Of a stretch of DNA of 64,000 nucleotides, positions 1 to 64,000 are shown in pieces (position 1 is the stretch's first letter; each line of letters opens with the position of its first letter). Origin of the DNA: Cryobacterium sp. PH31-O1 (lineage in GTDB: Bacteria; Actinomycetota; Actinomycetes; Actinomycetales; Microbacteriaceae); NCBI RefSeq assembly GCF_030063455.1, contig NZ_JASITB010000002.1:1-64000 (forward strand), in the 5' to 3' direction. The notes under the pieces are model-generated. The model saw only the letters and a list, made by a program, of their open reading frames with translations, did no database searches and had not been told where the DNA came from. A program made the position numbers and the translations under genes.

Positions 1-59
1 GACCAGGACTTTTTCAATATTATTTCCAAAGGAATCTCATAAACTGCAACCCGCTAGAA

Positions 60-453
60 ACGAGCCACAACCACGAGGTTTTTGGCATTTGACATTGTGC
101 ACGCTGTTGAGTTCTCAAGGATCGGACACACCCGGCTTCAGGCCCTATACTAGGCTGTCGCTCCGGGGCAACTTGTCTAACTTACCCACCCAGCCAGTCG
201 CTGTCAAATCCGCCCAACCGGGCAGTTTCCGGCATGCCAAAGCACACCGAAACACTCGGAAAAACACGACTCAACCAGTGACACACACTCGATGGGAGAC
301 TTACTATCCTAGCCCAACACACCAGCACTTGAAACAAGCACCCAGCATCAATGTGGCTAGAAGACGGTCCCACGTGAGGCCGAAAAGCACTGCGGCTTTC
401 CGCACCTTTGGGGTACGTATAGATACATTACGGCCACCACACCCACCCGTCAA
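60..453 (-). promoter_or_regulatory. rRNA operon promoter and boxA leader (rrn body lies left of the window)
   Basis: Read on the minus strand, positions 103-118 give TTGAGAACTCAACAGC, the boxA-like antitermination leader typical of actinobacterial rRNA operons. Upstream of it are candidate sigma70-type promoters: TTGACG at 448-453 with TAATGT at 425-430 (17-bp spacer), TTTCAA at 329-334 with TAGGAT at 306-311 (17-bp spacer), and a -10-like TAGTAT at 147-152. Multiple tandem promoters followed by boxA are the normal layout of rrn leaders. The 16S gene would start to the left of position 1, so this is inferred from the leader alone. The stretch 1-726 holds no convincing protein gene. Confidence 0.7.
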
Positions 454-499
454 AACGCCCCCCACCCGGGCGTGTCGCACCGGCGTGCACTCGCTCCCC

Positions 500-570
500 A
501 CCGGGCCCACCTTATGAACACCGGCCCAGTCTATAAACTGGGCCCACGGACGGGGCCCGGGCCCCGTCCC
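500..570. repeat. Tandem-palindrome intergenic element, copy A
   Basis: A CCGGGCCCACCTTATGAAC head is followed by an imperfect palindrome with half-site GGGCCCAGTTTA (here one arm reads GGCCCAGTCTA) and then by a perfect palindrome with half-site GGACGGGGCCC. Three further copies with the same order or mirrored order are at 641-711, 16834-16904 and 24140-24213. The copies lie outside genes and beside gene 3' ends. There is no run of T after the stems, so a classical intrinsic terminator is not obvious, although the stems are very stable. Confidence 0.85.
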
Positions 571-640
571 ATAAAGCGTGCAACACACCGGGGAGGAAAA
601 CGGACGAGGCGGAATCCGCTTAACTGCGCCCAGCCCGACC

Positions 641-711
641 ACCGGGCCCACCTTATGAACATGGGCCCAGCCTATAAACTGGGCCCGCGGACGGGGCCTG
701 GGCCCCGTCCG
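641..711. repeat. Tandem-palindrome intergenic element, copy B
   Basis: Second copy of the element at 500-570, about 85% identical by eye, with a perfect head CCGGGCCCACCTTATGAAC, a central palindrome around TATAAAC and the GGACGGGGCC/GGCCCCGTCC stem. It ends 16 bp from the stop codon of ahcY on the minus strand, so it would form the 3' end of the ahcY transcript. The two copies sit in direct orientation 141 bp apart. Confidence 0.85.
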
Positions 712-726
712 CAATACGGGCAGGGG

Positions 727-2214
<1,488 letters not shown>

Positions 2215-2344
2215 GGTGCTATCTTGCCATTTCTGTCTGAACGACCTCGACATTGTTTCGCCCAGGCGGCACGTTCACCAGAGCGGATGCCCCGGCCGGC
2301 TCCGCGCGGTCGCTGCGGCGCGCGCCATCGCGGGGTAGCGCGGG

Positions 2345-2569
2345 TTAGTTGGCGGCGCCCGGGTCGTCGGCGATGAGGCGGTGGCGCATCAGCTGCCAGC
2401 CCTGGGGAGCGCTCGTGCGCTCCGCGTGCCGCGAACACAGGTCAAAGCTGTGCGGTTCTTTACGGCCGGAGAGCGGACCGAGCACGGCCAACGATTCCCC
2501 ATAGTCGAAGGTGAGCGTGGCCACCGAGGGTTCGAGGCAGGCAACACGAGAGCACGGTCGGAATGTCAT
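2345..2569 (-). CDS. DUF3499 family protein
   Basis: A 74-residue protein starting MTFRPCSRVAC and carrying two CxxxxC/CxxH-like clusters (RPCSRVAC and DLCSRHAERT) that could bind zinc; the pattern, including AVLGPL and PHSFDLC, is characteristic of DUF3499, a short conserved actinobacterial family of unknown function. The start was placed at the ATG at 2567-2569, since upstream in-frame sequence is not conserved in character. It is divergent from the metallopeptidase-like gene at 2613, with a 43-bp gap that must hold both promoters. In many actinobacteria these two genes are neighbours and lie near whiB2, manA and ahcY. Confidence 0.85.
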   Translation of the reverse strand: MTFRPCSRVACLEPSVATLTFDYGESLAVLGPLSGRKEPHSFDLCSRHAERTSAPQGWQLMRHRLIADDPGAAN

Positions 2570-2612
2570 TGCCTCAAGGATACCGGCTGCCGGCCCACCG
2601 TAGGATGGCAGC

Positions 2613-3059
2613 ATGTCCCGATCCCGTCGTTCCGCAGCGCCCGAACCGACCGTGCGCGGCCGCGGGCGCGATCGGCACGGCCGCGGCATCCGCAGCTCGG
2701 CGACCGGCCCGTTTCTGCCGCCGTTGCGAACCCGGATCGACCTGTTCGATATGACGATCGCCTCGACGATCGAATACCTGCGCGGCGTCTGGCCGGAAGA
2801 ACTGGGCAAGTCGGTGTTTGAAGTGGCCTCAGGGCCGACCTCGGTGATTCCGGGGGTCGGGGTGGAACGCTGGATGGTGACGCCGGAGACGAACCGCGTG
2901 GTGTTCTACCGCCTGCCGATCCAGCGCCTGTCGCGCCTGCACGAAAACGATGAGATGCACCAGCGCATGATGATCGAGACCTGCGTGTTTCGCGGCGTCG
3001 CCGAATTGCTCGGCAAAGATCCCTGGGATCTCGCGCCGGATCGCTTCCGCCACTTCTAA
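2613..3059 (+). CDS. Metallopeptidase-family protein with a degenerate active site
   Basis: A 148-residue protein with a basic N-terminus (RGRGRDRHGRG) and a conserved fold segment ending in LLGKDPWDLAPDRFRHF. It resembles the actinobacterial 'metallopeptidase family' neighbours of DUF3499. The HExxH zinc motif expected in active zincin-like members is absent: the equivalent helix reads ETCVFRGVAELLG. The protein may therefore be catalytically inactive. The start is supported by a TAGGAT -10 element at 2601-2606 placed 6 nt before the ATG, a leaderless arrangement. Function is unknown. Confidence 0.7.
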   Translation: MSRSRRSAAPEPTVRGRGRDRHGRGIRSSATGPFLPPLRTRIDLFDMTIASTIEYLRGVWPEELGKSVFEVASGPTSVIPGVGVERWMVTPETNRVVFYRLPIQRLSRLHENDEMHQRMMIETCVFRGVAELLGKDPWDLAPDRFRHF

Positions 3060-3379
3060 GCGCGCGCCGCGCGGGCGCCGCGGTACTCGTTCAGGCTCGT
3101 GGCAGGTGATCAAACTAGTGCCAACTCGCTCAACTCCAGCCGCGAGCAGAAGGCCGGCGAGTCGGGCATCCGCTTCTTAATGCCGACTAATTCCTTGCTG
3201 TGACTGGGATCGGAGCCTGTTGGACGGGTCGTTTGACGCGCCCACTTGTCTGGACGTTTGCTGAATTGAGTAACGGATCGGTAACGGAATGGGGCAATTC
3301 CAAACCATTTCGGGGGTGGAGCCGAACACCATGCAGACCCCAACACCACCTGCTCGATCTACAGAAAAGGATTCATCCC
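3060..3379. other. Intergenic region without a recognisable gene
   Basis: About 320 bp between the metallopeptidase-like gene and the lipoprotein gene. A GC-rich inverted stretch at about 3061-3084 may terminate the upstream transcript, and one GGCATCCGCTT motif lies at about 3166-3176. The promoter of the lipoprotein gene must be here, but I cannot place a convincing -35/-10 pair. No small open reading frame with a ribosome binding site stands out. Confidence 0.5.
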
Positions 3380-4060
3380 ATGCGCACATTCACCAAGGCC
3401 ACCATCGGTTTCGCCTCCGCTGGAATTCTCATCGCCGGCCTCGCCGGATGCTCCACAGCCGCCACGACCTCGACCCCGGCACCAGCCGCCAGCTCGTCGA
3501 GCTCGGCCTCCGCCGACCCGACGCCCCTCGCCTCGATCCCCAGCCTGTCGGGTGTCGACACGGCCGTGCTCCTCGACGCAGACTTCGCTGCAGCCCTCAC
3601 AAGCCTTGGCCTCGCCGCCGGTACCGTCGGAACGGCCACCCTCGAAGAGGGCAGCCTGCACTTTCCGATCACCGGCGGAAACGTGGACTACTACGACCCG
3701 GCAGAAAGCTACCGCCCCTTCGTTCAGGGTTCCATTGAGCACGAGGGATCCGGCTTCTCGCTGACCGCCGGCGACACCGTCGTTGAGCTGACCAACTTCA
3801 CCATCGACCCGGGTACCTCGGAGCTTTTCGGTGACGTTTCGGTCAACGGTGAGTCCGCCGCAACCCAGGCCCTGCTGTTCAACCTCTACGGCGGAACCCT
3901 TGAGCCGCTCAAGATGGAGGGCGACAACGCCATCCTCACCGGCACCACGGTTCACATCTCCTCCGTCGCCGCCGGCCTGCTGAACTCCACGTTCAACACC
4001 GACGCCGTCGCTGACCAGCTGCTCGTCGGCATCGCGACCATCACCGCCGCGACCAAGTAG
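3380..4060 (+). CDS. Secreted lipoprotein, HtaA-like C-terminal domain possible
   Basis: A 226-residue protein with a signal peptide and lipobox LAGC (lipidated Cys at residue 24), then a Ser/Ala/Pro-rich linker to about residue 50, then a beta-rich domain. Phrases such as FPITGG, GSIEHEGSGFSL and DTVVELTNFTIDPGTSELFGDV resemble the repeat pattern of HtaA-type surface domains, but the match is weak and haem binding is not shown. The start ATG at 3380 has AAAAGG about 10 bp upstream. A strong intrinsic terminator follows at 4097-4131, so the gene is probably a single-gene transcript anchored outside the membrane. Confidence 0.75.
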   Translation: MRTFTKATIGFASAGILIAGLAGCSTAATTSTPAPAASSSSSASADPTPLASIPSLSGVDTAVLLDADFAAALTSLGLAAGTVGTATLEEGSLHFPITGGNVDYYDPAESYRPFVQGSIEHEGSGFSLTAGDTVVELTNFTIDPGTSELFGDVSVNGESAATQALLFNLYGGTLEPLKMEGDNAILTGTTVHISSVAAGLLNSTFNTDAVADQLLVGIATITAATK

Positions 4061-4096
4061 TCAGTCGGCTCTTCACAGAGTCAGCTTCACAGCACG

Positions 4097-4131
4097 AATC
4101 GGGGCTCGCCACACGGCGGGCCCCGATTTTT
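4097..4131 (+). terminator. Intrinsic terminator of the lipoprotein gene
   Basis: Arms AATCGGGGCTCGCC and GGCGGGCCCCGATT are separated by the tetraloop ACAC and followed by a run of five T. It begins 37 bp after the stop codon at 4060. Confidence 0.9.
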
Positions 4132-4165
4132 GCGTGCCCGTAGACCGCTCGCGGCTCGTGGCACT

Positions 4166-4302
4166 CGTTGGCGACGCCGCGTTCGTTGGCGACACGGCAC
4201 ACGTTGGCGACGCCGCGTTCGTTGTTAGGAGTGCCGCGAACTCTGGCGAGTATCGCGACGGGATAGAGCGCCGGGACAGAGCGACGGGATAGAGCGCCGG
4301 GA
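4166..4302. repeat. Two pairs of short direct repeats
   Basis: A 23-bp unit beginning CGTTGGCGACGCCG occurs perfectly at 4166-4188 and 4202-4224. A different 22-bp unit beginning GCGACGGGATAGAG occurs perfectly at 4255-4276 and 4281-4302. They fill the space between the lipoprotein terminator and the 3' end of the GDPD gene. No coding sequence is evident. Confidence 0.85.
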
Positions 4303-4329
4303 TTGGGCCGCGAGCATCCGCTCAAAGCG

Positions 4330-5361
4330 TCAAACGGATGCCGCCACCCGGCTGCGCAGGTCGTCGCGCACGGTAACAGCGAGGTCGGGATGGTCGACGA
4401 AGACCCCGTCGACGCCGCTCCCCATGACGGCGGCGAACTCGCCCCGCCAGTGTCCGAAGTTCGCGGCTAAATCTCCCCGTCGGCACGGTGCCGTGAGGAA
4501 CGCGTTCTCGGGCCGTAGGGTCCAGCAGAAAATCTGCAGCCCGACCGCGTGGGCGTCGGCGACGAGGGTCGACGTCACGAGCTCGCCGTCGGTATCCACT
4601 TCGATGATCGCCGACTTGTCAACGCTGATGCCGACCACCGTGCCACTGTCGCCGAGGGCGGCGAGGCCGGGTTCGGTCAGGTGGTCGGCGTAATAGGGCG
4701 CGGCGGCACCGACTTCGACGACTTTATCGATCGGCTGGCCGGCCGGAGCGATCAGGAACACGTTTCGGGCGATAATGCCGCGCGCACGAATCTGATCGAG
4801 CACGGTCGGTTCGAAACTTTCGATGATGAGGCGCCCGTCGCTGCCGTTCCAACCGGCCGCTTGCACCTCAGCGGCGAACAACTCGTCGAGCGGCAGGCCG
4901 ATCGAGGCGAAATAGGCGGCGCTCTTGATTTCGGCGACCATGCCGAGGGTGCGACGAAAGGTGTTCGACGCCGCGTCGACCAGGTCGAACAGGTCGCTCA
5001 GTCGCAGAATCGGGTACTGGCCGTCGTGCCGGGCGCTTTTTGGTCGCAAGTGGGCGAGGCGCTCCCGGGCGCGCAGCGTTGACAGTTCCGCCCAGGTGAA
5101 GTCCTCGGTGAACCAGCCGGTGACGGTGTGGCCGAGAAACTCCTTAGTGGTGCGGCGGCCGGCGAACTCGGCGCGGGAGGCAACATCCGTTGTGGCGGAG
5201 ATGTCGTTCTCGTGGCGCAGCACCAGAATGCCGTCGCGGGTGGCGACGATATCGGGTTCGACGGCGTCGGCGCCGAGCTCGAACGCGAGCTCATAAGCTG
5301 ACGCGGTGTGTTCGGGGCGGTAGCCGCTGGCTCCGCGATGACCGATAAGGAGTGGGGGCAT
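4330..5361 (-). CDS. Glycerophosphodiester phosphodiesterase (cytosolic type)
   Basis: Cleaves glycerophosphodiesters to glycerol-3-phosphate and an alcohol, with a divalent metal. The protein starts MPPLLIGHRGASG, the GDPD HRGA signature with the first catalytic His, followed by PEHT, EPDIVATRDG and LRHE, the acidic and histidine residues of the family; VAEIKS and the C-terminal GVDGVFVDHPD complete the TIM-barrel pattern. There is no signal peptide, so it acts inside the cell. It is transcribed divergently from the ugpA-like gene across a 198-bp gap, which fits a UgpQ-type role on imported diesters. Start chosen at 5359-5361 because the HRGA motif normally lies within ten residues of the N-terminus. 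Confidence 0.9.
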   Translation of the reverse strand: MPPLLIGHRGASGYRPEHTASAYELAFELGADAVEPDIVATRDGILVLRHENDISATTDVASRAEFAGRRTTKEFLGHTVTGWFTEDFTWAELSTLRARERLAHLRPKSARHDGQYPILRLSDLFDLVDAASNTFRRTLGMVAEIKSAAYFASIGLPLDELFAAEVQAAGWNGSDGRLIIESFEPTVLDQIRARGIIARNVFLIAPAGQPIDKVVEVGAAAPYYADHLTEPGLAALGDSGTVVGISVDKSAIIEVDTDGELVTSTLVADAHAVGLQIFCWTLRPENAFLTAPCRRGDLAANFGHWRGEFAAVMGSGVDGVFVDHPDLAVTVRDDLRSRVAASV

Positions 5362-5558
5362 CTGCACACCGTAACGGCGCCGCATGACGCCGACGGCCCG
5401 GTCGAGTGAACACCCGCTGAAGTTTCGGCGCGATGCAGGCGAACGCCTCGCGACAACTGGGCATATACGCGCAAATTGGCCGAACAGCGACCAGCGCGCT
5501 GCCTAACCTGACAGAGTCTGCCGCTTGGCCGACAACACTTTCAGGAAGATTTGCGCGG

Positions 5559-6542
5559 ATGCCCACCATCGAGGACCTGCAGCGCGACACCGATTCAGCG
5601 GTGGCGGTCGCGGCCCCGACGAGCGTCGCGACACCCGCGCCGCCTCGTACGTTCAACGCGCGCAAGAAGAAGAAGCCATGGAAGTCGTGGCTGCTTTTTC
5701 TGCTGTTCGCCGGCCCGAACGTGGCCCTGCTGATCGTCTTCACCTACAAGCCGTTGCTGCAGTCGCTGTACTATTCGACGCTGCAGTGGAATCTCGGGTC
5801 AGCCTCGGCGATTCCGGTGGGTCTCGGCAACTACGTCGCCTGGTTCACCGACCCGGGCACGGCGCGCGTCGTCACGGTCACCCTGATTTTCACGGTCGCG
5901 ACCGTCGGCGGCGGTATGGTCATCGGCCTGCTGTTCGCGGTGCTTCTCAACCGCAAACTGCACGGTCGCGGCGCAGCGCGCACCATCGTCGTGGCGCCCT
6001 ACGTGCTCTCGGGTGTTGCGGTCGGCCTGCTCTGGCTGTTCGTGTTTGACCCGAACTTCGGCATCACCGCGGCGCTGCTCGACGCGATCGGCGTGGCCTC
6101 GCCGCCGTGGTACAACGATCCGCACTGGGCTTTGGTCATGGTCATCATTGTCTACCTGTGGAAGAACGTGGGTTACGTCGCCCTTATCTACCTGGCCGCG
6201 CTGCAGTCGGTGCCACGAGACGTGCTCGAAGCCGCATCGCTCGACGGCGCCTCCCCGGTGCGCGCGTTTCGCAATATCGTGCTGCCGCTGCTCGGCCCGA
6301 CGACCTTCTTTCTGTCGATCACGACGCTGCTCAGCTCCCTGCAGTCATTCGACATCATTCAGGCCATGACCCGCGGCGGGCCGCTCGAGGGCACCACCAC
6401 GATGATGTACCAGATCTACGAGGAAGGCTTTCAAGCCGGTCGGGCCGGGTATTCCTCCGCTGTTGCGACCATTCTGTTCGCCGTGCTGCTCGTGGTCACG
6501 CTGATTCAAATGAAGTACGTCGAGAAACGAGTGCACTACTGA
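5559..6542 (+). CDS. ugpA: ABC transporter permease, sn-glycerol-3-phosphate/carbohydrate type
   Basis: First inner-membrane subunit of a carbohydrate-type importer, about 327 residues with six predicted membrane segments after a hydrophilic N-terminal tail of about 45 residues rich in Lys (ARKKKKPWK). The EAA loop that contacts the ATPase reads EAASLDGASPVRAFRNIVLPLL. Start ATG at 5559 has AGGAAG upstream. It overlaps the next permease by ATGA. Substrate is inferred from the divergent GDPD gene and the UgpB-like binding protein; a sugar importer cannot be excluded. No ATPase gene is in the cluster, as is usual when a shared MsiK-type ATPase is used. Confidence 0.85.
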   Translation: MPTIEDLQRDTDSAVAVAAPTSVATPAPPRTFNARKKKKPWKSWLLFLLFAGPNVALLIVFTYKPLLQSLYYSTLQWNLGSASAIPVGLGNYVAWFTDPGTARVVTVTLIFTVATVGGGMVIGLLFAVLLNRKLHGRGAARTIVVAPYVLSGVAVGLLWLFVFDPNFGITAALLDAIGVASPPWYNDPHWALVMVIIVYLWKNVGYVALIYLAALQSVPRDVLEAASLDGASPVRAFRNIVLPLLGPTTFFLSITTLLSSLQSFDIIQAMTRGGPLEGTTTMMYQIYEEGFQAGRAGYSSAVATILFAVLLVVTLIQMKYVEKRVHY

Positions 6543-7393
6543 TGGCCCAGCAGATCACGACAGCCACGCGTCGCCGCAAGCCGCTGCAGCTCGGCGGCTA
6601 CCTCGGACTGGCGGTGGCCATCGCCATCATGATTCTGCCGCTGCTGTGGATGTTTTTGGCTGGGTTTAAGGAACGCGACGAGATCTACACGGTACCGATT
6701 CAGTGGTTCCCCGAGACCTACGACCTGTCAAACTACGCCGCCGCGCTAGCCGCCGTGCCGTTCGGCAGCTTTTTTCTCAACAGCACCATCATCACCGTGA
6801 TCGGCGCCGGACTCAAGCTACTGCTCGGCCTGACCACCGCCTACGCGGTCGTGTTTCTGGAGTTTCCGTTCAAGAAGTTCGTCTTCGGTTTGGTGATCTT
6901 CGCCCTGCTCGTGCCGCAGCAGATCGTGATGATTCCCAACTTCACCCTCGTGGCATCGCTCGGCTGGATCAACACCTACCAGGGCATCATCGTTCCGGGC
7001 CTGGCCAGCGCGTTTGGCACCTTTCTTTTTCGCCAGCACTTTCTCACCCTGCCGATCTCCATCCTCGAAGCCGCCGCGTTGGACGGTGCCAGCCACTGGA
7101 CCCGTCTGTGGCGTTTCATCGTGCCGATCTCAGCGCCGACCATCGCCGCCGTCGCCCTGGTCTCGATCGTGTCCGAGTGGAACGAGTATCTTTGGCCGTT
7201 GCTCGTCGTCGACCGTTCCGACATGATGACGCTGCCCGTGGGGCTCATGCTGCTGCAGAACAATGACGGCGTCACCAACTGGGGCGTGCTCATGGCCGGC
7301 ACCGTGCTGGTCACCGTGCCCGTGCTCCTCGCCTTCTTCGTGCTGCAGAAACGCATCATTGCCGGGCTGACCGCCGGTGGCGTCACCGGCTGA
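6542..7393 (+). CDS. ugpE: ABC transporter permease, second subunit
   Basis: Partner permease of 283 residues with six predicted membrane segments. The EAA loop reads EAAALDGASHWTRLWRFIVP. Its ATG at 6542-6544 overlaps the TGA of the first permease, so the two are translationally coupled and made in equal amounts. The family (MalG/UgpE-like) forms a heterodimer with the upstream subunit. An 83-bp gap with an AAGGAG ribosome site leads to the binding protein gene. Confidence 0.85.
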   Translation: MAQQITTATRRRKPLQLGGYLGLAVAIAIMILPLLWMFLAGFKERDEIYTVPIQWFPETYDLSNYAAALAAVPFGSFFLNSTIITVIGAGLKLLLGLTTAYAVVFLEFPFKKFVFGLVIFALLVPQQIVMIPNFTLVASLGWINTYQGIIVPGLASAFGTFLFRQHFLTLPISILEAAALDGASHWTRLWRFIVPISAPTIAAVALVSIVSEWNEYLWPLLVVDRSDMMTLPVGLMLLQNNDGVTNWGVLMAGTVLVTVPVLLAFFVLQKRIIAGLTAGGVTG

Positions 7394-7476
7394 CGCTCGT
7401 GCATCCGTAGCAGTCAAGCGGATGCCGCCCCAATTCTTTTCTGCTCATCGTGTGTAGCCCCTTCAAGGAGAGATCT

Positions 7477-8829
7477 ATGACCGCCTCACCCACCTTCACC
7501 ATCAACCGCCGACAAATTCTAAAGCTCGCCGCGGTGTTCGGTGCCACCGCCACCCTCGCCGCGTGCAGCGGGCCCTCCCTCGGAGCCGGCGCCGGCGCCG
7601 CTGAGGTCGCGGTGACCGACTGGACCGGGATCGTGCCGGCGAAGGAGATCACCTGGTGGAGCAACCACCCGGGCACTTCGAAGCTGATCGAGGAAGAGAT
7701 AATCAAGCGTTTTCAGGCCGAGAACCCAGAGATCACCGTGACCCTGGTCACGGCCGGCGCCAACTATGACGAGATCGCGCAGAAGTTCCAGGCGGCGTCT
7801 GGCACCAACAGCGTGCCGGACCTCGTGCTGGCGAGCGATGTGTGGTGGTTTCGCTACATGATCAACGGCCAGGTGCTTCCGCTGGACGACCTCGCCAAGC
7901 ACCTCGAGTTCGACACCGACGACTTCAACAAGACCCTGTACGACGACTACACCTTCACCGGCAACCACTGGGCCATTCCCTACGCCCGGTCGACCCCTCT
8001 GTTTTATTACAACAAGGCCGTCTGGGCCAAGGCCGGGCTACCGGACCGCGCGCCGAAGTCCTGGGCCGAGTTCGACGAGTGGGCTCCGAAGATTGCGGCC
8101 GATGGCGGCGTGACCCCGCTCGGGCTGGGCAAGGGCGCATCCTGGGCGGCCTGGTGGTTCTGCAACATGCTGTGGGGCCAGGGCGGCGCGTACTCCGACG
8201 AGTGGACGATGACCCTCGACACCCCCGAAGCGATCGCCGCCGCGGATTACCTGCAGTCCCTGATCTACGAGACGAAGGTCGCCACTGTGGCTGCCGTCGA
8301 CCAGGTCGCTGACTTCGGCGCCGGCCTGACCGGCTGCATCATGGGTTCGACCGGGTCACTCACCGGCATTCTCAAGGCCGCAACCTTCGAGGTTGGTACC
8401 GGTTTTCTGCCGGAAGGGCCGGAGGGCCAAGCGTGCCCGACCGGCGGAACGGGAGTGGCCATCGCAGCCGACCGTGCCCCGGAGCAGCAGCTGGCCGCGG
8501 GTATGTTCCTGAAGTTTCTGACCAACTCGGAGAACACCGCCTATTTCTCCTCGAACACCGGCTACATGCCGGTACGCACCTCGGCCCGCGACGGCGACAC
8601 CATGACCAGGGTCTACGCCGAGTTCCCGCAGTTTCGAACGGCGGTCGACCAGCTCGAGACCACGCGTTCACAGGATTGGGGCCGCGTCTTCGTGCCAAAC
8701 GCGGACAAGGAGCTCACGACCGCGCTAGAGAAGATCATGCTGCAGCAGACCGACCCGGCCGAGGCCTTCGCGGTTGCCAGCACGGCGATCGCGACCTCGT
8801 TCGACCAGAACGTGAGCCCGTACCTGTAG
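7477..8829 (+). CDS. ugpB: Extracellular solute-binding lipoprotein, UgpB-like
   Basis: Substrate-capturing subunit of the importer, about 450 residues. It begins with a twin-arginine-like INRRQILKLAA stretch and lipobox LAAC, so it is exported and lipid anchored. The mature protein carries EITWWSNHPG near its N-terminus and DVWWFRYMINGQVLPLDDL, phrasing typical of glycerol-3-phosphate/glycerophosphodiester binding proteins. AAGGAG at 7465-7470 precedes the ATG at 7477. It ends the operon; an intrinsic terminator follows. Order permease-permease-binding protein is inverted relative to many sugar operons. Confidence 0.85.
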   Translation: MTASPTFTINRRQILKLAAVFGATATLAACSGPSLGAGAGAAEVAVTDWTGIVPAKEITWWSNHPGTSKLIEEEIIKRFQAENPEITVTLVTAGANYDEIAQKFQAASGTNSVPDLVLASDVWWFRYMINGQVLPLDDLAKHLEFDTDDFNKTLYDDYTFTGNHWAIPYARSTPLFYYNKAVWAKAGLPDRAPKSWAEFDEWAPKIAADGGVTPLGLGKGASWAAWWFCNMLWGQGGAYSDEWTMTLDTPEAIAAADYLQSLIYETKVATVAAVDQVADFGAGLTGCIMGSTGSLTGILKAATFEVGTGFLPEGPEGQACPTGGTGVAIAADRAPEQQLAAGMFLKFLTNSENTAYFSSNTGYMPVRTSARDGDTMTRVYAEFPQFRTAVDQLETTRSQDWGRVFVPNADKELTTALEKIMLQQTDPAEAFAVASTAIATSFDQNVSPYL

Positions 8830-8846
8830 CTTCTGGGTTGATCTGG

Positions 8847-8879
8847 AACGGGCTCGCCGGGATGGCGGGCCCGTTCTTG
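8847..8879 (+). terminator. Intrinsic terminator of the ugp-like operon
   Basis: Arms AACGGGCTCGCC and GGCGGGCCCGTT (one wobble pair) with a short loop, followed by CTTGTG. Starts 18 bp after the binding protein stop codon. Confidence 0.8.
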
Positions 8880-8920
8880 TGTGGGCGGGGATGTTTGCGG
8901 AGCTGGGGCGTGGATGTGAG

Positions 8921-8997
8921 CCGTGAGTTTCGCGGCATTTTCACGCAATTTGGGGCCCGAACTCACGGGTCGGCGAACGGGGACTCAGACTCCCCGT
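8921..8997. repeat. Convergent-gene inverted repeats
   Basis: CCGTGAGTT at 8921-8929 is complementary to AACTCACGG at 8960-8968 around a 30-nt loop, and a second small hairpin (ACGGGGA/TCCCCGT) occupies 8977-8997. Both lie between convergent genes, just past the 3' end of the minus-strand gene, and may serve as a bidirectional transcript end. Confidence 0.5.
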
Positions 8998-9010
8998 CCT
9001 TGGCGCTCGC

Positions 9011-11647
9011 TTAGCGCTGGGAGAGACGCTCGACCGGTGCGAGTTGGGCGAGTTCGGCATCGAGATCGCTGGCATCAAGATTGCTGGCCTCGAGATTATC
9101 GGCCTCGACAACTCCAATGGCCCGATAGAACTCGGCGACCGCCCGACGGGCGTAGGCCTCGTGGTCGAACGCGCTGGCCACGACCTCGCCACGCAGAAAG
9201 GCGGTGAGGCCGGCCGCGAGACCGGCATCGGTCTGCGGAACGACGAGACCGGCGGCATCCGGCAGCGCATCGTGAACGGATGCGAAAGCCACCGTCACGA
9301 CCGCACGCCCCAGTACCAGCGCCTCCAGGAGCACCATCGGTGCGCCCTCGTAGTCGCTCGACAACACGAAGCAGTCGGCGGCGGCCAACACCGGGAACGG
9401 GTTGCTGAGCGCCCCGGTCAGGGTGACCGCAGTGCTCAGGTTCAGGTCGTGAATCAGACCGGTGAGCTCGGCTTTGAGCGGCCCGCCGCCGACGATGACA
9501 AGCCGGGTCAGCGGATGCCGGGAGTGCACGAGCGCGAAGGATCGAATCAGTCGGGCCTGATTCTTTTCGGGCGAGAGGCGTCCGATGGTGACGAAGGTGG
9601 TGACATCGGCGGAATTCCGCTGGTCGGCACGGAGGGCAGCGACCGGTTGCACGGTGGGGGCAGCGACGGGATCTGCGGCGGCCGCGCCGCGCAGGATGCG
9701 CTGCACGTCGACGGTGTTGTGCGCGACGGTGAACTTCGAGCGCGGCGCGTAGACGGCGAGGGCCTCGGCGTTAATTTCGGCGAGGGCTGGCGACACCGAG
9801 ACCAGGCTGTCGTACCGCTCATAGCGGGCAAAGGTTTCGGTGAGGCCGCGCAGCATCCGTTTGGCTCCCCCGACACTGCGGTGGGCGTCGGCTGCGAGGT
9901 CGTTGTGCAGCCAGATCGAGCGCACGGCCGGCGGCGAGTGCAGCAGCAGTTCGGCCCAGAACGGGCCGTAGCCGCTGAAGTCCACGACGTGGTCGAAGCG
10001 GCTGTCGCCGAAGCAGCGGGTGAATTCGGCGGTGAAAGCGGTGGCGGGGGCGCTCCGGCGCCGGCGGGTGAGGCGCTGCCGGAACCCGCCGTTCATGCCG
10101 CCAATCCGAGCGAACTGGCGAACGCGCGGGTCGATCAGCCGCTGGTTGGCGCGGCGGGCCGGCGCATTGCTCTTCGCGAACGCAACCGAGACGTCGAACC
10201 GGTCATGGTCGACGGTGCCGAGCAGGTTGATTGCGGCGGAGGTGATGCCGTTGGGTTTCATACCGCCGAGGTAGACCAGCACGGAAGTGCGCGCGGGCCC
10301 GGGCGACTCGTGCAGGGCCAGAGCCGGGTCGGCGCCGCGAAAGACGATGTCGATCACGCGGGCACTCGCGGCACCGTCATCCTGGCCGACGTAGTCGTGT
10401 TGGGCCGCCCGATAGCGCTCGGTGAAGTCCGGCAGCCGTCCGTGGTCGGCCACCTGGCCGATGACCGCGGCGACCGCCGTGGTGGTGCGACAAACCGGGC
10501 CGGGCAGCTCGGTCGGCGCCAGGTATAGCCCGCGGGCCTGCTCGAAGTCGGCGAGGTCGGGGGTGAAGAACACAATCGGACGGCCGGTGGCGAGAAAGTC
10601 GAAAAAGATGCTTGAGTAGTCGGTGACCAGAATGCTCGTGAGCCCGAGCACGACGTTGGTCGGGAGAATGTTCGGTACGAGCACCCGCGCGAGGTCGGCG
10701 CGGCCGGAAGCGAGCGCGTGCACAGCCTGATGGGTTTTCAGCAGCACGACATAGCGACTGGTATCGATGCCTTTTTCGATCTGCTGCACCCGGTCGAGCA
10801 GCGCGTCGAGGTCGTCGTCGGGGTGGGCAAACGAGGCACCCTTCCATGTGGGAGCGTAGAGAACGATCTCTCGGTCGCCGAGATCCAACCCGGCGAGCCG
10901 AGTACGGGCGGCGCGCGACTGCTCCGGGCTCAGGGTCTGCCGATCGATCCGGGGGTAGCCGGCCAGAAGCATCCGTCCCCGAAAAATGCCGTCGAGCTTG
11001 TAGGCGCGCTCATACATTTGGCGTGCCATGAATGGGTTGGCGGCGAGCAGGTAGTCGGCGCTCACGAAATTGCGCACGATATTGGCGGTGCCGTACGCTC
11101 CGTCGACCATGTCGTAACCCATGTGTTTGAGCGGGGTGCCGTGCCAGGTATTGAGGTAGATCTGTGCGGGACGCTTGGAGAATTGCGGCGGAAAGGTGGC
11201 GTTGCTGATCAGGTACCGGCTCGTGGCGAGCGCCCGGTAGTAGGCAGGCGATCCGCTCTTCACGAAACGAACCGAGCGGTCGCCGCGAAATTCGTGGCGG
11301 GCGGCGCGCGGATTCTTCAGCGCCCAGATGTGCTTCAACCGAGCCTGGTCGGGCGTCTCGCGCAGCTGCCGAAACAAGGCTTCGGGGTTGCAGAGCAGTC
11401 CGGATCCGTTGAACGCTTCGTACAGCACGGCGTTCGGATTGATCGCCCGGGTGCGCCAGTAGGCGTGCACTTCGTAGTTACAGGCCCGACGGATGCGACC
11501 GGCCAGCCACGCACGGCGGCGGCCCGCGCCCGCCCCCGCGCGGCACAAGACTGCGACGAGCCGGGCGAGCACTGTGCGGGTGACGGCGGGTTCTGTGGCG
11601 TTTGGGCGGCCGGGCAGCTGGACCGGCGGGTCGGTGCGCACGGTCAC
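9011..11647 (-). CDS. TagF/TagB-like glycerophosphotransferase fused to a GT4 glycosyltransferase
   Basis: An 878-residue two-domain enzyme. Residues about 60-440 match the CDP-glycerol:poly(glycerophosphate) glycerophosphotransferase family, with NTWHGTPLKHMG, YAPTWKG, LLKTHQ and the VTDYSSIFFDFLATGRPIVFF signature. Residues about 465-840 are a GT-B glycosyltransferase of family 4, with VYLGGMKPNGITS, IGRLSPEKNQ, and the SSDYEGAPMVLLEAL donor-binding motif. The C-terminus carries short acidic repeats (NLEASNLDASDLDAEL). The expected product is a glycerophosphate-containing wall or membrane glycan, with the GT4 half adding sugars. Its ATG overlaps the stop of the secreted GDPD gene upstream (ATGA), so the two are coupled. 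The acceptor is unknown. Confidence 0.85.
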   Translation of the reverse strand: MTVRTDPPVQLPGRPNATEPAVTRTVLARLVAVLCRAGAGAGRRRAWLAGRIRRACNYEVHAYWRTRAINPNAVLYEAFNGSGLLCNPEALFRQLRETPDQARLKHIWALKNPRAARHEFRGDRSVRFVKSGSPAYYRALATSRYLISNATFPPQFSKRPAQIYLNTWHGTPLKHMGYDMVDGAYGTANIVRNFVSADYLLAANPFMARQMYERAYKLDGIFRGRMLLAGYPRIDRQTLSPEQSRAARTRLAGLDLGDREIVLYAPTWKGASFAHPDDDLDALLDRVQQIEKGIDTSRYVVLLKTHQAVHALASGRADLARVLVPNILPTNVVLGLTSILVTDYSSIFFDFLATGRPIVFFTPDLADFEQARGLYLAPTELPGPVCRTTTAVAAVIGQVADHGRLPDFTERYRAAQHDYVGQDDGAASARVIDIVFRGADPALALHESPGPARTSVLVYLGGMKPNGITSAAINLLGTVDHDRFDVSVAFAKSNAPARRANQRLIDPRVRQFARIGGMNGGFRQRLTRRRRSAPATAFTAEFTRCFGDSRFDHVVDFSGYGPFWAELLLHSPPAVRSIWLHNDLAADAHRSVGGAKRMLRGLTETFARYERYDSLVSVSPALAEINAEALAVYAPRSKFTVAHNTVDVQRILRGAAAADPVAAPTVQPVAALRADQRNSADVTTFVTIGRLSPEKNQARLIRSFALVHSRHPLTRLVIVGGGPLKAELTGLIHDLNLSTAVTLTGALSNPFPVLAAADCFVLSSDYEGAPMVLLEALVLGRAVVTVAFASVHDALPDAAGLVVPQTDAGLAAGLTAFLRGEVVASAFDHEAYARRAVAEFYRAIGVVEADNLEASNLDASDLDAELAQLAPVERLSQR

Positions 11648-12687
11648 GGCGCCGGGTATGCGGTCGGCTGGCTCAGCCCGCGCTCGGCGAGCACGGCGCG
11701 CAACCGGGTGGGGTAGTCGGTGATGATGCCGTCGACACCCAGGTCGATGAGGGTGTGCATGAGCGCGGTCTCACTCACCGTCCACGGGATCACGGGGAGC
11801 CCGGCCGCGTGCGCTTCAGCGATCAGCTCGGGCGTGACGGTCTCGAAGACCGGCGAGAGCGCGTCGTAGCCGGCTGAGGCGGCAGCGCGAGCGACCGACC
11901 CGTCGTAGTCGTCGATGTCGATGCCGCCGAGGTGCACGCTCGCGCCGGGCTGGCCCACTTCGAGCCAATCGTCGTCCTGGGCGAGGGCAACGAGTCGCAG
12001 ATCGGGCGCGATCTGCCGCACCAGATTGAGCGAGGCCCAGTCGAAGCTCTGCACCGTGACCCAATCGGCGCTGGCCGACGCCCCGATTTCTGATACGACG
12101 GCTCGGGTGAGCGCGGCCATTTCGTCGTGATCGCTCGGGGTCTCGATCTTGGTTTCGATGTTGAGCTGCACCGTGTCCGCGCGGTGAGCCTCGACCAGAG
12201 CGAATACGTCGGCGAGTTCGACGATGGTATTGCCGGGCACGTTCTGTTGCTCTGGATAGCCGGGCAGCTGCTGGTAGCCGCAATCGAGCGTCTGAATCTG
12301 GGCGAGGGTCAGTTCACGCACCCGGCTGCCGGCGTAGGGGAACGCCGGGTCGTTGCGGAAGGCGGCAGCCGTGTCGCGGCATTTGCTCTCGGTGAGCACA
12401 TCATCGTGCCAGACCACGACCGCGGCATCGCGGGTGAGGTGGGTGTCGAGTTCGAGGGTGCTGACGCCGAGTTCAAGCGAGGCGGCGAAGGCGGCCAGGC
12501 TCTCCTCCGTGTGTTCGCCGCGGCCGCCGCGGTGGGATTGCAGGTCGAACGCGACGGCCTCGTCGAGGGGCACGGCAGCCTGAGCCGGTTCGGCGAGCGC
12601 AGACTCCCCCTGCACGGCCGCCGCCGCGCCGCCGGCGAGCACCGTGCTGAGGGCGGCGGCCGCCGCGATGATCAGAATCTTGCGCAT
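11644..12687 (-). CDS. Secreted glycerophosphodiester phosphodiesterase
   Basis: A 347-residue GDPD with a Sec signal peptide (MRKILIIAAAAALSTVLAGGAAAA). Catalytic landmarks are LQSHRGGRGEHTEES, LELDTHLTRD and VVWHDDVL, then LNIETKIE and GVDGIITDYPTRL near the end. It should act outside the membrane on glycerophosphodiesters or on polyglycerophosphate. It is the first gene of a two-gene unit with the TagF-like fusion, sharing ATGA. Its combination of a polymerase-like and a degrading enzyme suggests remodelling of a phosphoglycerol polymer, which is an inference from context. Confidence 0.9.
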   Translation of the reverse strand: MRKILIIAAAAALSTVLAGGAAAAVQGESALAEPAQAAVPLDEAVAFDLQSHRGGRGEHTEESLAAFAASLELGVSTLELDTHLTRDAAVVVWHDDVLTESKCRDTAAAFRNDPAFPYAGSRVRELTLAQIQTLDCGYQQLPGYPEQQNVPGNTIVELADVFALVEAHRADTVQLNIETKIETPSDHDEMAALTRAVVSEIGASASADWVTVQSFDWASLNLVRQIAPDLRLVALAQDDDWLEVGQPGASVHLGGIDIDDYDGSVARAAASAGYDALSPVFETVTPELIAEAHAAGLPVIPWTVSETALMHTLIDLGVDGIITDYPTRLRAVLAERGLSQPTAYPAP

Positions 12688-12793
12688 GGTGGCACTCTTT
12701 CGTGGTTCGCAGCACGCCGAAAGGCGCGCATCTGCCCACGTTAAGAAGGGGAGGTAGCCGGCATCCGGTGCGCAGCCGTCAGGTGCATGAACT

Positions 12794-12807
12794 CTGTGTT
12801 AACACAG
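12794..12807. promoter_or_regulatory. Palindrome upstream of the secreted GDPD gene
   Basis: CTGTGTTAACACAG is a perfect 14-bp palindrome located 107 bp upstream of the GDPD start and 13 bp downstream of the GT-C gene stop. It could be an operator or part of a short terminator stem for the GT-C gene; there is no T run on either side. Confidence 0.4.
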
Positions 12808-12819
12808 GGCGCGACCAAC

Positions 12820-14202
12820 TCAGGCGGGCCGGGAACGCAGGGGGTGCAGCATCCGCTTGAGGCCGCCGGGTCCGGCGCGGTGCAGGGAGACGGCGACGAT
12901 GACCACGACCGCGATGGAGATCGACGCCTGGGTGAGCGGCACGCTCGGCACGAGTAACCGCAGGGTAAGCGCCATCGGCACGAGCAGCCATTCCCAGCGG
13001 CCGCTGAGCGCCACGAACGGCAGCAACAGCAGCGCGTACCACGGGTAGCGGGGGCTGAGCACGAGCAGGGTCGCTCCGATCATGACGAGCTGGCCGACCC
13101 ACGGCCGGTTCTGGTCGGTTGTGAGAATCACCAGCACGGCCACCACGGCCAGGATGAGACCGGCGACGATCACAGCGGAGGCCCCCGGCGCGACCAGGGA
13201 CACCAACGCGAACCGGCTGCCGTCCTGGTAGCCCTCCTCGCTGAGGTAACCGGGCAGGTAGCCGAGCACCTCGATGCCGGTGGCGAGCACATAGGGCACG
13301 TAGAGCAGGGCGAAACTCAGAACGGATGCCGCCACCATGCGCCACCCGCCCCGCTTGAGTAGGGCGGGCGCGGCCAGCACCGGGATGAGCTTGGTGCCGA
13401 TCGCGATTCCGAGCATGATGCCGCCGCGCCAGACTTTCTTGCTCGAGACCAGGAACACGGCCGCTACGACGAAGATGACACCGAGCATGTCCACGTGCGA
13501 ATTGGTGATCGCCTCGGTCGCCACGAGCGGGCACCACGCCCAGAGCGCCGCATTGCGCGGGTCGAGGCCGCGGCGCCGCATACCGATCAGAAGCATGGCG
13601 GTCGTACCGAGGCTGAGCAGGAGTCCGGCGAGCTGTAACGGCCAGTATTCAGGCCCGGGTCCGGTGAGAAATCGCACGCCGGCGAAGAAGATCTCGCTGG
13701 CCGGCGGGTAGATCGTGGGCACGGCTGTGCGGTTGAGCGCCGAACAGAGCAGGTCGCCGTCAGTGGTGTGGGCGCGGGCGATGCGCTCGCCGACGCAGAT
13801 CTCCTTGCCCGCAGCGTTGGTCTGCGGGGCGGGAAAGAGCCAGTCGGGTCTCAGAGAATCGAGGCGGGCATCCGCGGGGGTGAAGGAGTAAGGACTGATG
13901 CCATTGGTTTGCACGATGCCGTCCCAGGCGTAGCGGGCGGAGTCGGTGCTGGTGTTGGGCGGGCCGACCATGGCCGCGCCGCCGATCAGGGCGGAGCCGG
14001 CGAGGATCAGCGCGACGACGGCTTTTGCGTTGACACGGCGCAGCAACCAGTACGCGAGGCCGAAGAGCGCCCAGAGGGCGCTCGTGACCAGCACGAGCTG
14101 CACCTGGTCGCGGTCGGGTTTGAACAGGTCGAGGGCGGTGACGCTGAACGCGGTGAGGGCAGCGCTGAGTACGAGAAGTCCCGAGATAAGAATGAGTCGC
14201 AC
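12820..14202 (-). CDS. Integral membrane GT-C glycosyltransferase (GT87/mannosyltransferase type)
   Basis: A 460-residue protein with about eleven predicted membrane segments. An extracytoplasmic loop near residue 85 has DSARYAWDGIVQTNGISPYSFTPAD, the acidic loop typical of polyprenyl-phosphate-sugar dependent GT-C enzymes, and later loops carry TIYPPASEIFF and LSPRYPWYALLLLP. It would move a sugar from a polyprenyl-phosphate donor to a glycan on the outer face of the membrane. It lies at the edge of a cluster with a GT2, DUF2064, epimerase and MTA phosphorylase, where it could play the part of the mycobacterial methylthioxylose transferase; that role is inferred. It opens a single-gene unit on the minus strand. 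Confidence 0.75.
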   Translation of the reverse strand: MRLILISGLLVLSAALTAFSVTALDLFKPDRDQVQLVLVTSALWALFGLAYWLLRRVNAKAVVALILAGSALIGGAAMVGPPNTSTDSARYAWDGIVQTNGISPYSFTPADARLDSLRPDWLFPAPQTNAAGKEICVGERIARAHTTDGDLLCSALNRTAVPTIYPPASEIFFAGVRFLTGPGPEYWPLQLAGLLLSLGTTAMLLIGMRRRGLDPRNAALWAWCPLVATEAITNSHVDMLGVIFVVAAVFLVSSKKVWRGGIMLGIAIGTKLIPVLAAPALLKRGGWRMVAASVLSFALLYVPYVLATGIEVLGYLPGYLSEEGYQDGSRFALVSLVAPGASAVIVAGLILAVVAVLVILTTDQNRPWVGQLVMIGATLLVLSPRYPWYALLLLPFVALSGRWEWLLVPMALTLRLLVPSVPLTQASISIAVVVIVAVSLHRAGPGGLKRMLHPLRSRPA

Positions 14203-14361
14203 CAGTCCATCCTCACCTACTTGTGCCCAGCAGCGCCCCTTTCTGCACCTGCGGCTTGAGAAACCTGCAGACCGTAAGACTCCCGGGTTACTGGCGGTGG
14301 CCCCCGGGCGGGAGAGCAGACCATGACCATGCGCCTCGACAGCTCAAGCAACTCAAGCAAC

Positions 14362-14790
14362 TCAGACCCACCCTCTCGGTTCGGTAAGCAGTATCAGCGA
14401 ATCGAGGCAGCGGCCCACGAGTGTGCCAGTGGGTATGCAGTCGCCGAAGCCGATCAACTCGTCGATCACCGTTTCGAGGGGCCGTGAGATGCAACAGGGG
14501 CACCAGCCGTTCGCGTCAAAACTTGCACGCATGGCGTCGATGTAGTCGTCTCTTGACATTCCCACGATGTCAGTCACGATCGCCGTCGGTGTGCGGCCGT
14601 CTGAACTCATTCCGGTGAATGTGCGCCCACAATCGCACGCCCCGTTGGGGTTGCGTTGGCTGGCTGGGCAGGGATCGATCATCCACACCAGTTCGCCCGC
14701 GATGCACGGGTGGGACTCGCCCTCGCTGGCCCGTCGTGCCGCTTTACTCTGTTTGCTCTGGATTATCTCCGTCGCGACCAAAACCTTCAT
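14362..14790 (-). CDS. Cys-rich conserved actinobacterial protein, probably DUF7715-like
   Basis: A 142-residue soluble protein starting MKVLVATEIIQSKQ, preceded by GGAGAA. It contains DPCPASQRNPNGACDCGRTFTG and a later CPCC cluster, five to seven Cys that look suited to zinc binding, and a conserved middle segment MSRDDYIDAM. This layout recalls a family of small proteins found widely in actinobacteria, with no known function. I cannot connect it to the adjacent genes. The stretch 14791-15008 upstream contains no gene that I can support. Confidence 0.6.
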   Translation of the reverse strand: MKVLVATEIIQSKQSKAARRASEGESHPCIAGELVWMIDPCPASQRNPNGACDCGRTFTGMSSDGRTPTAIVTDIVGMSRDDYIDAMRASFDANGWCPCCISRPLETVIDELIGFGDCIPTGTLVGRCLDSLILLTEPRGWV

Positions 14791-15008
14791 CGTTCTTCTC
14801 CTTGGTCTCGGCACGAGTCTCAGTGAGTAGATACCCATCACGCTAGCGGCACCCACCGACATTCCTGTGGCTCCGGTCACGACCAGGTGACGACAGCCCG
14901 ACGAAGAAGGCGCGGCCCCGAAATCTTCTGCGAAAACGAGGCGGGCCGTGTGCACATCGTAAGGATTCAGCGGGGTCACGGCGGGCGTTCAGATGGTGCA
15001 ATAGACGT

Positions 15009-16268
15009 ATGCGGCGATTGATGTACGAAGCCCAGCGAGCGCTGGCGTCGCCGGTGCGCAATCCGCGGATGGCGACCGTGATCGGTCGGCTGCTCGGCGC
15101 CGCCTTTTTGATCTGCTTTGGCACCGGCCTGTACAGCCATTTTCTGCAGGAACCACTGGACTGGATGCGCTTCGCGACCCGGCCCGAGTTTCTCTACCAG
15201 GTCACCCAAGGCACGCATATCGTGGCCGGCATCGCCTGTTTTCCGCTGCTGCTGGCCAAGCTGTACATCGTTTTTCCCAACCTGTTCGCGTATCCGCCAG
15301 TGCGCGGACTGGTTCATTTTCTCGAGCGTGCCTCGATCGCCCTCTTTGTGGGTGCCTCCCTCGTGCAGATAACGATCGGACTGCTCAACACCTATCAGTG
15401 GTATCCGTGGCCGTTTCCCTTTCGGCAGGTGCACTTCGCGCTCGGCTGGGTACTGATCGGGCTACTCGTCATCCACATCGGGGTGAAGCTGCCCGCGATC
15501 ACACGGCACTGGAACAAATCGTCTTCTTCAGACGATGACCACCTCGTCGACGCCGTGTCGAACGACCGGGCTTCCAACGCCGAAGCCGTGCGGCTCTGGG
15601 GTACGACGCGGCCGGGCGGGGTGACCGGGCGCGTGCTCGACTACATCGATGCGACGCCGCGAGTTGCCAGCAGCGTCAGTCGCCGCGGCTTTCTCACGAC
15701 GGTTGGCGTGGCGACTACAGCGGTCGTTGGCCTAACCGCCGGGCAGACCTTCACGCCGCTGAACGCGGTCAACCTGTTCGGTCCGCGCAAGAAGGGGGTC
15801 GGACAGCAGGGCGTTCCGGTGAACCGCACGAGCGAGCAGGCACAGGTAGCGGATGCCGCGATGGCGTCGGCCTGGACCCTCACCCTCGCGGTCGCCGGCA
15901 CCGAACGTTCATTCACCCGGGCCGAGCTGCTCGCGCTGCCGCAAACCGAGGTGCGGTTGCCGATCGCCTGCGTGGAGGGCTGGAGCCAGATGGCTTCCTG
16001 GCGCGGGGTACGGCTGCGGGACCTCGCCGACCTGATGAACGCCGACCCGGAGACCTCGTTTCGCCTAATCAGTCTCGAGGAACGCGGCAGCTTCAGTAAA
16101 ACCCAGATGGGCCGCGAATACGTGCGCGATCCGCTCACCCTGGTAGCGCTCGAACTCAACGGCGAAACCCTCGACCTTGAGCACGGGTATCCGGCGCGCA
16201 TGATCGCGCCCGGACGACCCGGCGTGCTCCAAACCAAATGGCTGAGCCGAATCGAGGCGATCCAATGA
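15009..16268 (+). CDS. Fusion of a cytochrome b-type membrane domain and an MsrP/sulfite oxidase-fold molybdoenzyme
   Basis: A 419-residue protein. Residues 1-165 form four membrane segments with paired His residues (H70, H103, H142, H156) suited to two b-type haems. A further hydrophobic segment after SRRGF (224-228, twin-arginine-like) leads to a soluble domain from about 285 with IACVEGWSQMASWRG; Cys321 is the expected molybdenum ligand, and the CVEGWS context is like MsrP/YedY rather than true sulfite oxidase. It probably passes electrons from the quinone pool to a molybdopterin site outside the membrane, or the reverse. The substrate could be a sulfoxide. It overlaps the next gene by ATGA. 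Confidence 0.8.
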   Translation: MRRLMYEAQRALASPVRNPRMATVIGRLLGAAFLICFGTGLYSHFLQEPLDWMRFATRPEFLYQVTQGTHIVAGIACFPLLLAKLYIVFPNLFAYPPVRGLVHFLERASIALFVGASLVQITIGLLNTYQWYPWPFPFRQVHFALGWVLIGLLVIHIGVKLPAITRHWNKSSSSDDDHLVDAVSNDRASNAEAVRLWGTTRPGGVTGRVLDYIDATPRVASSVSRRGFLTTVGVATTAVVGLTAGQTFTPLNAVNLFGPRKKGVGQQGVPVNRTSEQAQVADAAMASAWTLTLAVAGTERSFTRAELLALPQTEVRLPIACVEGWSQMASWRGVRLRDLADLMNADPETSFRLISLEERGSFSKTQMGREYVRDPLTLVALELNGETLDLEHGYPARMIAPGRPGVLQTKWLSRIEAIQ

Positions 16269-16822
16269 CGCGAGCGGATGCGAACACGACCGGCGCCAGG
16301 GCCAGTGGCGTTGGAATTTCCGGGCTGAACCCACCGCCGGCCGGAATAACGGCATCGACCAGCCGACGGATGCGCAGCATCCGCCTGGTGCTGGTAGCTA
16401 TCGGTGTGCTGCTGCTCGCCTGGGGCGCGTTTGTGATGTTCGATTCGGTGCGGCTGACCCGCATTCCCGGGGTCGCGCTGTGGGTCGGGGCGGCGATCGT
16501 GTTGCACGATGCGATTCTGGCTCCGATCGTGTTCGCGCTGGGTTTCGCGCTGCGGCGGGTGGGTCGCCGGGCGACCGGAACGGTCATTGCGATCGTGCAA
16601 AGCGGCATCGTTGTGGGGTCGATCGTGTCGCTCGTAGCGGTGCCGACGATCGTGGCGAAGAACTTCGCACCGGCCAATCCGACGGTGTTACCGCTGGACT
16701 ACGCACTGAATTTGGGTATTTTCTGGCTCGTTCTGGCTCTGGTCACTGTGGGGCTGTCGGTCGGGGCATTCCTGCGCTGGCGGCAGCCGGTCCCGGCACT
16801 ACCGGATGATTCCGGTCGGTAA
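16265..16822 (+). CDS. Four-TM membrane protein coupled to the molybdoenzyme
   Basis: A 185-residue protein with a polar N-terminal tail of about 40 residues and four predicted membrane segments. No enzyme motif is visible. Its ATG overlaps the TGA of the molybdoenzyme, so both are made together and may interact. A HD pair (VLHDAILAPIVF) in the second membrane segment could bind a cofactor, but this is speculation. The transcript ends near a tandem-palindrome element that also serves the convergent methyltransferase gene. Confidence 0.7.
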   Translation: MTRADANTTGARASGVGISGLNPPPAGITASTSRRMRSIRLVLVAIGVLLLAWGAFVMFDSVRLTRIPGVALWVGAAIVLHDAILAPIVFALGFALRRVGRRATGTVIAIVQSGIVVGSIVSLVAVPTIVAKNFAPANPTVLPLDYALNLGIFWLVLALVTVGLSVGAFLRWRQPVPALPDDSGR

Positions 16823-16833
16823 CTTTCGGGGCT

Positions 16834-16904
16834 CCGGGCCCACCTTGTGGCCTCGGGCCCAGTTTATAGACTGGGCCCATGGACGGGGCCCGGGCCCCGT
16901 CCGG
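16834..16904. repeat. Tandem-palindrome intergenic element, copy C
   Basis: Same order as copies A and B: CCGGGCCCACCTTGTGG head, GGGCCCAGTTTA/TAGACTGGGCCC palindrome, then GGACGGGGCCC and its mirror. It lies 12 bp beyond the stop of one gene and 67 bp from the stop of a convergent gene. Confidence 0.9.
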
Positions 16905-16905
16905 C

Positions 16906-16950
16906 AGTGCAAGCGGGAGCAGTGCAGGCGGGAGCAGTGCCGGCGCGAGC
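16906..16950. repeat. Three tandem 15-bp units
   Basis: AGTGCAAGCGGGAGC, AGTGCAGGCGGGAGC and AGTGCCGGCGCGAGC follow each other without gaps, directly after palindromic copy C and just before the 3' end of the methyltransferase gene. Non-coding. Confidence 0.9.
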
Positions 16951-16970
16951 GGAGCGGTGCGGGCAAGGAG

Positions 16971-17813
16971 TCAGGCGCGGGCTAGACGGGCGAAGGAGCG
17001 GCCGCCACGGGTCCATTCGGCGTCCTGAAAGAGTCCGAACCGGGCTGCTCGGCGGCGCAGGGCGCTAACCCCGATCTCCGCCCAGGGAAAGGCGTCGCTC
17101 GTGTGTCCGGCGGCGTCGTGCAGGGTGCCCTCGTAGGCGAGGTCGTGCTCTGGGTCGCGATGCACCTCGACAACGAGCACACCGTCGGCGGCGAGCAGCT
17201 CCGCGCAGCGATCGAGCAGGGCGTCGGGATCGCCGCCGATGCCGATGTTGCCATCGACGAGCAACAGGGTCGCCCAGGAGCCCACATGCGGAATGTAGTC
17301 GAACACCGAGCGGTGCAGCACCGCGAGTCCGGCCGCGACCGCGATCCGCACAGCGGTCGGCGAGACGTCGACGCCGAGGGCGTCGAGTCCTACGTCGATC
17401 GCGGCCTGGATCATGCGACCCGGTCCGCAGCCAATGTCGAGCACGGGTCCGGCGACGCCGGTCAGCAAGGACCGATCAGTCGCATCGGCACCGGCACTCC
17501 AGCGTGCGGCGTGCATGGTCGACACGCGTGCGGGGGTGCCTGGATCGGCATCGGCGCGATTGCCGTGCAGGTACAGCACGTTATCGTCGCTCTGCAACGC
17601 CTGCGCGTAGGGTTCGGATCCGCCGGCGCCGAACGTGGTCGGGCGCCTAAACAGCTCTGCGGTCGTGCCGTCGACACCTTCGATAGCGTCATCGGTCACC
17701 CAGTCGGCCGGCTGGCCGATGAGCGCTGGCGTGAATCGGTCAGCGTCGGCGGTTTCGTCGCCGGCCGTCCAGTCCGCCCCCTGCGCACGCAGGATCGGCG
17801 AGACCAGGGTCAC
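16971..17813 (-). CDS. Class I SAM-dependent methyltransferase
   Basis: A 280-residue protein with an N-terminal extension of about 110 residues, then the Rossmann SAM motif GPVLDIGCGPGRMI, the second acidic motif region ALGVDVSPTAV, and LLLVDGNIGIGGD as motif IV. It belongs to the group often seen next to GT2 and DUF2064 genes in actinobacteria. The ATG overlaps the stop of the DUF2064 gene (ATGA), making it the last gene of a three-gene operon. Substrate is unknown. If the cluster makes a methylthio-sugar, this enzyme could methylate a glycan position or act elsewhere; nothing in the sequence decides. Confidence 0.8.
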   Translation of the reverse strand: MTLVSPILRAQGADWTAGDETADADRFTPALIGQPADWVTDDAIEGVDGTTAELFRRPTTFGAGGSEPYAQALQSDDNVLYLHGNRADADPGTPARVSTMHAARWSAGADATDRSLLTGVAGPVLDIGCGPGRMIQAAIDVGLDALGVDVSPTAVRIAVAAGLAVLHRSVFDYIPHVGSWATLLLVDGNIGIGGDPDALLDRCAELLAADGVLVVEVHRDPEHDLAYEGTLHDAAGHTSDAFPWAEIGVSALRRRAARFGLFQDAEWTRGGRSFARLARA

Positions 17814-18598
17814 GAGCGTTCCCCGATCAGGGCGAGAAGGTCAGCGCTGCTCAAGTCGGCAGCGCGCGGGTGAACAGCGTCCAGGTCGGCAGCGCGCGGG
17901 TGAACAGCGTCCAGGTCGGCAGCGCGCGGGTGAACAGCGTGCAGGTCGACCGGGTGCAGGTCGACGTCGCCGCGCCGAGCGGATGCCTGCACCGCCTCGA
18001 AAGCACGGCCGAAGCGCGAGTCGGGAGCGATCGAGGCGACAGCGTGGGCATCCGTTATGGTGTCGATGTCGGTGAGCGAGGGCAGCAGACCGACGGTGAG
18101 GCCGGCCCGCTCGAGGCGTCGCAGCTGGTGCGCTCCGGTGTCGGGGCGGCTCATCGGGATGCCGCGAAGCAGGGCACCGGTCGGGTTTTTCAGGCCGAGG
18201 GCCCAGAAACCGCCGTCGTTTGCGGGGCCGAACCAGGCATCCGTTTCGTCACCCCAGCCGGAGAAGACGGGCGCGAGCAACTCCGCGCTGACCTGCGGGG
18301 TGTCCATACCGAGCAGCAGGGTCGGCTCATTGAGGTGGTCGAAGATGGCGGCGAGGCGTTCGTCGAGTGCGCCGCCGGTCTGCGGCAGAATCTCCCAACC
18401 GGAGGCCTCGGGTGGTGGCGTCACGCCGTCGAACGCCAGGATGTGGCGGGTGGCGGGCAGCCGTGACGCGACCGTGAGGGTGTCGGCGAGGCTGGCAGCG
18501 GCGAGCTCGGCTGCCTGCTCGAGCGAGAGCGGCGGGTGCAGGCGGGTCTTGACTTTGCCGGGCAGGCACTCCTTGGCGATGACGACGATCGCGGTCAT
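17810..18598 (-). CDS. DUF2064 protein (TIGR04282-type, GT-A/nucleotidyltransferase fold)
   Basis: A 262-residue protein; residues 1-205 are the family domain, with MTAIVVIAKECLPGKVKTRL at the start (nucleotide-binding KxPxxGxxKTRL-like motif), LLLGMDTPQ (metal site) and GPANDGGFWALGL. Such proteins have a nucleotidyltransferase-like fold related to CofC. The mycobacterial relative Rv0540 sits in the methylthioxylose locus. A C-terminal tail contains three tandem copies of a ten-residue unit (VHPRAADLDA), encoded by a 30-bp DNA repeat. It overlaps both neighbours by ATGA. The reaction is not established; activation of a sugar phosphate is the best guess. Confidence 0.8.
   Translation of the reverse strand: MTAIVVIAKECLPGKVKTRLHPPLSLEQAAELAAASLADTLTVASRLPATRHILAFDGVTPPPEASGWEILPQTGGALDERLAAIFDHLNEPTLLLGMDTPQVSAELLAPVFSGWGDETDAWFGPANDGGFWALGLKNPTGALLRGIPMSRPDTGAHQLRRLERAGLTVGLLPSLTDIDTITDAHAVASIAPDSRFGRAFEAVQASARRGDVDLHPVDLHAVHPRAADLDAVHPRAADLDAVHPRAADLSSADLLALIGERS
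17851..17940. repeat. 3 x 30-bp tandem repeat inside the DUF2064 gene
   Basis: Three units of 30 bp with core GTCGGCAGCGCGCGGGTGAA, almost perfect, lie near the 3' end of the coding sequence. The unit is a multiple of three, so the frame stays open and adds ten residues per unit. Confidence 0.95.
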
Positions 18599-19275
18599 GA
18601 GCGGTCTCCCCGCGGGTTGGCAGCGAGCAGCGTGGACATGTCCTTGATCGCGGTGAGGGTGCCGCGCACGGTTCCGGTTACCTTGCTGCGACCGACCCGC
18701 GGCGCGTAGCCGGTATCGACTTCGAGGATGCGCCAGTCGGCCGCGGCCGCTCCGAGAAACATCTCGAGCGGATACCCGCTGCGGCGGTCGTGCAGATCGA
18801 GGGCGAGAAGGTGGTCGCGGCGGGCCGCTCGCATGGGACCGAGATCATGAATGTTCACACCTGTTATTCGGCGCAGTTGCCAAGAAAGATAGGTATTTGC
18901 TAAGCGGGCATGCGGTGGCCACGCGTTGGGGGTGGTCGGGCGGCGACGTCCGAGCACGAGATCGGCCTCATCGGCACTGATCGGGTCGACCACCAGAGGC
19001 AGATCGCGGGGGTCCATCGAGGCATCGGCGTCGCAGAACGCCACGATCGGGGCGGTCGCGGCGAGGAGCCCGGCGTGGGCTGCGGCGCCGAACCCGCGCC
19101 GGCTTTCGTGCACGACCTGCGCGCCGAGCATGCGCGCGACGTCGGCGGATCCGTCGGTCGACCCGTTGTCGACCACGATCGCACCATAGCCGGCGGGCAG
19201 GCGTTCGAGAATCCACGGCAGTGCCTGCGCCTCGTTCAGGCAGGGCAACACCACGTCGACCCGAATGTTCATCAT
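18595..19275 (-). CDS. GT2 family glycosyltransferase (polyprenyl-phosphate sugar synthase type)
   Basis: A 226-residue cytoplasmic enzyme with the GT-A pattern VVLPCLNEAQALPWIL, VVDNGSTDGSADVA, VVHESRRGFGAAAHAGL and FCDADASMDP (DxD-like metal motif). Size and motifs match dolichyl/polyprenyl-phosphate sugar synthases, and the mycobacterial Rv0539 has the same position relative to DUF2064. First gene of the GT2-DUF2064-methyltransferase operon; two ATG codons in tandem (19275 and 19272) are possible starts. Likely product: a polyprenyl-phosphate sugar for the GT-C enzyme encoded at 12820-14202, which is an inference. Confidence 0.85.
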   Translation of the reverse strand: MMNIRVDVVLPCLNEAQALPWILERLPAGYGAIVVDNGSTDGSADVARMLGAQVVHESRRGFGAAAHAGLLAATAPIVAFCDADASMDPRDLPLVVDPISADEADLVLGRRRPTTPNAWPPHARLANTYLSWQLRRITGVNIHDLGPMRAARRDHLLALDLHDRRSGYPLEMFLGAAAADWRILEVDTGYAPRVGRSKVTGTVRGTLTAIKDMSTLLAANPRGDRS

Positions 19276-19525
19276 GATCCGAGCCTAAGCGGGGGGTCTG
19301 GGCCTTCGAGACGAAAGAGCTTACGAACCGCTGAAGTCTTCTGGGTCTTTGGTGTGAGAGAGCTTACCCACCACCGGCCCCGGCTTCGGGAAGCGGGGCC
19401 AGTTTTGATCATGGGCCCACCTTCCGGCCGTGCCCGGAAGTATTTTGCCGATGAGGGACCTGTGCTCACGGCAGAACGGTGCGCACTTCCGCGCGGAACC
19501 AAGGCCGCCCGCCTAGTCTGAGGGG
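19276..19525. other. Divergent intergenic region with a degenerate palindromic element
   Basis: About 250 bp between the GT2 operon and the response regulator. GGGGCCAGTTTTGATC and ATGGGCCCACCTT at 19395-19422 look like a decayed relative of the tandem-palindrome family. TAGTCT at 19514-19519 placed 6 nt before the GTG at 19526 is a candidate leaderless promoter for the regulator. Confidence 0.5.
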
Positions 19526-20284
19526 GTGTCCCCCTCCCAATATTTTGCGCCGCCCCGAGCGGATGCCCTCGCCAGCCGCCGCGTTCTCGTAATCGAGGAC
19601 GACCCCATGGTGTCCGAGGTGGTTGGGCAGTACCTGCGCGCCGCCGGATTCGTCGTCGATGAAGCCGTCGACGGGCTCGCCGGTCTGCGCCAGGCCGAAA
19701 CGGTGCAGCCCGACCTCGTGGTACTCGACTGTATGCTTCCGCTACTGGATGGCATCGAGGTCTGCCGGCGCATTCGCGTGAACTGGGGCGCGCTGCCGGT
19801 GATCATGCTGACCGCCCTCGGCGAGGAGGAGCACCGCATCGAAGGGCTCGAGGCGGGCGCCGACGACTATCTGGTGAAACCGTTCTCGCCGCGGGAACTC
19901 GTGTTGCGGGTGCAGTCGGTGCTGCGGCGCAGCAGCACCGAATCGATTCCCGAGGGAATCCTTGACGCCGGCGAGTTCTCGCTCAACCTCGCCGCGCATG
20001 AAATTCGGCTGCGCGGCAAGCCGCTTGTGCTGACGAGTCGGGAGTTCGACCTGCTCGCCTTCCTGATCTGGCGGCCGTCGAAGGTGCTCACCCGCGAAGA
20101 ACTGCTCCGCTCGGTCTGGGGTTGGGAATTCGGCGATCTCTCTACAGTGACGGTGCACGTGCGGCGTTTGCGGGAGAAAATCGAGATCGACCCGGCGCAT
20201 CCGTTGCTCGTGAACACTGTCTGGGGGGTCGGCTACCGCTTCGATCCGGTGCCGCTCGGGCCAGCATCGAGTGGCGCGGCATGA
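19526..20284 (+). CDS. OmpR/PhoB-family response regulator
   Basis: A 252-residue two-domain regulator. The receiver has ED at residues 25-26, phospho-acceptor Asp68 (LVVLDCMLP), the conserved Thr (MLTAL) and Lys (DDYLVKPF). The C-terminal winged helix has LTSREFDLLAFL and RRLREKIEIDP...TVWGVGYRFD. Translation begins at a GTG at 19526, which a TAGTCT -10 box puts at or next to the 5' end of the mRNA. The histidine kinase follows after 154 bp. Targets cannot be read from the window; neighbouring methylthio-sugar-like genes are candidates by position only. Confidence 0.93.
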   Translation: MSPSQYFAPPRADALASRRVLVIEDDPMVSEVVGQYLRAAGFVVDEAVDGLAGLRQAETVQPDLVVLDCMLPLLDGIEVCRRIRVNWGALPVIMLTALGEEEHRIEGLEAGADDYLVKPFSPRELVLRVQSVLRRSSTESIPEGILDAGEFSLNLAAHEIRLRGKPLVLTSREFDLLAFLIWRPSKVLTREELLRSVWGWEFGDLSTVTVHVRRLREKIEIDPAHPLLVNTVWGVGYRFDPVPLGPASSGAA

Positions 20285-20438
20285 GTGCGCGCGGCATGAG
20301 TGCGCGCGGCATCAGCGCCGCTCGCATTCTGGCGGGGCCCCCGGACAGTTCGCCACAGTCCATCACACCTCCGACCAGACCGCGCGCGGGCTGGGCTGGC
20401 GCGCGGGGCGGCATCCGTTTGACACGGGGTGACGCACG

Positions 20439-21578
20439 ATGACCGCGGGCGTCTTCGCGACCGTGGCCGGCATCGCCCTCGGCTGCGCGCTCGTCGTGGG
20501 CGCGCTGGGATTGCTCGCGCTGCGCCTGCTGTCTCGGGGATCGCTCGTGACACAGCTCATCGTCGTCGCTTTCGCTACCGTGGCGTCGGTGGTCAGCGGT
20601 ACCGCGGCGGTGGCGTCGCTCATGTACCTGTCGGCGCACGACCTGACCGTGTTCTATTCGGTCGCCGTCGTCGCCGGAATCGTCTCGCTCGTGATGGCGT
20701 CGGTGCTGGGACGATCCCTGGTGCGTGACAACCGCTATTTTCGGGCCGCGGCGGCGAGCATCGGTCGCGGCGAATCGGTGATCTCCCCGGAGCGGCATAC
20801 CAGCACGGAGTTCGCTTCGCTGGCCGGGGAACTGGCCGCGACGGCCGACCGGCTGACAGAATCCCGTGAGAGGGAGGAACGCATCGACACAGCGCGACGC
20901 GAAATCGTGGCGTGGATCTCACACGACCTGCGCACGCCCCTGGCCGGTATTCGGGCCATGGCCGAGGCTCTCGAAGATGGCATGGCGCCCGACCCGAAAC
21001 GGTACCACGTGCAGATTCGCGGGCAGGTCGACCGGCTCAGCGGCATGGTCGATGACCTGTTCGAGCTGTCCAAGATTCACGCGGGTGCGCTGCAACTCAA
21101 CTTCGAACGGGTAGCCCTCTACGACCTGATCAGCGATACCGTCGCCGACCTCGCGCCAGTGGCGCTCGCCAAATCGCTCGACCTGCGCTTCGAGGGTGAA
21201 CGCGGCCTCACCCTTCAAGCGGATGCCCGCGAACTCGCCCGCGCGGTCGGCAACCTCGTCATGAACGCCATTCAGCATTCCCCGGCCGGGAGCGCCATCG
21301 TGGTCTCGGTCACCCGGCACGACGATGGCCGCGCCGTGATCTCGGTCGTCGATGCGGCCGGGGGCATTCCCGAGCAGGACCTTGGCCGGGTGTTCGAGGC
21401 CGGATGGCGGGCGAGCGAGCCGCGCACCGCGTCCGGCGCGGGTCAGAGCGGCGGCGCCGGGTTGGGACTCGCGATCGTCGACGGAATTGTGCGGGCTCAC
21501 GCTGGGCAGGTGACCGTGACCAATGTGGGGGACGGATGCCGGTTTGAGTTGCTGCTGCCGCAGCATCCGCTGGGATGA
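20439..21578 (+). CDS. Sensor histidine kinase
   Basis: A 379-residue kinase with about three hydrophobic segments between residues 5 and 90 and almost no extracellular domain, suggesting that it senses the membrane or a partner. It then has a HAMP-like linker, the H-box WISHDLRTPLAGIRAM (His162), the N-box NLVMNAIQHSP, G1 DAAGGIPEQDLGRVFE and G2 GGAGLGLAIV. G1 has Ala where many kinases have Ser/Asn. It pairs with the upstream PhoB-type regulator. The 154-bp gap contains a 15-bp direct repeat CGCGGCATGAGTGCG and no gene. Confidence 0.92.
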   Translation: MTAGVFATVAGIALGCALVVGALGLLALRLLSRGSLVTQLIVVAFATVASVVSGTAAVASLMYLSAHDLTVFYSVAVVAGIVSLVMASVLGRSLVRDNRYFRAAAASIGRGESVISPERHTSTEFASLAGELAATADRLTESREREERIDTARREIVAWISHDLRTPLAGIRAMAEALEDGMAPDPKRYHVQIRGQVDRLSGMVDDLFELSKIHAGALQLNFERVALYDLISDTVADLAPVALAKSLDLRFEGERGLTLQADARELARAVGNLVMNAIQHSPAGSAIVVSVTRHDDGRAVISVVDAAGGIPEQDLGRVFEAGWRASEPRTASGAGQSGGAGLGLAIVDGIVRAHAGQVTVTNVGDGCRFELLLPQHPLG

Positions 21579-21730
21579 TGGGTGGCGGGCTCGGCCCTCC
21601 GCCGTGGCGCGTTCAGCAAATCCTCGTGCGGGAGCCCCCCGCAAGTCCGGATACACCCGGCCGCCCCCTGAAGTCCACCCGAATTTCCTGACTGCGCCAC
21701 CGAAAATGACCGGGACAGGACCGGGACGAG

Positions 21731-23008
21731 TCAGGGACGCACCGCGGCCCGTAGGGGCGAGGTGGCGAACTCGCGCATCCCGTCGTCAAACGTGACCTGG
21801 GCGCACCAGCCGAGTTCGCGGCGCAGACGCTCCGAGGACGCGGTGATGTGCCGCACGTCGCCGAGGCGATACTGCCCGGTCACGATCGGAGCCAGGCCGC
21901 CCGCTGCAGCGAGGGCCGTCGCCATGTCGCCGATGCTGTGCACGATTCCGCTGCCGACGTTGAACGGACGGAATATTCCAGAATCGGAATGAACGCTTTG
22001 CGGCATTGACGGGGCCGCGCCAACGGGCTCGGGAGGGACCGCTGCAGCGGTGGCGGGAGTAGCATCCGTTTCGACGGGTGCGGTGGCCGATGGCGAGACC
22101 CAGTCGAACGCGGTGAATTCCAGCGCGGCGATATTGGCCGCGGCCACGTCGCGTACGTGCACGAAATCGCGGCGCTGTCGGCCGTCTTCGTAGACGCGCG
22201 GGGCTTCGCCGCGTTCAATCGCCGATCGAAACAGTGACGCGACTCCCGCATACGGGGTGTTCTGCGGCATGCCGGGGCCGTACACGTTGTGGTAGCGCAG
22301 GGCGGCGACGCGCCCGCCGGTCGAGCGGGCCCAGGCGGTGGCGAGATATTCCTGACCGAGCTTGCTGCTCGCGTAGACGTTGCGTGGGTCGAGTGGATCG
22401 GTTTCGCTCACCAGAACGGGTTCGAGCGGCCGCCCGGTGACGGGGTCGAGGGGGTCGAAGCGTCCCGCGTCGAGGTCGCTCGCAAGGCGCGGGCCGGGCC
22501 GGGTGAATCCGTTCGGGCCGCGGTAGCTGCCCTCACCGTAGACAACCATGGATGACGCCAAAACCAGGCGCCGGATGCCCCGCTCGGCCATCGCGGCCAG
22601 CAGCACCGCGGTTCCCACCTCGTTGCTGTGCACGTAGTCGGGGGCGTCGGCGAAGTCGACACCCAGTCCCACCTTGGCGGCCTGGTGGCACACCACGTCG
22701 ATGCCTTCCAGCGCGCGAGCGACCGTGGCCGGGTCGGTGACATCGCCGTGCACGAAGTCCACGCGCGAGTCGAGGCCCGCCGGCAGCACGTTCCGGGCCC
22801 GGAGCGTGGGCCCGGTTCCCGGGCTCACGCCCGGAACCGGTTTGGCCCCTGGCCCGGACCCGGCTTCGGGCTCCGGCGCGGTGCCGTGCACGTCGGCGCG
22901 CAGCGAGTCGAGCACGCGCACGCGGTAGCCGCGGGCGAGGGCGGCATCGACGATGGCGGATCCGATGAAACCGGCGCCCCCGGTGACCAAGAGGAGTTCG
23001 CCGGTCAT
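21731..23008 (-). CDS. NAD-dependent epimerase/dehydratase (extended SDR)
   Basis: A 425-residue nucleotide-sugar modifying enzyme. The N-terminus LLLVTGGAGFIGSAIV is the NAD motif; SSMVVYGEG and the YASSKLGQEY stretch give the Ser-Tyr-Lys triad, and RYHNVYGPGMPQNTPYAG follows. Two low-complexity insertions enlarge it relative to the usual 320-350: Gly/Pro-rich residues about 45-70 and Ala/Pro-rich residues about 300-335. The first is encoded by a very GC-rich palindromic stretch. It is downstream of MTA phosphorylase by 110 bp on the same strand. The pairing resembles Rv0535/Rv0536, so an epimerase acting on a methylthio-ribose derivative is proposed, not shown. Confidence 0.85.
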   Translation of the reverse strand: MTGELLLVTGGAGFIGSAIVDAALARGYRVRVLDSLRADVHGTAPEPEAGSGPGAKPVPGVSPGTGPTLRARNVLPAGLDSRVDFVHGDVTDPATVARALEGIDVVCHQAAKVGLGVDFADAPDYVHSNEVGTAVLLAAMAERGIRRLVLASSMVVYGEGSYRGPNGFTRPGPRLASDLDAGRFDPLDPVTGRPLEPVLVSETDPLDPRNVYASSKLGQEYLATAWARSTGGRVAALRYHNVYGPGMPQNTPYAGVASLFRSAIERGEAPRVYEDGRQRRDFVHVRDVAAANIAALEFTAFDWVSPSATAPVETDATPATAAAVPPEPVGAAPSMPQSVHSDSGIFRPFNVGSGIVHSIGDMATALAAAGGLAPIVTGQYRLGDVRHITASSERLRRELGWCAQVTFDDGMREFATSPLRAAVRP

Positions 23009-23117
23009 AACAGGTTCCGCTCAAAGTTGCCGGCGCGGCCTGCGCCCTCGACAGGAGCAGCCGGCAGTTTCCCGGCAATCGTCAGGTTTCCGGGGCGGGG
23101 GAACGTGTGACCGGTCA

Positions 23118-24035
23118 TCACGCCGACTCCTCGATCGGGTCAGAACACACGGGACGCCCGAGCACGGAGTCGACCTGGGCCGGGTCGATGAGGTCGCGCG
23201 GGGCGAAGTCCGTCGGGAGGGCACGCAGGATCCCGTCGATCGCGGCCAGGATGCGCGGCTGGGCGTCGCGGAGGCGACGGAACACGGCTGACGCGGTGAC
23301 GGCATCCGTTTCGCGCGTTGCCTCGCCCGGTTGCGGCGCCAGCCCGGCGTCGGCGTCGGTCACGAACGAGAGGTTGACGGTGCCCATGTTGAGCTCGCCG
23401 GCCAGCACGATTTCGGGATAAGCGGTCATATTGACGATGTGCGCACCGATCGACTGGAACCAGACCGACTCGGCCCTGGTCGAAAACCTGGGCCCCTGAA
23501 TGACGACGACGGTTCCGGTTGGCGCAAAGTTCTCTCCGAGATCGGCGAGGGCGCGCACGGCGTAAGCGCGCAGGAGCGGATCGAACGGGTCGGCGGCGGA
23601 AAGGTGCTGAACCGACTCGCGGTCGTAGAAGGTGTCGGGGCGGCCGCTTGTGCGGTCGATGAACTGGTCGGTGACCACGAGCAGGCCCGGCGGATACTCC
23701 GGCGTCACTCCCCCGACGGCCGACGAGGAGATGATCGCGCGCACGCCGATCGAGGCGAGCGCCCAGATATTGGCGCGGTAGTTGATCAGGTGCGGGGCAA
23801 CGCTGTGGCCGCTGCCGTGGCGGGGTAGGAACGCGACGCGGCGACCGGCGCGCAGGCCGATCGTGACCGGGGCCGTCCCGTAGGGGGTCGGAACCTGGTG
23901 CGTCACCGCTCCGGAAGGATCGATGAGTTCGTAGAGGCCGGATCCGCCGATCACGGCGATGTCAGCCCGTGCGGTCGGGTCGACCAAGGCATTAGCGACG
24001 GGGTCAACCGTCGAGGCAGTCGGGTCAAGCGTCAC
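23118..24035 (-). CDS. mtnP: S-methyl-5'-thioadenosine phosphorylase
   Basis: Phosphorolysis of methylthioadenosine to adenine and 5-methylthioribose-1-phosphate. Markers of the trimeric PNP/MTAP family: IAVIGGSGLYEL at the N-terminus, LPRHGSGHSVAPHLINYRANIWAL, SSAVGGVTPEYPPG, the purine/phosphate block GPRFSTRAE and VNMTAYPEIVLAGEL. The proposed GTG start at 24033-24035 has GGGAG nearby; an ATG 102 bp upstream would place the start within a palindromic repeat. Usually this enzyme serves methionine salvage, but no other salvage gene is nearby. Here it leads into an epimerase and glycosyltransferase cluster. Confidence 0.9.
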   Translation of the reverse strand: MTLDPTASTVDPVANALVDPTARADIAVIGGSGLYELIDPSGAVTHQVPTPYGTAPVTIGLRAGRRVAFLPRHGSGHSVAPHLINYRANIWALASIGVRAIISSSAVGGVTPEYPPGLLVVTDQFIDRTSGRPDTFYDRESVQHLSAADPFDPLLRAYAVRALADLGENFAPTGTVVVIQGPRFSTRAESVWFQSIGAHIVNMTAYPEIVLAGELNMGTVNLSFVTDADAGLAPQPGEATRETDAVTASAVFRRLRDAQPRILAAIDGILRALPTDFAPRDLIDPAQVDSVLGRPVCSDPIEESA

Positions 24036-24139
24036 AAGCGGCTCCCAGCACGTTACAGGTCGAGTATTCAGTGTGCCATCGAAACCTGCGTACCCGCGGA
24101 CGCCGGCGACCGGATGCCCCCGCCGCACCGCCCCCACTT

Positions 24140-24213
24140 GGACGGGGCCCAGGCCCCGTCCCCGGGCCCAGGTTATAAACTGGGCCCCCGGACGGGGCCC
24201 GGGCCCCGTCCGG
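24140..24213. repeat. Tandem-palindrome intergenic element, copy D (symmetrical form)
   Basis: Here the GGACGGGGCCC-type stem occurs on both sides of the GGGCCCAGGTTA/TAAACTGGGCCC palindrome, so the layout is stem-palindrome-stem. It ends 13 bp before the stop codon of the DUF5719 gene on the minus strand and is upstream of mtnP. Confidence 0.9.
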
Positions 24214-24226
24214 GGTTGAGGGGGAG

Positions 24227-25684
24227 CTAGTGCGTGTAGACCCGGATCGACGAAGCCAGCGGGCCGGGCGGGTTCAGCGCGAACGACGACAGTACCCCGT
24301 CCCCGGAGTAGTCCACGAGCGCCCAGAGTTCTGAACCACCGCTGACAACGTAAACCGCTCCATTAGCGAGCGGCACCGTGGCGCTGGCCCCCGCATCCAC
24401 CTCGAGGTCGATCGGTGTTCCGGCGGAGGGCGTGAGGGTGAGGGAGGCATCCGCTGCCCCGCTATTGCGGAGGTGCAGGGTCGGTGACGGGCCGGCGGCC
24501 ACGGCGACCGCAAACGATCCTTCGAGCGGCGCCGAGGCCGAGAACCAGCCGAAGTCCTTGCCGCCGGCGCTGTCGGTGGCCGTGCGGGCGGCCGCGACGA
24601 TCGGCTCGTCGGAGCGCAGCTGCACCGAGTAACTACCCACGACTAGCGGCGCCAGCGGAATTTCCGTGGCGATCCCGGGCTCCACCTCCACCTGCGTTGA
24701 GGTGCCCTCGGCGGTTCCATCGGCGCTCGTCACGCCGATCTGCACGGTCGCCGCGACCGACCCCGGCACGAAAACCCGAACCGACGGGGTGTCGGCGTTG
24801 AAGCCCTCGCCCGTGGTCTCCGTCCCCTCCGAGACGGCCGTCATGACGCGCACCCCGGCAATGATCTGGTTGGTGGCGGGGATCGCCGTGGTGCCGACGA
24901 TCTCGACCCCGCCCGGTTCGATGCCGCGAATACTGCTCTGCTCGAGCGACGCCGCCACCTGCCCGCCGCGCGACTGAACGTGCAGCACGGGCGATTTCAC
25001 GTTCGGGGCGAGCCCGGCGAGCGAGATGACCCGCTGCTCCCCCGGCTGCACCAGGATGCCGGTGGCGCCCGGTGCGTCGACGAGACCGCTCTCGCCGGAG
25101 ACCGTCACGTTCACCGTCGCCAGCACGGTGGTCGGGTTGCTCAGCAACAGCAGGCTCGTGCGCCCAATGTCGGTGGAGCCGCCGACGATCCAGCTGTCGC
25201 TGACCGCTTCGGCGCAAGCGGCGACGGCGAGTCCGCCGATGGTGTCGGTCGCGGCGACCTGCGACTGGCTGCCAGCCACGAGCGGCGGCAGCACCGAGCC
25301 CTCCTGCACGGGCACGGTCAGCAGCAGCGGCGGCTGCCGGCTGTTCGAATCGTCGACCGCCGTTATCTCGGTCACCTGAGGCCGAATCTGCTCGAGTGAG
25401 CTGCCCGAGACCGCGCCATACACAGCGGATGCCGCCCCCACGCTCGACGCGGCCTGCGCCTGGGTCGAGTCCTCGGCCAGGGTCAGCAGGGGCCCGGGGC
25501 AGACCCGCTGCTGCTCGCTCGGCAGCGGCTCGATCTCACTCGATTGCGGGTCGCGTTCCAGGGTCGGCAGCGTCACCAGGGTGGCCGCACCGAGCGTTGC
25601 GATGACGACGGCGATGCCGACGAGGCCGAGCACCCCGCGACCGGCCCGGCCGCCAATGCGGGCGAGTTGACTTTTATCGGGCAT
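24227..25684 (-). CDS. DUF5719 family secreted or membrane-anchored protein
   Basis: A 485-residue protein with a single N-terminal membrane segment (residues about 15-40) and a long beta-rich extracellular part full of Val, Ser and Gly, with repeated patterns such as GVTSADG and VEPGIATEIPLA. DUF5719 proteins are conserved beside a large GT2 protein and whiB2 in actinobacteria. The function is unknown; an envelope role is likely. Its ATG at 25682-25684 lies 11 bp inside the end of the upstream gene, so the two are coupled. The 3' end is followed by palindromic copy D. Confidence 0.8.
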   Translation of the reverse strand: MPDKSQLARIGGRAGRGVLGLVGIAVVIATLGAATLVTLPTLERDPQSSEIEPLPSEQQRVCPGPLLTLAEDSTQAQAASSVGAASAVYGAVSGSSLEQIRPQVTEITAVDDSNSRQPPLLLTVPVQEGSVLPPLVAGSQSQVAATDTIGGLAVAACAEAVSDSWIVGGSTDIGRTSLLLLSNPTTVLATVNVTVSGESGLVDAPGATGILVQPGEQRVISLAGLAPNVKSPVLHVQSRGGQVAASLEQSSIRGIEPGGVEIVGTTAIPATNQIIAGVRVMTAVSEGTETTGEGFNADTPSVRVFVPGSVAATVQIGVTSADGTAEGTSTQVEVEPGIATEIPLAPLVVGSYSVQLRSDEPIVAAARTATDSAGGKDFGWFSASAPLEGSFAVAVAAGPSPTLHLRNSGAADASLTLTPSAGTPIDLEVDAGASATVPLANGAVYVVSGGSELWALVDYSGDGVLSSFALNPPGPLASSIRVYTH

Positions 25685-28600
25685 TGTCGTCCTCCACTGG
25701 ATCGGCGGCATCATCAAAGCCGTCGTCCGATTCCAGCCCGGTGCCAACGCCGGTCTCCCGGTCGATGGCGAGGTCGGCTTCGAGGTCGGTGCCGAGCGGC
25801 ACCTCCAGGTCGGCATCGAGGTCGGAAACAACCTTCACCCGCCGCGCACGCTTCGGCTTCTGCTTGGCGTTGGCCCGGGCCGCCCGGCGAATCGCGTCGC
25901 GGTTGGCCTGACGCACGGCTTCGCGTCCGGCACCGATCGGCAGCGACAGCAGCACGGCGCTGCCCACCACGGCGAGGGCCATCAGCAGGGTCACAAAACC
26001 GAAGGCGCCGCCGGCGCGAGCCGGTATCGGGGTGGAGGCGGCAGCATCCGTTTCGCCGAACTGCCACAGCCGGCCAAACTCGGTGTCGCCAACCGGGGCG
26101 AGCGCGGCATTGCCGTCGAGGGCGGTCTCGGTGCGCAGCGCCGTGTCGGCGGCGTCGACGCTGGCGCCGGCGGGCTGCAGCACGATAAAGCGGATGCCGA
26201 ACTCGGCCAGATCCGCGCTGGTGTCCAGCCCGCTGCGTGAGGCCAGGTTGCCGGCGAGCTTTGCGAGCGCCTTCTCGCGGGCGCTGAGAGTCTGGTCAGT
26301 GCTGTCGAGGGTGGACTGCTGATTCAGGGTGGCGCCCACGCCGCGCTCGATCGTGGCCAGCAGGCCACCGTCGGCCTGTGGAACGAGTTGCAGCGTGCCG
26401 ACCCGGGGGTCAATCTGCGCCTCGGCGGCGACGAAAGCCGGCTGGGTCTGCCCGGTGCCCTCCCGCACGGCTGCGGTGCCGAGGTGCAGCGAAGCGACGA
26501 GCGGCAGCACAACCACGGCGAGGGCGAGGGCGGCGACCACGCCGGGCGTCGACGCGAAGCGGTGCAGGGAACGCAGGCCAATGACGAGGGCGCCGACCAG
26601 GCCGAGCCAATACAGGCTGAGACCGCTGCCGGTCCAGACGCGCACCGGTTCGGCGCCGATCGAGGCGAGTACGAGCTGGTTGGCAGCGAGAGCGGTGCCG
26701 AAGCCGAGCAGCGCGACGAGCCAGGCGCCGCTGGCCAGGCGCGCCCCGGGCAGCAGCAGCGCCAGCAGGGCGAGCGCGGCGAGCGGCGCGAGCAGAAGAG
26801 GCACGAACAGCTGCGGGTCGAGGCCAGAGGCCCCGAATCGGTCGAGCACAGCGGCCCAACCGTCGGTGCCTGGCAGCCCGAGCAGCAGTTGCAGGGTGGG
26901 CGCCTGGCCGCTCGGCACGGGCAGGCCCGGGTCGGCGACGAGGTTCAGCCAGCTGCCGCGCAGCCCCTGGTCGACGATGAGCGGCAGCGCGAGAGCGAAC
27001 GCCGGCAGCGGAATGCCGACGAAACGCATCACGCGGCGGCCGGCCAGGGCCACGCTGAGCGCCCAGACCAGGAGCAGGGCGGGGGCCAGCGACGGCGCGC
27101 AGGCGACGACCGCCGCGAACAGCAGGGCAGCGGATGCCGACGCTGACCAGGTGCGGGCGGCCGCGAACCAGGCGAAGAACAGCCACGGCAGCAGCAGGTG
27201 CACCATAATTGCGGCCGGGCGTCCGTCGGCGAGGGCGATCAGAAAGGTCGGGGCGAGCACCCAGAGCGCAGCGGCCAGGGCGCGCAGGCTGCCGCGGTCG
27301 GTCAGGCGGGTCGCCGCCATCCATGCGCCGACGGCGGCGAGCGGGAAGGCGAGCGCGTAGACCAGCACGAGCGCGAACGACGGCGACCAGAACGCGATCG
27401 AGCCGAGTACGGCGACGACCGCGGCGAAGGGATCGGCAGCGCCGACGAAGCCGAGTCCCAGATCGCGCCAGCCGTAGCCGACGTTCGCCCACAAATCGGG
27501 CAGGCTCGGCGACAGCGGCAGCAGCCCGCCGCCGGTGAGGGTGTCGGCGCCGAGCAGCGGCACCATCATGATTACGCCCACGACGGCCGCGGCGAGCATG
27601 GTCCAGGCACCGCCGCCGGAGAAAAAACGAATCTCGGAGCGTTCGCCGTGCAGGCCGAACAGGCTCGCCTCCCGTTTGAGCGAATGGCGTCGGCGCACTT
27701 CCGCCGAGGGAACCCGCAGGGTGGAGATGGCATCCCAACCAAGCGTGCGGGTCTTGGCGAGCGAGCGGCGGGCGTTGCCGACGCGCATGCCGTTGAAGGC
27801 TGCGCCGAACGCGGCCGAGAATTCGCCGACGATGGCGCCGGGTTCCTTGCGCAGCAGCTGGCCGATCGAGCGCACAAAGGCGAGCGGCAGCAGCGACAGC
27901 CAGTGGAAGACCAGGGCGCCGGCCGGCGCGTAGACCAGGCGGCGGTGCAGTTGCGCTGAACGTTCGGCGCGCACCCGCCGGCGACGCAGCCGCCCCCGGG
28001 ACGACTGGTTCGGTCCGGCGACACCGTCACCGGCCGAAGCGACGCGGGCGGCCGGAACCACCGACACGCGATAGCCGGCCAGGCGTACGCGCACGCAGAA
28101 GTCGAGGGAATCGTCGACGGTCGGCAAGGCCGGGTCGAACCCGCCGAGCTGTTCCCAGACGGTGTGGCGCACGAGCATGCCGCCGGCGCCGACGGCGAGC
28201 ACGTCGCTCAGGCCGTCGTGCTGGCCCTGGTCGAGTTCACTTTCGACCAGGGTGACGGTGGTGCCGCTCGGCGTCATCGATTCACCGAAGTCGTGGATGT
28301 ATTCGCCGGCGATCCACTCCATCACCTTCGGCCCGGCGACGGCGACCGAGGGCGCGATCTCGAGTGCGTCGAGGAGGGCCTCCAGGGCGTTCGGCTCCGG
28401 CGCGCTGTCCTGAGCGAGCAGCCAGAGCAGCTCGCGATCGTGCGTGGGCGGTGTGGTCACGCGCACGGCGGCGGTGATCGCCTGCCCGAAATTCAGGTCG
28501 GCGTCGGCGGCGATGAACTGCGTCGGCCCGAATGCGGCGAGCATCTTGGCGGTCGCATCGCTCGAGCCGCAGTCCACGGTGATGACAATGTCGGGTTTAC

Positions 28601-28688
28601 GGGTCTGCAGCGACAGCGCCTTGAGAGTTCGCTCAAGGTGTTTCGCGCCGTTTCGGGCGACAAGGATGGCGGTGACTCTCGGTTGCAT
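25674..28688 (-). CDS. GT2 glycosyltransferase fused to a large multi-TM domain
   Basis: A 1004-residue protein. Residues 1-240 are a GT2 domain (TAILVARNGAKHLERTL, ITVDCGSSDATA, LLWLLAQDSAPEPNAL with the metal-binding acidic residues, and VDDSLDFCVRVRLAGY). The rest has about a dozen membrane segments between residues 260 and 740, an extracellular segment, a final membrane helix near 910 and a basic then acidic cytoplasmic tail. This architecture is conserved upstream of DUF5719 and next to whiB2 in actinobacteria. It probably builds or extends an envelope glycan. Donor and acceptor are unknown. Confidence 0.8.
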   Translation of the reverse strand: MQPRVTAILVARNGAKHLERTLKALSLQTRKPDIVITVDCGSSDATAKMLAAFGPTQFIAADADLNFGQAITAAVRVTTPPTHDRELLWLLAQDSAPEPNALEALLDALEIAPSVAVAGPKVMEWIAGEYIHDFGESMTPSGTTVTLVESELDQGQHDGLSDVLAVGAGGMLVRHTVWEQLGGFDPALPTVDDSLDFCVRVRLAGYRVSVVPAARVASAGDGVAGPNQSSRGRLRRRRVRAERSAQLHRRLVYAPAGALVFHWLSLLPLAFVRSIGQLLRKEPGAIVGEFSAAFGAAFNGMRVGNARRSLAKTRTLGWDAISTLRVPSAEVRRRHSLKREASLFGLHGERSEIRFFSGGGAWTMLAAAVVGVIMMVPLLGADTLTGGGLLPLSPSLPDLWANVGYGWRDLGLGFVGAADPFAAVVAVLGSIAFWSPSFALVLVYALAFPLAAVGAWMAATRLTDRGSLRALAAALWVLAPTFLIALADGRPAAIMVHLLLPWLFFAWFAAARTWSASASAALLFAAVVACAPSLAPALLLVWALSVALAGRRVMRFVGIPLPAFALALPLIVDQGLRGSWLNLVADPGLPVPSGQAPTLQLLLGLPGTDGWAAVLDRFGASGLDPQLFVPLLLAPLAALALLALLLPGARLASGAWLVALLGFGTALAANQLVLASIGAEPVRVWTGSGLSLYWLGLVGALVIGLRSLHRFASTPGVVAALALAVVVLPLVASLHLGTAAVREGTGQTQPAFVAAEAQIDPRVGTLQLVPQADGGLLATIERGVGATLNQQSTLDSTDQTLSAREKALAKLAGNLASRSGLDTSADLAEFGIRFIVLQPAGASVDAADTALRTETALDGNAALAPVGDTEFGRLWQFGETDAAASTPIPARAGGAFGFVTLLMALAVVGSAVLLSLPIGAGREAVRQANRDAIRRAARANAKQKPKRARRVKVVSDLDADLEVPLGTDLEADLAIDRETGVGTGLESDDGFDDAADPVEDDNAR

Positions 28689-28764
28689 AACAGCACCAGC
28701 CTAGGTCGGTATCGGCCGGGGGCCCTGAACTGCGAGGGCGCGCCCCCAATATTGGCCCGGCAAT

Positions 28765-28833
28765 AAGCGGATGCCGTGGCACCCGCTCGCGAGGCAGCCC
28801 CGGGTAAAGCGTGGCTGTAACAGGCATCCGCTT
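28765..28833. terminator. Inverted pair of AAGCGGATGCC motifs
   Basis: AAGCGGATGCC at 28765-28775 and GGCATCCGCTT at 28823-28833 are perfect complements, 47 bp apart, between whiB2 and the large GT2 gene. They could form a long hairpin that ends the whiB2 transcript. The motif itself is abundant across the window. Confidence 0.55.
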
Positions 28834-28907
28834 AGAGGAGCTCCGCGATGGACGGGCCCAAGGGCATCGAGCGCAGACGCAGCCTGCGCTCACGCCCGCG
28901 CCCGCAG

Positions 28908-29225
28908 TTAGGCGCGCTTACGCAGTTTGCGGCGCTCGCGCTCGGAGAGGCCGCCCCAGATGCCGAACCGCTCGTCGTTGCCGAGCGCGTATTCGAGGCA
29001 CTGACTGCGCACCTCGCAGCCGGAGCAAATCTTCTTGGCGTCGCGAGTGGAGCCGCCCTTTTCGGGGAAGAATGCCTCGGGGTCGGTCTGCGCGCAGAGC
29101 GAGTCGGCTTGCCAGGCGAGAAGGTTTTCGTCGCCAAGATCTTGTCGTACTCCCGGAACACCGAGGGTGACGGGGTCTACGAACCAGTCCTCTGGTACTC
29201 CGGAACGATAGTCAGGTGTAGCCAT
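28908..29225 (-). CDS. whiB2: WhiB-family iron-sulfur transcription factor, WhiB2 type
   Basis: A 105-residue regulator of cell division and development in actinobacteria, acting through a [4Fe-4S] cluster and partnership with the primary sigma factor. The four cluster Cys are at 44, 67, 70 and 76 (LCAQTDPE, KKICSGCEVRSQC), followed by the GIWGG turn and a basic C-terminus (SERERRKLRKRA). I chose the ATG at 29223-29225 with GGGAGA upstream. The neighbouring DUF5719/GT2 genes support the WhiB2 subgroup. A palindrome overlaps the promoter. Confidence 0.9.
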   Translation of the reverse strand: MATPDYRSGVPEDWFVDPVTLGVPGVRQDLGDENLLAWQADSLCAQTDPEAFFPEKGGSTRDAKKICSGCEVRSQCLEYALGNDERFGIWGGLSERERRKLRKRA

Positions 29226-29269
29226 ATCGTCTCCCAGCGCTCGCTCACGCACCGAATGGTGCTGTACCT

Positions 29270-29299
29270 AATTACACCGGTGTAATTCGCTAACGTCAA
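29270..29299 (-). promoter_or_regulatory. whiB2 promoter with an 18-bp palindromic operator
   Basis: On the minus strand TTGACG (29294-29299), a 17-bp spacer and TGTAAT (29271-29276) form a near-consensus promoter about 45 bp before the whiB2 ATG. AATTACACCGGTGTAATT at 29270-29287 is a perfect palindrome covering the -10 box and most of the spacer, so a bound dimer would block RNA polymerase. Confidence 0.75.
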
Positions 29300-29442
29300 G
29301 TCGCAGATCGTAAACCCTCAATAGGGGCTGGAGGGTTGCGACTCGCCGACGGCATCCAAATCGGGCATTTGGGGGGTACGCGGTGTGCGTGGCAACATTG
29401 CGAACGTAGCACGATCGTCGCTGGCGACGGCGTGTCGCGCGC

Positions 29443-30408
29443 TCAGTTTGCGGCGGCGCGGGAGGAATTCCAGGCGCTCTGCACCATCTGCTCGAGGGTG
29501 TGGCGCATGCTCCAGCGCAGATCGCGGGCCGCGAGCGCCCCCGAAGCCACGATGCGATCCGGGTCACCGGCGCGGCGCGGCCCGATCTCGGGGGTGAAAT
29601 CGATACCGGTGACCCGGCGCACGGTGGCCATGATCTCGCCCACCGAGACGCCGTCGCCGCTGCCGAGGTTATAGACCGCTTCGATCGGCTCGGCGGCGTC
29701 GAGGCGGCGGGCCGCGGCGACGTGCGAGAGCGCCAGGTCGGCGACGTGAACGTAGTCGCGCACGCAGGTGCCGTCGGGGGTGGCATAGTCGTCGCCATTA
29801 ATGCGCGGCGTGCGACCGTCCAGCAGCGCGGCGAACACGAGCGGAAAGAGGTTGTGCGGGCTCGTGTCGCTCAGGGCCAGGTCGCCGGAGCCGACGACGT
29901 TGAAGTAGCGCAGAGACGTGTGGCGCAACCCGGTCGCGACGCCCTGGTCACGCAGCAGCCATTCGCCGATCAGCTTGGATTCTCCGTAGGGCGACTCCGG
30001 GCTCTTCGGCGTCTCTTCGGTGACGAGGTCGGTGCGCGGTGTGCCGTAGACGGCGGCGCTCGACGAGAAGACGATGCGGTCGATCGCGGCGGAGTTCATG
30101 GCGGCGAGCAGGGTGGCCGTGGCGGTCACGTTCTGCTCGTAGGTGTGCAGCGGGCGTTGCACCGAGACGCCGGCATATTTGAAGCCCGCCACGTGCACGA
30201 CGCCGTGCACGTCATGCTCGTGGAACGCGTGCAGCAGCGTGCCGCCGTCGAGTACGTTCGCCCGAATGAAGGGAACGTCGGCCGGCACGAACGACTCGTG
30301 GCCGCTCGAGAGGTCATCGAGCACGACCACGTCGAGGCCCTCGGCCTGAAAGGCCCGCACCACATGGGAGCCGATATAGCCCGCTCCGCCGGTAACCAAC
30401 CACGCCAT
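29443..30408 (-). CDS. galE: UDP-glucose 4-epimerase
   Basis: Interconverts UDP-glucose and UDP-galactose using bound NAD. The 321-residue protein begins MAWLVTGGAGYIGSHVV, has HVAGFKYAGVSVQRP, the catalytic SSSAAVYG and YGESKLIGE (Ser, Tyr-x3-Lys), RYFNVVGSG and the RDYVHVADLALSHVAA segment. All are standard for GalE. The start was placed at the ATG at 30406-30408, since the NAD motif follows within five residues. It supplies a precursor for the surrounding polysaccharide genes. A small membrane protein gene lies 46 bp upstream on the same strand. Confidence 0.92.
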   Translation of the reverse strand: MAWLVTGGAGYIGSHVVRAFQAEGLDVVVLDDLSSGHESFVPADVPFIRANVLDGGTLLHAFHEHDVHGVVHVAGFKYAGVSVQRPLHTYEQNVTATATLLAAMNSAAIDRIVFSSSAAVYGTPRTDLVTEETPKSPESPYGESKLIGEWLLRDQGVATGLRHTSLRYFNVVGSGDLALSDTSPHNLFPLVFAALLDGRTPRINGDDYATPDGTCVRDYVHVADLALSHVAAARRLDAAEPIEAVYNLGSGDGVSVGEIMATVRRVTGIDFTPEIGPRRAGDPDRIVASGALAARDLRWSMRHTLEQMVQSAWNSSRAAAN

Positions 30409-30454
30409 AACGCCCCGCTCGTTCACGCGGCACTCGGTGTGCCACCGCTACAGG

Positions 30455-30595
30455 CTAGCGCCAGCGGATCAGGGCGTCATAGTCGTGCGTGACACTGGTG
30501 GGCTGACGGCGGTAACCGTCGCGTCGGGTGGAGCGGATCGAGGCAACAATACCGGCGACCGCGAGGACTGTGAGAAGAAACATAAAGATGAACAT
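30455..30595 (-). CDS. Small single-span membrane protein, 46 residues
   Basis: Starts MFIFMFLLTVLAVAGIVASI, a membrane helix, then a basic stretch RSTRRDGYRR and a polar tail PTSVTHDYDALIRW. It obeys the positive-inside rule with the tail in the cytoplasm. The frame is open from ATG 30593-30595 to TAG at 30455-30457, and the amphipathic composition is protein-like rather than random. It is upstream of galE on the same strand and divergent from the GlxA-type regulator by 86 bp. Function unknown. It is too short for a standard gene threshold. Confidence 0.65.
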   Translation of the reverse strand: MFIFMFLLTVLAVAGIVASIRSTRRDGYRRQPTSVTHDYDALIRWR

Positions 30596-30681
30596 GGCAG
30601 AAACTCTATGTATTGTGCTTTTCTGCCGCGAGTGGCAGAATTGACACCGTTCGACAGATTCCTGCCAAGGTTGAAAAGAGG

Positions 30682-31644
30682 ATGCCCGTGCTTCAGAAAA
30701 TCGTCTGTGTCACCCTCCCCGGTCTGGCGCCGTTCGAATTCGGCGTCATCTGCGAGGTGTTCGGCATCGACCGCAGCGCCCAGGGCGGGCCGGCCTTCGA
30801 CTTTCACGTCGTCGCCGCCAATCCCGGCCCGATCCGCACCAAGATCGGCTTCGATATCGTCGTGCACGACGACCTGTCGGCCGCCGCCGACGCCGACCTC
30901 ATCGCCATTCCCGGCTACGAGTCCGGTGAGCCGATCGACCCGCGCGTGCTGCAGGTCGTGCGCGACGCTGAGGCCCGCGGCGCCTGGGTACTGAGCGTCT
31001 GCAGCGGCGCGTTCGTGCTCGCCCACGCCGGCATCCTCGACGGTCGCCGCAGCACCACCCACTGGATGTACACCGACACCCTGGCCCGGTTGTTTCCGAA
31101 CACGACCGTCGACCCCGACGTTCTGTTCGTCGATGACAACCACGTCGTCACCGGGGCCGGCACCGCTGCCGGCATCGACGCCGCGCTGCACATCGTGCGC
31201 ACCGAGCTCGGCGTCACCGCCGCCAATGTGATCGCCCGCCGCATGGTCGTGCCGCCGCAGCGCGACGGCGGCCAGTCGCAGTACATCGAGGCCCCGGTCG
31301 TGGATTGCCAGGACGAATCCTTTGCCGCCGTCACCGAATGGATGCTGCGCCACCTCGACCAGGAGCTGCCGGTCGACCTGCTCGCCCGCAAGTCGCTGAT
31401 GTCGCCGCGCACCTTCGCCCGCCGGTTTCGCGCCGAGCTCGGCACCACGCCCACCCGCTGGCTCAATCGGCAGCGGCTGCTGCGCGCGCAGGAACTGCTC
31501 GAGGACTCCTCGCGCAGCCTCGAGGAGATCGCCGCTGACACCGGTTTCGGTGGGGCCGCCGTGATGCGGCACCACTTTCTGCAGGTGCTGCAGACCACGC
31601 CGACCGCGTACCGCCGGGCGTTCGGCCCCCGCAAGGCCAGCTAG
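30682..31644 (+). CDS. GlxA/FtrA-type AraC-family transcriptional regulator
   Basis: A 320-residue regulator: residues 1-180 form a DJ-1/PfpI-like domain (VTLPGLAPFEFGVICEVFG, SVCSGAFVLAHAGILDGRRSTTHW, with the nucleophile-elbow Cys), and residues 215-318 form an AraC DNA-binding domain with two helix-turn-helix units (LARKSLMSPRTFARRFRAELGTTPTRWL and EIAADTGFGGAAVMRHHFLQVLQTTPTAYR). Such proteins sense small metabolites. AAAAGAGG precedes the ATG at 30682. Divergent from the small membrane protein and galE, which are possible targets. Confidence 0.88.
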   Translation: MPVLQKIVCVTLPGLAPFEFGVICEVFGIDRSAQGGPAFDFHVVAANPGPIRTKIGFDIVVHDDLSAAADADLIAIPGYESGEPIDPRVLQVVRDAEARGAWVLSVCSGAFVLAHAGILDGRRSTTHWMYTDTLARLFPNTTVDPDVLFVDDNHVVTGAGTAAGIDAALHIVRTELGVTAANVIARRMVVPPQRDGGQSQYIEAPVVDCQDESFAAVTEWMLRHLDQELPVDLLARKSLMSPRTFARRFRAELGTTPTRWLNRQRLLRAQELLEDSSRSLEEIAADTGFGGAAVMRHHFLQVLQTTPTAYRRAFGPRKAS

Positions 31645-31685
31645 CCGCCCCACGTCCCCACAATCGCTCGCGCCGCACCGATGGA

Positions 31686-31704
31686 GGTCTCGACAAGCTC
31701 GACC
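31686..31704. repeat. REP-like palindrome
   Basis: GGTCTCGACAAGCTCGACC is a near-palindrome of a type often seen many times in actinobacterial genomes between genes. It lies between the convergent GlxA-type and manA genes, where it can act as a transcript end. Confidence 0.65.
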
Positions 31705-31739
31705 AACGGAAGAGGCAAATCCAAGCGGCAAGCCCCGCG

Positions 31740-33032
31740 CTACGCGCCCGTCGTCGCGAGAAAAACCTCACCGGTGCCCGCGAAGGTCAGCGTGCCCTCA
31801 TCGGGCGTGACGTAGACCGACTGCCCGCGCTTCAAAGCCCGCGACGAGGTCGCCCCGGCCACGAGAAACCCGCCGGCCGTGCAGATGGCGATGGCCGGGC
31901 CGGTGAGGGTGATCTGTCGCATCGTGACGGGCATCTCGGGCGCCGCGTCGGCATCCGCTTCGATGTGAACGAGCTCGAACTCGGTCACCCCCGGTCGATA
32001 CAGCGACACCCCGGGCGCACCCACGACCGGCGCGAGGTACGGTGCGTGTTGCGGAGTGAAGTCGAGCACGGCGAGCAGTTCGTCGATGTCGACGTGCTTG
32101 GGCGTCAGCCCTCCGCGCACCACGTTGTCGGAGGCGGCCATGAGTTCAACACCGAGCCCCGACAGATACGCGTGGATGTTGCCGGCCGGCAGATACTTCG
32201 CCTCGCCGCGCTTGAGGGAGATGCGGTTCAACAGCAGGGCCAGCACGATTCCCGGATCACCAGGGTATTCGGCGGCCAGGGCGCGAACCGTCTCGAGCTC
32301 GCGGGCATACCCGATGGCGGCTCCTCCCTCGGCCAGAAACTCGGCGTGGTCGGCGAGCGCCACGACCCGTTCCACCAACCATTCCACCTCGCCGGAGTCG
32401 CCCCCGCGACCGTCGCGCAGCAGCCAGTCGACGGTGTCGGGCAGCCCGCGGGCGAGGTGGTTCTCAAACAGGTCGAGCACGGCAGCCTGCGGTTTTTCGG
32501 TCGCGAGATCGAGCAGCCGCAACTCGGCGATGATTCCGCGCACCTCGCCCAGCGGGCGGAACCCGCAGAGCGCTTCGAAGGTATCGCTCAGCGCAAAGAT
32601 CAGTTCGGGCTTGTGGAACGGGTCGCGGTAGTTGCGGTTGCCGGCGTCGACGGCGATGCCGGCCTCGTTTTCGAGCTCGAATCCGGCGCGGGCCTGCTCG
32701 GTCGTCGGGTGCGCCTGCAGCGACAGCGGGCGGCCGGCGGCCAGGAGTTTGAGTAGAAACGGCAGGCGTGGGGCTGCGCCACCGGCATCCGCTTCTCGGG
32801 TCGCCCAGTCGGCACCGAGCGCCGCCTCGGGTGCCGCCGCAATCCACTCGGCGAGGGTCGAAAACCCGCCCACCAGCGACGGATCCTCGATCACCGACGG
32901 CGACCCGGCGTGGGCGCCCAGCCACAGTTCGGCTTCGGGTCCGCCCGACGGCGTGCGTCCGAGCAGGTCGGCAATGGCATGCGTCGACCCCCAGGCATAA
33001 TTGCGCGGCGTGTTGGCGATGCCCACAAACAT
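31740..33032 (-). CDS. manA: Mannose-6-phosphate isomerase, class I
   Basis: Interconverts fructose-6-phosphate and mannose-6-phosphate, opening the route to GDP-mannose and mannosylated envelope glycans. The 430-residue enzyme has the type I metal ligands in LQAHPT, the HKPE motif and PAGNIHAYLSGLGVELMAASDNVVRGGLTPKH, the family signature. The N-terminus (NTPRNYAWGSTHAIADLLG) is complete. Zinc-dependent and cytoplasmic. Its promoter lies in the 109-bp divergent gap shared with the acyl-CoA dehydrogenase gene. No phosphomannomutase gene is visible next to it. Confidence 0.96.
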   Translation of the reverse strand: MFVGIANTPRNYAWGSTHAIADLLGRTPSGGPEAELWLGAHAGSPSVIEDPSLVGGFSTLAEWIAAAPEAALGADWATREADAGGAAPRLPFLLKLLAAGRPLSLQAHPTTEQARAGFELENEAGIAVDAGNRNYRDPFHKPELIFALSDTFEALCGFRPLGEVRGIIAELRLLDLATEKPQAAVLDLFENHLARGLPDTVDWLLRDGRGGDSGEVEWLVERVVALADHAEFLAEGGAAIGYARELETVRALAAEYPGDPGIVLALLLNRISLKRGEAKYLPAGNIHAYLSGLGVELMAASDNVVRGGLTPKHVDIDELLAVLDFTPQHAPYLAPVVGAPGVSLYRPGVTEFELVHIEADADAAPEMPVTMRQITLTGPAIAICTAGGFLVAGATSSRALKRGQSVYVTPDEGTLTFAGTGEVFLATTGA

Positions 33033-33141
33033 TTTCGGCTCCTAGTCAAAGTGTTTAGACCAAACTACCAACCGAATTCGGGTGCTCCGCCGACGACCCT
33101 AGGCTGGCCGCCATCCCTGACCTTCTTGCAACGGAGCATCC

Positions 33142-34320
33142 ATGACCTTTGAACTACTCGGCAGCGACTTCTTCGGCTACGAAAACCTGCTCACCCCGCC
33201 CGAGCAAACGGCCATCCTGAAGCTGCGCGCCTACCTCGAGGCCGAGGTGCGGCCCATCGCGAACGGATGCTGGGACCGCGCCGAATTTCCCGCCCAGATC
33301 ATCAAGCCGCTCGCGGAGCTCGGCATGTACTCCTTCGGCTGGGACGAGACCAAACCGTTCGCGAATTCGGCCGTGTTCCGCGGATTCGTGGCGCTGGAAC
33401 TGGCGCGCGTGGACGCATCCGTTGCCACGTTCGTCGGTGTGCAGAACGGGCTGTCGGCCGGTTCGATCGCGGCCTGCGGCTCCGCCGAGCAGCGCGCCGA
33501 ATGGATTCCGCGGCTCGCTTCGGGCGAGATCGTGGGAGCCTTCGGGCTCACCGAGCCGTTGAGCGGCTCCGACGCCGCGCAGGGCCTGCGCACGACTGCC
33601 ACCCGCAGCGGCGACAGCTGGACCCTGAACGGCGCAAAGCGCTGGATCGGCAACGCCACCTTCAGCGACGTGACCATCATTTGGGCCAAGGACACCGCCG
33701 ACAACCAGGTGAAGGGCTTCATCGTTCCCACCGACACCGCCGGCTACAGCGCCACCAAGATCGAGGGCAAGATCAGCCTGCGCACGGTGCAGAACGCCGA
33801 CATCACGCTGACCGACGTGGTGGTGCCCGAAAGCCTGCGCCTGCAGAACGCCAACTCGTTCAAGGACACCGCCAAGGTGCTGCGGGCCACCCGTGCCGAA
33901 GTGTCGTGGGCGGCGGTCGGCAACGCCATCGGTGCCTACGATGCGGCCGTGGCCTATTCGAAGCAGCGCGAGCAGTTCGGCAAAGCCATCGGCGGGCACC
34001 AGCTGGTGCAGGACCTGCTGGTGAAAAGCCTCGGCAACATCACCGCGAGCCTCGGCATGGTCGTGCGGGTGTCGCAGCTGCAAGATGAGGGCGTGCAACG
34101 CGACGAGCATTCCGCGCTGACCAAGGCCTACACGACCAGCCGCATGCGCGAGAGCGTGGCCTGGTGCCGCGAAATGTTCGGCGGCAACGGCGTCACGCTC
34201 GAATACAACGTGGCCCGGCATTTCGCCGATGCCGAGGCCATCTATTCCTACGAGGGCACCCAGGAGATGAACACCCTCATCGTGGGCCGCACGATCACCG
34301 GCCAGGCCGCCTTCGTCTAA
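33142..34320 (+). CDS. Acyl-CoA dehydrogenase (glutaryl-CoA dehydrogenase-like)
   Basis: A 392-residue FAD flavoenzyme for alpha,beta-dehydrogenation of an acyl-CoA. The conserved FGLTEPLSGSDAAQGLRTTATR and WTLNGAKRWIGNATFSDV blocks, SYEGTQEMNTLIVGRTITG at the C-terminus (catalytic Glu region) and REMFGGNGV are typical. Similarity of the layout to glutaryl-CoA dehydrogenase is suggested by size and by the WIGNA segment; the substrate is unproved. AACGGAG precedes the ATG. Single gene with no clear partner; a beta-oxidation role is not supported by neighbours. Confidence 0.88.
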   Translation: MTFELLGSDFFGYENLLTPPEQTAILKLRAYLEAEVRPIANGCWDRAEFPAQIIKPLAELGMYSFGWDETKPFANSAVFRGFVALELARVDASVATFVGVQNGLSAGSIAACGSAEQRAEWIPRLASGEIVGAFGLTEPLSGSDAAQGLRTTATRSGDSWTLNGAKRWIGNATFSDVTIIWAKDTADNQVKGFIVPTDTAGYSATKIEGKISLRTVQNADITLTDVVVPESLRLQNANSFKDTAKVLRATRAEVSWAAVGNAIGAYDAAVAYSKQREQFGKAIGGHQLVQDLLVKSLGNITASLGMVVRVSQLQDEGVQRDEHSALTKAYTTSRMRESVAWCREMFGGNGVTLEYNVARHFADAEAIYSYEGTQEMNTLIVGRTITGQAAFV

Positions 34321-34697
34321 CCCGTGGCCGGCCGCAGCTCGGGCCGGGGCTGCAGGAGATGCCGGTGAGATTTGCGACACGTCGTTTGGGGCATCTGCGG
34401 CGGCGTGCCGCACATTGAGGTGCCCAAACGGTTACCCGCGCCGCCGCTCGCGCAGTCTTTACCCGTAGTGCCGTTCACAAGTGCGGAGATTTCGCACACA
34501 CCGGGTCACTCCAGCGAAATTTCACGCATTCTCGGGAGTATCTCCGCAGTTTTGAACGCCACCTCGAGTAGAGCTGCAAAAGCGGATGCCCACGCCCCCG
34601 AAATACCGCCGCCCCAAACCGCCCGCGGACTGTGCGACCGCCCCACGCCGGGCTACGGTGTCGGAATGAGATCACACCAGCGAAGCCCGGTCACCGA
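34321..34697. other. Intergenic region with a long imperfect hairpin
   Basis: No gene seen. TGCGGAGAT (34482-34490) pairs with ATCTCCGCA (34540-34548), and inside this ATTTCGC (34489-34495) pairs with GCGAAAT (34514-34520), giving two alternative stems. Similar long hairpins with TTTCGC segments occur at 8921-8968 and 36217-36284. One AAGCGGATGCC motif is present. Confidence 0.5.
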
Positions 34698-36164
34698 GTG
34701 ACGACCGATCAGGGGCTCGACGCCGTCGTCGTCGGATCCGGCCCGAACGGGCTCGCCGCCGCCGTCACTCTCGCCCGGGCCGGCCTGAGGGTGCGGGTCT
34801 ACGAGCGCAACCCGGTCATCGGCGGCGGAGCGGCGACCGCCGAGCTGACCCTGCCCGGGTTTCACCACGACGTGGGATCCGCCGTGCATCCGCTCGCGCT
34901 CGCCTCCGAGTTCTTTCAAAAATTCGGCCTCAAAGACCGCATCGAACTGAAAGTGCCCGAGATCTCCTATGGGCATCCGCTGCCCGGCGGCCGCGCCGGC
35001 GTGGCCTGGCACGACATTGAGCGCACCGCCGCCGGCCTCGGCAGGGATGGTCCGGCGTGGCTGCGGTTACTCGCGCCGCTCGTTGACAACATCACAGACG
35101 TGGCCGAACTCACCGGGGATGCGCTGCTGCGGGTGCCGCAGCATCCGCTCACGCTGACCCGGTTCGGGCTGCGCACCCTCGAGCAGGGCAGCCCCGCCTG
35201 GAACTGGCGATTTACCGGCGAAATAGCACCGGCGCTGCTGACCGGCACGTTCGCCCACTCGATCGGCAGGCTGCCGAGCCCGTCGACGGCCGGTGCCGGA
35301 CTCACCCTCGCCGCGCACGCGCACGCCGGCGGCTGGCCCATTCCGGTCGGGGGAAGCGGCGCCATCGCGGCGGCCCTCGCTGACGACCTGCTCGCACACG
35401 GTGGAGAAATCGTAACGGATGCCGACATCACCAGCCTCACGCAGCTGCCGCTCGCCAGCATCGTGCTGCTCGACGTGACGCCGCGGGCCCTGCTCGAACT
35501 GGCCGAGGGCGCGCTTCCCGCTCGCTACGCGACAGCGCTGGGGCGGTTTCGCTACGGCAATGCTGTCGCCAAGGTGGACTTCGCACTCTCCGAACCGGTG
35601 CCGTGGACGGCGAAAGATCTGCGGCGAGCGCCGACCCTGCACGTGGGAGGCACCCGCGCCGACCAGGCTCGTGCCGAAAACGCGGTCGCCCACGGGCGGC
35701 ACTCCGACTCCCCCTACGTACTCGCCGCCCAGCCGAGCATTCTCGATGAAACCCGCGCCCCCGAAGGCCAGCACGTTCTCTGGGCGTATACGCACGTTCC
35801 CGCCGGGTCGAGCCGTGATCAGACCGAGCAGATCACCCGGCAGATTGAACGCTTCGCTCCGGGCTTTCGCGACACGATCCTCGCCTCGGCCAGCCAGACC
35901 GCTGCGCAGATGCAGCAGAACAACCCCAACCACATCGGCGGGGATATCGCGGCCGGTGCCATCAGCCTGCTGCAACTCGCCCGGCGCCCGGTGCTCTCCG
36001 GCGATCCCTGGCGCACGCCGCTCAAGGGCGTCTACCTGTGCTCGTCGTCAACCTCGCCCGGCCCCGGTGTGCACGGCATGTGCGGCTATCGCGCTGCGCT
36101 CAGCGCCCTGGCCCACGAATTTCACATCGAGACACCCCCGGATCTTTCTCCCCCGAAGCTCTAG
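34698..36164 (+). CDS. FAD-dependent phytoene dehydrogenase-like oxidoreductase
   Basis: A 488-residue flavoprotein with the N-terminal dinucleotide motif DAVVVGSGPNGLAAAVTLARAGLRVRVYERN, then GGGAATAELTLPGFHHDVGSAVHPLA, and a C-terminal GVYLCSSSTSPGPGVHGMCGYRAALSAL, the pattern of the phytoene dehydrogenase-like/NAD(P)-FAD oxidoreductase group. The GTG at 34698 is the most likely start because the FAD motif is about ten residues away; no strong ribosome site is seen. The pair with the SRPBCC gene downstream is common in actinobacteria. No carotenoid synthesis genes are near, so the true substrate may not be a carotene. Confidence 0.85.
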   Translation: MTTDQGLDAVVVGSGPNGLAAAVTLARAGLRVRVYERNPVIGGGAATAELTLPGFHHDVGSAVHPLALASEFFQKFGLKDRIELKVPEISYGHPLPGGRAGVAWHDIERTAAGLGRDGPAWLRLLAPLVDNITDVAELTGDALLRVPQHPLTLTRFGLRTLEQGSPAWNWRFTGEIAPALLTGTFAHSIGRLPSPSTAGAGLTLAAHAHAGGWPIPVGGSGAIAAALADDLLAHGGEIVTDADITSLTQLPLASIVLLDVTPRALLELAEGALPARYATALGRFRYGNAVAKVDFALSEPVPWTAKDLRRAPTLHVGGTRADQARAENAVAHGRHSDSPYVLAAQPSILDETRAPEGQHVLWAYTHVPAGSSRDQTEQITRQIERFAPGFRDTILASASQTAAQMQQNNPNHIGGDIAAGAISLLQLARRPVLSGDPWRTPLKGVYLCSSSTSPGPGVHGMCGYRAALSALAHEFHIETPPDLSPPKL

Positions 36165-36216
36165 CTCTCGTTCGGGGCGCAAACGCGGCGCCGTGCGCAA
36201 GCGAGTGGTACGTTGC

Positions 36217-36284
36217 CTCGGAGTTTTTCGCAACACGCCGTGATTTCGCGCTGCTTTGAGCGGTATGTCGCGAAGTACTCCGAG
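36217..36284. repeat. Long inverted repeat after the FAD oxidoreductase gene
   Basis: CTCGGAGTTTTTCGC at 36217-36231 is complementary at 13 of 15 positions to GCGAAGTACTCCGAG at 36270-36284. It begins 53 bp after the stop codon and may end the transcript. Confidence 0.65.
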
Positions 36285-36332
36285 ATTACGCGCACGGGCC
36301 GGCCCGAAGTCGAGCAGCCGGCCCACCGCAAC

Positions 36333-36370
36333 GCTCGCTGAAACCGCATCCGCTCGCTGAAACCGCATCC
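36333..36370. repeat. Tandem duplication of a 19-bp unit
   Basis: GCTCGCTGAAACCGCATCC occurs twice without a gap, immediately upstream of the SRPBCC gene's CAAGGAG ribosome site. Confidence 0.95.
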
Positions 36371-36382
36371 CAAGGAGTTTCC

Positions 36383-36820
36383 ATGGCCGTGAACTATCGA
36401 GCATTCGCCTGCACCGCCGAACAGGTCTTCGCGGTGCTCGACAACGGATGGCTCTACCCCACCTGGGTGGTCGGCGCGAGCCGCATGCGCGATGTCGACG
36501 ACAGCTGGCCCGCTGTCGGCAGCCGCATCCACCACTCGGTGGGAATCTGGCCGGCCCTGCTCGACGACACCACGTTCGTGCTTGAATGGCAGGCACCCCG
36601 CCACGCCATGCTCAAGGCCCGCGGCTGGCCGATCGGTGAGGCGCACGTGTCGATCGACATTCAAGATCGCGACAGCGGATGCCTCGTGCGCATCACCGAA
36701 GACGTCGTAGCCGGCCCCGCCCGCCTGATTCCCACTCCCCTGAGCGATCTGGCCATCGGCTGCCGCAACGCCGAAACCCTGCGCCGGTTGGCCTATTTGG
36801 CCGAGGGCAACGCCACCTAG
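36383..36820 (+). CDS. SRPBCC (START/polyketide cyclase-like) ligand-binding protein
   Basis: A 145-residue protein with the helix-grip pattern: MAVNYRAFACTAEQVFAVLDNGWLYPTWVVGASRMRDVD at the N-terminus, a central beta sheet (FVLEWQAP, VSIDIQD, VRITEDV) and a C-terminal helix. Such proteins bind hydrophobic ligands and can act as cyclases or carriers. CAAGGAG lies 6 bp before the ATG. It follows an FAD oxidoreductase of the phytoene dehydrogenase type and may work with it on the same hydrophobic molecule. Confidence 0.85.
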   Translation: MAVNYRAFACTAEQVFAVLDNGWLYPTWVVGASRMRDVDDSWPAVGSRIHHSVGIWPALLDDTTFVLEWQAPRHAMLKARGWPIGEAHVSIDIQDRDSGCLVRITEDVVAGPARLIPTPLSDLAIGCRNAETLRRLAYLAEGNAT

Positions 36821-36928
36821 CCGGGTTCACGAAAGCGGGCACCGCGCTGCGCCAGCTACCCCGAAGCAACCATTTACCCGCCCTCGACTGACACCGGCAC
36901 GCTCGACAACACCGGTAATCTGAGGAGT

Positions 36929-38362
36929 ATGTCCGCCGTGCAGAGCCGCCTCGTCATTCGACTCTTCGCGACCTTCGTCTGGTTCACCGTTTTGGCCGGC
37001 CAGTTCTGGCGCAACCTCGGCGGTTGGTGGGGCTTCGGCGCCATCGCGGTGATCGTGGTCGTCGGCAGCATCATCGGCCTGAACACCCAGCGCACCAACG
37101 CCCGCAACCGGGCCACCGCTCTCGCCCTGGTCGCAGCGGGCTCTGGCCCCGTGCAAACACCCGACGATACCCCCACCGATCGCGACATCGCCCGCGGCCG
37201 CACCTACCAGGCAGCCCTCGCCCCACCCCTGAACTGGCGCAAATTTCCGAAGACCATCACCGCGTTCCTGCTGCTGGCCACCCTGTCGATCGCGTGGTCG
37301 TATTACCCGGGGGCATCCGCTCTGGGAATCACCCTGCAGCTCATCACCACCCTTGCCGCCCTGTTTCTGGCCGTGACCCTCACCTGGCCGGAGCTGCTGC
37401 GCACTTTGGCCGGCGCCCTGCGCTGGGTGCTCGCGCTCAGCCTCGTGTTCGAACTGTTCGTGGCCGTCGTCATCCAGAACCCCGTGTTGCCCTTCTTCGT
37501 GGACTACGGCACGAGCAAGGTTCCAAATGCCTTCTACTGGTCGCGCGGCCTGCTGCTTGACGGCGGCCCGATCGAGGGCATCGTCGCCAACCGCAACCTG
37601 CTCGGATTCGTCGCGTCAATAGCCATCATCGTCTTCATCGTGCAGTTGAAAGCGCACACCGTCAGGCGCAACGCCGGCCTGGTCTGGCTCGGCCTCGCCG
37701 TCGGGATGCTGCTGCTCACCCGCTCCGCTACTGTCACCGTCTCGCTCGTCGCCGTCGTCGCCGCCCTGCTCTTTGCGCTCTGGGCGCGCAGAGTGCACGA
37801 TGAGCACCGGCGGCCGTTGTATGTCGTGGCGGGGGCATCCGTTTTGGCAGTTGCGGCAGCCCTCGCGCTGTTTTCGTCGCAACTGTTCGGGCTGCTCGGC
37901 CGCAGCGACGACCTCACCGGTCGCTTCGACATTTGGGCCAGCGTCACCCAGCTGGCCTTGGAACGCCCGGTGTTCGGCTGGGGCTGGGTGAGCTACTGGG
38001 TGCCGTGGGTGGAACCGTTCAACGATCTGGCCGTACGTAAGGGCGTCACCTACCTGCAGGCGCACAATGCCTGGCTGGATGTGTGGCTGCAGCTGGGCAT
38101 CGTCGGCGTTATTTTGTTCGCGGCGCTGGTGTTCTCCACCCTGTGGCGGGCCTGGTTTCTCGCCGTGGACCGCCCGCGGCTCGGCGTGAAAGACACCGAA
38201 CCGTTCGCCGTCTCGGCGCTGCTGCCGCTGCTGCTGCTCGCCGCGCTGATCGCACAGAGCGTGGCCGAAAGCCGCCTGCTGATCGAGAGTGGCTGGGTGA
38301 TTCTCATCGTGCTCGCCGTCGTCACGAAACGTCAGCAACACGCGCCCCGGCCGATGCCGTGA
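36929..38362 (+). CDS. O-antigen ligase/polymerase-like membrane protein, first of a tandem pair
   Basis: A 477-residue protein with about eleven membrane segments. The GRFDIWASVTQLALERPVFGWGWVSYW stretch and the following YLQAHNAWLDVWLQLGIVG loop match the O-antigen ligase/Wzy family, where the loop His and Arg residues contact the glycan. It probably joins or polymerises surface saccharides on the outer face of the membrane. TAATCT at 36916-36921 lies 7 nt before the ATG, so a leaderless start is possible, although a GAGGAG is also present. The adjacent gene is a paralogue. Confidence 0.82.
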   Translation: MSAVQSRLVIRLFATFVWFTVLAGQFWRNLGGWWGFGAIAVIVVVGSIIGLNTQRTNARNRATALALVAAGSGPVQTPDDTPTDRDIARGRTYQAALAPPLNWRKFPKTITAFLLLATLSIAWSYYPGASALGITLQLITTLAALFLAVTLTWPELLRTLAGALRWVLALSLVFELFVAVVIQNPVLPFFVDYGTSKVPNAFYWSRGLLLDGGPIEGIVANRNLLGFVASIAIIVFIVQLKAHTVRRNAGLVWLGLAVGMLLLTRSATVTVSLVAVVAALLFALWARRVHDEHRRPLYVVAGASVLAVAAALALFSSQLFGLLGRSDDLTGRFDIWASVTQLALERPVFGWGWVSYWVPWVEPFNDLAVRKGVTYLQAHNAWLDVWLQLGIVGVILFAALVFSTLWRAWFLAVDRPRLGVKDTEPFAVSALLPLLLLAALIAQSVAESRLLIESGWVILIVLAVVTKRQQHAPRPMP

Positions 38363-38385
38363 GTTGCGGCGCGGTAAATTAGAGG

Positions 38386-39669
38386 ATGCCCTCCCTGCAC
38401 GACGCCCTTCGCCGCGTGCTCGCGTCGCCAAAATTCGCGTCAGCGCTCACGCTCGCCATTCTGGCCACCGCCTTCAGCACCCACCTGCTGCGCAGCGTCA
38501 TGGGCTGGCCCGGCCTCATCGGCATTCTCGGCGGCCTCGTCGTGCTCGCCGTACTCTCGCTGCTGGCCCGCCGCCCGATTGTGGAATGGCACGGCCTGCT
38601 GCCCATCTCGATCATCGCGTTCGTGGCCTGGTGCGCGCTGTCCGGCGTGTGGAGCGGTTACGTCACCGAGACCATCATCGGCGTCAGCTACCAGATCACC
38701 GTGGGGTTCCTTGCCATCTACGTTGCCCTGGTACGCGACACCTTCCAGGTGGTGCGCGCCATCGGCGACGTGCTGCGGGTGTTGCTCGGCCTCTCCATCG
38801 TGCTCGAAGTGCTCTCGGGGCTGCTGCTCGACCTGCCCATCGCTTTTCTCGGTGTGGTCGGCGATATCGATCAGCTCGGCCCCATCCAGGGCGTGTTCGG
38901 CTCGCGCAACGTCTTCGGGCTCATCGCCCTGATCGCCGCTGTCACCTTTTACGTCGAACTGCGTGCGAGGTCTATTCCGCGCGGCCTGGGCCTCGGCTCG
39001 ATGTGGCTGGCCGGCATCTGCCTCGTGCTCACCCGCTCGCCGGTCATCGTGGTCGTCGCCCTCTGCGTGATCGTCGCCGGGCTGGCCCTCTATCGCTTGC
39101 GCCGTGCGCCCGTTGACAGTCGCTGGCGAGCCCAGCTCGGCCTGGTGGCGGCAGCTCTCGTCGCGGCCGGCGCGGCCTGGCTCGGCCGCACCACCATCAT
39201 CGGCGCCCTGAACGCCGGAAGCGAGTTCGAAGCCCGCTATTCCCTCTGGAGCGAGATGTGGCGGCTGGTGAAGCTGCATCCGCTCGAGGGGTGGGGCTGG
39301 GCCGGATTCTGGCCGCAGGACGTGACCCCCTACGGCTGGCTTGAGTTCACCACCGGGCGCGCTCACGCCACCGGTCTCAACGCCTACCTCGACGTGTACT
39401 TTCAGGTTGGACTGATCGGCTTTCTCGCCTTTCTCGCCCTCGTGCTGCTGGCCCTCGTGCGGTCCTGGCTGCTCGCTTCGAACAAGCGCTCGCTGGTCTA
39501 CGTCTGGGCGCCGCTCATTCTGGTGACCCTGCTGGTGACGAGCGCGGCGGAGAGCACGATTCTGTTCGAGTTCGGCTGGCTGCTGCTGGTGATCTGTTCG
39601 GTGAAGGCCGCGCAGAGCTTGAGCTGGCGAAGCGCCCTGCCTCACAAGCCCGACCCCGTCGGTTCGTAG
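38386..39669 (+). CDS. O-antigen ligase/polymerase-like membrane protein, second of a tandem pair
   Basis: A 427-residue paralogue of the preceding gene: it has the same FEARYSLWSEMWRLVKLHPLEGWGWAGFW and NAYLDVYFQVGLIG pattern and similar membrane topology, but only moderate similarity, so the duplication is old. TAAATT at 38375-38380, 5 nt before the ATG, suggests an own promoter. Two such enzymes in a row may handle two different repeat units or divide polymerase and ligase roles. Confidence 0.82.
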   Translation: MPSLHDALRRVLASPKFASALTLAILATAFSTHLLRSVMGWPGLIGILGGLVVLAVLSLLARRPIVEWHGLLPISIIAFVAWCALSGVWSGYVTETIIGVSYQITVGFLAIYVALVRDTFQVVRAIGDVLRVLLGLSIVLEVLSGLLLDLPIAFLGVVGDIDQLGPIQGVFGSRNVFGLIALIAAVTFYVELRARSIPRGLGLGSMWLAGICLVLTRSPVIVVVALCVIVAGLALYRLRRAPVDSRWRAQLGLVAAALVAAGAAWLGRTTIIGALNAGSEFEARYSLWSEMWRLVKLHPLEGWGWAGFWPQDVTPYGWLEFTTGRAHATGLNAYLDVYFQVGLIGFLAFLALVLLALVRSWLLASNKRSLVYVWAPLILVTLLVTSAAESTILFEFGWLLLVICSVKAAQSLSWRSALPHKPDPVGS

Positions 39670-39793
39670 TCTTTGCCCACTGCTCGACTCCGGCCTCTTT
39701 TCGAAACTCCGCACCCCGCGGGTCGAGCCCACCGTCACCGCCAGACGACCAACGGTGTGGGTCTTGCCTATCCCGTGCCTGCAGACGAGTGCG

Positions 39794-41494
39794 TCAGCAG
39801 GCTTCCGCATTTCGCTGCCGTTTGAATTCGAGCATGAGCGGGCTTTTGCTGGCGAGCGCAATCAGCGTCTGCGTCGGGTCGATGGTCGCGGGTGGTTGCA
39901 GCCAGAACTCGCCAGGCTCGCCAATCACTCGCCAGCCTTCCTGGTGAAGACGGCGGTGGCAGGGCCCGCAGAACAACAGTCCACGTTCGATGTCGGTCGC
40001 GCCGTTGTCACGCACCCACTGGTCGGCGTGGTGCGCCTCCGTTCGGGAGGGTGGCATGTCGCAGCCCGGAAACATGCAACCGCCATCGCGCACACCCATG
40101 GCCACGCGTTGCGCCTCGCTGAAGGTGCGTGCGGTGCGGCCCAATTTCAGCGGATGCCCCGCCTCGTCTACCAGCAGCCGCAACTGGCCGGTGTCACACA
40201 GGTATTTCTGCACCGTTTCGAGTGAAATCGGGGCCAGGTTTCCCTCGAGAAAACCGTGCCCGACGCGTTTTGGTGATTGGGGAGGAACCGATGCTGGTGG
40301 AGTTGGTTGTGAAGCAATTGATTCGGTCAGAGCCGGCGAGCCGGCTCTCGGCGTCGCGGCGGCGGCTCCCGCGCCCGGTCGAGCGTTACCCCGTGCTTCG
40401 CTTCCGGTGCGGTCTGAGGCGTCCGGCTTCGGGCTGTTCGCGTCAGCGCCAGTCACCTTCACCCCACGCGGTACGGCCAGCCCGGCCCGTTGAAGGTCGG
40501 CCTGGGTGACGATGATGCGCACTGCCGGCTGGCGTCCGCCGTACACCTTGGTGGGGTCGGCGTCAGAGCCGGTCTTGAGCAGCGCTGTGAAGCAATCGGC
40601 GGCGATCTGGTCGACGGTGCGGGGGTCGTTGCGCACCCGGTCGGCCCACGCTTCCTGCTCGGGGTCGACGAAGCGCACGCCGCCGCGACGGCGCGGGCTG
40701 GTGAGGCAGTCGTAAGCGCTCAGCCAGTACTCGCCCTGCTCCGGTGCGAGCAGCCCGCTGAGCACGACCATGCCGTCCTGGCGGCGAAACAGTTTGAAGC
40801 TGGTGTCGTCGCGGGCCTGCTTCTCCCTGGCCCGGATGCCGGCTTCGTCGAGCTGGTCCCGTAAGCGGCGAGCCCGCCGGTACACCGACTCCACGTTGAG
40901 CCCGGTGACCTCCGGCACCAGTGCCGTGAGCGCGTCCCGAAGAATCTGGGCCGATACGGCCAGGTCGATCTCACCGAGGCCGCGTCGCAGTGCGTCGGCC
41001 TGGTCGACCGTGAGGTTTCCGGCAGCGACGGCGTGCACGATCGGTGCCTGCCACGGCAGCTCCACGATCTCAGATTGCACTTCGCAGAGGTCACGATTAT
41101 TCGGAGGGTTCAGCAGCAATTCCGCTGCTCGCTTGGCCGCTTGGTCGGCCGCCAGCTTTTCTGCAGCATCCGTTTCGCCGATCAGAATGCCCGACATGAC
41201 AAGCTTCACCGCCTCCCCGCGGCTGGAACCGTTCACGTGCTGAATCATCGCCTCAGGAGTGGCGAACCCCTGCCGTGCCGCCAAACCCGCCCGGCCCAGC
41301 TCCGGCCGCGAGCGGCGGGCGACGGTACCGGCCATCCACGCCGCAAACACATCGAGAAGCCGCCGCGCCTCGGCCAACAACTGCTGACCGGCCAGCACCT
41401 CAACCTCTGACAGGGCGTCGAAAGCCGCGCTGCAATCGCCCAGAGAAGCGACCTGATCGGCCGCCCGGCGAAGCTCATCAGCGAGGTTGTTCAT
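39794..41494 (-). CDS. DUF222 and HNH endonuclease domain protein
   Basis: A 566-residue protein of the abundant actinobacterial DUF222-HNH group. The N-terminal two-thirds is the alpha-helical DUF222 region, followed by a low-complexity linker (about residues 345-410) and an HNH domain with CMFPGCDMPPSRTEAHHADQW and GLLFCGPCHRRLHQEGW, giving the two CxxC-like metal pairs and the His-Asn-His residues. These are often multi-copy and possibly mobile, but no element boundary is visible. Function uncertain; nuclease activity is plausible. It separates the ligase pair from the toxin-antitoxin locus. Confidence 0.9.
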   Translation of the reverse strand: MNNLADELRRAADQVASLGDCSAAFDALSEVEVLAGQQLLAEARRLLDVFAAWMAGTVARRSRPELGRAGLAARQGFATPEAMIQHVNGSSRGEAVKLVMSGILIGETDAAEKLAADQAAKRAAELLLNPPNNRDLCEVQSEIVELPWQAPIVHAVAAGNLTVDQADALRRGLGEIDLAVSAQILRDALTALVPEVTGLNVESVYRRARRLRDQLDEAGIRAREKQARDDTSFKLFRRQDGMVVLSGLLAPEQGEYWLSAYDCLTSPRRRGGVRFVDPEQEAWADRVRNDPRTVDQIAADCFTALLKTGSDADPTKVYGGRQPAVRIIVTQADLQRAGLAVPRGVKVTGADANSPKPDASDRTGSEARGNARPGAGAAAATPRAGSPALTESIASQPTPPASVPPQSPKRVGHGFLEGNLAPISLETVQKYLCDTGQLRLLVDEAGHPLKLGRTARTFSEAQRVAMGVRDGGCMFPGCDMPPSRTEAHHADQWVRDNGATDIERGLLFCGPCHRRLHQEGWRVIGEPGEFWLQPPATIDPTQTLIALASKSPLMLEFKRQRNAEAC

Positions 41495-41646
41495 ACCCCC
41501 ATTCTCTCACTCCACACGTGAATTACCGAGAAAAGCTCATAATCTGTGGATAACAAATCGAACTGAAATCCGTGGAGGAGCGGCGCCAAATGGAAAGTGG
41601 GCCAGCCCCTTGGCACCCTAACTGCTACGCCTGCTACACTCACGGT

Positions 41647-41898
41647 ATGAGAACAATCGCTCATCGTGACCTACGCAACAACAGCGCTGAGGTGCTCCGC
41701 GCCGTTCGGGATGGCGAGACTCTCCAGATCACCAATCACGGCGAGGTTGTCGCCGTACTGTCCCCACCGCCCGCCGCACCGCTCGGCGGCATTCGGCACC
41801 AACCGCCCCTAACCCGCGGAGGGTTTTCAGACCTACCACTCTTCACTGCTGCGGAGAGCACCGAGTCTGCCCTGCACGACCTGCGCGCCGAGCGTTGA
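41647..41898 (+). CDS. Phd/YefM-family antitoxin
   Basis: An 83-residue antitoxin. The N-terminal MRTIAHRDLRNNSAEVLRAVRDGETLQITNHGEVVAVLSP is the classical Phd/YefM DNA-binding fold; the C-terminal tail should wrap around the toxin. TACACT at 41635-41640 stands 6 nt before the ATG, a leaderless promoter pattern. The stop codon overlaps the TTG start of the toxin gene. The pair should autoregulate from its own promoter. Confidence 0.9.
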   Translation: MRTIAHRDLRNNSAEVLRAVRDGETLQITNHGEVVAVLSPPPAAPLGGIRHQPPLTRGGFSDLPLFTAAESTESALHDLRAER

Positions 41899-42311
41899 TC
41901 ACCTACCTGGATACCTCTGCCGTCGCCAAGCTGCTCGCGGACGAACCAGAGAGCCAAGCGCTCCGGGCGCACCTAGACGACAGGGTCGCGGCCGGGCACG
42001 CCGACCTCGTCTCGGCATGTCTGCTGGAAACCGAGTTGCGGCGCCTGGCCACGCGAACAGGAATACCACAAACCGCGGTCACTGACGTGCTCTCACGACT
42101 GGCCTTGATGGACATGGACCGCAGCGTCTTCCGCGAAGCCGGGCTCCTCACTGGCACCAGCCTGCGGAGTCTGGACGCCCTCCACATCGCCGCAGCGCTC
42201 CAAGCCTCGGCAAACGAGTTCATCACGTACGATGCTCGCCAGCAGGCGGCAGCCGAGGCCGTCGGTCTGCGCGTATATACCCCCCGGACGGAGCTAGCTG
42301 AGCCTCAGTGA
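41895..42311 (+). CDS. vapC: VapC-family PIN-domain ribonuclease toxin
   Basis: A 138-residue PIN-domain RNase toxin. The four acidic active-site residues are visible: Asp6 (YLDTSA), Glu45 (ACLLETEL), Asp94 (RSLDALH) and Asp113 (TYDARQ). The start is a TTG at 41895 that overlaps the antitoxin stop, so a weak start and coupling would keep toxin below antitoxin. The Phd-VapC combination is common in actinobacteria. Confidence 0.9.
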   Translation: MITYLDTSAVAKLLADEPESQALRAHLDDRVAAGHADLVSACLLETELRRLATRTGIPQTAVTDVLSRLALMDMDRSVFREAGLLTGTSLRSLDALHIAAALQASANEFITYDARQQAAAEAVGLRVYTPRTELAEPQ

Positions 42312-42419
42312 GATGCATCCGTTCAACTTTTCGCCCTTCAGCAGCGAATGCCGCAACCCATCGAGGAGCGCGCGCCACCAGAAAGCGGATGCCGGCAGCC
42401 AGACTCGCCGGGCGAGGGC

Positions 42420-43406
42420 TCAGACCGGCTGCACCAAATCGCGCAGCACGTCTTGCAGCCCCAGGCCGAACCGGGTGTAGTCGCCTCGGCGCCAGCCCCG
42501 CACAATCGGCGCAACCCGAAGCAGGCGGTGCTGCGAAAGCGCGCTGCGCATGCGCTCGTGCGTCAGTTTCGCATCGATCAGCGCCAATACCGCAGCGGAT
42601 GCCGCCGGCTCGAACCCCGACGCCCGGTGCTGCAGCGCTTCGGACCGGGCTAACAGGCGAGCGTTCCGCGCGGTGCGCGGTGCCCGCAGCCGCCCGAGCT
42701 TGCCGGAGGCGTCGAGCGTGGTCACACCGATCTGATTGTTACCGTGCTGCCGGTAGTCGGTGAGCGGCTCGTCGAGCAGGTCCACCATTCCGGTGGCAGC
42801 AGCAACCATGGCCAGCCACTCATCGTGCACCCAGGCAGCAGGAAACGGCGTCGCGGCCGCTACGAGCTCGCGCCGCACCATCATGGTCGCGCCTGTGACG
42901 ATGTTGCGCCGGAGCAGGGCGTCAAAGGCATGCCCCTCGTGCACGCCAGCGCGGTCGGCATCTGACACTCCGAGCGTCTGCAACAGGGTCAGCCCGAGCG
43001 GGTTCCCGACCGCGTCGACGAGACGAGCCTCGGCGTGCAGCAGCAACAGGCCGGGCCGACGATCGAATTCGGCGGTCATGCGCTCAAGGCGTTGGGGCAG
43101 CCAGACGTCGTCCTGATCGCAGAGCGCAATGAGGTCGCCGGTGCACGCGGCGAGCGCCTGCTCAAAGTTCGCCGTCACCCCGAGCGCCTTCGCGTTCTGC
43201 AGCACGATCAGGTCGAGCGCTGAACTCGGGTTCTCGCGAAGCCAGTCTGAAACGACGCGCCGAGCGATGGCGAGCGAGGCATCCGTCGACCCATCATCAG
43301 AGACAACGATCTGCCCCGGCAGCACCGTTTGGTTGAGGATGCTGTCCAGTTGCTCAGCGAGATAGGCCGCACCGTTGTAGGTGCACAGGGCGACAGACAC
43401 ACTCAT
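42420..43406 (-). CDS. GT2 family glycosyltransferase (rhamnosyltransferase-like)
   Basis: A 328-residue GT-A enzyme: SVALCTYNGAAYLAEQLDSILNQT, VVSDDGSTDASL, ALCDQDDVWLPQRL (DxD-type motif) and a later WVHDEWLAMVAA. The pattern is typical of rhamnosyl- or galactofuranosyl-like GT2 enzymes that build side chains. Only 2 bp separate its ATG from the upstream gene's stop, so the two are one transcription unit. Donor and acceptor unknown. Confidence 0.88.
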   Translation of the reverse strand: MSVSVALCTYNGAAYLAEQLDSILNQTVLPGQIVVSDDGSTDASLAIARRVVSDWLRENPSSALDLIVLQNAKALGVTANFEQALAACTGDLIALCDQDDVWLPQRLERMTAEFDRRPGLLLLHAEARLVDAVGNPLGLTLLQTLGVSDADRAGVHEGHAFDALLRRNIVTGATMMVRRELVAAATPFPAAWVHDEWLAMVAAATGMVDLLDEPLTDYRQHGNNQIGVTTLDASGKLGRLRAPRTARNARLLARSEALQHRASGFEPAASAAVLALIDAKLTHERMRSALSQHRLLRVAPIVRGWRRGDYTRFGLGLQDVLRDLVQPV

Positions 43407-43408
43407 AG

Positions 43409-44578
43409 TTAGCGGCGTTTCACGCCGACCGACAGCACACCGAGAAACATGCCAGCCATGATCGTCTGGGAGCCCAGCATCATGAGCAGCGCGGCCGGGA
43501 TGGCCGCGCGTAGGGTGGCGCCTGCTTCAAGGGGACCAAAGTCGTTCGACGCCCAGCCGACAAGCTGGCCGACCGCAATACCGAGACCGATGATGAAGAG
43601 AAGCAATCCGACCAATGCCCCGCTCTCGAGGCTGATGCGCTTTTCCAGGCGGTCGAAGTTGCGGCTGCGCGGAATGCGAAATCCTTCGCGCTGCGCATAG
43701 ATCTTGGTGAGAATGGCAAACAACACGGATTGATAGCCAACCACGGTGAGCGCGGCGAGATACAGCTGAGAAGAGTAGGTAAACCCAATGCGGCCGAACA
43801 CCACCGGACCAAAGCCCAGCAGCATTACCCCCACGAACCCCAGCACGAACGCAGCGGTCCCGGGGATCAGGAACAGCCAGCGCGGGCTGAAGATGAGCAG
43901 AAAGCGCAGGTGGCGCCAGCCGTCGCGCCAACTCCGCAGGTGCGGCGGGCGACTGCGACCGTCTTTCGCGAGCGTGGTCGGCACCTCACTGACGCGAGAG
44001 CCGCCGAGGGTCGACTTGACGACCATTTCGCTGGCGAATTCCATTCCGGTGGTCTGCAAGTGCAGGTCGAGCATCGACTGACGATTGAACCCGCGCAGGC
44101 CGCAGTGAAAGTCTTTGATGGGCGAGCGAAACAGCATGCGCCCGATCCAGGACAGCACCGGGTTACCGAGGTACTTGTGCAACGGCGGCATGGCTCCGGG
44201 CTCGATACCGCCACGAAAGCGGTTGCCCATGACAAGTTCGTCGCCCGCGCGCAGGCGCTCAACAAAGCCGTCCAGGCTGCTGAAGTCGTAGCTGTCGTCG
44301 GCGTCGCCCATGATCACATACGTGCCGCGGGCATGCTCGATGCCACCGTTGAGGGCGCTTCCGTAGCCCTTCTCTGCAATAGCGACGACGCGAGCTCCAA
44401 GTGACTCGGCGATCTGCTGTGATCCATCGGTACTGCCGTTATCGGCGATTAAAACTTCGCCGACCACCCCGCTGCGCTCGAGATATCCGAGGGCCTTGTT
44501 GACGCAGACCGCCAGGGTCTCAGCTTCGTTCAGACAGGGCATGAGGATCGTCAGTTCGATCGTCGAAGTTTGTTGCAT
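43409..44578 (-). CDS. GT2 glycosyltransferase with C-terminal membrane segments (DPM/GtrB-like)
   Basis: A 389-residue enzyme: LTILMPCLNEAETLAVCVNKAL, IADNGSTDGSQQIAE, VIMGDADDSYDFSSLDGFV and GNRFRGGIEPGAMPPLHKYLGNPVLSWIGRMLF, with FHCGLRGFNR; then four predicted membrane segments from about residue 235. It resembles dolichyl/undecaprenyl-phosphate glycosyltransferases that make lipid-linked sugars. It would supply donors for glycan decoration outside the membrane. First gene of a two-gene minus-strand unit; divergent from the gene at 44640 by 61 bp. Confidence 0.88.
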   Translation of the reverse strand: MQQTSTIELTILMPCLNEAETLAVCVNKALGYLERSGVVGEVLIADNGSTDGSQQIAESLGARVVAIAEKGYGSALNGGIEHARGTYVIMGDADDSYDFSSLDGFVERLRAGDELVMGNRFRGGIEPGAMPPLHKYLGNPVLSWIGRMLFRSPIKDFHCGLRGFNRQSMLDLHLQTTGMEFASEMVVKSTLGGSRVSEVPTTLAKDGRSRPPHLRSWRDGWRHLRFLLIFSPRWLFLIPGTAAFVLGFVGVMLLGFGPVVFGRIGFTYSSQLYLAALTVVGYQSVLFAILTKIYAQREGFRIPRSRNFDRLEKRISLESGALVGLLLFIIGLGIAVGQLVGWASNDFGPLEAGATLRAAIPAALLMMLGSQTIMAGMFLGVLSVGVKRR

Positions 44579-44639
44579 GTGCGTGTAGGTCCTGTCTATG
44601 TTCTGCGGTGCGTCCCCAATCGTACAGACTTAGTGCACT

Positions 44640-45512
44640 ATGAACATTGGCCTCGTCATCACCACCCTCGGCCGCGAGCAGGGGTTGCGCCGACTCCTCC
44701 AGTCACTCGAGGGCCAAGTCGTCGCCGAAGACGCCATCGTAATCGTCGCGCAGCGCAATCTAAAAGCGGTCGAAACTCTCGTCAGGGATTTCGCCACCAT
44801 CGGTTGCGACATCGTCGTGACCACGTCAGCGCTGGGCGCCTCGCGGGGGCGCAATGCCGGTGCCGAGGCTCTCCCGGCCGGTGAGGACTACCTCCTGCAC
44901 TTTCCAAACGACACAACCTGGTTTCCTCCCGGCACAATCGCCGGTATACGGTCCACGCCGAGTGCGGCAAGCGCCGGCGCACTCACCGTCACGGACGAGA
45001 ATGGCCCGAAATTTCACCTACCCGCTGCGGGAACGCCTCTAGACCGCTGGAACATCTGGACCGTCATCGAGATGGGCCTGGTCATGCGCCGCAGCGTGTT
45101 CACCTCACTAGGCGGTTTCACGGAGTCGATCGGCACCGGAGCCTTGACGCCGTGGCAGTCGGGCGAGGCCACCGATCTTCTGCTGCGTCTTATGCACGCC
45201 GGCCAGGCCGATTCTTTTGTGTGGTTGCCGGCCGACATCGCAATCGGCGGCATCTCCGACCCGCATGGGCTATCCAACAGCCAGCGTCGACGCAAGTTGC
45301 GCACCTATGCCCGCGGGTTCGGTCGCCTGCTCAGCGTCTGGGAGTACCCGCTGTACTGGCGAGCAGCCGCGCTCGCCGGGGGGCTGCTTTTCGGCGCGCG
45401 AAATCGGTCATCGTTTCACATAGCGGATGGCTGGTGGGTTTTCGTGGGCCGATTCGAAGGCCTCACCGGCCGCTGCGTCGGCAAGAACACGACGACGGCG
45501 GTCGATCGATGA
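44640..45512 (+). CDS. GT2 family glycosyltransferase
   Basis: A 290-residue protein with a GT2-like N-terminus (MNIGLVITTLGREQGLRRLLQSL), then GASRGRNAGAEAL and FPNDTTWFPPG, where the usual DxD is replaced by ND. It has no membrane helices. The acceptor side shows WQSGEATDLLLRLM. It overlaps the next gene by ATGA. Activity and sugar are not known; it may be a slow or inactive relative because the metal motif is altered. Confidence 0.75.
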   Translation: MNIGLVITTLGREQGLRRLLQSLEGQVVAEDAIVIVAQRNLKAVETLVRDFATIGCDIVVTTSALGASRGRNAGAEALPAGEDYLLHFPNDTTWFPPGTIAGIRSTPSAASAGALTVTDENGPKFHLPAAGTPLDRWNIWTVIEMGLVMRRSVFTSLGGFTESIGTGALTPWQSGEATDLLLRLMHAGQADSFVWLPADIAIGGISDPHGLSNSQRRRKLRTYARGFGRLLSVWEYPLYWRAAALAGGLLFGARNRSSFHIADGWWVFVGRFEGLTGRCVGKNTTTAVDR

Positions 45513-46651
45513 GCCTGTCCCTGCCACCGCAAATTCGGCTCCGCGGCGCGGCAATGTCGCTCATCACCCTGCTCGGGGGCGTCTCCTTGGCCGTCATTCC
45601 GGCCGCGACAGTCGCCATCTCAGCTCGCCAATTCACTTTGGAAGAACAGGGCGCCATCGCCGTTGCTGTGATGCTTGCCACCTTCGCCGGTCAGGTGACC
45701 TTCGCGGTCGTGATCGAATCACGACTCAGCTCGGCCGCAACGGCCCGACGGGTAACGTTTCCGCTCTGGCTCGCCGCGCTGTCGGTGTTGACTGCGATCA
45801 TCGTGGGCTTCAACTCCAGTAGTGCGGTCGTGCTGTGCGTTGCCCTTCCGGTGCTGCTGGCCTCGCTCGAGGTCGGCCGTGGGGTGTCCGTTGCCGAGCG
45901 TCTCGACACTCGTGAGATCTGGGCATCCGTTCTGGTCGGCTCTGGAGCACTGGCTGGAGTGCTCGTGGCATTCACCGCCCAGACCTGGGGAATGATTCCC
46001 CTGGTCGTCGGAATCGCCCTCGCCACCTGTGTGCGATCCCTGCCGGTAGCGCATCAGCCCAGCCGGCCCGACCCGGCCGTCATGGGTTGGGTGGTTGCAG
46101 ACACTTCTATTACCGGTGTCATCTATCCACTTCTGAACGTGATGATTCTGGCGTTCATCGGTCCGGCTCAGGCCATCATTTTCACCGCCATCTCAACGGT
46201 GTCAGGGTTGCTGGCGATTCCGCTCAACTTCTTGCGACTTCGGCTCCTCAAGGAGCACTCCCGACTCGATATCGGGGTGTCCGGGCTCGCCTTGTTGGGG
46301 GCCATCGTTGCACTGGGCATTCTCGAAGCGACCGGCACGTTCGGTTTCATCTTCGGTTCGGCCTGGTCTCTCTCAGACACTGCGCTGCCGCTCGCCGTCG
46401 CCTGCGCGTGGCGAGCCACGTCGCTACTGACGACAATCCCCTTTGCTGCCCTGAGGCGCATGGGCGCGGTACGCCTGCTGACCGGACTGCGTGCGATCGT
46501 CGCCGCCATCACATTTGCTCTTGCCGGGCTGGGGCTCGTAACCCAGAACATCGTCTGGGTTTTCACTGGAATGCTCGTGGCCGAACTGATTTCCGCGGTG
46601 ATCTACGAAGGTGCCCGCCGCTCCCAAACCGCGCTGGTGACCAAGGACTAA
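45509..46651 (+). CDS. Polysaccharide biosynthesis membrane protein (flippase-like)
   Basis: A 380-residue protein with about ten to eleven predicted membrane segments and no soluble domain. Size and hydrophobic pattern are compatible with the MOP/Wzx-type flippase group, though shorter than most, and no strict signature can be seen. It lies between a GT2 and a GT4 gene in the surface polysaccharide locus, where a lipid-linked saccharide transporter is expected. The ATG at 45509-45511 overlaps the stop of the preceding gene. Confidence 0.65.
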   Translation: MSLSLPPQIRLRGAAMSLITLLGGVSLAVIPAATVAISARQFTLEEQGAIAVAVMLATFAGQVTFAVVIESRLSSAATARRVTFPLWLAALSVLTAIIVGFNSSSAVVLCVALPVLLASLEVGRGVSVAERLDTREIWASVLVGSGALAGVLVAFTAQTWGMIPLVVGIALATCVRSLPVAHQPSRPDPAVMGWVVADTSITGVIYPLLNVMILAFIGPAQAIIFTAISTVSGLLAIPLNFLRLRLLKEHSRLDIGVSGLALLGAIVALGILEATGTFGFIFGSAWSLSDTALPLAVACAWRATSLLTTIPFAALRRMGAVRLLTGLRAIVAAITFALAGLGLVTQNIVWVFTGMLVAELISAVIYEGARRSQTALVTKD

Positions 46652-46655
46652 TTCA

Positions 46656-47753
46656 ATGCCGCTACCGCTAATTTTGGTCGACCTGCTGTTCTTCACGGGC
46701 AAGAAGGGCGGCATGGAGTCATATGTTTGCGAGGTATACAGCCGCCTGCCGAGTGAAGATGCAGGTGTTCGATTCATAGCCCTCGCCTCGAGCGAACTCG
46801 CCGCGGGCGACACCTCTTGGTTTCCCGGCGACGTGATCGATTCCGGCATCAGCGGCGAAAACCGGGTGGCGTGGGCGCGCGGCGAGTTGTTCAGCGTTGC
46901 CGGGTTCGCGCACCGCCGCCGCGCCTCGCTCATCCATTGCCCGGCCAACCTGGGTCCGCTCCATTCACGTGTTCCGGTCGTCATGACGATCCACGACCTG
47001 CTGCCCTTTCGGCATCCGGAGTATGTCCCCGGCGCCTACTCGCTCATCCTGCGCATCCTCATTCGATTGGGTGCGCGCACCGCCCGCCGAGTTCTCACAA
47101 TCAGCGCAGCCTCCCGCACCGACATCCGCCGCTACCTGCACATCAAACGCACCCCGGTCGACGTGATCCCACTGGCCGGCGAGACGCGGGGCACAGCGAC
47201 CCCCACAGTCGCGCGGCGCACCGACCAACTACTAGCCGTCGGCAACCGGATGCCGCACAAAAACTTCTCGACGCTGCTCGCGGCGCTCGCGCTGCTGCCG
47301 GAACAGACGCGACCACACCTGGTGATTTCTGGCAGTCACGGTGACGACCCGCTCACCCCGCTCGTTCGTGACCTCGGACTTCAGAAGTGGGTGTCGTTGC
47401 GTGGCTGGCTCACCCCCGAAGAGCTGGACACGCTGTACGCCGAGTCAACCCTGTTTGTATTTCCGACATTCTTCGAGGGCTTCGGGCTACCGGTTCTCGA
47501 AGCGATGGCGCATGGTTGCCCGGTACTGTGCTCCGACATTCCAGTGCTGCGTGAGGTCGCCGGTGACGCGGCCGGGTACGTCGACGCTCACGACGCCGCC
47601 CGGCTCGCCGACAGTATCGGCGAGCTCTTGTCGTCGCCCACCAAGTTGGCGCGTCTTGCGACGACTGGGCTGGCTCGGGCCAAAGAGTTCACCTGGGATC
47701 GCACCGCGCAGCAAACGCTCGAATCGTTTCAGCGGGTCCTGAAAGAACGGTAG
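46656..47753 (+). CDS. GT4 family glycosyltransferase (mannosyltransferase-like)
   Basis: A 365-residue GT-B enzyme. It has IHDLLPFRHPEYV and LTISAASRTDIRRYL in the acceptor domain and VGNRMPHKNFSTLLAAL, LVISGSHGDDP, and FPTFFEGFGLPVLEAMAHGCPVLCSDIPVLREVAGDAA in the donor domain, the EX7E region of retaining GT4 enzymes. Related proteins are often mannosyltransferases. It begins 5 bp after the flippase-like gene and overlaps the convergent GT4 gene by 25 bp at the 3' end. Confidence 0.88.
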   Translation: MPLPLILVDLLFFTGKKGGMESYVCEVYSRLPSEDAGVRFIALASSELAAGDTSWFPGDVIDSGISGENRVAWARGELFSVAGFAHRRRASLIHCPANLGPLHSRVPVVMTIHDLLPFRHPEYVPGAYSLILRILIRLGARTARRVLTISAASRTDIRRYLHIKRTPVDVIPLAGETRGTATPTVARRTDQLLAVGNRMPHKNFSTLLAALALLPEQTRPHLVISGSHGDDPLTPLVRDLGLQKWVSLRGWLTPEELDTLYAESTLFVFPTFFEGFGLPVLEAMAHGCPVLCSDIPVLREVAGDAAGYVDAHDAARLADSIGELLSSPTKLARLATTGLARAKEFTWDRTAQQTLESFQRVLKER

Positions 47754-48889
47754 GCCTGCAAGATCTGGTCGATCGAGTGGCTGAGACCGCCCGCCGTGCG
47801 TTGCTGCTCGAACCAATTGTGCGTGGATCGCCGCAGGGGCTCGCCGGCGGCCACGACCGCCACAATGGCCGCGGCAAGATCGTCGGGTTTCACTGACGGT
47901 GCCACGGAGCCGTTGACACCGTTGTGAACCAGCTCGGCAGCCGCATTGTCGGGGCCGGCCACGACTACGCTCGGGGTAGCCACCGCGGCCGCCTCGGCGA
48001 CAACCAGCCCAAATCCCTCACGGCGTGACGGGTTGACCAGTGCCCGGGCGCCGGCCAGCAGGGTGTGTAGTTCCTCATCGCTGACCCGACCGGCGAGCGT
48101 GACAGCGTCGTCGAGACCCAGCTCGGTGATGCGCGTGGCGACGGCGGCCGTTTCGGGCCCGGACCCCACGATCAGCAGGCGTAGATCGTGAATCTGTGTG
48201 CGCGCCTCCCGCAGGGCGGGCAGCAAGTCGATGAGTCGCTTGTCGGCGATGTGCCGGCCGACGAAAATCAGGTACGGCTCGTCGCCGCGTTTGGCCGTCG
48301 CGTCGGGTGCGGCACCGACGAGGTCGATCAGCCCCAATGTGACCGGAGCTGCTCCCCGGCGATAGCTCCGAATACGTGAGCCGGTGAAGTGACTGTTCAC
48401 GGTGTGAAGGTTGCCAAGGCGAATGGCGACAAACTGAAGCAGCGAGGCGACGGTGCCCATCAGCGCCCCCGAGTAGGCGCGCCACTGGCGCCAGCCCCAC
48501 ACCTCGAGCCAGTCGGACACGACGAAGGTCTTGCTTCCGGCCAACGCCAGTTGCACCGCAAAGACGTTGAGCACAGGCAGCGCGCTGACGATGACCACGT
48601 CGTAGTTGTCGCGGCGCGCTCGAAAATGGCGAAAAAGCGCCAATGCAAACTTCACGGCGCTCACCGGCGTTCGCGTGCCCGCGCTGTTGTAGATCGCCCC
48701 GTGCCACACCGGCACGACCGAAAAGGTCGCCTCCGGGGCCGGGCCATCCCACTGACCCCGCGTTACATAGTCGACCTCGCTCCCTCGATCGGTGAGCATC
48801 TCGGCCATCCGTCGATACACTCGCTCGCCGCCGCCCGAGTTGATCGGAAAGAAGCAGTCGTAGGCGATCGCTACGCGTGGCTCAAGCAC
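47729..48889 (-). CDS. GT4 family glycosyltransferase
   Basis: A GT-B enzyme of about 386 residues: VAIAYDCFFPINSGGGERVYRRMAEML at the N-terminus, VGRHIADKRLIDLLPAL, and NPSRREGFGLVVAEAAAVATPSVVVAGPDNAAAELV (EX7E motif). Start chosen at the GTG at 48887-48889, 2 bp after the stop of the upstream DUF2142 gene, because the longer open frame overlaps that gene entirely and is not protein-like there. No good ribosome site is seen, so translational coupling is likely. Confidence 0.8.
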   Translation of the reverse strand: MLEPRVAIAYDCFFPINSGGGERVYRRMAEMLTDRGSEVDYVTRGQWDGPAPEATFSVVPVWHGAIYNSAGTRTPVSAVKFALALFRHFRARRDNYDVVIVSALPVLNVFAVQLALAGSKTFVVSDWLEVWGWRQWRAYSGALMGTVASLLQFVAIRLGNLHTVNSHFTGSRIRSYRRGAAPVTLGLIDLVGAAPDATAKRGDEPYLIFVGRHIADKRLIDLLPALREARTQIHDLRLLIVGSGPETAAVATRITELGLDDAVTLAGRVSDEELHTLLAGARALVNPSRREGFGLVVAEAAAVATPSVVVAGPDNAAAELVHNGVNGSVAPSVKPDDLAAAIVAVVAAGEPLRRSTHNWFEQQRTAGGLSHSIDQILQAYRSFRTR

Positions 48890-48891
48890 GT

Positions 48892-50532
48892 TCAAGAGTG
48901 GCCGGTCCCGCGGGGGTTGGTCGGCAAGTTGTCCTCGAGCACGCTTTCGTTGCTCGCCGAACTCAAGATGACATCTGGTTGGCGTATAGCCAACCAACTG
49001 CACCAGATGGCAAAACCGATGGACGTCAAGGCGAACACGGTCAGGAGTGTTATCCAGCCGAGCGGCGGTTGCCATGCCGGATCAGTGAGCATAATGCTTA
49101 CAGGGTGCCCCTTGCCCACCACGTAGCGTTTCATCACAATCATGAAAGCAACGACAGAATATGAGGCCAGAAGGATGCCGGCCATCAAAGAAACCCTTGG
49201 AGCAAGATTTGCTACTCGAGCCCCGTCCCTACCAGACAGTATCCACGCAGCGACGATGGCAACACCGACATAGAGGAAAAGCCCGTAGCGACCCTGCCAG
49301 ATGATTCCCGTCTGGCTCACGCTGTATCCCTGCACCAGTGGAGGGACGAAGAGGGCTGCGGCCAAAATGACGGTCATCGTCAGCAGGCTCCGTCTTGCGG
49401 CGACAGCGAAAGCCAGAATTACGAGAAGTGAGAACGCGGCCACAAACAGCCAATAGACGTGCTCAGGAAGCGGTGTGTCAAGCCAACCGAAGAACCCGAG
49501 TGCTTGCAACACGTAATCCGGCGTCGCTCGCAGCGTATGAGTGAAGCCCTCAACAAACGATGCGCCGACAAGAGGAGCATCAGATGCCTCCGCCTGCCCC
49601 GATAGGCTTCCGCCAAAAAATGTCCACGCAATCGAGAAGATGCCGCCAGCCGCGATGAAGGCCAACGCTACATAGCTCGAGCCAGTCGTGAAAAGGCGTT
49701 TAACAGGACTCCAACCGCACGCCAGAAAGCACATCAGCACAATAACCACAAGCCACAATGGTCCTAACGATCGTGTGGTGACGAGCACAATCGACGAAAT
49801 GGCTACGGCAAACCACAGATACCGACGGGAAAGCACCGAAACAGTACCGTCATTGTGTCCGTTGAAGTGTTGCAACAGGCGAAGAAGTGAAACCCACAAC
49901 GCTGCGGATGCGGCGATTTCAAGCCCGTTCGGATTTACCGAACCGCATAAGTACGTGATCATTGGCGTGAAAACGAAAGCAAGGCCGAGAGGCATCCATC
50001 GAGATCGCCGCGCCGACATCGCGATCTGAAAAGCCAGACCCGCGAAGGCAGCGCACAGCAGCCCACTAATGATGCGCATGGCGTAGATTCCCGCGGAGCC
50101 GTCGAGCATCAACGTTGGCCATCCAACGGCGTAGTAGTACAGGGGGTTATATGCGCTCACCCATGTCGGAAACCAGTCAAGACCTCCTTCATCACCGAGC
50201 GCGAAATCGCACGCAGCTGGAGTTTCTGGCGCGAACAAATAGCACAACATGCTCTGGCTGTAGGAATACTCCGGCGGCAGGTCAACCACTGTGTGTTTGA
50301 CGCCAGGGACGCTGTATCCGAGAACCTGACCACGCACCTGGGCGATTGCCTTTGTAGCGTGGGCATTCTCGTCTGGCACCGAGAAGATCGGGCTGGCCAG
50401 CGACCAAACCGTAGCCAAAAGGGCGAAAAATAGAAAGGCAGACCAGAAAACACGCCGTGGACCACGTGCGCCGAGGCCGATGGGCGGTTCGTTGGACGGA
50501 GCCTCCATAGTCGATAGAGAATTCAGTGACAC
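48892..50532 (-). CDS. DUF2142 multi-TM membrane protein, copy 1
   Basis: A 546-residue protein with about twelve membrane segments and a periplasmic loop after the first (SPIFSVPDENAHATKAIAQVRGQ), the DUF2142 signature in which PDE and H residues resemble GT-C catalytic loops. NPLYYYAVGWPTL and GSVNPNGLEIAASAA are further matches. The family is found in polysaccharide and wall-glycan loci and is thought to transfer sugars from lipid donors. A GTG at 50530-50532 with GGGAGC upstream is the likely start; an ATG 24 bp downstream is possible. GC content is visibly lower than in the left half. Confidence 0.8.
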   Translation of the reverse strand: MSLNSLSTMEAPSNEPPIGLGARGPRRVFWSAFLFFALLATVWSLASPIFSVPDENAHATKAIAQVRGQVLGYSVPGVKHTVVDLPPEYSYSQSMLCYLFAPETPAACDFALGDEGGLDWFPTWVSAYNPLYYYAVGWPTLMLDGSAGIYAMRIISGLLCAAFAGLAFQIAMSARRSRWMPLGLAFVFTPMITYLCGSVNPNGLEIAASAALWVSLLRLLQHFNGHNDGTVSVLSRRYLWFAVAISSIVLVTTRSLGPLWLVVIVLMCFLACGWSPVKRLFTTGSSYVALAFIAAGGIFSIAWTFFGGSLSGQAEASDAPLVGASFVEGFTHTLRATPDYVLQALGFFGWLDTPLPEHVYWLFVAAFSLLVILAFAVAARRSLLTMTVILAAALFVPPLVQGYSVSQTGIIWQGRYGLFLYVGVAIVAAWILSGRDGARVANLAPRVSLMAGILLASYSVVAFMIVMKRYVVGKGHPVSIMLTDPAWQPPLGWITLLTVFALTSIGFAIWCSWLAIRQPDVILSSASNESVLEDNLPTNPRGTGHS

Positions 50533-50666
50533 TCGTTCAGGCTCCCGCCAGATTTCTTTGGCACTGGGCGTGCCACATATAGGCTAACCGAGCACTTCTT
50601 CCGTTGGGGCCCCAGCATATGTGCCGCGAACTGGCCCCATCGACACCTCTCGCTAGAATGAGCGTC

Positions 50667-51386
50667 ATGCCGTTGCTCGAAAAAACTCTCATTGTGATGC
50701 CTGCATTCAACGAAGAAGAAGTCGTGGGCGCAGTCGTAACCGAGGTGTTGACGACGCTTCCGGGTGTAGCGTGCCTCGTTGTAAGTGACGGCTCCACTGA
50801 CAGGACCGCCGAAGCCGCCGCTCGGGCCGGGGCTGTCGTGTTGACGCTCCCGTTCAATTTGGGGGTCGGCGGCGCCATGCGGCTGGGATTCTTGTACGCC
50901 GTCTCCAACGGTTTTGACAACGTTGTCCAGCTCGATGCAGACGGCCAGCACGACCCTCGAAACGTTCCCGAACTCGTCGCGCGGCTCGACACTGCCGACA
51001 TCGTCATCGGTGCGCGGTTTGCAGGCACCGGTGATTACGAGGTCAGCGGCCCCCGGAAGTGGGCGATGAAGCTCCTTTCAACGATCATCAGCAAAATCGC
51101 AAAGACGCCCCTAACCGACGTGACGAGCGGTTTCAAGGCAGCAGGGCCACGGGCCGTGCAGCTGTTCTCCGTTCACTATCCGGCGGAGTACCTCGGGGAC
51201 ACGATTGAGTCTCTCGTGCTCGCTTCCCGTGCAGGCTATTCGGTGACCCAGGTTCCTGTAGGGATGCGTCCCCGCGCTGGCGGCGTTCCGTCGCACAATC
51301 CGCTGAAGAGCGCCATCTACCTTGGCCGTGCCGGGATGGCCTTGATCATCGCACTATGGCGCACGCCCATTTCGAGTAAAAGGTAA
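50667..51386 (+). CDS. GT2 glycosyltransferase (polyprenyl-phosphate type)
   Basis: A 239-residue enzyme: LIVMPAFNEEEVVGAVVTEVL, VVSDGSTDRTAEAA, LNVGGAMR-like LGVGGAMRLGFLYA, QLDADGQHDP (DxD motif) and TSGFKAAGPRAV. Members of this subgroup make polyprenyl-phosphate sugars and sit beside DUF2304 and GtrA proteins, as here. TAGAAT at 50654-50659 lies 7 nt before the ATG at 50667, indicating a leaderless mRNA, which also selects this start over upstream ATG codons. Confidence 0.9.
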   Translation: MPLLEKTLIVMPAFNEEEVVGAVVTEVLTTLPGVACLVVSDGSTDRTAEAAARAGAVVLTLPFNLGVGGAMRLGFLYAVSNGFDNVVQLDADGQHDPRNVPELVARLDTADIVIGARFAGTGDYEVSGPRKWAMKLLSTIISKIAKTPLTDVTSGFKAAGPRAVQLFSVHYPAEYLGDTIESLVLASRAGYSVTQVPVGMRPRAGGVPSHNPLKSAIYLGRAGMALIIALWRTPISSKR

Positions 51387-51392
51387 CAGCCC

Positions 51393-51773
51393 ATGAACTC
51401 TGTCTCCTACTTCTTCGCAATCGCGGCCGCGAGCGTCGCATTACTGTCGGTCGTTGAGATGTTACGACGCCAACGGTTCAGAGAACGCCATGCGTTTTGG
51501 TGGCTTCTGGCAGCACTCCTATCCGTCGTGGTGAGCGTCTTCCCCGCAACATTGGAATGGGCCTCTTCCGTTGTTGGGGTGGAAGTGCCCAGCAATCTGG
51601 CGTTTTTCGTAAGCATCATCATCTTGTTCTTCGTCACCGTGCAGCACAGTTCTGAACTCACCACACTCGAGGAGAAGACGCGCACCCTAGCGGAACACAC
51701 ATCCCTAATTGAGCTGCGCCTGGGCCGTCTCGCGGAGCGTCTAGATAGCCAGCCAGACGCACGCGACAAGTAG
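51393..51773 (+). CDS. DUF2304 membrane protein
   Basis: A 126-residue protein with two or three membrane helices in the first 85 residues (FFAIAAASVALLSVVEML, FWWLLAALLSVVVSVFPATL, NLAFFVSIIILFFVTVQ) followed by a coiled-coil-like acidic/basic tail. DUF2304 is regularly encoded next to a GT2 polyprenyl-phosphate sugar synthase and probably anchors or activates it. Its ATG is 6 bp after the GT2 stop. Confidence 0.88.
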   Translation: MNSVSYFFAIAAASVALLSVVEMLRRQRFRERHAFWWLLAALLSVVVSVFPATLEWASSVVGVEVPSNLAFFVSIIILFFVTVQHSSELTTLEEKTRTLAEHTSLIELRLGRLAERLDSQPDARDK

Positions 51774-51777
51774 CCCG

Positions 51778-52218
51778 ATGACACGCGATCACTCGTTCGT
51801 CACGGTCAGAAACACGATTGCTGTTCTATTTCGCCACAGCGTGGTGCGGTATCTGATCATTGGAGGCATGAGCTTCCTGATAGACATTGGCTTACTAGCC
51901 CTTTTTTACCAAGTGTTCGGCTGGCAGCTGTGGTTGGCGACCGGATCGGCTTTCCTACTGACTTTCGTCTTCAACTACTCGCTTCAGCGGGCCTTCTCCT
52001 TCGGTTCGGATGCCGGCCATGGACGTACTCTGCTCAGATACCTTGTGCTTCTCGGGGCGAACACGTTGGCCACAATCGGCATTGTTTGGGTTGTGGATCT
52101 ATCTGCTTTTGGTTGGAGCGTAGGCAAAATAGCGGCCACGATCATCACCACGGGATGGAACTACTTCATCTTCCGCTACTGGGTTTTCGCTGGGGCCAGT
52201 ACCACCGAGCGTTCTTGA
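51778..52218 (+). CDS. GtrA-like membrane protein
   Basis: A 146-residue protein with four membrane segments and the GtrA motifs VVRYLIIGGMSFLIDIGLLALFY and FNYSLQRAFSFG, ending in a NYFIFRYWVF segment. GtrA proteins are thought to flip lipid-linked sugars or support their use. It follows DUF2304 and precedes a DUF2142 gene, giving a GT2-DUF2304-GtrA-DUF2142 module for lipid-linked sugar synthesis, flipping and transfer. Confidence 0.9.
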   Translation: MTRDHSFVTVRNTIAVLFRHSVVRYLIIGGMSFLIDIGLLALFYQVFGWQLWLATGSAFLLTFVFNYSLQRAFSFGSDAGHGRTLLRYLVLLGANTLATIGIVWVVDLSAFGWSVGKIAATIITTGWNYFIFRYWVFAGASTTERS

Positions 52219-53829
52219 ATGACGAGAACGTCATCAGGAGCCCACCCAAGCACACATCCAGCATTCGAAAGGCCCTCCATGTCCAGTGTCCTCCCGCACC
52301 GTGCCCTGTCGAAAGCAAAACGAATGCCTCCCGCGACGTCGGCAAGCTACCCTAGGGCGTGGCACACTTTCCTAGTCGCGTTTTTTGCCTTACTAGCACT
52401 AAGCGGCTGCTGGGCTGCGGCATCCCCGCTAATGAGTGTCCCGGATGAGCCTTCGCACGCTATCAAAGCCGCCGCGGTCGTTCGCGGCGAACTCACGGGC
52501 ACAGTCACAGCCGAAAGCCCCTTCCCGGAAGTCATCGTTCCAAAATGGGTTGCCCTTAGTCACGAGTTAACCTGCTTCGCATTTCAGGCCGATGTGGCAC
52601 CGAGTTGCGCAGCAATAAATCTGGTTGATGTCACCCAAGAGACGTCTGTTTCAACGAGCGCTGCATATTACAATCCCGTTTATTACGCGATCACCGGACT
52701 TCCATCTCTCTTTCTAGACGGCAAGGTTGGTTTCTACGCCATGCGGTTGGTTAGCGCGGCGTTGAGCTGCCTCTTGCTCGCAAGCATGTTTCAAGCTCTT
52801 GCCCTCATGACCAGCCGCCGGTGGACCGCTATCGCTGCTGCCGTCGCGGTCACCCCCATGGTCCTTTACCTAAATGCCGCCGTGAACCCAAATTCACTCG
52901 AAATCGCGGCCACCGGCGCCGTATTCGCGAACCTGGCTCTCCTGCTGGAACAGAGCGGGCGCGCTCGCCAATCGGTTACCACCACAGTCTGGTTCACTGC
53001 CGCGGCAGCACTCCTAGCCAACGCGCGCGGGCTGTCGCTCGTTTTCTTGCTCGCAGCCGTCGTCCTGGCGGTGATGTCCTATCGTTTCAGTCGATTCCTC
53101 GCGGTACTTCGACATCCCATTACCTGGATCGGTGCAACTATCATCGCTGTTTCGACCGCATTTGCCCTTTGGTGGATCGCAACGGTCGACGCGCTTTCTA
53201 CGACGCCCTTCGGCGGCGCAGGATCAACCTTTAGGCAGGGTTTCGAGGTCACAATGGACAAGACCTTCGAATACACAACCGGGCTTATCGGCTATTTTGG
53301 GTGGCTAGACGCGCCAGCGCCAGGCGTTGTGCTTTGGGTTTGGGCCACGCTCATCGGCTCGCTTTTGCTAGGGGTCCTCGCGCTGGGTCGTGGCAGGGCG
53401 CTGAGTGCCGCAATTCTCGCGGCCTTGGCGCTGCTGTTGCTGCCCCCCCTCTTCCAAGCGCTCATCGTCACGGAAAGCGGATACATCTGGCAAGGGCGAT
53501 ACAACTTGGCGCTGTATATCCTTCTCATGCTCACTGCAGGGAGAGCGCTCGACCGCACCCTCGGAAGACAGTGGATTCCGACCATGAATCGTGTACTGGT
53601 TGTGGGACTATCCGTAGCTATATTCGGTCATCTCGCAGCGTTCCTATGGCCTCTCCGCAGGTACGTTACAGGTATTCGTGCCGACCAATTTTGGATCGAC
53701 ATGGTGAGAAACCCACAATGGCAGCCTCCGTTTGGTTGGATTGCGTGGGTGGCTCTTTACGCTGTGATCCTTTGTGGCACAGCGTTGATCATCTACCCAG
53801 GATGGCCCGTCGCGAAGAAAAGGCTTTGA
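52219..53829 (+). CDS. DUF2142 multi-TM membrane protein, copy 2
   Basis: A 536-residue paralogue of the protein at 48892-50532, with the same SPLMSVPDEPSHAIKAAAVVRGE loop, AYYNPVYYAITGLPSLFLDGKVGFYAMR and AAVNPNSLEIAATGA. About twelve membrane segments. Its ATG at 52219 directly follows the TGA of the GtrA-like gene. The two DUF2142 copies face outward on either side of the GT2-DUF2304-GtrA unit. The 3' end lies 56 bp from the IS30 inverted repeat. Confidence 0.85.
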   Translation: MTRTSSGAHPSTHPAFERPSMSSVLPHRALSKAKRMPPATSASYPRAWHTFLVAFFALLALSGCWAAASPLMSVPDEPSHAIKAAAVVRGELTGTVTAESPFPEVIVPKWVALSHELTCFAFQADVAPSCAAINLVDVTQETSVSTSAAYYNPVYYAITGLPSLFLDGKVGFYAMRLVSAALSCLLLASMFQALALMTSRRWTAIAAAVAVTPMVLYLNAAVNPNSLEIAATGAVFANLALLLEQSGRARQSVTTTVWFTAAAALLANARGLSLVFLLAAVVLAVMSYRFSRFLAVLRHPITWIGATIIAVSTAFALWWIATVDALSTTPFGGAGSTFRQGFEVTMDKTFEYTTGLIGYFGWLDAPAPGVVLWVWATLIGSLLLGVLALGRGRALSAAILAALALLLLPPLFQALIVTESGYIWQGRYNLALYILLMLTAGRALDRTLGRQWIPTMNRVLVVGLSVAIFGHLAAFLWPLRRYVTGIRADQFWIDMVRNPQWQPPFGWIAWVALYAVILCGTALIIYPGWPVAKKRL

Positions 53830-53885
53830 ACGCTGTCTCGGCAACAAGGGTAGCGACCTGGCTCAAGGCCCAATAATTAGGGTGA

Positions 53886-53935
53886 CTGTCGGCGGACATG
53901 AGAAGCTGGGCGTTATCTAGCCATCGTCGCAACAC
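53886..53935. repeat. IS30-family left inverted repeat
   Basis: Complementary to 59477-59526 with about ten mismatches in 50 bp; the strictly conserved core is AGCCATCGTCGCA. Confidence 0.85.
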
Positions 53936-53939
53936 TTGA

Positions 53940-54399
53940 TCAAATGTGGGCTAGTTCTTTGAGCCTATCGAAGTGCGTTTGGGATGGCTCCCAATTGCGC
54001 GATTCGCGGGGTCGGGCGTTGATCTTGGCGGCGACTTCAGCCAGGCGTTCGGGGCTGTGGAGGTTGAGGTTGGTGCCCTTGGGGAAGTACTGCCGAACGA
54101 GTCCGTTGGTGTTCTCGTTGGAGCCTCGTTGCCATGGTGAGTGTGGGTCGCAGAAGTAGACGGGGATCGTCGTGTTTTCTTTGAATTGGTGGTATTCGGA
54201 CATCTCCGATCCTTGGTCCCAAGTCAATGTTTTCCGGAGGTGGGCTGGCAGGGCGGACATCGCTGCTCCGACCCGTTTACGGACCGTGACGGCATCGTGT
54301 TTGTCTCCGAGGTGCACGAGTATAAGGAAACCGGTGGTGCGTTCCACGAGTGTGGCGATCGCCGATCGGTTGAACGCTCCGCAGACGAGGTCGCCTTCC
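53940..54399 (-). pseudogene. IS30 transposase, C-terminal (catalytic) piece
   Basis: Encodes the DDE core: GDL (first Asp), TWDQGSEMSEY (second Asp) and RGSNENTNGLVRQYFPKGTNL (Glu). All three residues are intact, so the transposase was complete before insertion. The stop is at 53940. The upstream half of an apparent longer frame here belongs to IS110 sequence. Confidence 0.9.
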
Positions 54400-54439
54400 T
54401 TACGTTGTTGTGGTGGGTGATTTCGGGACTGTCGTAGTG

Positions 54440-54600
54440 TGTCGATCACCCTCGGGTGGCGGGTATGGCTGAGATCGCCTTGCCGCATAAACGGCTCACT
54501 GGGAATGGCCGCCCGCTGCCCGCAGATGACTAGACCGCTGATTGAGAATTGCGACATTGATCGCTAGGTAAGGACGTGCCGGCGTGGTTATCGACAGGGA
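54440..54600 (+). ncRNA. Putative bridge RNA of IS110 element 1
   Basis: In the left non-coding end, segment TCGCCTT (54475-54481) equals the left half of the IS30 target up to TT, and CACTGGGAA (54497-54505) matches the reverse complement of the right half at 8 of 9 positions. Further on, ATTGAGA (54541-54547) equals the element's own right end, and GTAAGGA (54568-54574) is the reverse complement of its own left end. Order (left target, right target, left donor, right donor) is that described for IS110-family bridge RNAs. RNA limits are approximate and no transcript is shown. Confidence 0.75.
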
Positions 54601-54633
54601 AACTGCTATCAACGAGACGGAAGGAACCTTCAG

Positions 54634-55839
54634 ATGCCAGCAGTATGGGCGGGAATTGATGCAGGAAAGCGGGCGCATCACTGCGTCGTGATCGACCAGA
54701 CCGGGAAGACACTTCTCTCCCAACGGATAGATAACGACGAGACCGTGCTGCTCGAAATCATCGCCACGGTCACCGAGATCGCCGATGGGCACGAGGTCGT
54801 ATGGGCGACGGATTTGAACTCAGGCGGCGCAGCTCTCCTCATTTCCCTGCTGGCCGATCACGGCCAGCAGCTGCTCTATATCCCGGGCAGAATCATTCAC
54901 CATGCGGCTGCGACCTACCGCGGTGAGGGCAAGACAGACGCGAAAGATGCCCGAATCATCGCCGATCAGGCACGGATGCGCACCGACCTCCAACCCGTTC
55001 GCGAGGGTGATCAGATCAGCGTTGACCTCAAACTCCTGACCGCTCGACGCCTGGACATCATCCACGACCGGGTGCGCGCAATCAATCGGCTCCGCGCGAC
55101 CATGCTGGAGTACTTCCCCGCGCTGGAGCGCGCGTTCGACTACTCCAAAAGCAAAGCCGCTCTCACGCTCTTATCGACCTACCAGAGGCCCGGAGCGCTT
55201 CGCCGGATGGGAGTGACGCGTCTGGCGGCATGGTTGAAAGCCCGCGGCTGGCGCAACAGCGCCACCGTCGCCCAGAAAGCAATCGACGCCGCGCGTGAGC
55301 AAGAAACGACGTTGCGCACCGAGATTGTCGCCGCCACCCTTGTGTCGCGCCTGACCGCCGTGATCACCGCGATCGACGCGGAGCTGGGGGAACTCGACGC
55401 GACCATCACCGCCCGGTTCAACGAGCACGAGAACGCCGAGATCCTGGAAAGCGTGCCCGGCTTCGGCCCCATACTCGCCGCAACCTTCCTCGCAAACATC
55501 GGTGGAGACCTCCGTAATTTTGAGAACGCCGATCGACTTGCCAGCGTGGCAGGCGTCGCACCAGCCCCCAGAGACTCCGGTCGCATCAGCGGCAACCACC
55601 ACCGGCCCCGCCGATTCAACCGGCGGCTGTTACGCACTTGCTATCTCGCAGCACTATCAAGCTTGAAGAACAGCCCCGCCTCCAGGGCTTACTACGACCG
55701 AAAGCGCCGCGAAGGGAAAAACCACAAACAGGCGCTGCTCGCTCTCGCCCGGCGACGCATCAACGTCCTCTGGGCAATGCTGCGCGACCACACCCTCTAC
55801 CAGGAACCAGCCGACATCCCGATGCTCAAAATCGCTTGA
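54634..55839 (+). CDS. IS110-family transposase (recombinase) of element 1
   Basis: A 401-residue recombinase with the N-terminal RuvC-like DEDD domain (WAGIDAGKRAHHCVVID, EVVWATDL, GKTDAKDARIIADQ) and the C-terminal Tnp domain (ESVPGFGPILAATFLANIGG, VAPAPRDSGRISGNHHRPRRFNRRL, where the Ser in RDSG is a candidate nucleophile). The length is normal and the frame is intact, so it may be active. GGAAGGAACC precedes the ATG. In this family the enzyme recombines DNA guided by an RNA from the element end. Confidence 0.93.
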   Translation: MPAVWAGIDAGKRAHHCVVIDQTGKTLLSQRIDNDETVLLEIIATVTEIADGHEVVWATDLNSGGAALLISLLADHGQQLLYIPGRIIHHAAATYRGEGKTDAKDARIIADQARMRTDLQPVREGDQISVDLKLLTARRLDIIHDRVRAINRLRATMLEYFPALERAFDYSKSKAALTLLSTYQRPGALRRMGVTRLAAWLKARGWRNSATVAQKAIDAAREQETTLRTEIVAATLVSRLTAVITAIDAELGELDATITARFNEHENAEILESVPGFGPILAATFLANIGGDLRNFENADRLASVAGVAPAPRDSGRISGNHHRPRRFNRRLLRTCYLAALSSLKNSPASRAYYDRKRREGKNHKQALLALARRRINVLWAMLRDHTLYQEPADIPMLKIA

Positions 55840-55869
55840 CAAAGACTGTGAGTCTTGGGGTGGCTGGTC

Positions 55870-56143
55870 CGGGACTGGCTGGCAGAGTTGGTGTTGGTCG
55901 CTCCGCCGTGGTCGTGACTCATGACAAAACTGGCCCCTCGCGGGTGCCTTGCCTATGAACTGTCCGGCCGTGGTGGGTGACCGACGCCGGCCCGGCCCAC
56001 CTCAGTGGCTTAATAAGAAGCATGCCCGATCCGTGCGGATCGTGGCTCATCACAGTTCTGCCCCGAAGTGATTCCTCTCCGGATCGGCGCCGGTCGTCAG
56101 CGACTGGATCATCGCCCATCTCAAAGAAAGGAACCCGGACACT
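55870..56143 (+). ncRNA. Candidate bridge RNA region of IS110 element 2
   Basis: Long structured non-coding stretch before the transposase, with hairpins such as CGATCCG-TG-CGGATCG at 56027-56042 and GGTGGG/CCCACC around 55972-56001. Tentative donor matches: AGAAGC near 56015-56020 with the element's right end, and CCCGAAG near 56065-56071 with the reverse complement of its left end (one mismatch). Target guides could not be assigned, so this call is weaker than for element 1. Confidence 0.45.
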
Positions 56144-57223
56144 ATGGACACCATAGTTGCGCACACTCATCCGTTCGTTATCGGCGTGGACACGCACGCC
56201 AGAACCCACACCTACGCTGTCCTCACGGCGGCAGGTCAGCACCTCGGAACCGAAACGTTCCCCAATACCGGCGCTGGTCGATCCCGCGCAATCAACTGGG
56301 CCGGGCGTCGCTCTGGCGGCGTCACCGATGCGCTCTGGGTGATCGAGGGAGCCGGGAGCTACGGCGCCCAGCTGGCCCGCAACGTAGCAGACACCGGCTA
56401 CCGTGTTGTTGAGGCCGCACGCATGGGCCGGACGGGCCGGCGCGGCATTGGGAAGTCCGACCCCCTCGACGCACGTCGGATCGCCGCCGCTGTGCTGGCC
56501 CTACCGGTCAATCAACTCCGCACCCCGCGGCAGGATGAGGGCGTGAGGGCAGCAGCGCAAATCCTCCTGACTGCCCGCGATGGACTCGCCGCTGAGCGCA
56601 CCCGCGCGGTGAACGCACTCACCGCATTACTTCGGATTATCGACCTCGGCATCGACGCCCGACGTCCCCTCGGAGCACGCAAGATCGCCGAGGTCGCGCG
56701 CTGGCGCACACGAGAAGAAGCCCTCGCCGCGACCACCGCGCGCACAGAAGCAATACGTCTAGCCAAACGCATCCTCGAGCCCGACGCGGAGCTCGGCCAA
56801 AACATGACGCGTATTAGTGACCTCGTCGCAGCGAGCCCTGCAGCCGAGCTGCTGGAAAAAACTGGTATCGGTCCCGTCACCGCAGCCAGAACACTCGTCG
56901 CGTGGTCCCACCCGGGCCGGGTCAAAAGCGAAGCCGCTTTCGCCGCGATCGCCGGCGTGAATCCAATTCCCGCATCATCAGGCAACACCACACGGCATCG
57001 ACTAAACCGTGGCGGAGACCGCCAACTCAACCGTGCCTTGAATATCATCGCGATGGTCCGAATGGTCCACGACCCGGGAACACACAACTACGTCGAACGC
57101 CGACGCGCTGAGGGAAAGACCGACCGAGAGATCCGCCGCATCCTCAAACGCTACCTGGCCAGAAGCATCTACCGGCACCTCAACACCGCGTCAGCCACAA
57201 AATTGGGGGTTGACGAGATATAG
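56144..57223 (+). CDS. IS110-family transposase (recombinase) of element 2
   Basis: A 359-residue recombinase of another IS110 subgroup. RuvC-like domain: PFVIGVDTHARTHTYAVL, LWVIEGAGSYGAQLAR and GKSDPLDARRIAAAVL; Tnp domain: EKTGIGPVTAARTLVAW and GVNPIPASSGNTTRHRLNRGGDRQLNRAL. Frame intact. AAAGGAA lies about 10 bp before the ATG. Only distantly related to the enzyme of element 1, so the two came separately. Confidence 0.92.
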   Translation: MDTIVAHTHPFVIGVDTHARTHTYAVLTAAGQHLGTETFPNTGAGRSRAINWAGRRSGGVTDALWVIEGAGSYGAQLARNVADTGYRVVEAARMGRTGRRGIGKSDPLDARRIAAAVLALPVNQLRTPRQDEGVRAAAQILLTARDGLAAERTRAVNALTALLRIIDLGIDARRPLGARKIAEVARWRTREEALAATTARTEAIRLAKRILEPDAELGQNMTRISDLVAASPAAELLEKTGIGPVTAARTLVAWSHPGRVKSEAAFAAIAGVNPIPASSGNTTRHRLNRGGDRQLNRALNIIAMVRMVHDPGTHNYVERRRAEGKTDREIRRILKRYLARSIYRHLNTASATKLGVDEI

Positions 57224-57241
57224 AAGCTTCATTGAGATTCC

Positions 57242-57477
57242 CAATGCCCAGGAACGACCCGGTCGTCGACCTCGGCGGGCCGCTCGTCTAGGAGCGGGCC
57301 GGAAAATCTCGAGCGCCTTGCGGTGCTGCTGCGTCGCGGTAGTCGTCCGCGCCGGCCCGTGCGCAGGTGACGGGTCATCTCCCGGGTCAGACCGTGGTTC
57401 TGCGGCGAATACAGGGCCTGGTAGATACTCTCATGCACGACGTTCATCGCGGGCTGGCCGGGGTAGTCGACGCTCTG
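57242..57477 (-). pseudogene. IS30 transposase, middle piece
   Basis: Encodes VHESIYQALYSPQNHGL, a LTREMTRHLRTGRRGR segment and RPAEVDDRVVPGHWE. It is bounded on one side by the IS481-like element (target duplication CGCTC at 57473-57477) and on the other by the IS110 right end. The final GHWE joins EGDL of the third piece when the IS110 elements are removed. Confidence 0.9.
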
Positions 57478-58919
57478 TTAACGCCGGGCCAAAATAGGGC
57501 CAATAGTGCCGTTTGAAAACAGGACCACTATCTGTGTTTTCTACTGTAAGGCCCGGGGACTTCCCTGACACTTCGTGGTCAGGACATGCCTGACAGTTTA
57601 TACTTCGGGTGTTTCAACTGGGGGCTGCGGGACCTTCCGGGGTCGGCCGCGTTTGTTGCCGTTGCCGTGGTAGGTGCCGACGGGGCCGAGGTCGACGATC
57701 TCACGGAGTAGTCGTCCGTCTTGGACGAGGTGCACGGTGACGAAGTTTTTCGCTTCGGTGACGCGGACTTTCTGACCCGACAGCGGCATCCCGACGTTGA
57801 TCCGCCGCCTGCGGTATTTGATCGAACCGCTGGCGGAGACAATCAGGACGCGTGGTCCGGTGTTTCCTCCGCGGCGCACGTCGCTGGGGGTCATCTTCCG
57901 CGATGCGTCGTAGACGACTGCGGGCGTCTGTTGGTTGAGGGCGCGGTGTGGTCGTTCGTGGTTGTAGTACCAGCGGAATCGGTCGCACAGTGCTTGCAAT
58001 TCCTCGATCGTGGCGGCGGGGCCGTTGTCGGCATAGAACTCTTTGAAGGTGCGGTGGTAGCGCTCGAGCTTCCCGCAGGTCTGCGGGTGTCGGGGTCGGG
58101 AGGTGGATGTTCAGCGCGGCCAGGCGCTCCTGGAAGAATACGGGCTTCTGGCCTTTGCGGGATTTGAATTGCAGCCCGTTGTCACTAATCAGCTGCCGTG
58201 GCACGCCGTGCTCGGTGATCGCGGTGTCCATCGCCTTCCACGCTGCATGCACCGTGAAGCGCCGGACGGCGGTTGCGCCGATCGCATAGCGGGCATGGTC
58301 GTCGAGCAGGTCGACGATCCACGCTTTCGAGCCGTCGGCCAAAGCAACCATAGTGCCATCGATCTGCCACAGATCGTTCGGGGCATGACGTTCGAACCGC
58401 TTCCATTCCTTCGGCGCACGGTGTTCCTGAGCCACGACGAGACCGTGCCGTTGCAACACCCGGTGGATCGTGGACACGACCGGCGGGCGGGCCAGACCGG
58501 CCTGCACCAGTTTCGTGTGCAGGGTCCGCGCGCCCCACCGCGGATTATCGACACGCAGTTTGACGATCAACGATTCGATCTCGGACGCCGTTCTCGACGG
58601 CGAGGTTGTCGGCCGCGTCGACCGCGGTTGCAGTGCAGGGACTCCCTCGGACCAGAGTCGCCGTCGGTATTCGTAAAACGACTGCCGGGATATGCCATAC
58701 CGGCGACAAGCCGCAGCGACGCTGATGCCGTCGCGTTGCGGGGTCAACAGGATTTCAAGCCAACGCTCGTTCACACTCATCACTCTCATTCAAAAAGAGT
58801 GTCAGGGATGTCCCGCGTACAACCTGTCAGCGATGTGTCCGGGCCCTACACCCTCCATAGTGGCGGGTGGCCCTGTTTTCAATCGGCGATACTGGCCCTA
58901 TTTTCGGTCGGCGTTAACA
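57478..58919 (-). mobile_element. IS481-like element inserted in the IS30 transposase gene
   Basis: 1442 bp with inverted ends of about 50 bp starting TGTTAACGCCG (57478 inward and 58919 inward), both containing AAAATAGGGCCA and TTGAAAACAGG. CGCTC is duplicated on the flanks (57473-57477 and 58920-58924). Subterminal GGACAT-CCTGACA-like repeats lie inside both ends and may bind the transposase. Confidence 0.92.
57598..58789 (-). pseudogene. IS481-like transposase with a frameshift
   Basis: An integrase-core enzyme: N-terminal helix-turn-helix (ISVAAACRRYGISRQSFYEYRRRL), then DLWQIDGTMVALADG, WIVDLLDDHARY and LISDNGLQFKSR (DDE Asp residues). The frame changes in a run of four C on the coding strand (58092-58095); deleting one C gives the expected RHPQTCGKLERYHRTFKEFY text, which continues in the second frame to LCDRFRWYYNHERPHRAL and the stop at 57598. 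The break suggests an inactive copy, unless the run is a sequencing error. Confidence 0.85.
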
Positions 58920-58924
58920 CGCTC

Positions 58925-59457
58925 AGCTGGTAGCTGATCTGGCGCGGGCTCCACTGTTCTTTCAGCAGCTTCTGGACCGCATCGCGCAAGGTAGTGCTTG
59001 CAGCGATCTTGCTCTGTCGAGGACGTTTCCGGGAAGCGTCGGCGACCACCTGGGCAGCTCGGGGAGCGTAACGCTTGGAGCGCAGGGTCAGATTGCGCCG
59101 CACCTCTCGGCTGATGGTGGAGGGGCTTCGCCCGAGTGCTGCGGCGATCATTCGCAGCGACGACCCGGCGTGAAGGGCGTCGGCGATCCGGACACGCTCG
59201 TCAGCGGAGAGATACCGCGGCGAGATGACGGTGGCAGCGATTCGGGAGATTGGGGCGTAAGTGGTCTCGCGGCCGTGCGCCTTTTTCACGGTCCGGCCGT
59301 GCCTCCATCGCATCCCCGTTCGGCGGTTGATCTTCAACATTCGGCACGCCTCAGCGTTGCTGATTCCTTGCTGCATCAACCGAGCATATTCAGCGCGGGT
59401 CTCGGTCATCGGCAGCGCGCCGGTGCCCTTTTTGCGGGTTCTTGAATTGTCTGACAT
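58925..59457 (-). pseudogene. IS30 transposase, N-terminal piece
   Basis: Starts MSDNSRTRKKGTG and contains the helix-turn-helix regions typical of IS30: ISNAEACRMLKINRRTG and LGRSPSTISREVRRN, then KEQWSPRQISYQL. It is cut after this by the IS481-like element. With the insertion removed the text continues SVDYPGQPAMNVVHESIYQ, as expected. Confidence 0.9.
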
Positions 59458-59476
59458 CGCTACTCCTGAAACTCCG

Positions 59477-59526
59477 GTGATGCGACGATGGCTGGAATAC
59501 GCCCCGTTCCTCATGGCCCTTGACAG
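59477..59526. repeat. IS30-family right inverted repeat
   Basis: Partner of 53886-53935. It lies 41 bp upstream of the start of a lipoprotein gene, so the element may influence that gene's expression. Confidence 0.85.
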
Positions 59527-59567
59527 GGTGGCAAAGCATTATTCAAGATCGTATTGGGGGACAGAAC

Positions 59568-59863
59568 ATGTCTAAGAGCGTTTTCAGGGCCAGACGTTTG
59601 CCGGTCACTGCCGCTGCAATTGCTGCATTCGGCATGCTGCTGCCAGGGTGTGCAGGTCAGAGTGTTAACGCCGGACCGTCAGATCCCGCCCTTTCCGTCG
59701 GTCCGATTCCGAGCTCGATCGCACCGACATCGACGCCTGGTGCTCGCCATCGACCAGCGACTCCGGGGTCGCAACGACATGCATTAATGTGCTCAACACC
59801 CAACCATGTCCGACTTCGATGCCGGTGGTTACGGCCTTCAGACTCGCGACGGCCGAGAACTAG
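59568..59863 (+). pseudogene. Lipoprotein gene with a probable frameshift
   Basis: GGGGGA precedes the ATG. The start encodes MSKSVFRARRLPVTAAAIAAFGMLLPGCAG, a signal peptide with lipobox LPGC. In a different frame downstream, the text IDAWCSPSTSDSGVATTCINVLNTQPCPTSM, with paired Cys typical of secreted proteins, runs to a TAG at 59861-59863. The frames overlap between about 59664 and 59790, so one frameshift would join them into about 98 residues. The final TAG interlocks with the stop of the convergent gene (CTAG at 59860-59863). Confidence 0.55.
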
Positions 59864-62142
59864 GCCGCAGGGCCAGTGGGAATGGCCGCAGCGAACAGAG
59901 GCAACACGTTCAACCAATTGTCGCCTGACCTTAGTTCTTGCAGCCGGGCGGCCGATGTGATCGGCCTCTTCTCACCAGCGACCAGGTGATAGATCGATCC
60001 GTCCGGAGTGCGGATCAAATCGGAGGCTTCAGCACCACTCGTCATCAACGCGCAGGTAAATTGATCCATTGCGACGAAGTCGAAGGGGTACAAACCCAGC
60101 AAGTCTGGTGCTACCGCGTGCACGGAACCGCCTGCAGCGACGAACGCGTCCGTTCCGCACGACAAGCCGAATGTCATGTTCGTTGCCCCCAGCGGGTAGG
60201 CCTGAATGCGTTCTTTCGTTGAATAGCTGAAGTCTCCGAATCCGGCTTCACGAGGAAAATCGAAGCTTGAAAGAGCGATCCTGCTGGTCACTCCGTTCAC
60301 GAAAAAGACGGTGGCTTCTTCGGGCGAGCGCACGAGGGTACCAGCACGTAGAGCCACAGGGCCCACGGTGAATGTGGAAATGAGTTCTGACGAGACCGTC
60401 GTAATGACCGGGTCGCCCGTTGGCGTTAGGGCCAAAAGCGCATCCCAACCGCTTATCGGACGGATGTCAGTCGGCATGACCACGTAGACGCTTGCGTCGG
60501 TTGGCGACTTTATGAAGGAACCGGGGGCAATCCCGACCCTTGATGGGTAACTGTCGATGAGCGCTTGGGACACCGGGACTGGGTGGGCAGTGTTACCACC
60601 GCCAGAAATTTCGCGGCGACCGTCGACATTCAGCACTGTGGATGGGCCCGTCCCGGCTGCGCTGACCAAACCGGTGAAACCGTTCGCTGAAGCGGGAATC
60701 ATGAGCAGGCTGGCCGAAATCAACGTACCACCCGTGCGGGGCGTCACACCCAACACGGTTTCGGAACCCTGGTTGATCGCGTAGCGTTTACCGCCCGCGA
60801 GGAGAAAGGAACTCCCCGTTGATCGCGATCTTGCGAATGAACCCTCGCGGACGATGGGTGCCGCCAATGTGAGCGCGGCGACGGCATTTTCGCTCAAGAC
60901 ATTCATTTGGCTGGTGATGCCGGCTAACGCCTGAGATTGCGCGTCCAGAATCTCAGCCTTCTGACCGCCCTGAATGTAGTATCGACTTCCCTCGACGGTT
61001 CCCAATACCGAGGTCAGCATCGGGCCAGTCTGGAAAGAATTGCTCTGTTGGTCGGTGAGCTGCACGTAACCATCTGCATCACAAGAAGCGGCGTAGTCCT
61101 CGGCCTGCCCGCAAGACGAGAACGGGAGTTTCATTCCGGAGTCGTAGAAGTAAATAGTGCCGTCTTTACTGCGAATGGAGCGGCCAACTGGGTGGGCGGT
61201 CGTGAATTTGTTCAAGTAGGCCTGGGAGACGTAACCAACGGCGCCGAGCGGGCTGAGTGAGCTAAGAATACCCAAACTCGTCACCGGATACTTTTTGGTG
61301 CCTGACACCAGAAATACAGTGGCGTTTTCGTTGCTGCGGAGCAAGCTGGTCCCCGTCGTTGGGGATCCGAACCAATCCGTATACATTCGCCAAAAGTTTC
61401 GGTTGCCATACGAACCGCAGGCGTCGCCAGATCCGTAAAGATTAGCGATCGCACTGGCATTTGGTTGATATGGAGTGTAGTTGTACAGTCCCGCCGTCGC
61501 TTGGTTCTGGATGAATACTGAGCTCGATCCGCAGTTCGCGTTGGGATTGAATCGCACCGCATTGACACGGCCTGGTACGTGATTCCACCGAGTCGGGTTC
61601 GCAGCGTAGTACTGGAATTGGAGGGCCGCCGCGTACACCTGATTGAAGAATCCGTAGTATGTAGTATCGCAATCAGCGGTATCGGGGCAGCCGTATCCCG
61701 TAGCACTTCGGTACTGGCGCGCCGTCGGCCAGCTGTCCGATACGAGACCCTGCTCCTTCTCCAAGAGAACGATAATCGCCTTCTGGCTGATGCCGCAGGC
61801 CGCGCCTACCCTGGTGATTATGTCGGCCGCACTCTCATTGGAGCGACCGTCGTAAGCGGCGCAGCGCCCGGAAACAGCGGCCTTGGTCGGCGTATCCTGG
61901 CGGTAGTCCTTCAGACAGGTGTAACCGGATCGACAGGTGGCTACCTGATTGGTTAGAAAGGTCTGCACCGAGCTCGCACTCATTGCCTGACCGTCAAAGA
62001 AGGCCGCGTCGCTGATGATGTTGCCCGGATCAAACAGTGCCCCATTGGCAGCCTGTGCCGAGGACATCGGGGTAACTGCAACGAGAACCGTTGTTGAGAG
62101 CAGAATCGTCACCATCAACCCTATGATTTTTCTGATTCTCAT
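59860..62142 (-). CDS. Secreted lysozyme-like/repeat protein, 760 residues
   Basis: Sec signal peptide ending SSAQA (residue 31). Residues 35-270 form a Cys-rich domain with NIISDAAFFDGQAMSASSVQ, IIVLLEKEQGLVSDSWPT and YGFFNQVYAAALQFQYYAANP; the Glu residues at 128/130 in a helix followed by QGLV recall lysozyme-like enzymes. From about 275 to the end there are six or more repeats of about 65-75 residues, each with a core like TVFLVSGTKKYPV, TIYFYDSGMKLPF or SIYHLVAGEKRPI, perhaps a beta-propeller or wall-binding array. Likely a surface hydrolase or adhesin; the reaction is unproved. Coupled to the lipoprotein gene upstream by ATGA. Confidence 0.65.
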   Translation of the reverse strand: MRIRKIIGLMVTILLSTTVLVAVTPMSSAQAANGALFDPGNIISDAAFFDGQAMSASSVQTFLTNQVATCRSGYTCLKDYRQDTPTKAAVSGRCAAYDGRSNESAADIITRVGAACGISQKAIIVLLEKEQGLVSDSWPTARQYRSATGYGCPDTADCDTTYYGFFNQVYAAALQFQYYAANPTRWNHVPGRVNAVRFNPNANCGSSSVFIQNQATAGLYNYTPYQPNASAIANLYGSGDACGSYGNRNFWRMYTDWFGSPTTGTSLLRSNENATVFLVSGTKKYPVTSLGILSSLSPLGAVGYVSQAYLNKFTTAHPVGRSIRSKDGTIYFYDSGMKLPFSSCGQAEDYAASCDADGYVQLTDQQSNSFQTGPMLTSVLGTVEGSRYYIQGGQKAEILDAQSQALAGITSQMNVLSENAVAALTLAAPIVREGSFARSRSTGSSFLLAGGKRYAINQGSETVLGVTPRTGGTLISASLLMIPASANGFTGLVSAAGTGPSTVLNVDGRREISGGGNTAHPVPVSQALIDSYPSRVGIAPGSFIKSPTDASVYVVMPTDIRPISGWDALLALTPTGDPVITTVSSELISTFTVGPVALRAGTLVRSPEEATVFFVNGVTSRIALSSFDFPREAGFGDFSYSTKERIQAYPLGATNMTFGLSCGTDAFVAAGGSVHAVAPDLLGLYPFDFVAMDQFTCALMTSGAEASDLIRTPDGSIYHLVAGEKRPITSAARLQELRSGDNWLNVLPLFAAAIPTGPAA

Positions 62143-62630
62143 GGGATCTCCAGGCTTAGGGGCGGCGATGATACGGTCAAAGACTCAGATGTATAGGTGA
62201 GGACAATCTGCCAGCTGCCTTTGAAGAGGTCAGCCATTGGTACCTGCACAAAACCACACGAGGTGGTTGAAACGTTGGCGATCGCCGTACTGGTCGCTGT
62301 GTGTTCACTTTCAAAACCAGTAAGGGTAAAGGTGCACTGCCCGCCGTCTTCGACGATGCCCGACACATAGCCGGACGCTGACACATGTTGCCCGTCGACG
62401 TCCACTCCTGCGACGGAAATGACGGCCTCACTGGGAACGATCGGCGCGGAGGAATCCGAGGGTTTCTCCGGTTCCGCGCTAGCAAGGGGTGTTGAAGATG
62501 TCCCCACCGCACCCAGCTCGCCGTTTCCGCCGTACGCGCAAGCACTTATGCATCCGATGATGCAAATTGCGAGGATCGCTGAGCCCGCGTGACGCGCTCT
62601 GATTCTGGGTTGGTTCACTTGCTGTGGCAC
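62139..62630 (-). CDS. Secreted lipoprotein
   Basis: A 163-residue protein with a signal peptide and lipobox ISAC (Cys31), then a Ser/Pro/Glu linker and an Ig-like beta domain of about 90 residues with two Cys (GGQCTFTLTGF and STTSCGFVQVPM) that could pair. It starts the operon with the 760-residue secreted protein and may anchor or assist it. Divergent from the Wzm gene across 121 bp. Confidence 0.75.
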   Translation of the reverse strand: MPQQVNQPRIRARHAGSAILAICIIGCISACAYGGNGELGAVGTSSTPLASAEPEKPSDSSAPIVPSEAVISVAGVDVDGQHVSASGYVSGIVEDGGQCTFTLTGFESEHTATSTAIANVSTTSCGFVQVPMADLFKGSWQIVLTYTSESLTVSSPPLSLEIP

Positions 62631-62751
62631 CGTTCATTATCCATACGGATTCTTAGACTATCCTTTCTCCCCGCGCCGTGGTCAAGAAAAGGTGCTCTCA
62701 GTCTTTGCACCTAGACTCCACATGTCCCTCGCTCACGAACGAAAGTAAGTT

Positions 62752-63672
62752 ATGTCCAGCGCAAGTGCCGAAGAGCGTTCTCTGCGGATCGCCCAGGAAC
62801 CCCTCCTTCCAGTCGGTCAGTCGACGGGCTTCATTACCGGTACTTGGTCGTCCATCAAGGAAGTGTTGGCACACCGAGAGCTTCTCGGGCTGCTCGTGCG
62901 CCGGGAGATCAAGGCCCGATATAAGGACAGTTCACTGGGACTCGTGTGGAGCCTGGCAAAGCCTCTTGCCCAACTCCTGGTGTATTACTTCGCGATCGGA
63001 CAGATCTTGGGGGTGGCCCGAAGTATCCCCAGCTTCGCCATTTTTGTCTTCGTGGGCCTCATCGTTTGGGGACTGTTCACCGAAATCGTCTCAAGCGGAA
63101 CGATGTCCATCGTGAACAACGCCGGGCTAGTGAAGAAGGTCTATCTTCCCCGCGAAATCTTCCCGCTTGCCGCCGTGGGCGGCGGCCTCTTTAACTTTGG
63201 TGTGCAACTCATCATCCTGATTGCGGCCACGATCATCGGAGGACAGGTCCCGCTGACTCCCGATCTGGCTTTAGCGCCTCTGGCCCTCATCAACGTGATC
63301 ATTTTCGCATCTGCCATGGGCATGCTATTGGCCGCGGTGACCGTGTACTTGCGCGATTTGCAGCACCTGATTGAAGTCGTTCTGACGGTGCTGTTCTGGG
63401 CCTCTCCAGTCGTGTATTCCTTCAGTTTCGTGCACGCCGCAATTGCAGGAACATGGCTAGAGCAGCTGTACTTGGCGAACCCCGTGACACTCAGCGTCCT
63501 CGGAATGCAAAAGGCCCTTTGGCTGGCTGGCTCAACCGAGTCCAATCAAGTGAATTTTCCGCCTGACCTCGCCCTGCGACTGTGGATTTCGCTCTTCATA
63601 AGCATCGCTCTTTTGTGGATCGCGCAACGCATATTTTCGCGCCTTCAGGGCAACTTCGCACAGGAGCTATGA
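62752..63672 (+). CDS. wzm: ABC-2 type polysaccharide exporter permease
   Basis: A 306-residue permease with a cytoplasmic N-terminal region, then six predicted membrane segments. LLVRREIKARYKDSSLGLVWSLAKPL is the gate-helix signature of Wzm/TagG proteins. It exports lipid-linked polysaccharide or teichoic acid. Its stop overlaps the ATG of the ATPase gene (ATGA at 63669-63672), so both are coupled. The exported glycan is probably assembled by the neighbouring glycosyltransferases. Confidence 0.93.
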   Translation: MSSASAEERSLRIAQEPLLPVGQSTGFITGTWSSIKEVLAHRELLGLLVRREIKARYKDSSLGLVWSLAKPLAQLLVYYFAIGQILGVARSIPSFAIFVFVGLIVWGLFTEIVSSGTMSIVNNAGLVKKVYLPREIFPLAAVGGGLFNFGVQLIILIAATIIGGQVPLTPDLALAPLALINVIIFASAMGMLLAAVTVYLRDLQHLIEVVLTVLFWASPVVYSFSFVHAAIAGTWLEQLYLANPVTLSVLGMQKALWLAGSTESNQVNFPPDLALRLWISLFISIALLWIAQRIFSRLQGNFAQEL

Positions 63673-64000
63673 GTCATATGAACAACATGCCCTCGATCGT
63701 CCAAGTTCAGAACGTGTCCAAACGCTTTCTGCTCCACAAGGACAAGTCTCTCAAAGAACGCATCATGTTCATGGGACGCGCCCGCAAGCAAGTGGAGGAT
63801 TTTTGGGCCCTACGCGATATTTCACTTGATATTGTCGCCGGCTCGACCGTGGGGCTGGTGGGCCATAACGGTTCCGGCAAGTCCACACTGCTGAAGGTCG
63901 TCGGCGGCATTATCCAGCCGACGAGCGGTTCGGTTGTGCGTCGCGGGCGCATGGCCGCGCTCCTTGAACTTGGAGCCGGATTCCATCCGGACCTGTCCGG
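63669..64000 (+). CDS. wzt: ABC exporter ATP-binding subunit (partial, runs off the window)
   Basis: The first 110 codons are present. They include VQVQNVSKRFLLHKDKSLKERIMF, the short helical insertion typical of polysaccharide exporters, Walker A GHNGSGKST and LLELGAGFHPDLS, the block found in Wzt/TagH proteins. The rest, including Walker B and any C-terminal carbohydrate-binding domain that would distinguish Wzt from TagH, lies beyond 64000. Confidence 0.92.
   Translation, partial: MSHMNNMPSIVQVQNVSKRFLLHKDKSLKERIMFMGRARKQVEDFWALRDISLDIVAGSTVGLVGHNGSGKSTLLKVVGGIIQPTSGSVVRRGRMAALLELGAGFHPDLS

Follow-up and report, generated by a model that had tools for sequence, protein, structure and literature searches.

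The left end of an IS110 element in Cryobacterium sp. PH31-O1 encodes what is, as judged from sequence, a bridge RNA of the already known IS110/IS621 type, and this element has itself been entered by a second IS110 element whose closest kin lie repeatedly in the right ends of other IS110 elements. The two are best read jointly: very probably, the first (element 1) is an IS110 guided by a bridge RNA to a site in an IS30 gene, and the second (element 2) is a nested IS110 from a clade that has specialised on such sites within IS110 elements. For element 1 the analysis is a confirmation that the raw sequence of one locus suffices to read a bridge RNA; the targeting of one IS110 by another is the more interesting of the two results.

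Organization of the composite locus

The window, i.e. the entire stretch of 64,000 nucleotides analysed here (contig NZ_JASITB010000002.1, positions 1 to 64,000), carries on its reverse strand an IS30-family transposase gene interrupted by element 1. The 3' part of this gene occupies 53940–54395 (Pfam rve domain, in the ORF 53940–54557), and its upstream part lies beyond the insertion at 57242–57484, where the outer end, taken from the rejoined frame, is approximate. When the flanks are joined the frame is open over 231 aa and PGHWEGDLV spans the insertion site. The family name is drawn from the HWEGDL motif and from the annotation of the equivalent place in the relative L092, and we take the aspartate of this motif to be the first D of the DDE triad. 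On the forward strand, to which all further features belong, the left target half CGAGGTCGCC and the shared TTCC (54396–54399) occupy 54386–54399, reading CGAGGTCGCCTTCC, while the second shared TTCC (57238–57241) and the right target half CAATG occupy 57238–57246, reading TTCCCAATG from 57238. The core of IS621 is CT.

Element 1 has the layout of the IS110 and not of the IS1111 group, with a non-coding left end of 234 nt (54400–54633, its boundary set by comparing L005–L017 with the window) ahead of the ORF for a recombinase of 401 aa (ORF1, 54634–55839), and in its relative L005 the right end is short, with 18 nt from the stop codon through TTCC. The recombinase matches PF01548 and PF02371 (DEDD_Tnp_IS110, 157.9 bits; Transposase_20, 74.9 bits; cut-offs 29 and 21.3), as well as the PDB entries for IS621 and ISCro4, the significant PDB match being restricted to its C-terminal part. 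There its DSG (S315) aligns with the ESG of IS621, so that the conserved serine of the C-terminal domain is present; this is presumably the catalytic serine of the predicted activity. In the window the TTGACA box of the right end (55836–55841) is separated by element 2 from the remainder of that end, namely the donor heptamer ATTGAGA and TTCC at 57231–57241, as delimited by sequence and by comparison with relatives.

Element 2 comprises 1,384 bases (55847–57230, with a C shared at 55846/57230) that part the TTGACA box of element 1 from its donor heptamer. It is absent from L005–L007 (95% protein identity), which read TGACAAAGAC-ATTGAGATTCC with nothing between the two segments. Its left end is 78–99% and its right end 82–99% identical in L093, L161, L162, L166 and L167, and it encodes an IS110 recombinase of 359 aa (ORF2, 56144–57223; PF01548 and PF02371, with DEDD_Tnp_IS110 at 68.1 bits and Transposase_20 at 67.3 bits; PDB matches to IS621 and ISCro4). 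The interval 54396–57241, given in a first-pass annotation, is not one element: the right end at 57231–57237 does belong to element 1, but the interval holds two IS110 elements.

Element 2 and the right ends of other IS110 elements

The left ends of the element 2 family share a two-loop RNA fold of 72 pairs, 25 of which are changed on both sides, a result matched by 0/500 shuffles. In the window the left target guide, TGACAAA (55922–55928), matches TTGACAAA at 55836–55843, that is, at the TTGACA box of element 1. The right target guide, CTATGAA (55953–55959), was identified by eye from its reverse complement TTCATAG, against which the right junction in the window reads TTCATTG; the TTC of this junction is probably the end of element 2 itself, so that only the ATAG of the match lies outside that end, and the window has ATTG at this place. 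Probable donor guides are AGAAGC on the left (56016–56021), which matches the right end of element 2 at 57222–57227, and TCACAG on the right (56050–56055), the reverse complement of CTGTGA at 55846–55851. Over 15 guide types the left target guide fits its own flanks at 7.27, versus 4.13 on permutation (maximum 6.07 in 20,000 permutations), the guide being cut short for four Cryobacterium copies in this test.

A census of the family covered 66 scored copies; 35 further fetched loci fell outside the scoring (7 repeats of a scored place, 1 lacking a left flank and 27 in which the rule used found no left end). Among copies with a guide of the form TGACRRM, 13 of 15 follow an IS110 coding sequence and TTGAC, versus 0/51 of those with other guides, counts in which copies are not independent events and for which some of the upstream-IS110 queries came from the nested loci themselves. 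An upstream IS110 was found for 1/51 of the copies with other guides, and two copies (L178 and L187) have the guide class and are located outside IS110 right ends. As seen by eye, the distance of TGAC from the junction varies between 7 and 11 nt among the targets of element 2, yet its position within the guide is constant, which would not be expected from a strict pairing register.

The repeated occurrence of element 2 at IS110 right ends might instead reflect general insertion hot spots, or the inheritance of one composite, with no part played by the guide. The composites of the window and of G874 are indeed similar (90.6% identity in the element 1 ORF) and could descend from one ancestral composite, and several copies share a genome or plasmid (L195 with L203; L093 with L167), so that there are fewer events than copies. 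On the other hand, the identity of the hosts to ORF1 extends from 92% down to 35%, one host being ORF2-like, and family members whose guides are of other types occupy other places, as the census indicates. The left guide, moreover, changes with the box of the host in several instances (TGACAAA, TGACAGA, TGACAAC, TGACGAA), with exceptions in which the TGACAAA guide is found at TTGACGAA or TTGACGGA (L181, L195, L203) or at TTGACAGA (L182). We therefore consider an origin of the pattern without the guide improbable, and favor guide-directed entry of element 2 into IS110 right ends.

A further alternative, that the whole of 54396–57241 is one element with two IS110 recombinases acting together, is rejected as very improbable. 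The ends and guides of element 1 do frame both ORFs, and this pairing of ORFs recurs in G078, as well as in G874, where it has frame breaks; however, L005, L006 and L007 are without ORF2, element 2 has a left end, guides and a right end of its own, and copies of its type follow hosts unlike element 1 (G875, L167, L181, L184). The two parts have also diverged unequally: between the window and G078 the guest, element 2, is 98.5% identical, and ORF1 of the host only 72%, for which reason element 2 has probably moved separately from its host.

The guest has entered what appears to be a control region. TTGAC lies 5–6 nt ahead of the donor heptamer in 49/50 relatives of element 1 (after exclusion of 25 records without a heptamer of their own or in which no ORF was found). 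When the ends of the relatives are joined in sequence only, the arrangement TTGACN-17-TANNNT emerges, with TANNNT exactly 17 bp on in 47/51. Since element 2 lies between the TTGACA box and the heptamer, the -35 place in the joined ends of the window composite is occupied by ATAGAA, and the promoter would not be reconstituted while element 2 is present. The insertion of element 2, equipped with its own bridge RNA, would thus remove the -35 of the promoter of the element 1 circle, and the donor site would remain. By eye, the joined ends of element 2 itself have a TTGACG box in the right end, with no TANNNT at 17 bp.

More tentatively, and with rather less than even confidence, we propose that element 2 represents an RNA-guided hyperparasite clade, whose bridge RNA would recognise two features of other IS110 elements, their TTGACA promoter box and their donor boundary, and whose landing between them would unplug the circle promoter from which the host's bridge RNA is made and spare the donor heptamer and core of the host. 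With these spared, host and guest could move by means of the recombinase and RNA of another copy. If true, the clade would be a case of natural competition among programmable recombinases, its guide RNA being directed to the control and donor region of fellow RNA-guided elements. A DEDD element of the IS1111 group is specialised on the ends of other mobile elements, its host being a Tn21-family transposon; element 2, unlike that case, has another IS110 as its host and lies in the end of this host, with the TTGACA box on one side and the donor heptamer on the other. Among the matches listed for open-access articles in PMC, titles and abstract openings mention no IS110 element that targets the right ends of other IS110 elements, which is weak evidence of absence.

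The probable bridge RNA of element 1

Four segments of the left end of element 1 correspond to its target and to its own ends. The left target guide AGATCGCCTT (54472–54481) includes TCGCCTT (54475–54481) and, when compared by eye with AGGTCGCCTT, extends the match to 9/10 against 54388–54397; the right target guide CACTGGGAA (54497–54505) matches the reverse complement of 57238–57246 at 8/9 positions. The left donor guide ATTGAGA (54541–54547) is identical to the right end at 57231–57237, and the right donor guide GTAAGGA (54568–54574) is the reverse complement of TCCTTAC at 54397–54403, a match made in the window only. These assignments had been proposed in the first-pass annotation (with CCTTAC, 54398–54403, for the last), and direct reading bore out its coordinates for the two target guides and both donor matches. 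Each segment is matched once in 54404–54633, one mismatch being allowed in the search with the right target guide. In dinucleotide shuffles of the left end the single segments recur in 1.1%, 2.8%, 1.8% and 1.1% of cases and the four together in 0/20,000 (product of the rates approximately 6e-8), figures that serve as a guide and not as a strict p-value because the segments were picked after looking.

Comparison across the family shows that the target guides vary with the flanks. From 75 family records, 7 lacked a usable flank, and the remaining 68 gave 61 unique ones with 39 guide types. Over these types the left target guide matches its own left flank at a mean score of 7.10, as opposed to 4.25 on permutation (maximum 5.26), and over the 25 types whose flank lacks CYTCC at 7.32 versus 4.39 (maximum 5.52). 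For the right target guide against its own right flank, 21 types give 7.95 versus 4.39 (maximum 5.90), with poor fits in L015, L040 and L092. For the left and the right guide alike, the observed match was reached by 0/20,000 permutations. The window copy lay outside the pattern used for the left-guide test and was added by hand to the comparison of right guides and donor segments. In 53/53 elements with a recognised end, the left donor guide is identical to the right-end heptamer, of which there are three variants; in 23/75 family loci the rule used recognised no right end. More distant copies are inserted at different targets and have correspondingly different target guides, which match those targets, close copies sharing guides are mostly at the same IS30 motif, and the targets of the relatives range from IS30 codons to CATG-containing sites. 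Identical guides at unrelated targets, the pattern named beforehand as contrary to a bridge RNA, did not appear as a pattern among the surveyed copies.

The left ends also share a fold. A consensus of 35 left ends has 35 pairs, 15 of them with compensatory changes on both sides, and 97.6% of its cells are paired; 0/500 shuffles did as well on either measure, and sliding the alignment abolishes the consensus. Its two internal loops hold all four guides, the target loop lying 5' of the donor loop. The target-binding stem-loop (54453–54522) is closed by helix 1, in which 9/16 pairs are changed on both sides, with helix 2 inside, and the donor-binding stem-loop (54525–54592) is formed by helices 3 to 5. 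The single-sequence fold of this RNA is not unusual (z -1.28, 24/200 shuffles being equally good), and Rfam gave no match anywhere in the window at gathering scores. That the four matches arose by chance, or are leftover end duplications such as a target-site duplication or sub-terminal repeats, is rejected as the least probable of the alternatives: the segments are short and selected after looking, and the single-sequence fold is unremarkable, but all four were jointly absent from the shuffles, and neither the co-variation with flanks over 39 and 21 guide types nor the compensatory pairing is expected from duplications.

The unique matches, the co-variation and the fold thus argue for the earlier proposal of a bridge RNA whose current IS30 target would still be visible beside it. 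Its description of the guide locus as intact is doubtful, because element 2 now stands between the TTGACA box and what remains of the element 1 right end. If transcribed, this RNA would pair through the two guides of its target loop with the halves of the site in the IS30 HWEGDL codons, and through the two guides of its donor loop with the right and left ends of element 1; the 401-aa recombinase, of DEDD type by its Pfam domain, would use it to join a circular element 1 to the IS30 site.

A separate idea, adaptation of each guide to the synonymous bases of the IS30 site in which it lies, was unsupported: over 17 distinct combinations out of 22 records, the score at synonymous positions was 0.51 for own sites versus 0.43 for permuted ones, and 14.5% of permutations were as high. 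The data suggest that mismatches of the guides at synonymous positions are tolerated in the family, and that the spacing from the guide match to the junction is loose; both features would bear on off-target rules.

Relation to known bridge-RNA systems

The bridge RNA of IS621 and the IS110 group was described by Durrant et al. 2024 (PMC11208160; structures 8wt6 and others). IS621 resembles element 1 in its DEDD/Tnp_20 recombinase, in a long left end with an RNA and in having one internal loop for the target and another for the donor, and resembles the relatives of element 1 in that a promoter arises across the joined ends. IS621 targets sites such as REP elements (PMC11208160), whereas element 1 targets IS30 genes with TTCC as the shared bases.

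A parallel in the choice of target is the IS110-family element ISEc21 (Siddiquee et al. 2024, PMC11187229), which likewise has an upstream non-coding RNA and targets codons around the catalytic Asp, the second D of DDE, in other IS transposases. ISEc21 enters genes of the IS3 family (PMC11187229), whereas element 1 enters the HWEGDL codons of IS30 genes. Natural redirection is described for the ISEc21 relative ISMch6 (PMC11187229). An IS110 element and IS30 elements are reported in a Kocuria strain, and the passages considered draw no link between them (PMC12500396).

Natural reprogramming pairs are available among the relatives of element 1, in which the promoter spacing over the joined ends is regular at 17 bp. 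Viral contigs scanned for close relatives of the two recombinases gave none of ORF2, and two distant relatives of ORF1.

An IS110 element nested in another within an interrupted IS30 gene

A minus-strand gene for an IS30-family transposase is interrupted at 54396-57241; when the flanks of the insert are rejoined they yield a single 231-aa open frame in which PGHWEGDLV spans the insertion site. The insert carries two IS110 recombinase genes, each coding for both IS110 domains: ORF1 of element 1 (54634-55839, 401 aa) and ORF2 of element 2 (56144-57223, 359 aa). Both are present as a single full copy in their own genome, where further matches are only to each other. The left ends of the elements measure 234 nt (element 1) and 297 nt (element 2), and the right ends are very short. 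Copies of element 1 are also found in genomes of the same genus, and their flanks resemble those of named Cryobacterium records (L154 and L005), so that the genome is probably a Cryobacterium. A reading of the insert as one element was rejected: in the element 1 relatives L005, L006 and L007 (95% protein identity) the end parts TGACAAAGAC-ATTGAGATTCC are contiguous, with no DNA between them, and in the window 55847-57230 separates TGACAAAGAC from ATTGAGATTCC.

A pile-up of mobile elements (57598-58789 and 58879-59514) directly adjoins the IS30 remnant. It comprises an rve/HTH transposase gene read on the minus strand (frame 57701-58789) and an HTH_38 fragment (58879-59514); an additional frame (57598-57999) overlaps the transposase gene.

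The bridge RNA of element 1 and its guides

IS110 bridge RNAs as a kind have been known since 2024. The first-pass annotation had claimed that one could be read in the left end of element 1, with its target still alongside, and this claim holds. The coordinates of its four guide segments, two for target and two for donor, proved exact; each match is single in the left end, and none of 20,000 shuffles of that end contained all four. The left target guide agrees with the site at 9 of 10 positions (AGATCGCCTT versus AGGTCGCCTT) and the right at 8 of 9.

Folding across homologous left ends bore out the proposed two-loop structure, with compensatory changes and guides in both loops. An alignment of 35 left ends gave 35 consensus pairs, 15 of them changed on both sides, with 97.6% of cells pairing; 0/500 shuffles reached any measure, and sliding by 1-3 columns reduced pairing to 26-51%. 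The target guides occupy opposite sides of a small hairpin within the first stem, and the donor guides opposite sides of one within the second. The single-sequence fold of this RNA was not exceptional (z -1.28).

The predicted co-variation of target guides with flanking DNA was likewise recovered on both sides. A left flank could be used in 68 of the 75 family records (61 unique, 39 guide types); in these the left guide matched its own flank with a mean score of 7.10 versus 4.25 permuted (maximum 5.26, 20,000 permutations), and with flanks ending in CYTCC excluded, 7.32 versus 4.39 (maximum 5.52, 25 types). Clear examples are AAAAGCTAAA (L032, L036) and TACAGCGCTC (L043); L030, L091, L010 and L157 are misfits, scoring no higher than with strangers' flanks. 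For the right guide, the 52 of 75 loci with a recognised right end, together with the window, gave 7.95 versus 4.39 permuted (maximum 5.90, 21 types), a match of which a portion can fall inside the shared core. The left donor guide is identical to the right-end heptamer in 53/53 cases (ATTGGGA 26, ATTGAGA 24, ATGGGGA 3); as the patterns admitted only such variants, what is informative is the agreement between guide and end in the variant carried.

Among the element 1 relatives, L015 and L040 have an IS30-type left flank and a right flank (TTCCTTA...) that fits the right guide poorly, and L092 combines such a left flank with a poorly fitting right flank containing extra bases. One Streptomyces ipomoeae element is present in four copies (L061-L064) that share their guides exactly, each at a different site containing CATG, the guide match standing at a shifting distance from the junction.

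Target choice and the circle promoter

In the IS30-targeting group (22 records) the most variable guide columns are the three facing synonymous positions of Asp, Gly and Glu codons. There the guides scored 0.51 against their own site versus 0.43 permuted, with 14.5% of permutations as high; given no clear advantage of own over permuted sites at these positions, element 1 seems to tolerate synonymous variation in its target. There is precedent for IS110 elements that target catalytic codons of other transposases: ISEc21 does so in IS3-family genes (PMC11187229).

That IS110 circles form a promoter where their ends join is already established (PMC11208160). Fifty loci have a recognised copy of the element's own donor heptamer past the ORF, and in 49 of them TTGAC lies within 25 nt upstream of it (gap of 5 nt in 45, 6 nt in 4), the background rate being 1.5% of 25-nt stretches. 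When the ends were joined in silico, TANNNT stood exactly 17 bp after TTGACN in 47 of 51 loci, which were picked by a pattern that itself includes TTGAC. The composite in the window has ATAGAA at the -35 place of the joined ends.

Guides of element 2

Element 2 (55847-57230) lies within the right end of element 1 and has its own bridge-RNA-like left end; copies of its guide class occupy the equivalent position in further IS110 elements. The loop order is that of element 1, with a much longer first stem; the fold comprises 72 pairs, 25 changed on both sides (0/500 shuffles). Across this family the left target guide matched its own flank at 7.27 versus 4.13 permuted (maximum 6.07, 15 types, 20,000 permutations). 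Guide TGACAAA is found at TTGACAAA, TGACAGA at TTGACAGA, TGACAAC at TTGACAAC and TGACGAA at TTGACGAA; in L181, L182, L195 and L203, TGACAAA lies at boxes 1 or 2 bases different. The right guide (TTCATAG) fits the junctions of G875, L181, L182, L184, L195 and L203; in the window, G078 and G874 the junction agrees with it at TTCAT only. Since TTC probably belongs to the end of element 2 itself, the target is tested by the comparison of ATAG with ATTG. By eye, TGAC stands 7 to 11 nt from the junction in targets and at a fixed distance in the guide; either the pairing tolerates a bulge, or the register is set by the right side and the core.

Nesting of element 2 in other IS110 elements

The rule by which element 2 nests goes beyond the first-pass annotation, and no report of it was among the matches listed from open-access text, judged mostly by title or the start of the abstract. 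Of 66 scored copies, 15 carry the TGAC guide class, and 13 of these follow an IS110 coding sequence and TTGAC; the two exceptions, outside IS110 right ends, are L178 (G1044) and L187 (G1371). The remaining 51 copies carry other guides; all of them lack TTGAC in the last 18 nt, and a single one, L096, lies after an IS110 coding sequence (Fisher p 5e-12 for the contrast, the copies not being independent). L096, from a Mycolicibacterium chubuense plasmid, is an element 2 relative with a different guide, directly after an IS110 gene and without the TTGAC box.

The hosts are of element 1 type in the window, G078 (73%) and G874 (92%), an IS110 element 35% identical to ORF1 in G875, one 54% identical to ORF1 on a Streptomyces plasmid (L167) and one related to ORF2 on an Arthrobacter plasmid (L095); a Pfam IS110 domain was detected in four hosts. 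The heptamer or hexamer just beyond element 2 recurs in the host's left end in five of the six (window, G078, G874, G875, L167), as expected of the host's donor guide, and has no such repeat in L095. Between the window and G078, element 2 shares 98.5% DNA identity and the element 1 ORFs 72%; going by these comparisons, element 2 most likely moved by itself, entering different hosts at the same spot. The composite of both elements in G874 (L161) resembles the window in its IS30-like flank and has frame breaks in both recombinase genes.
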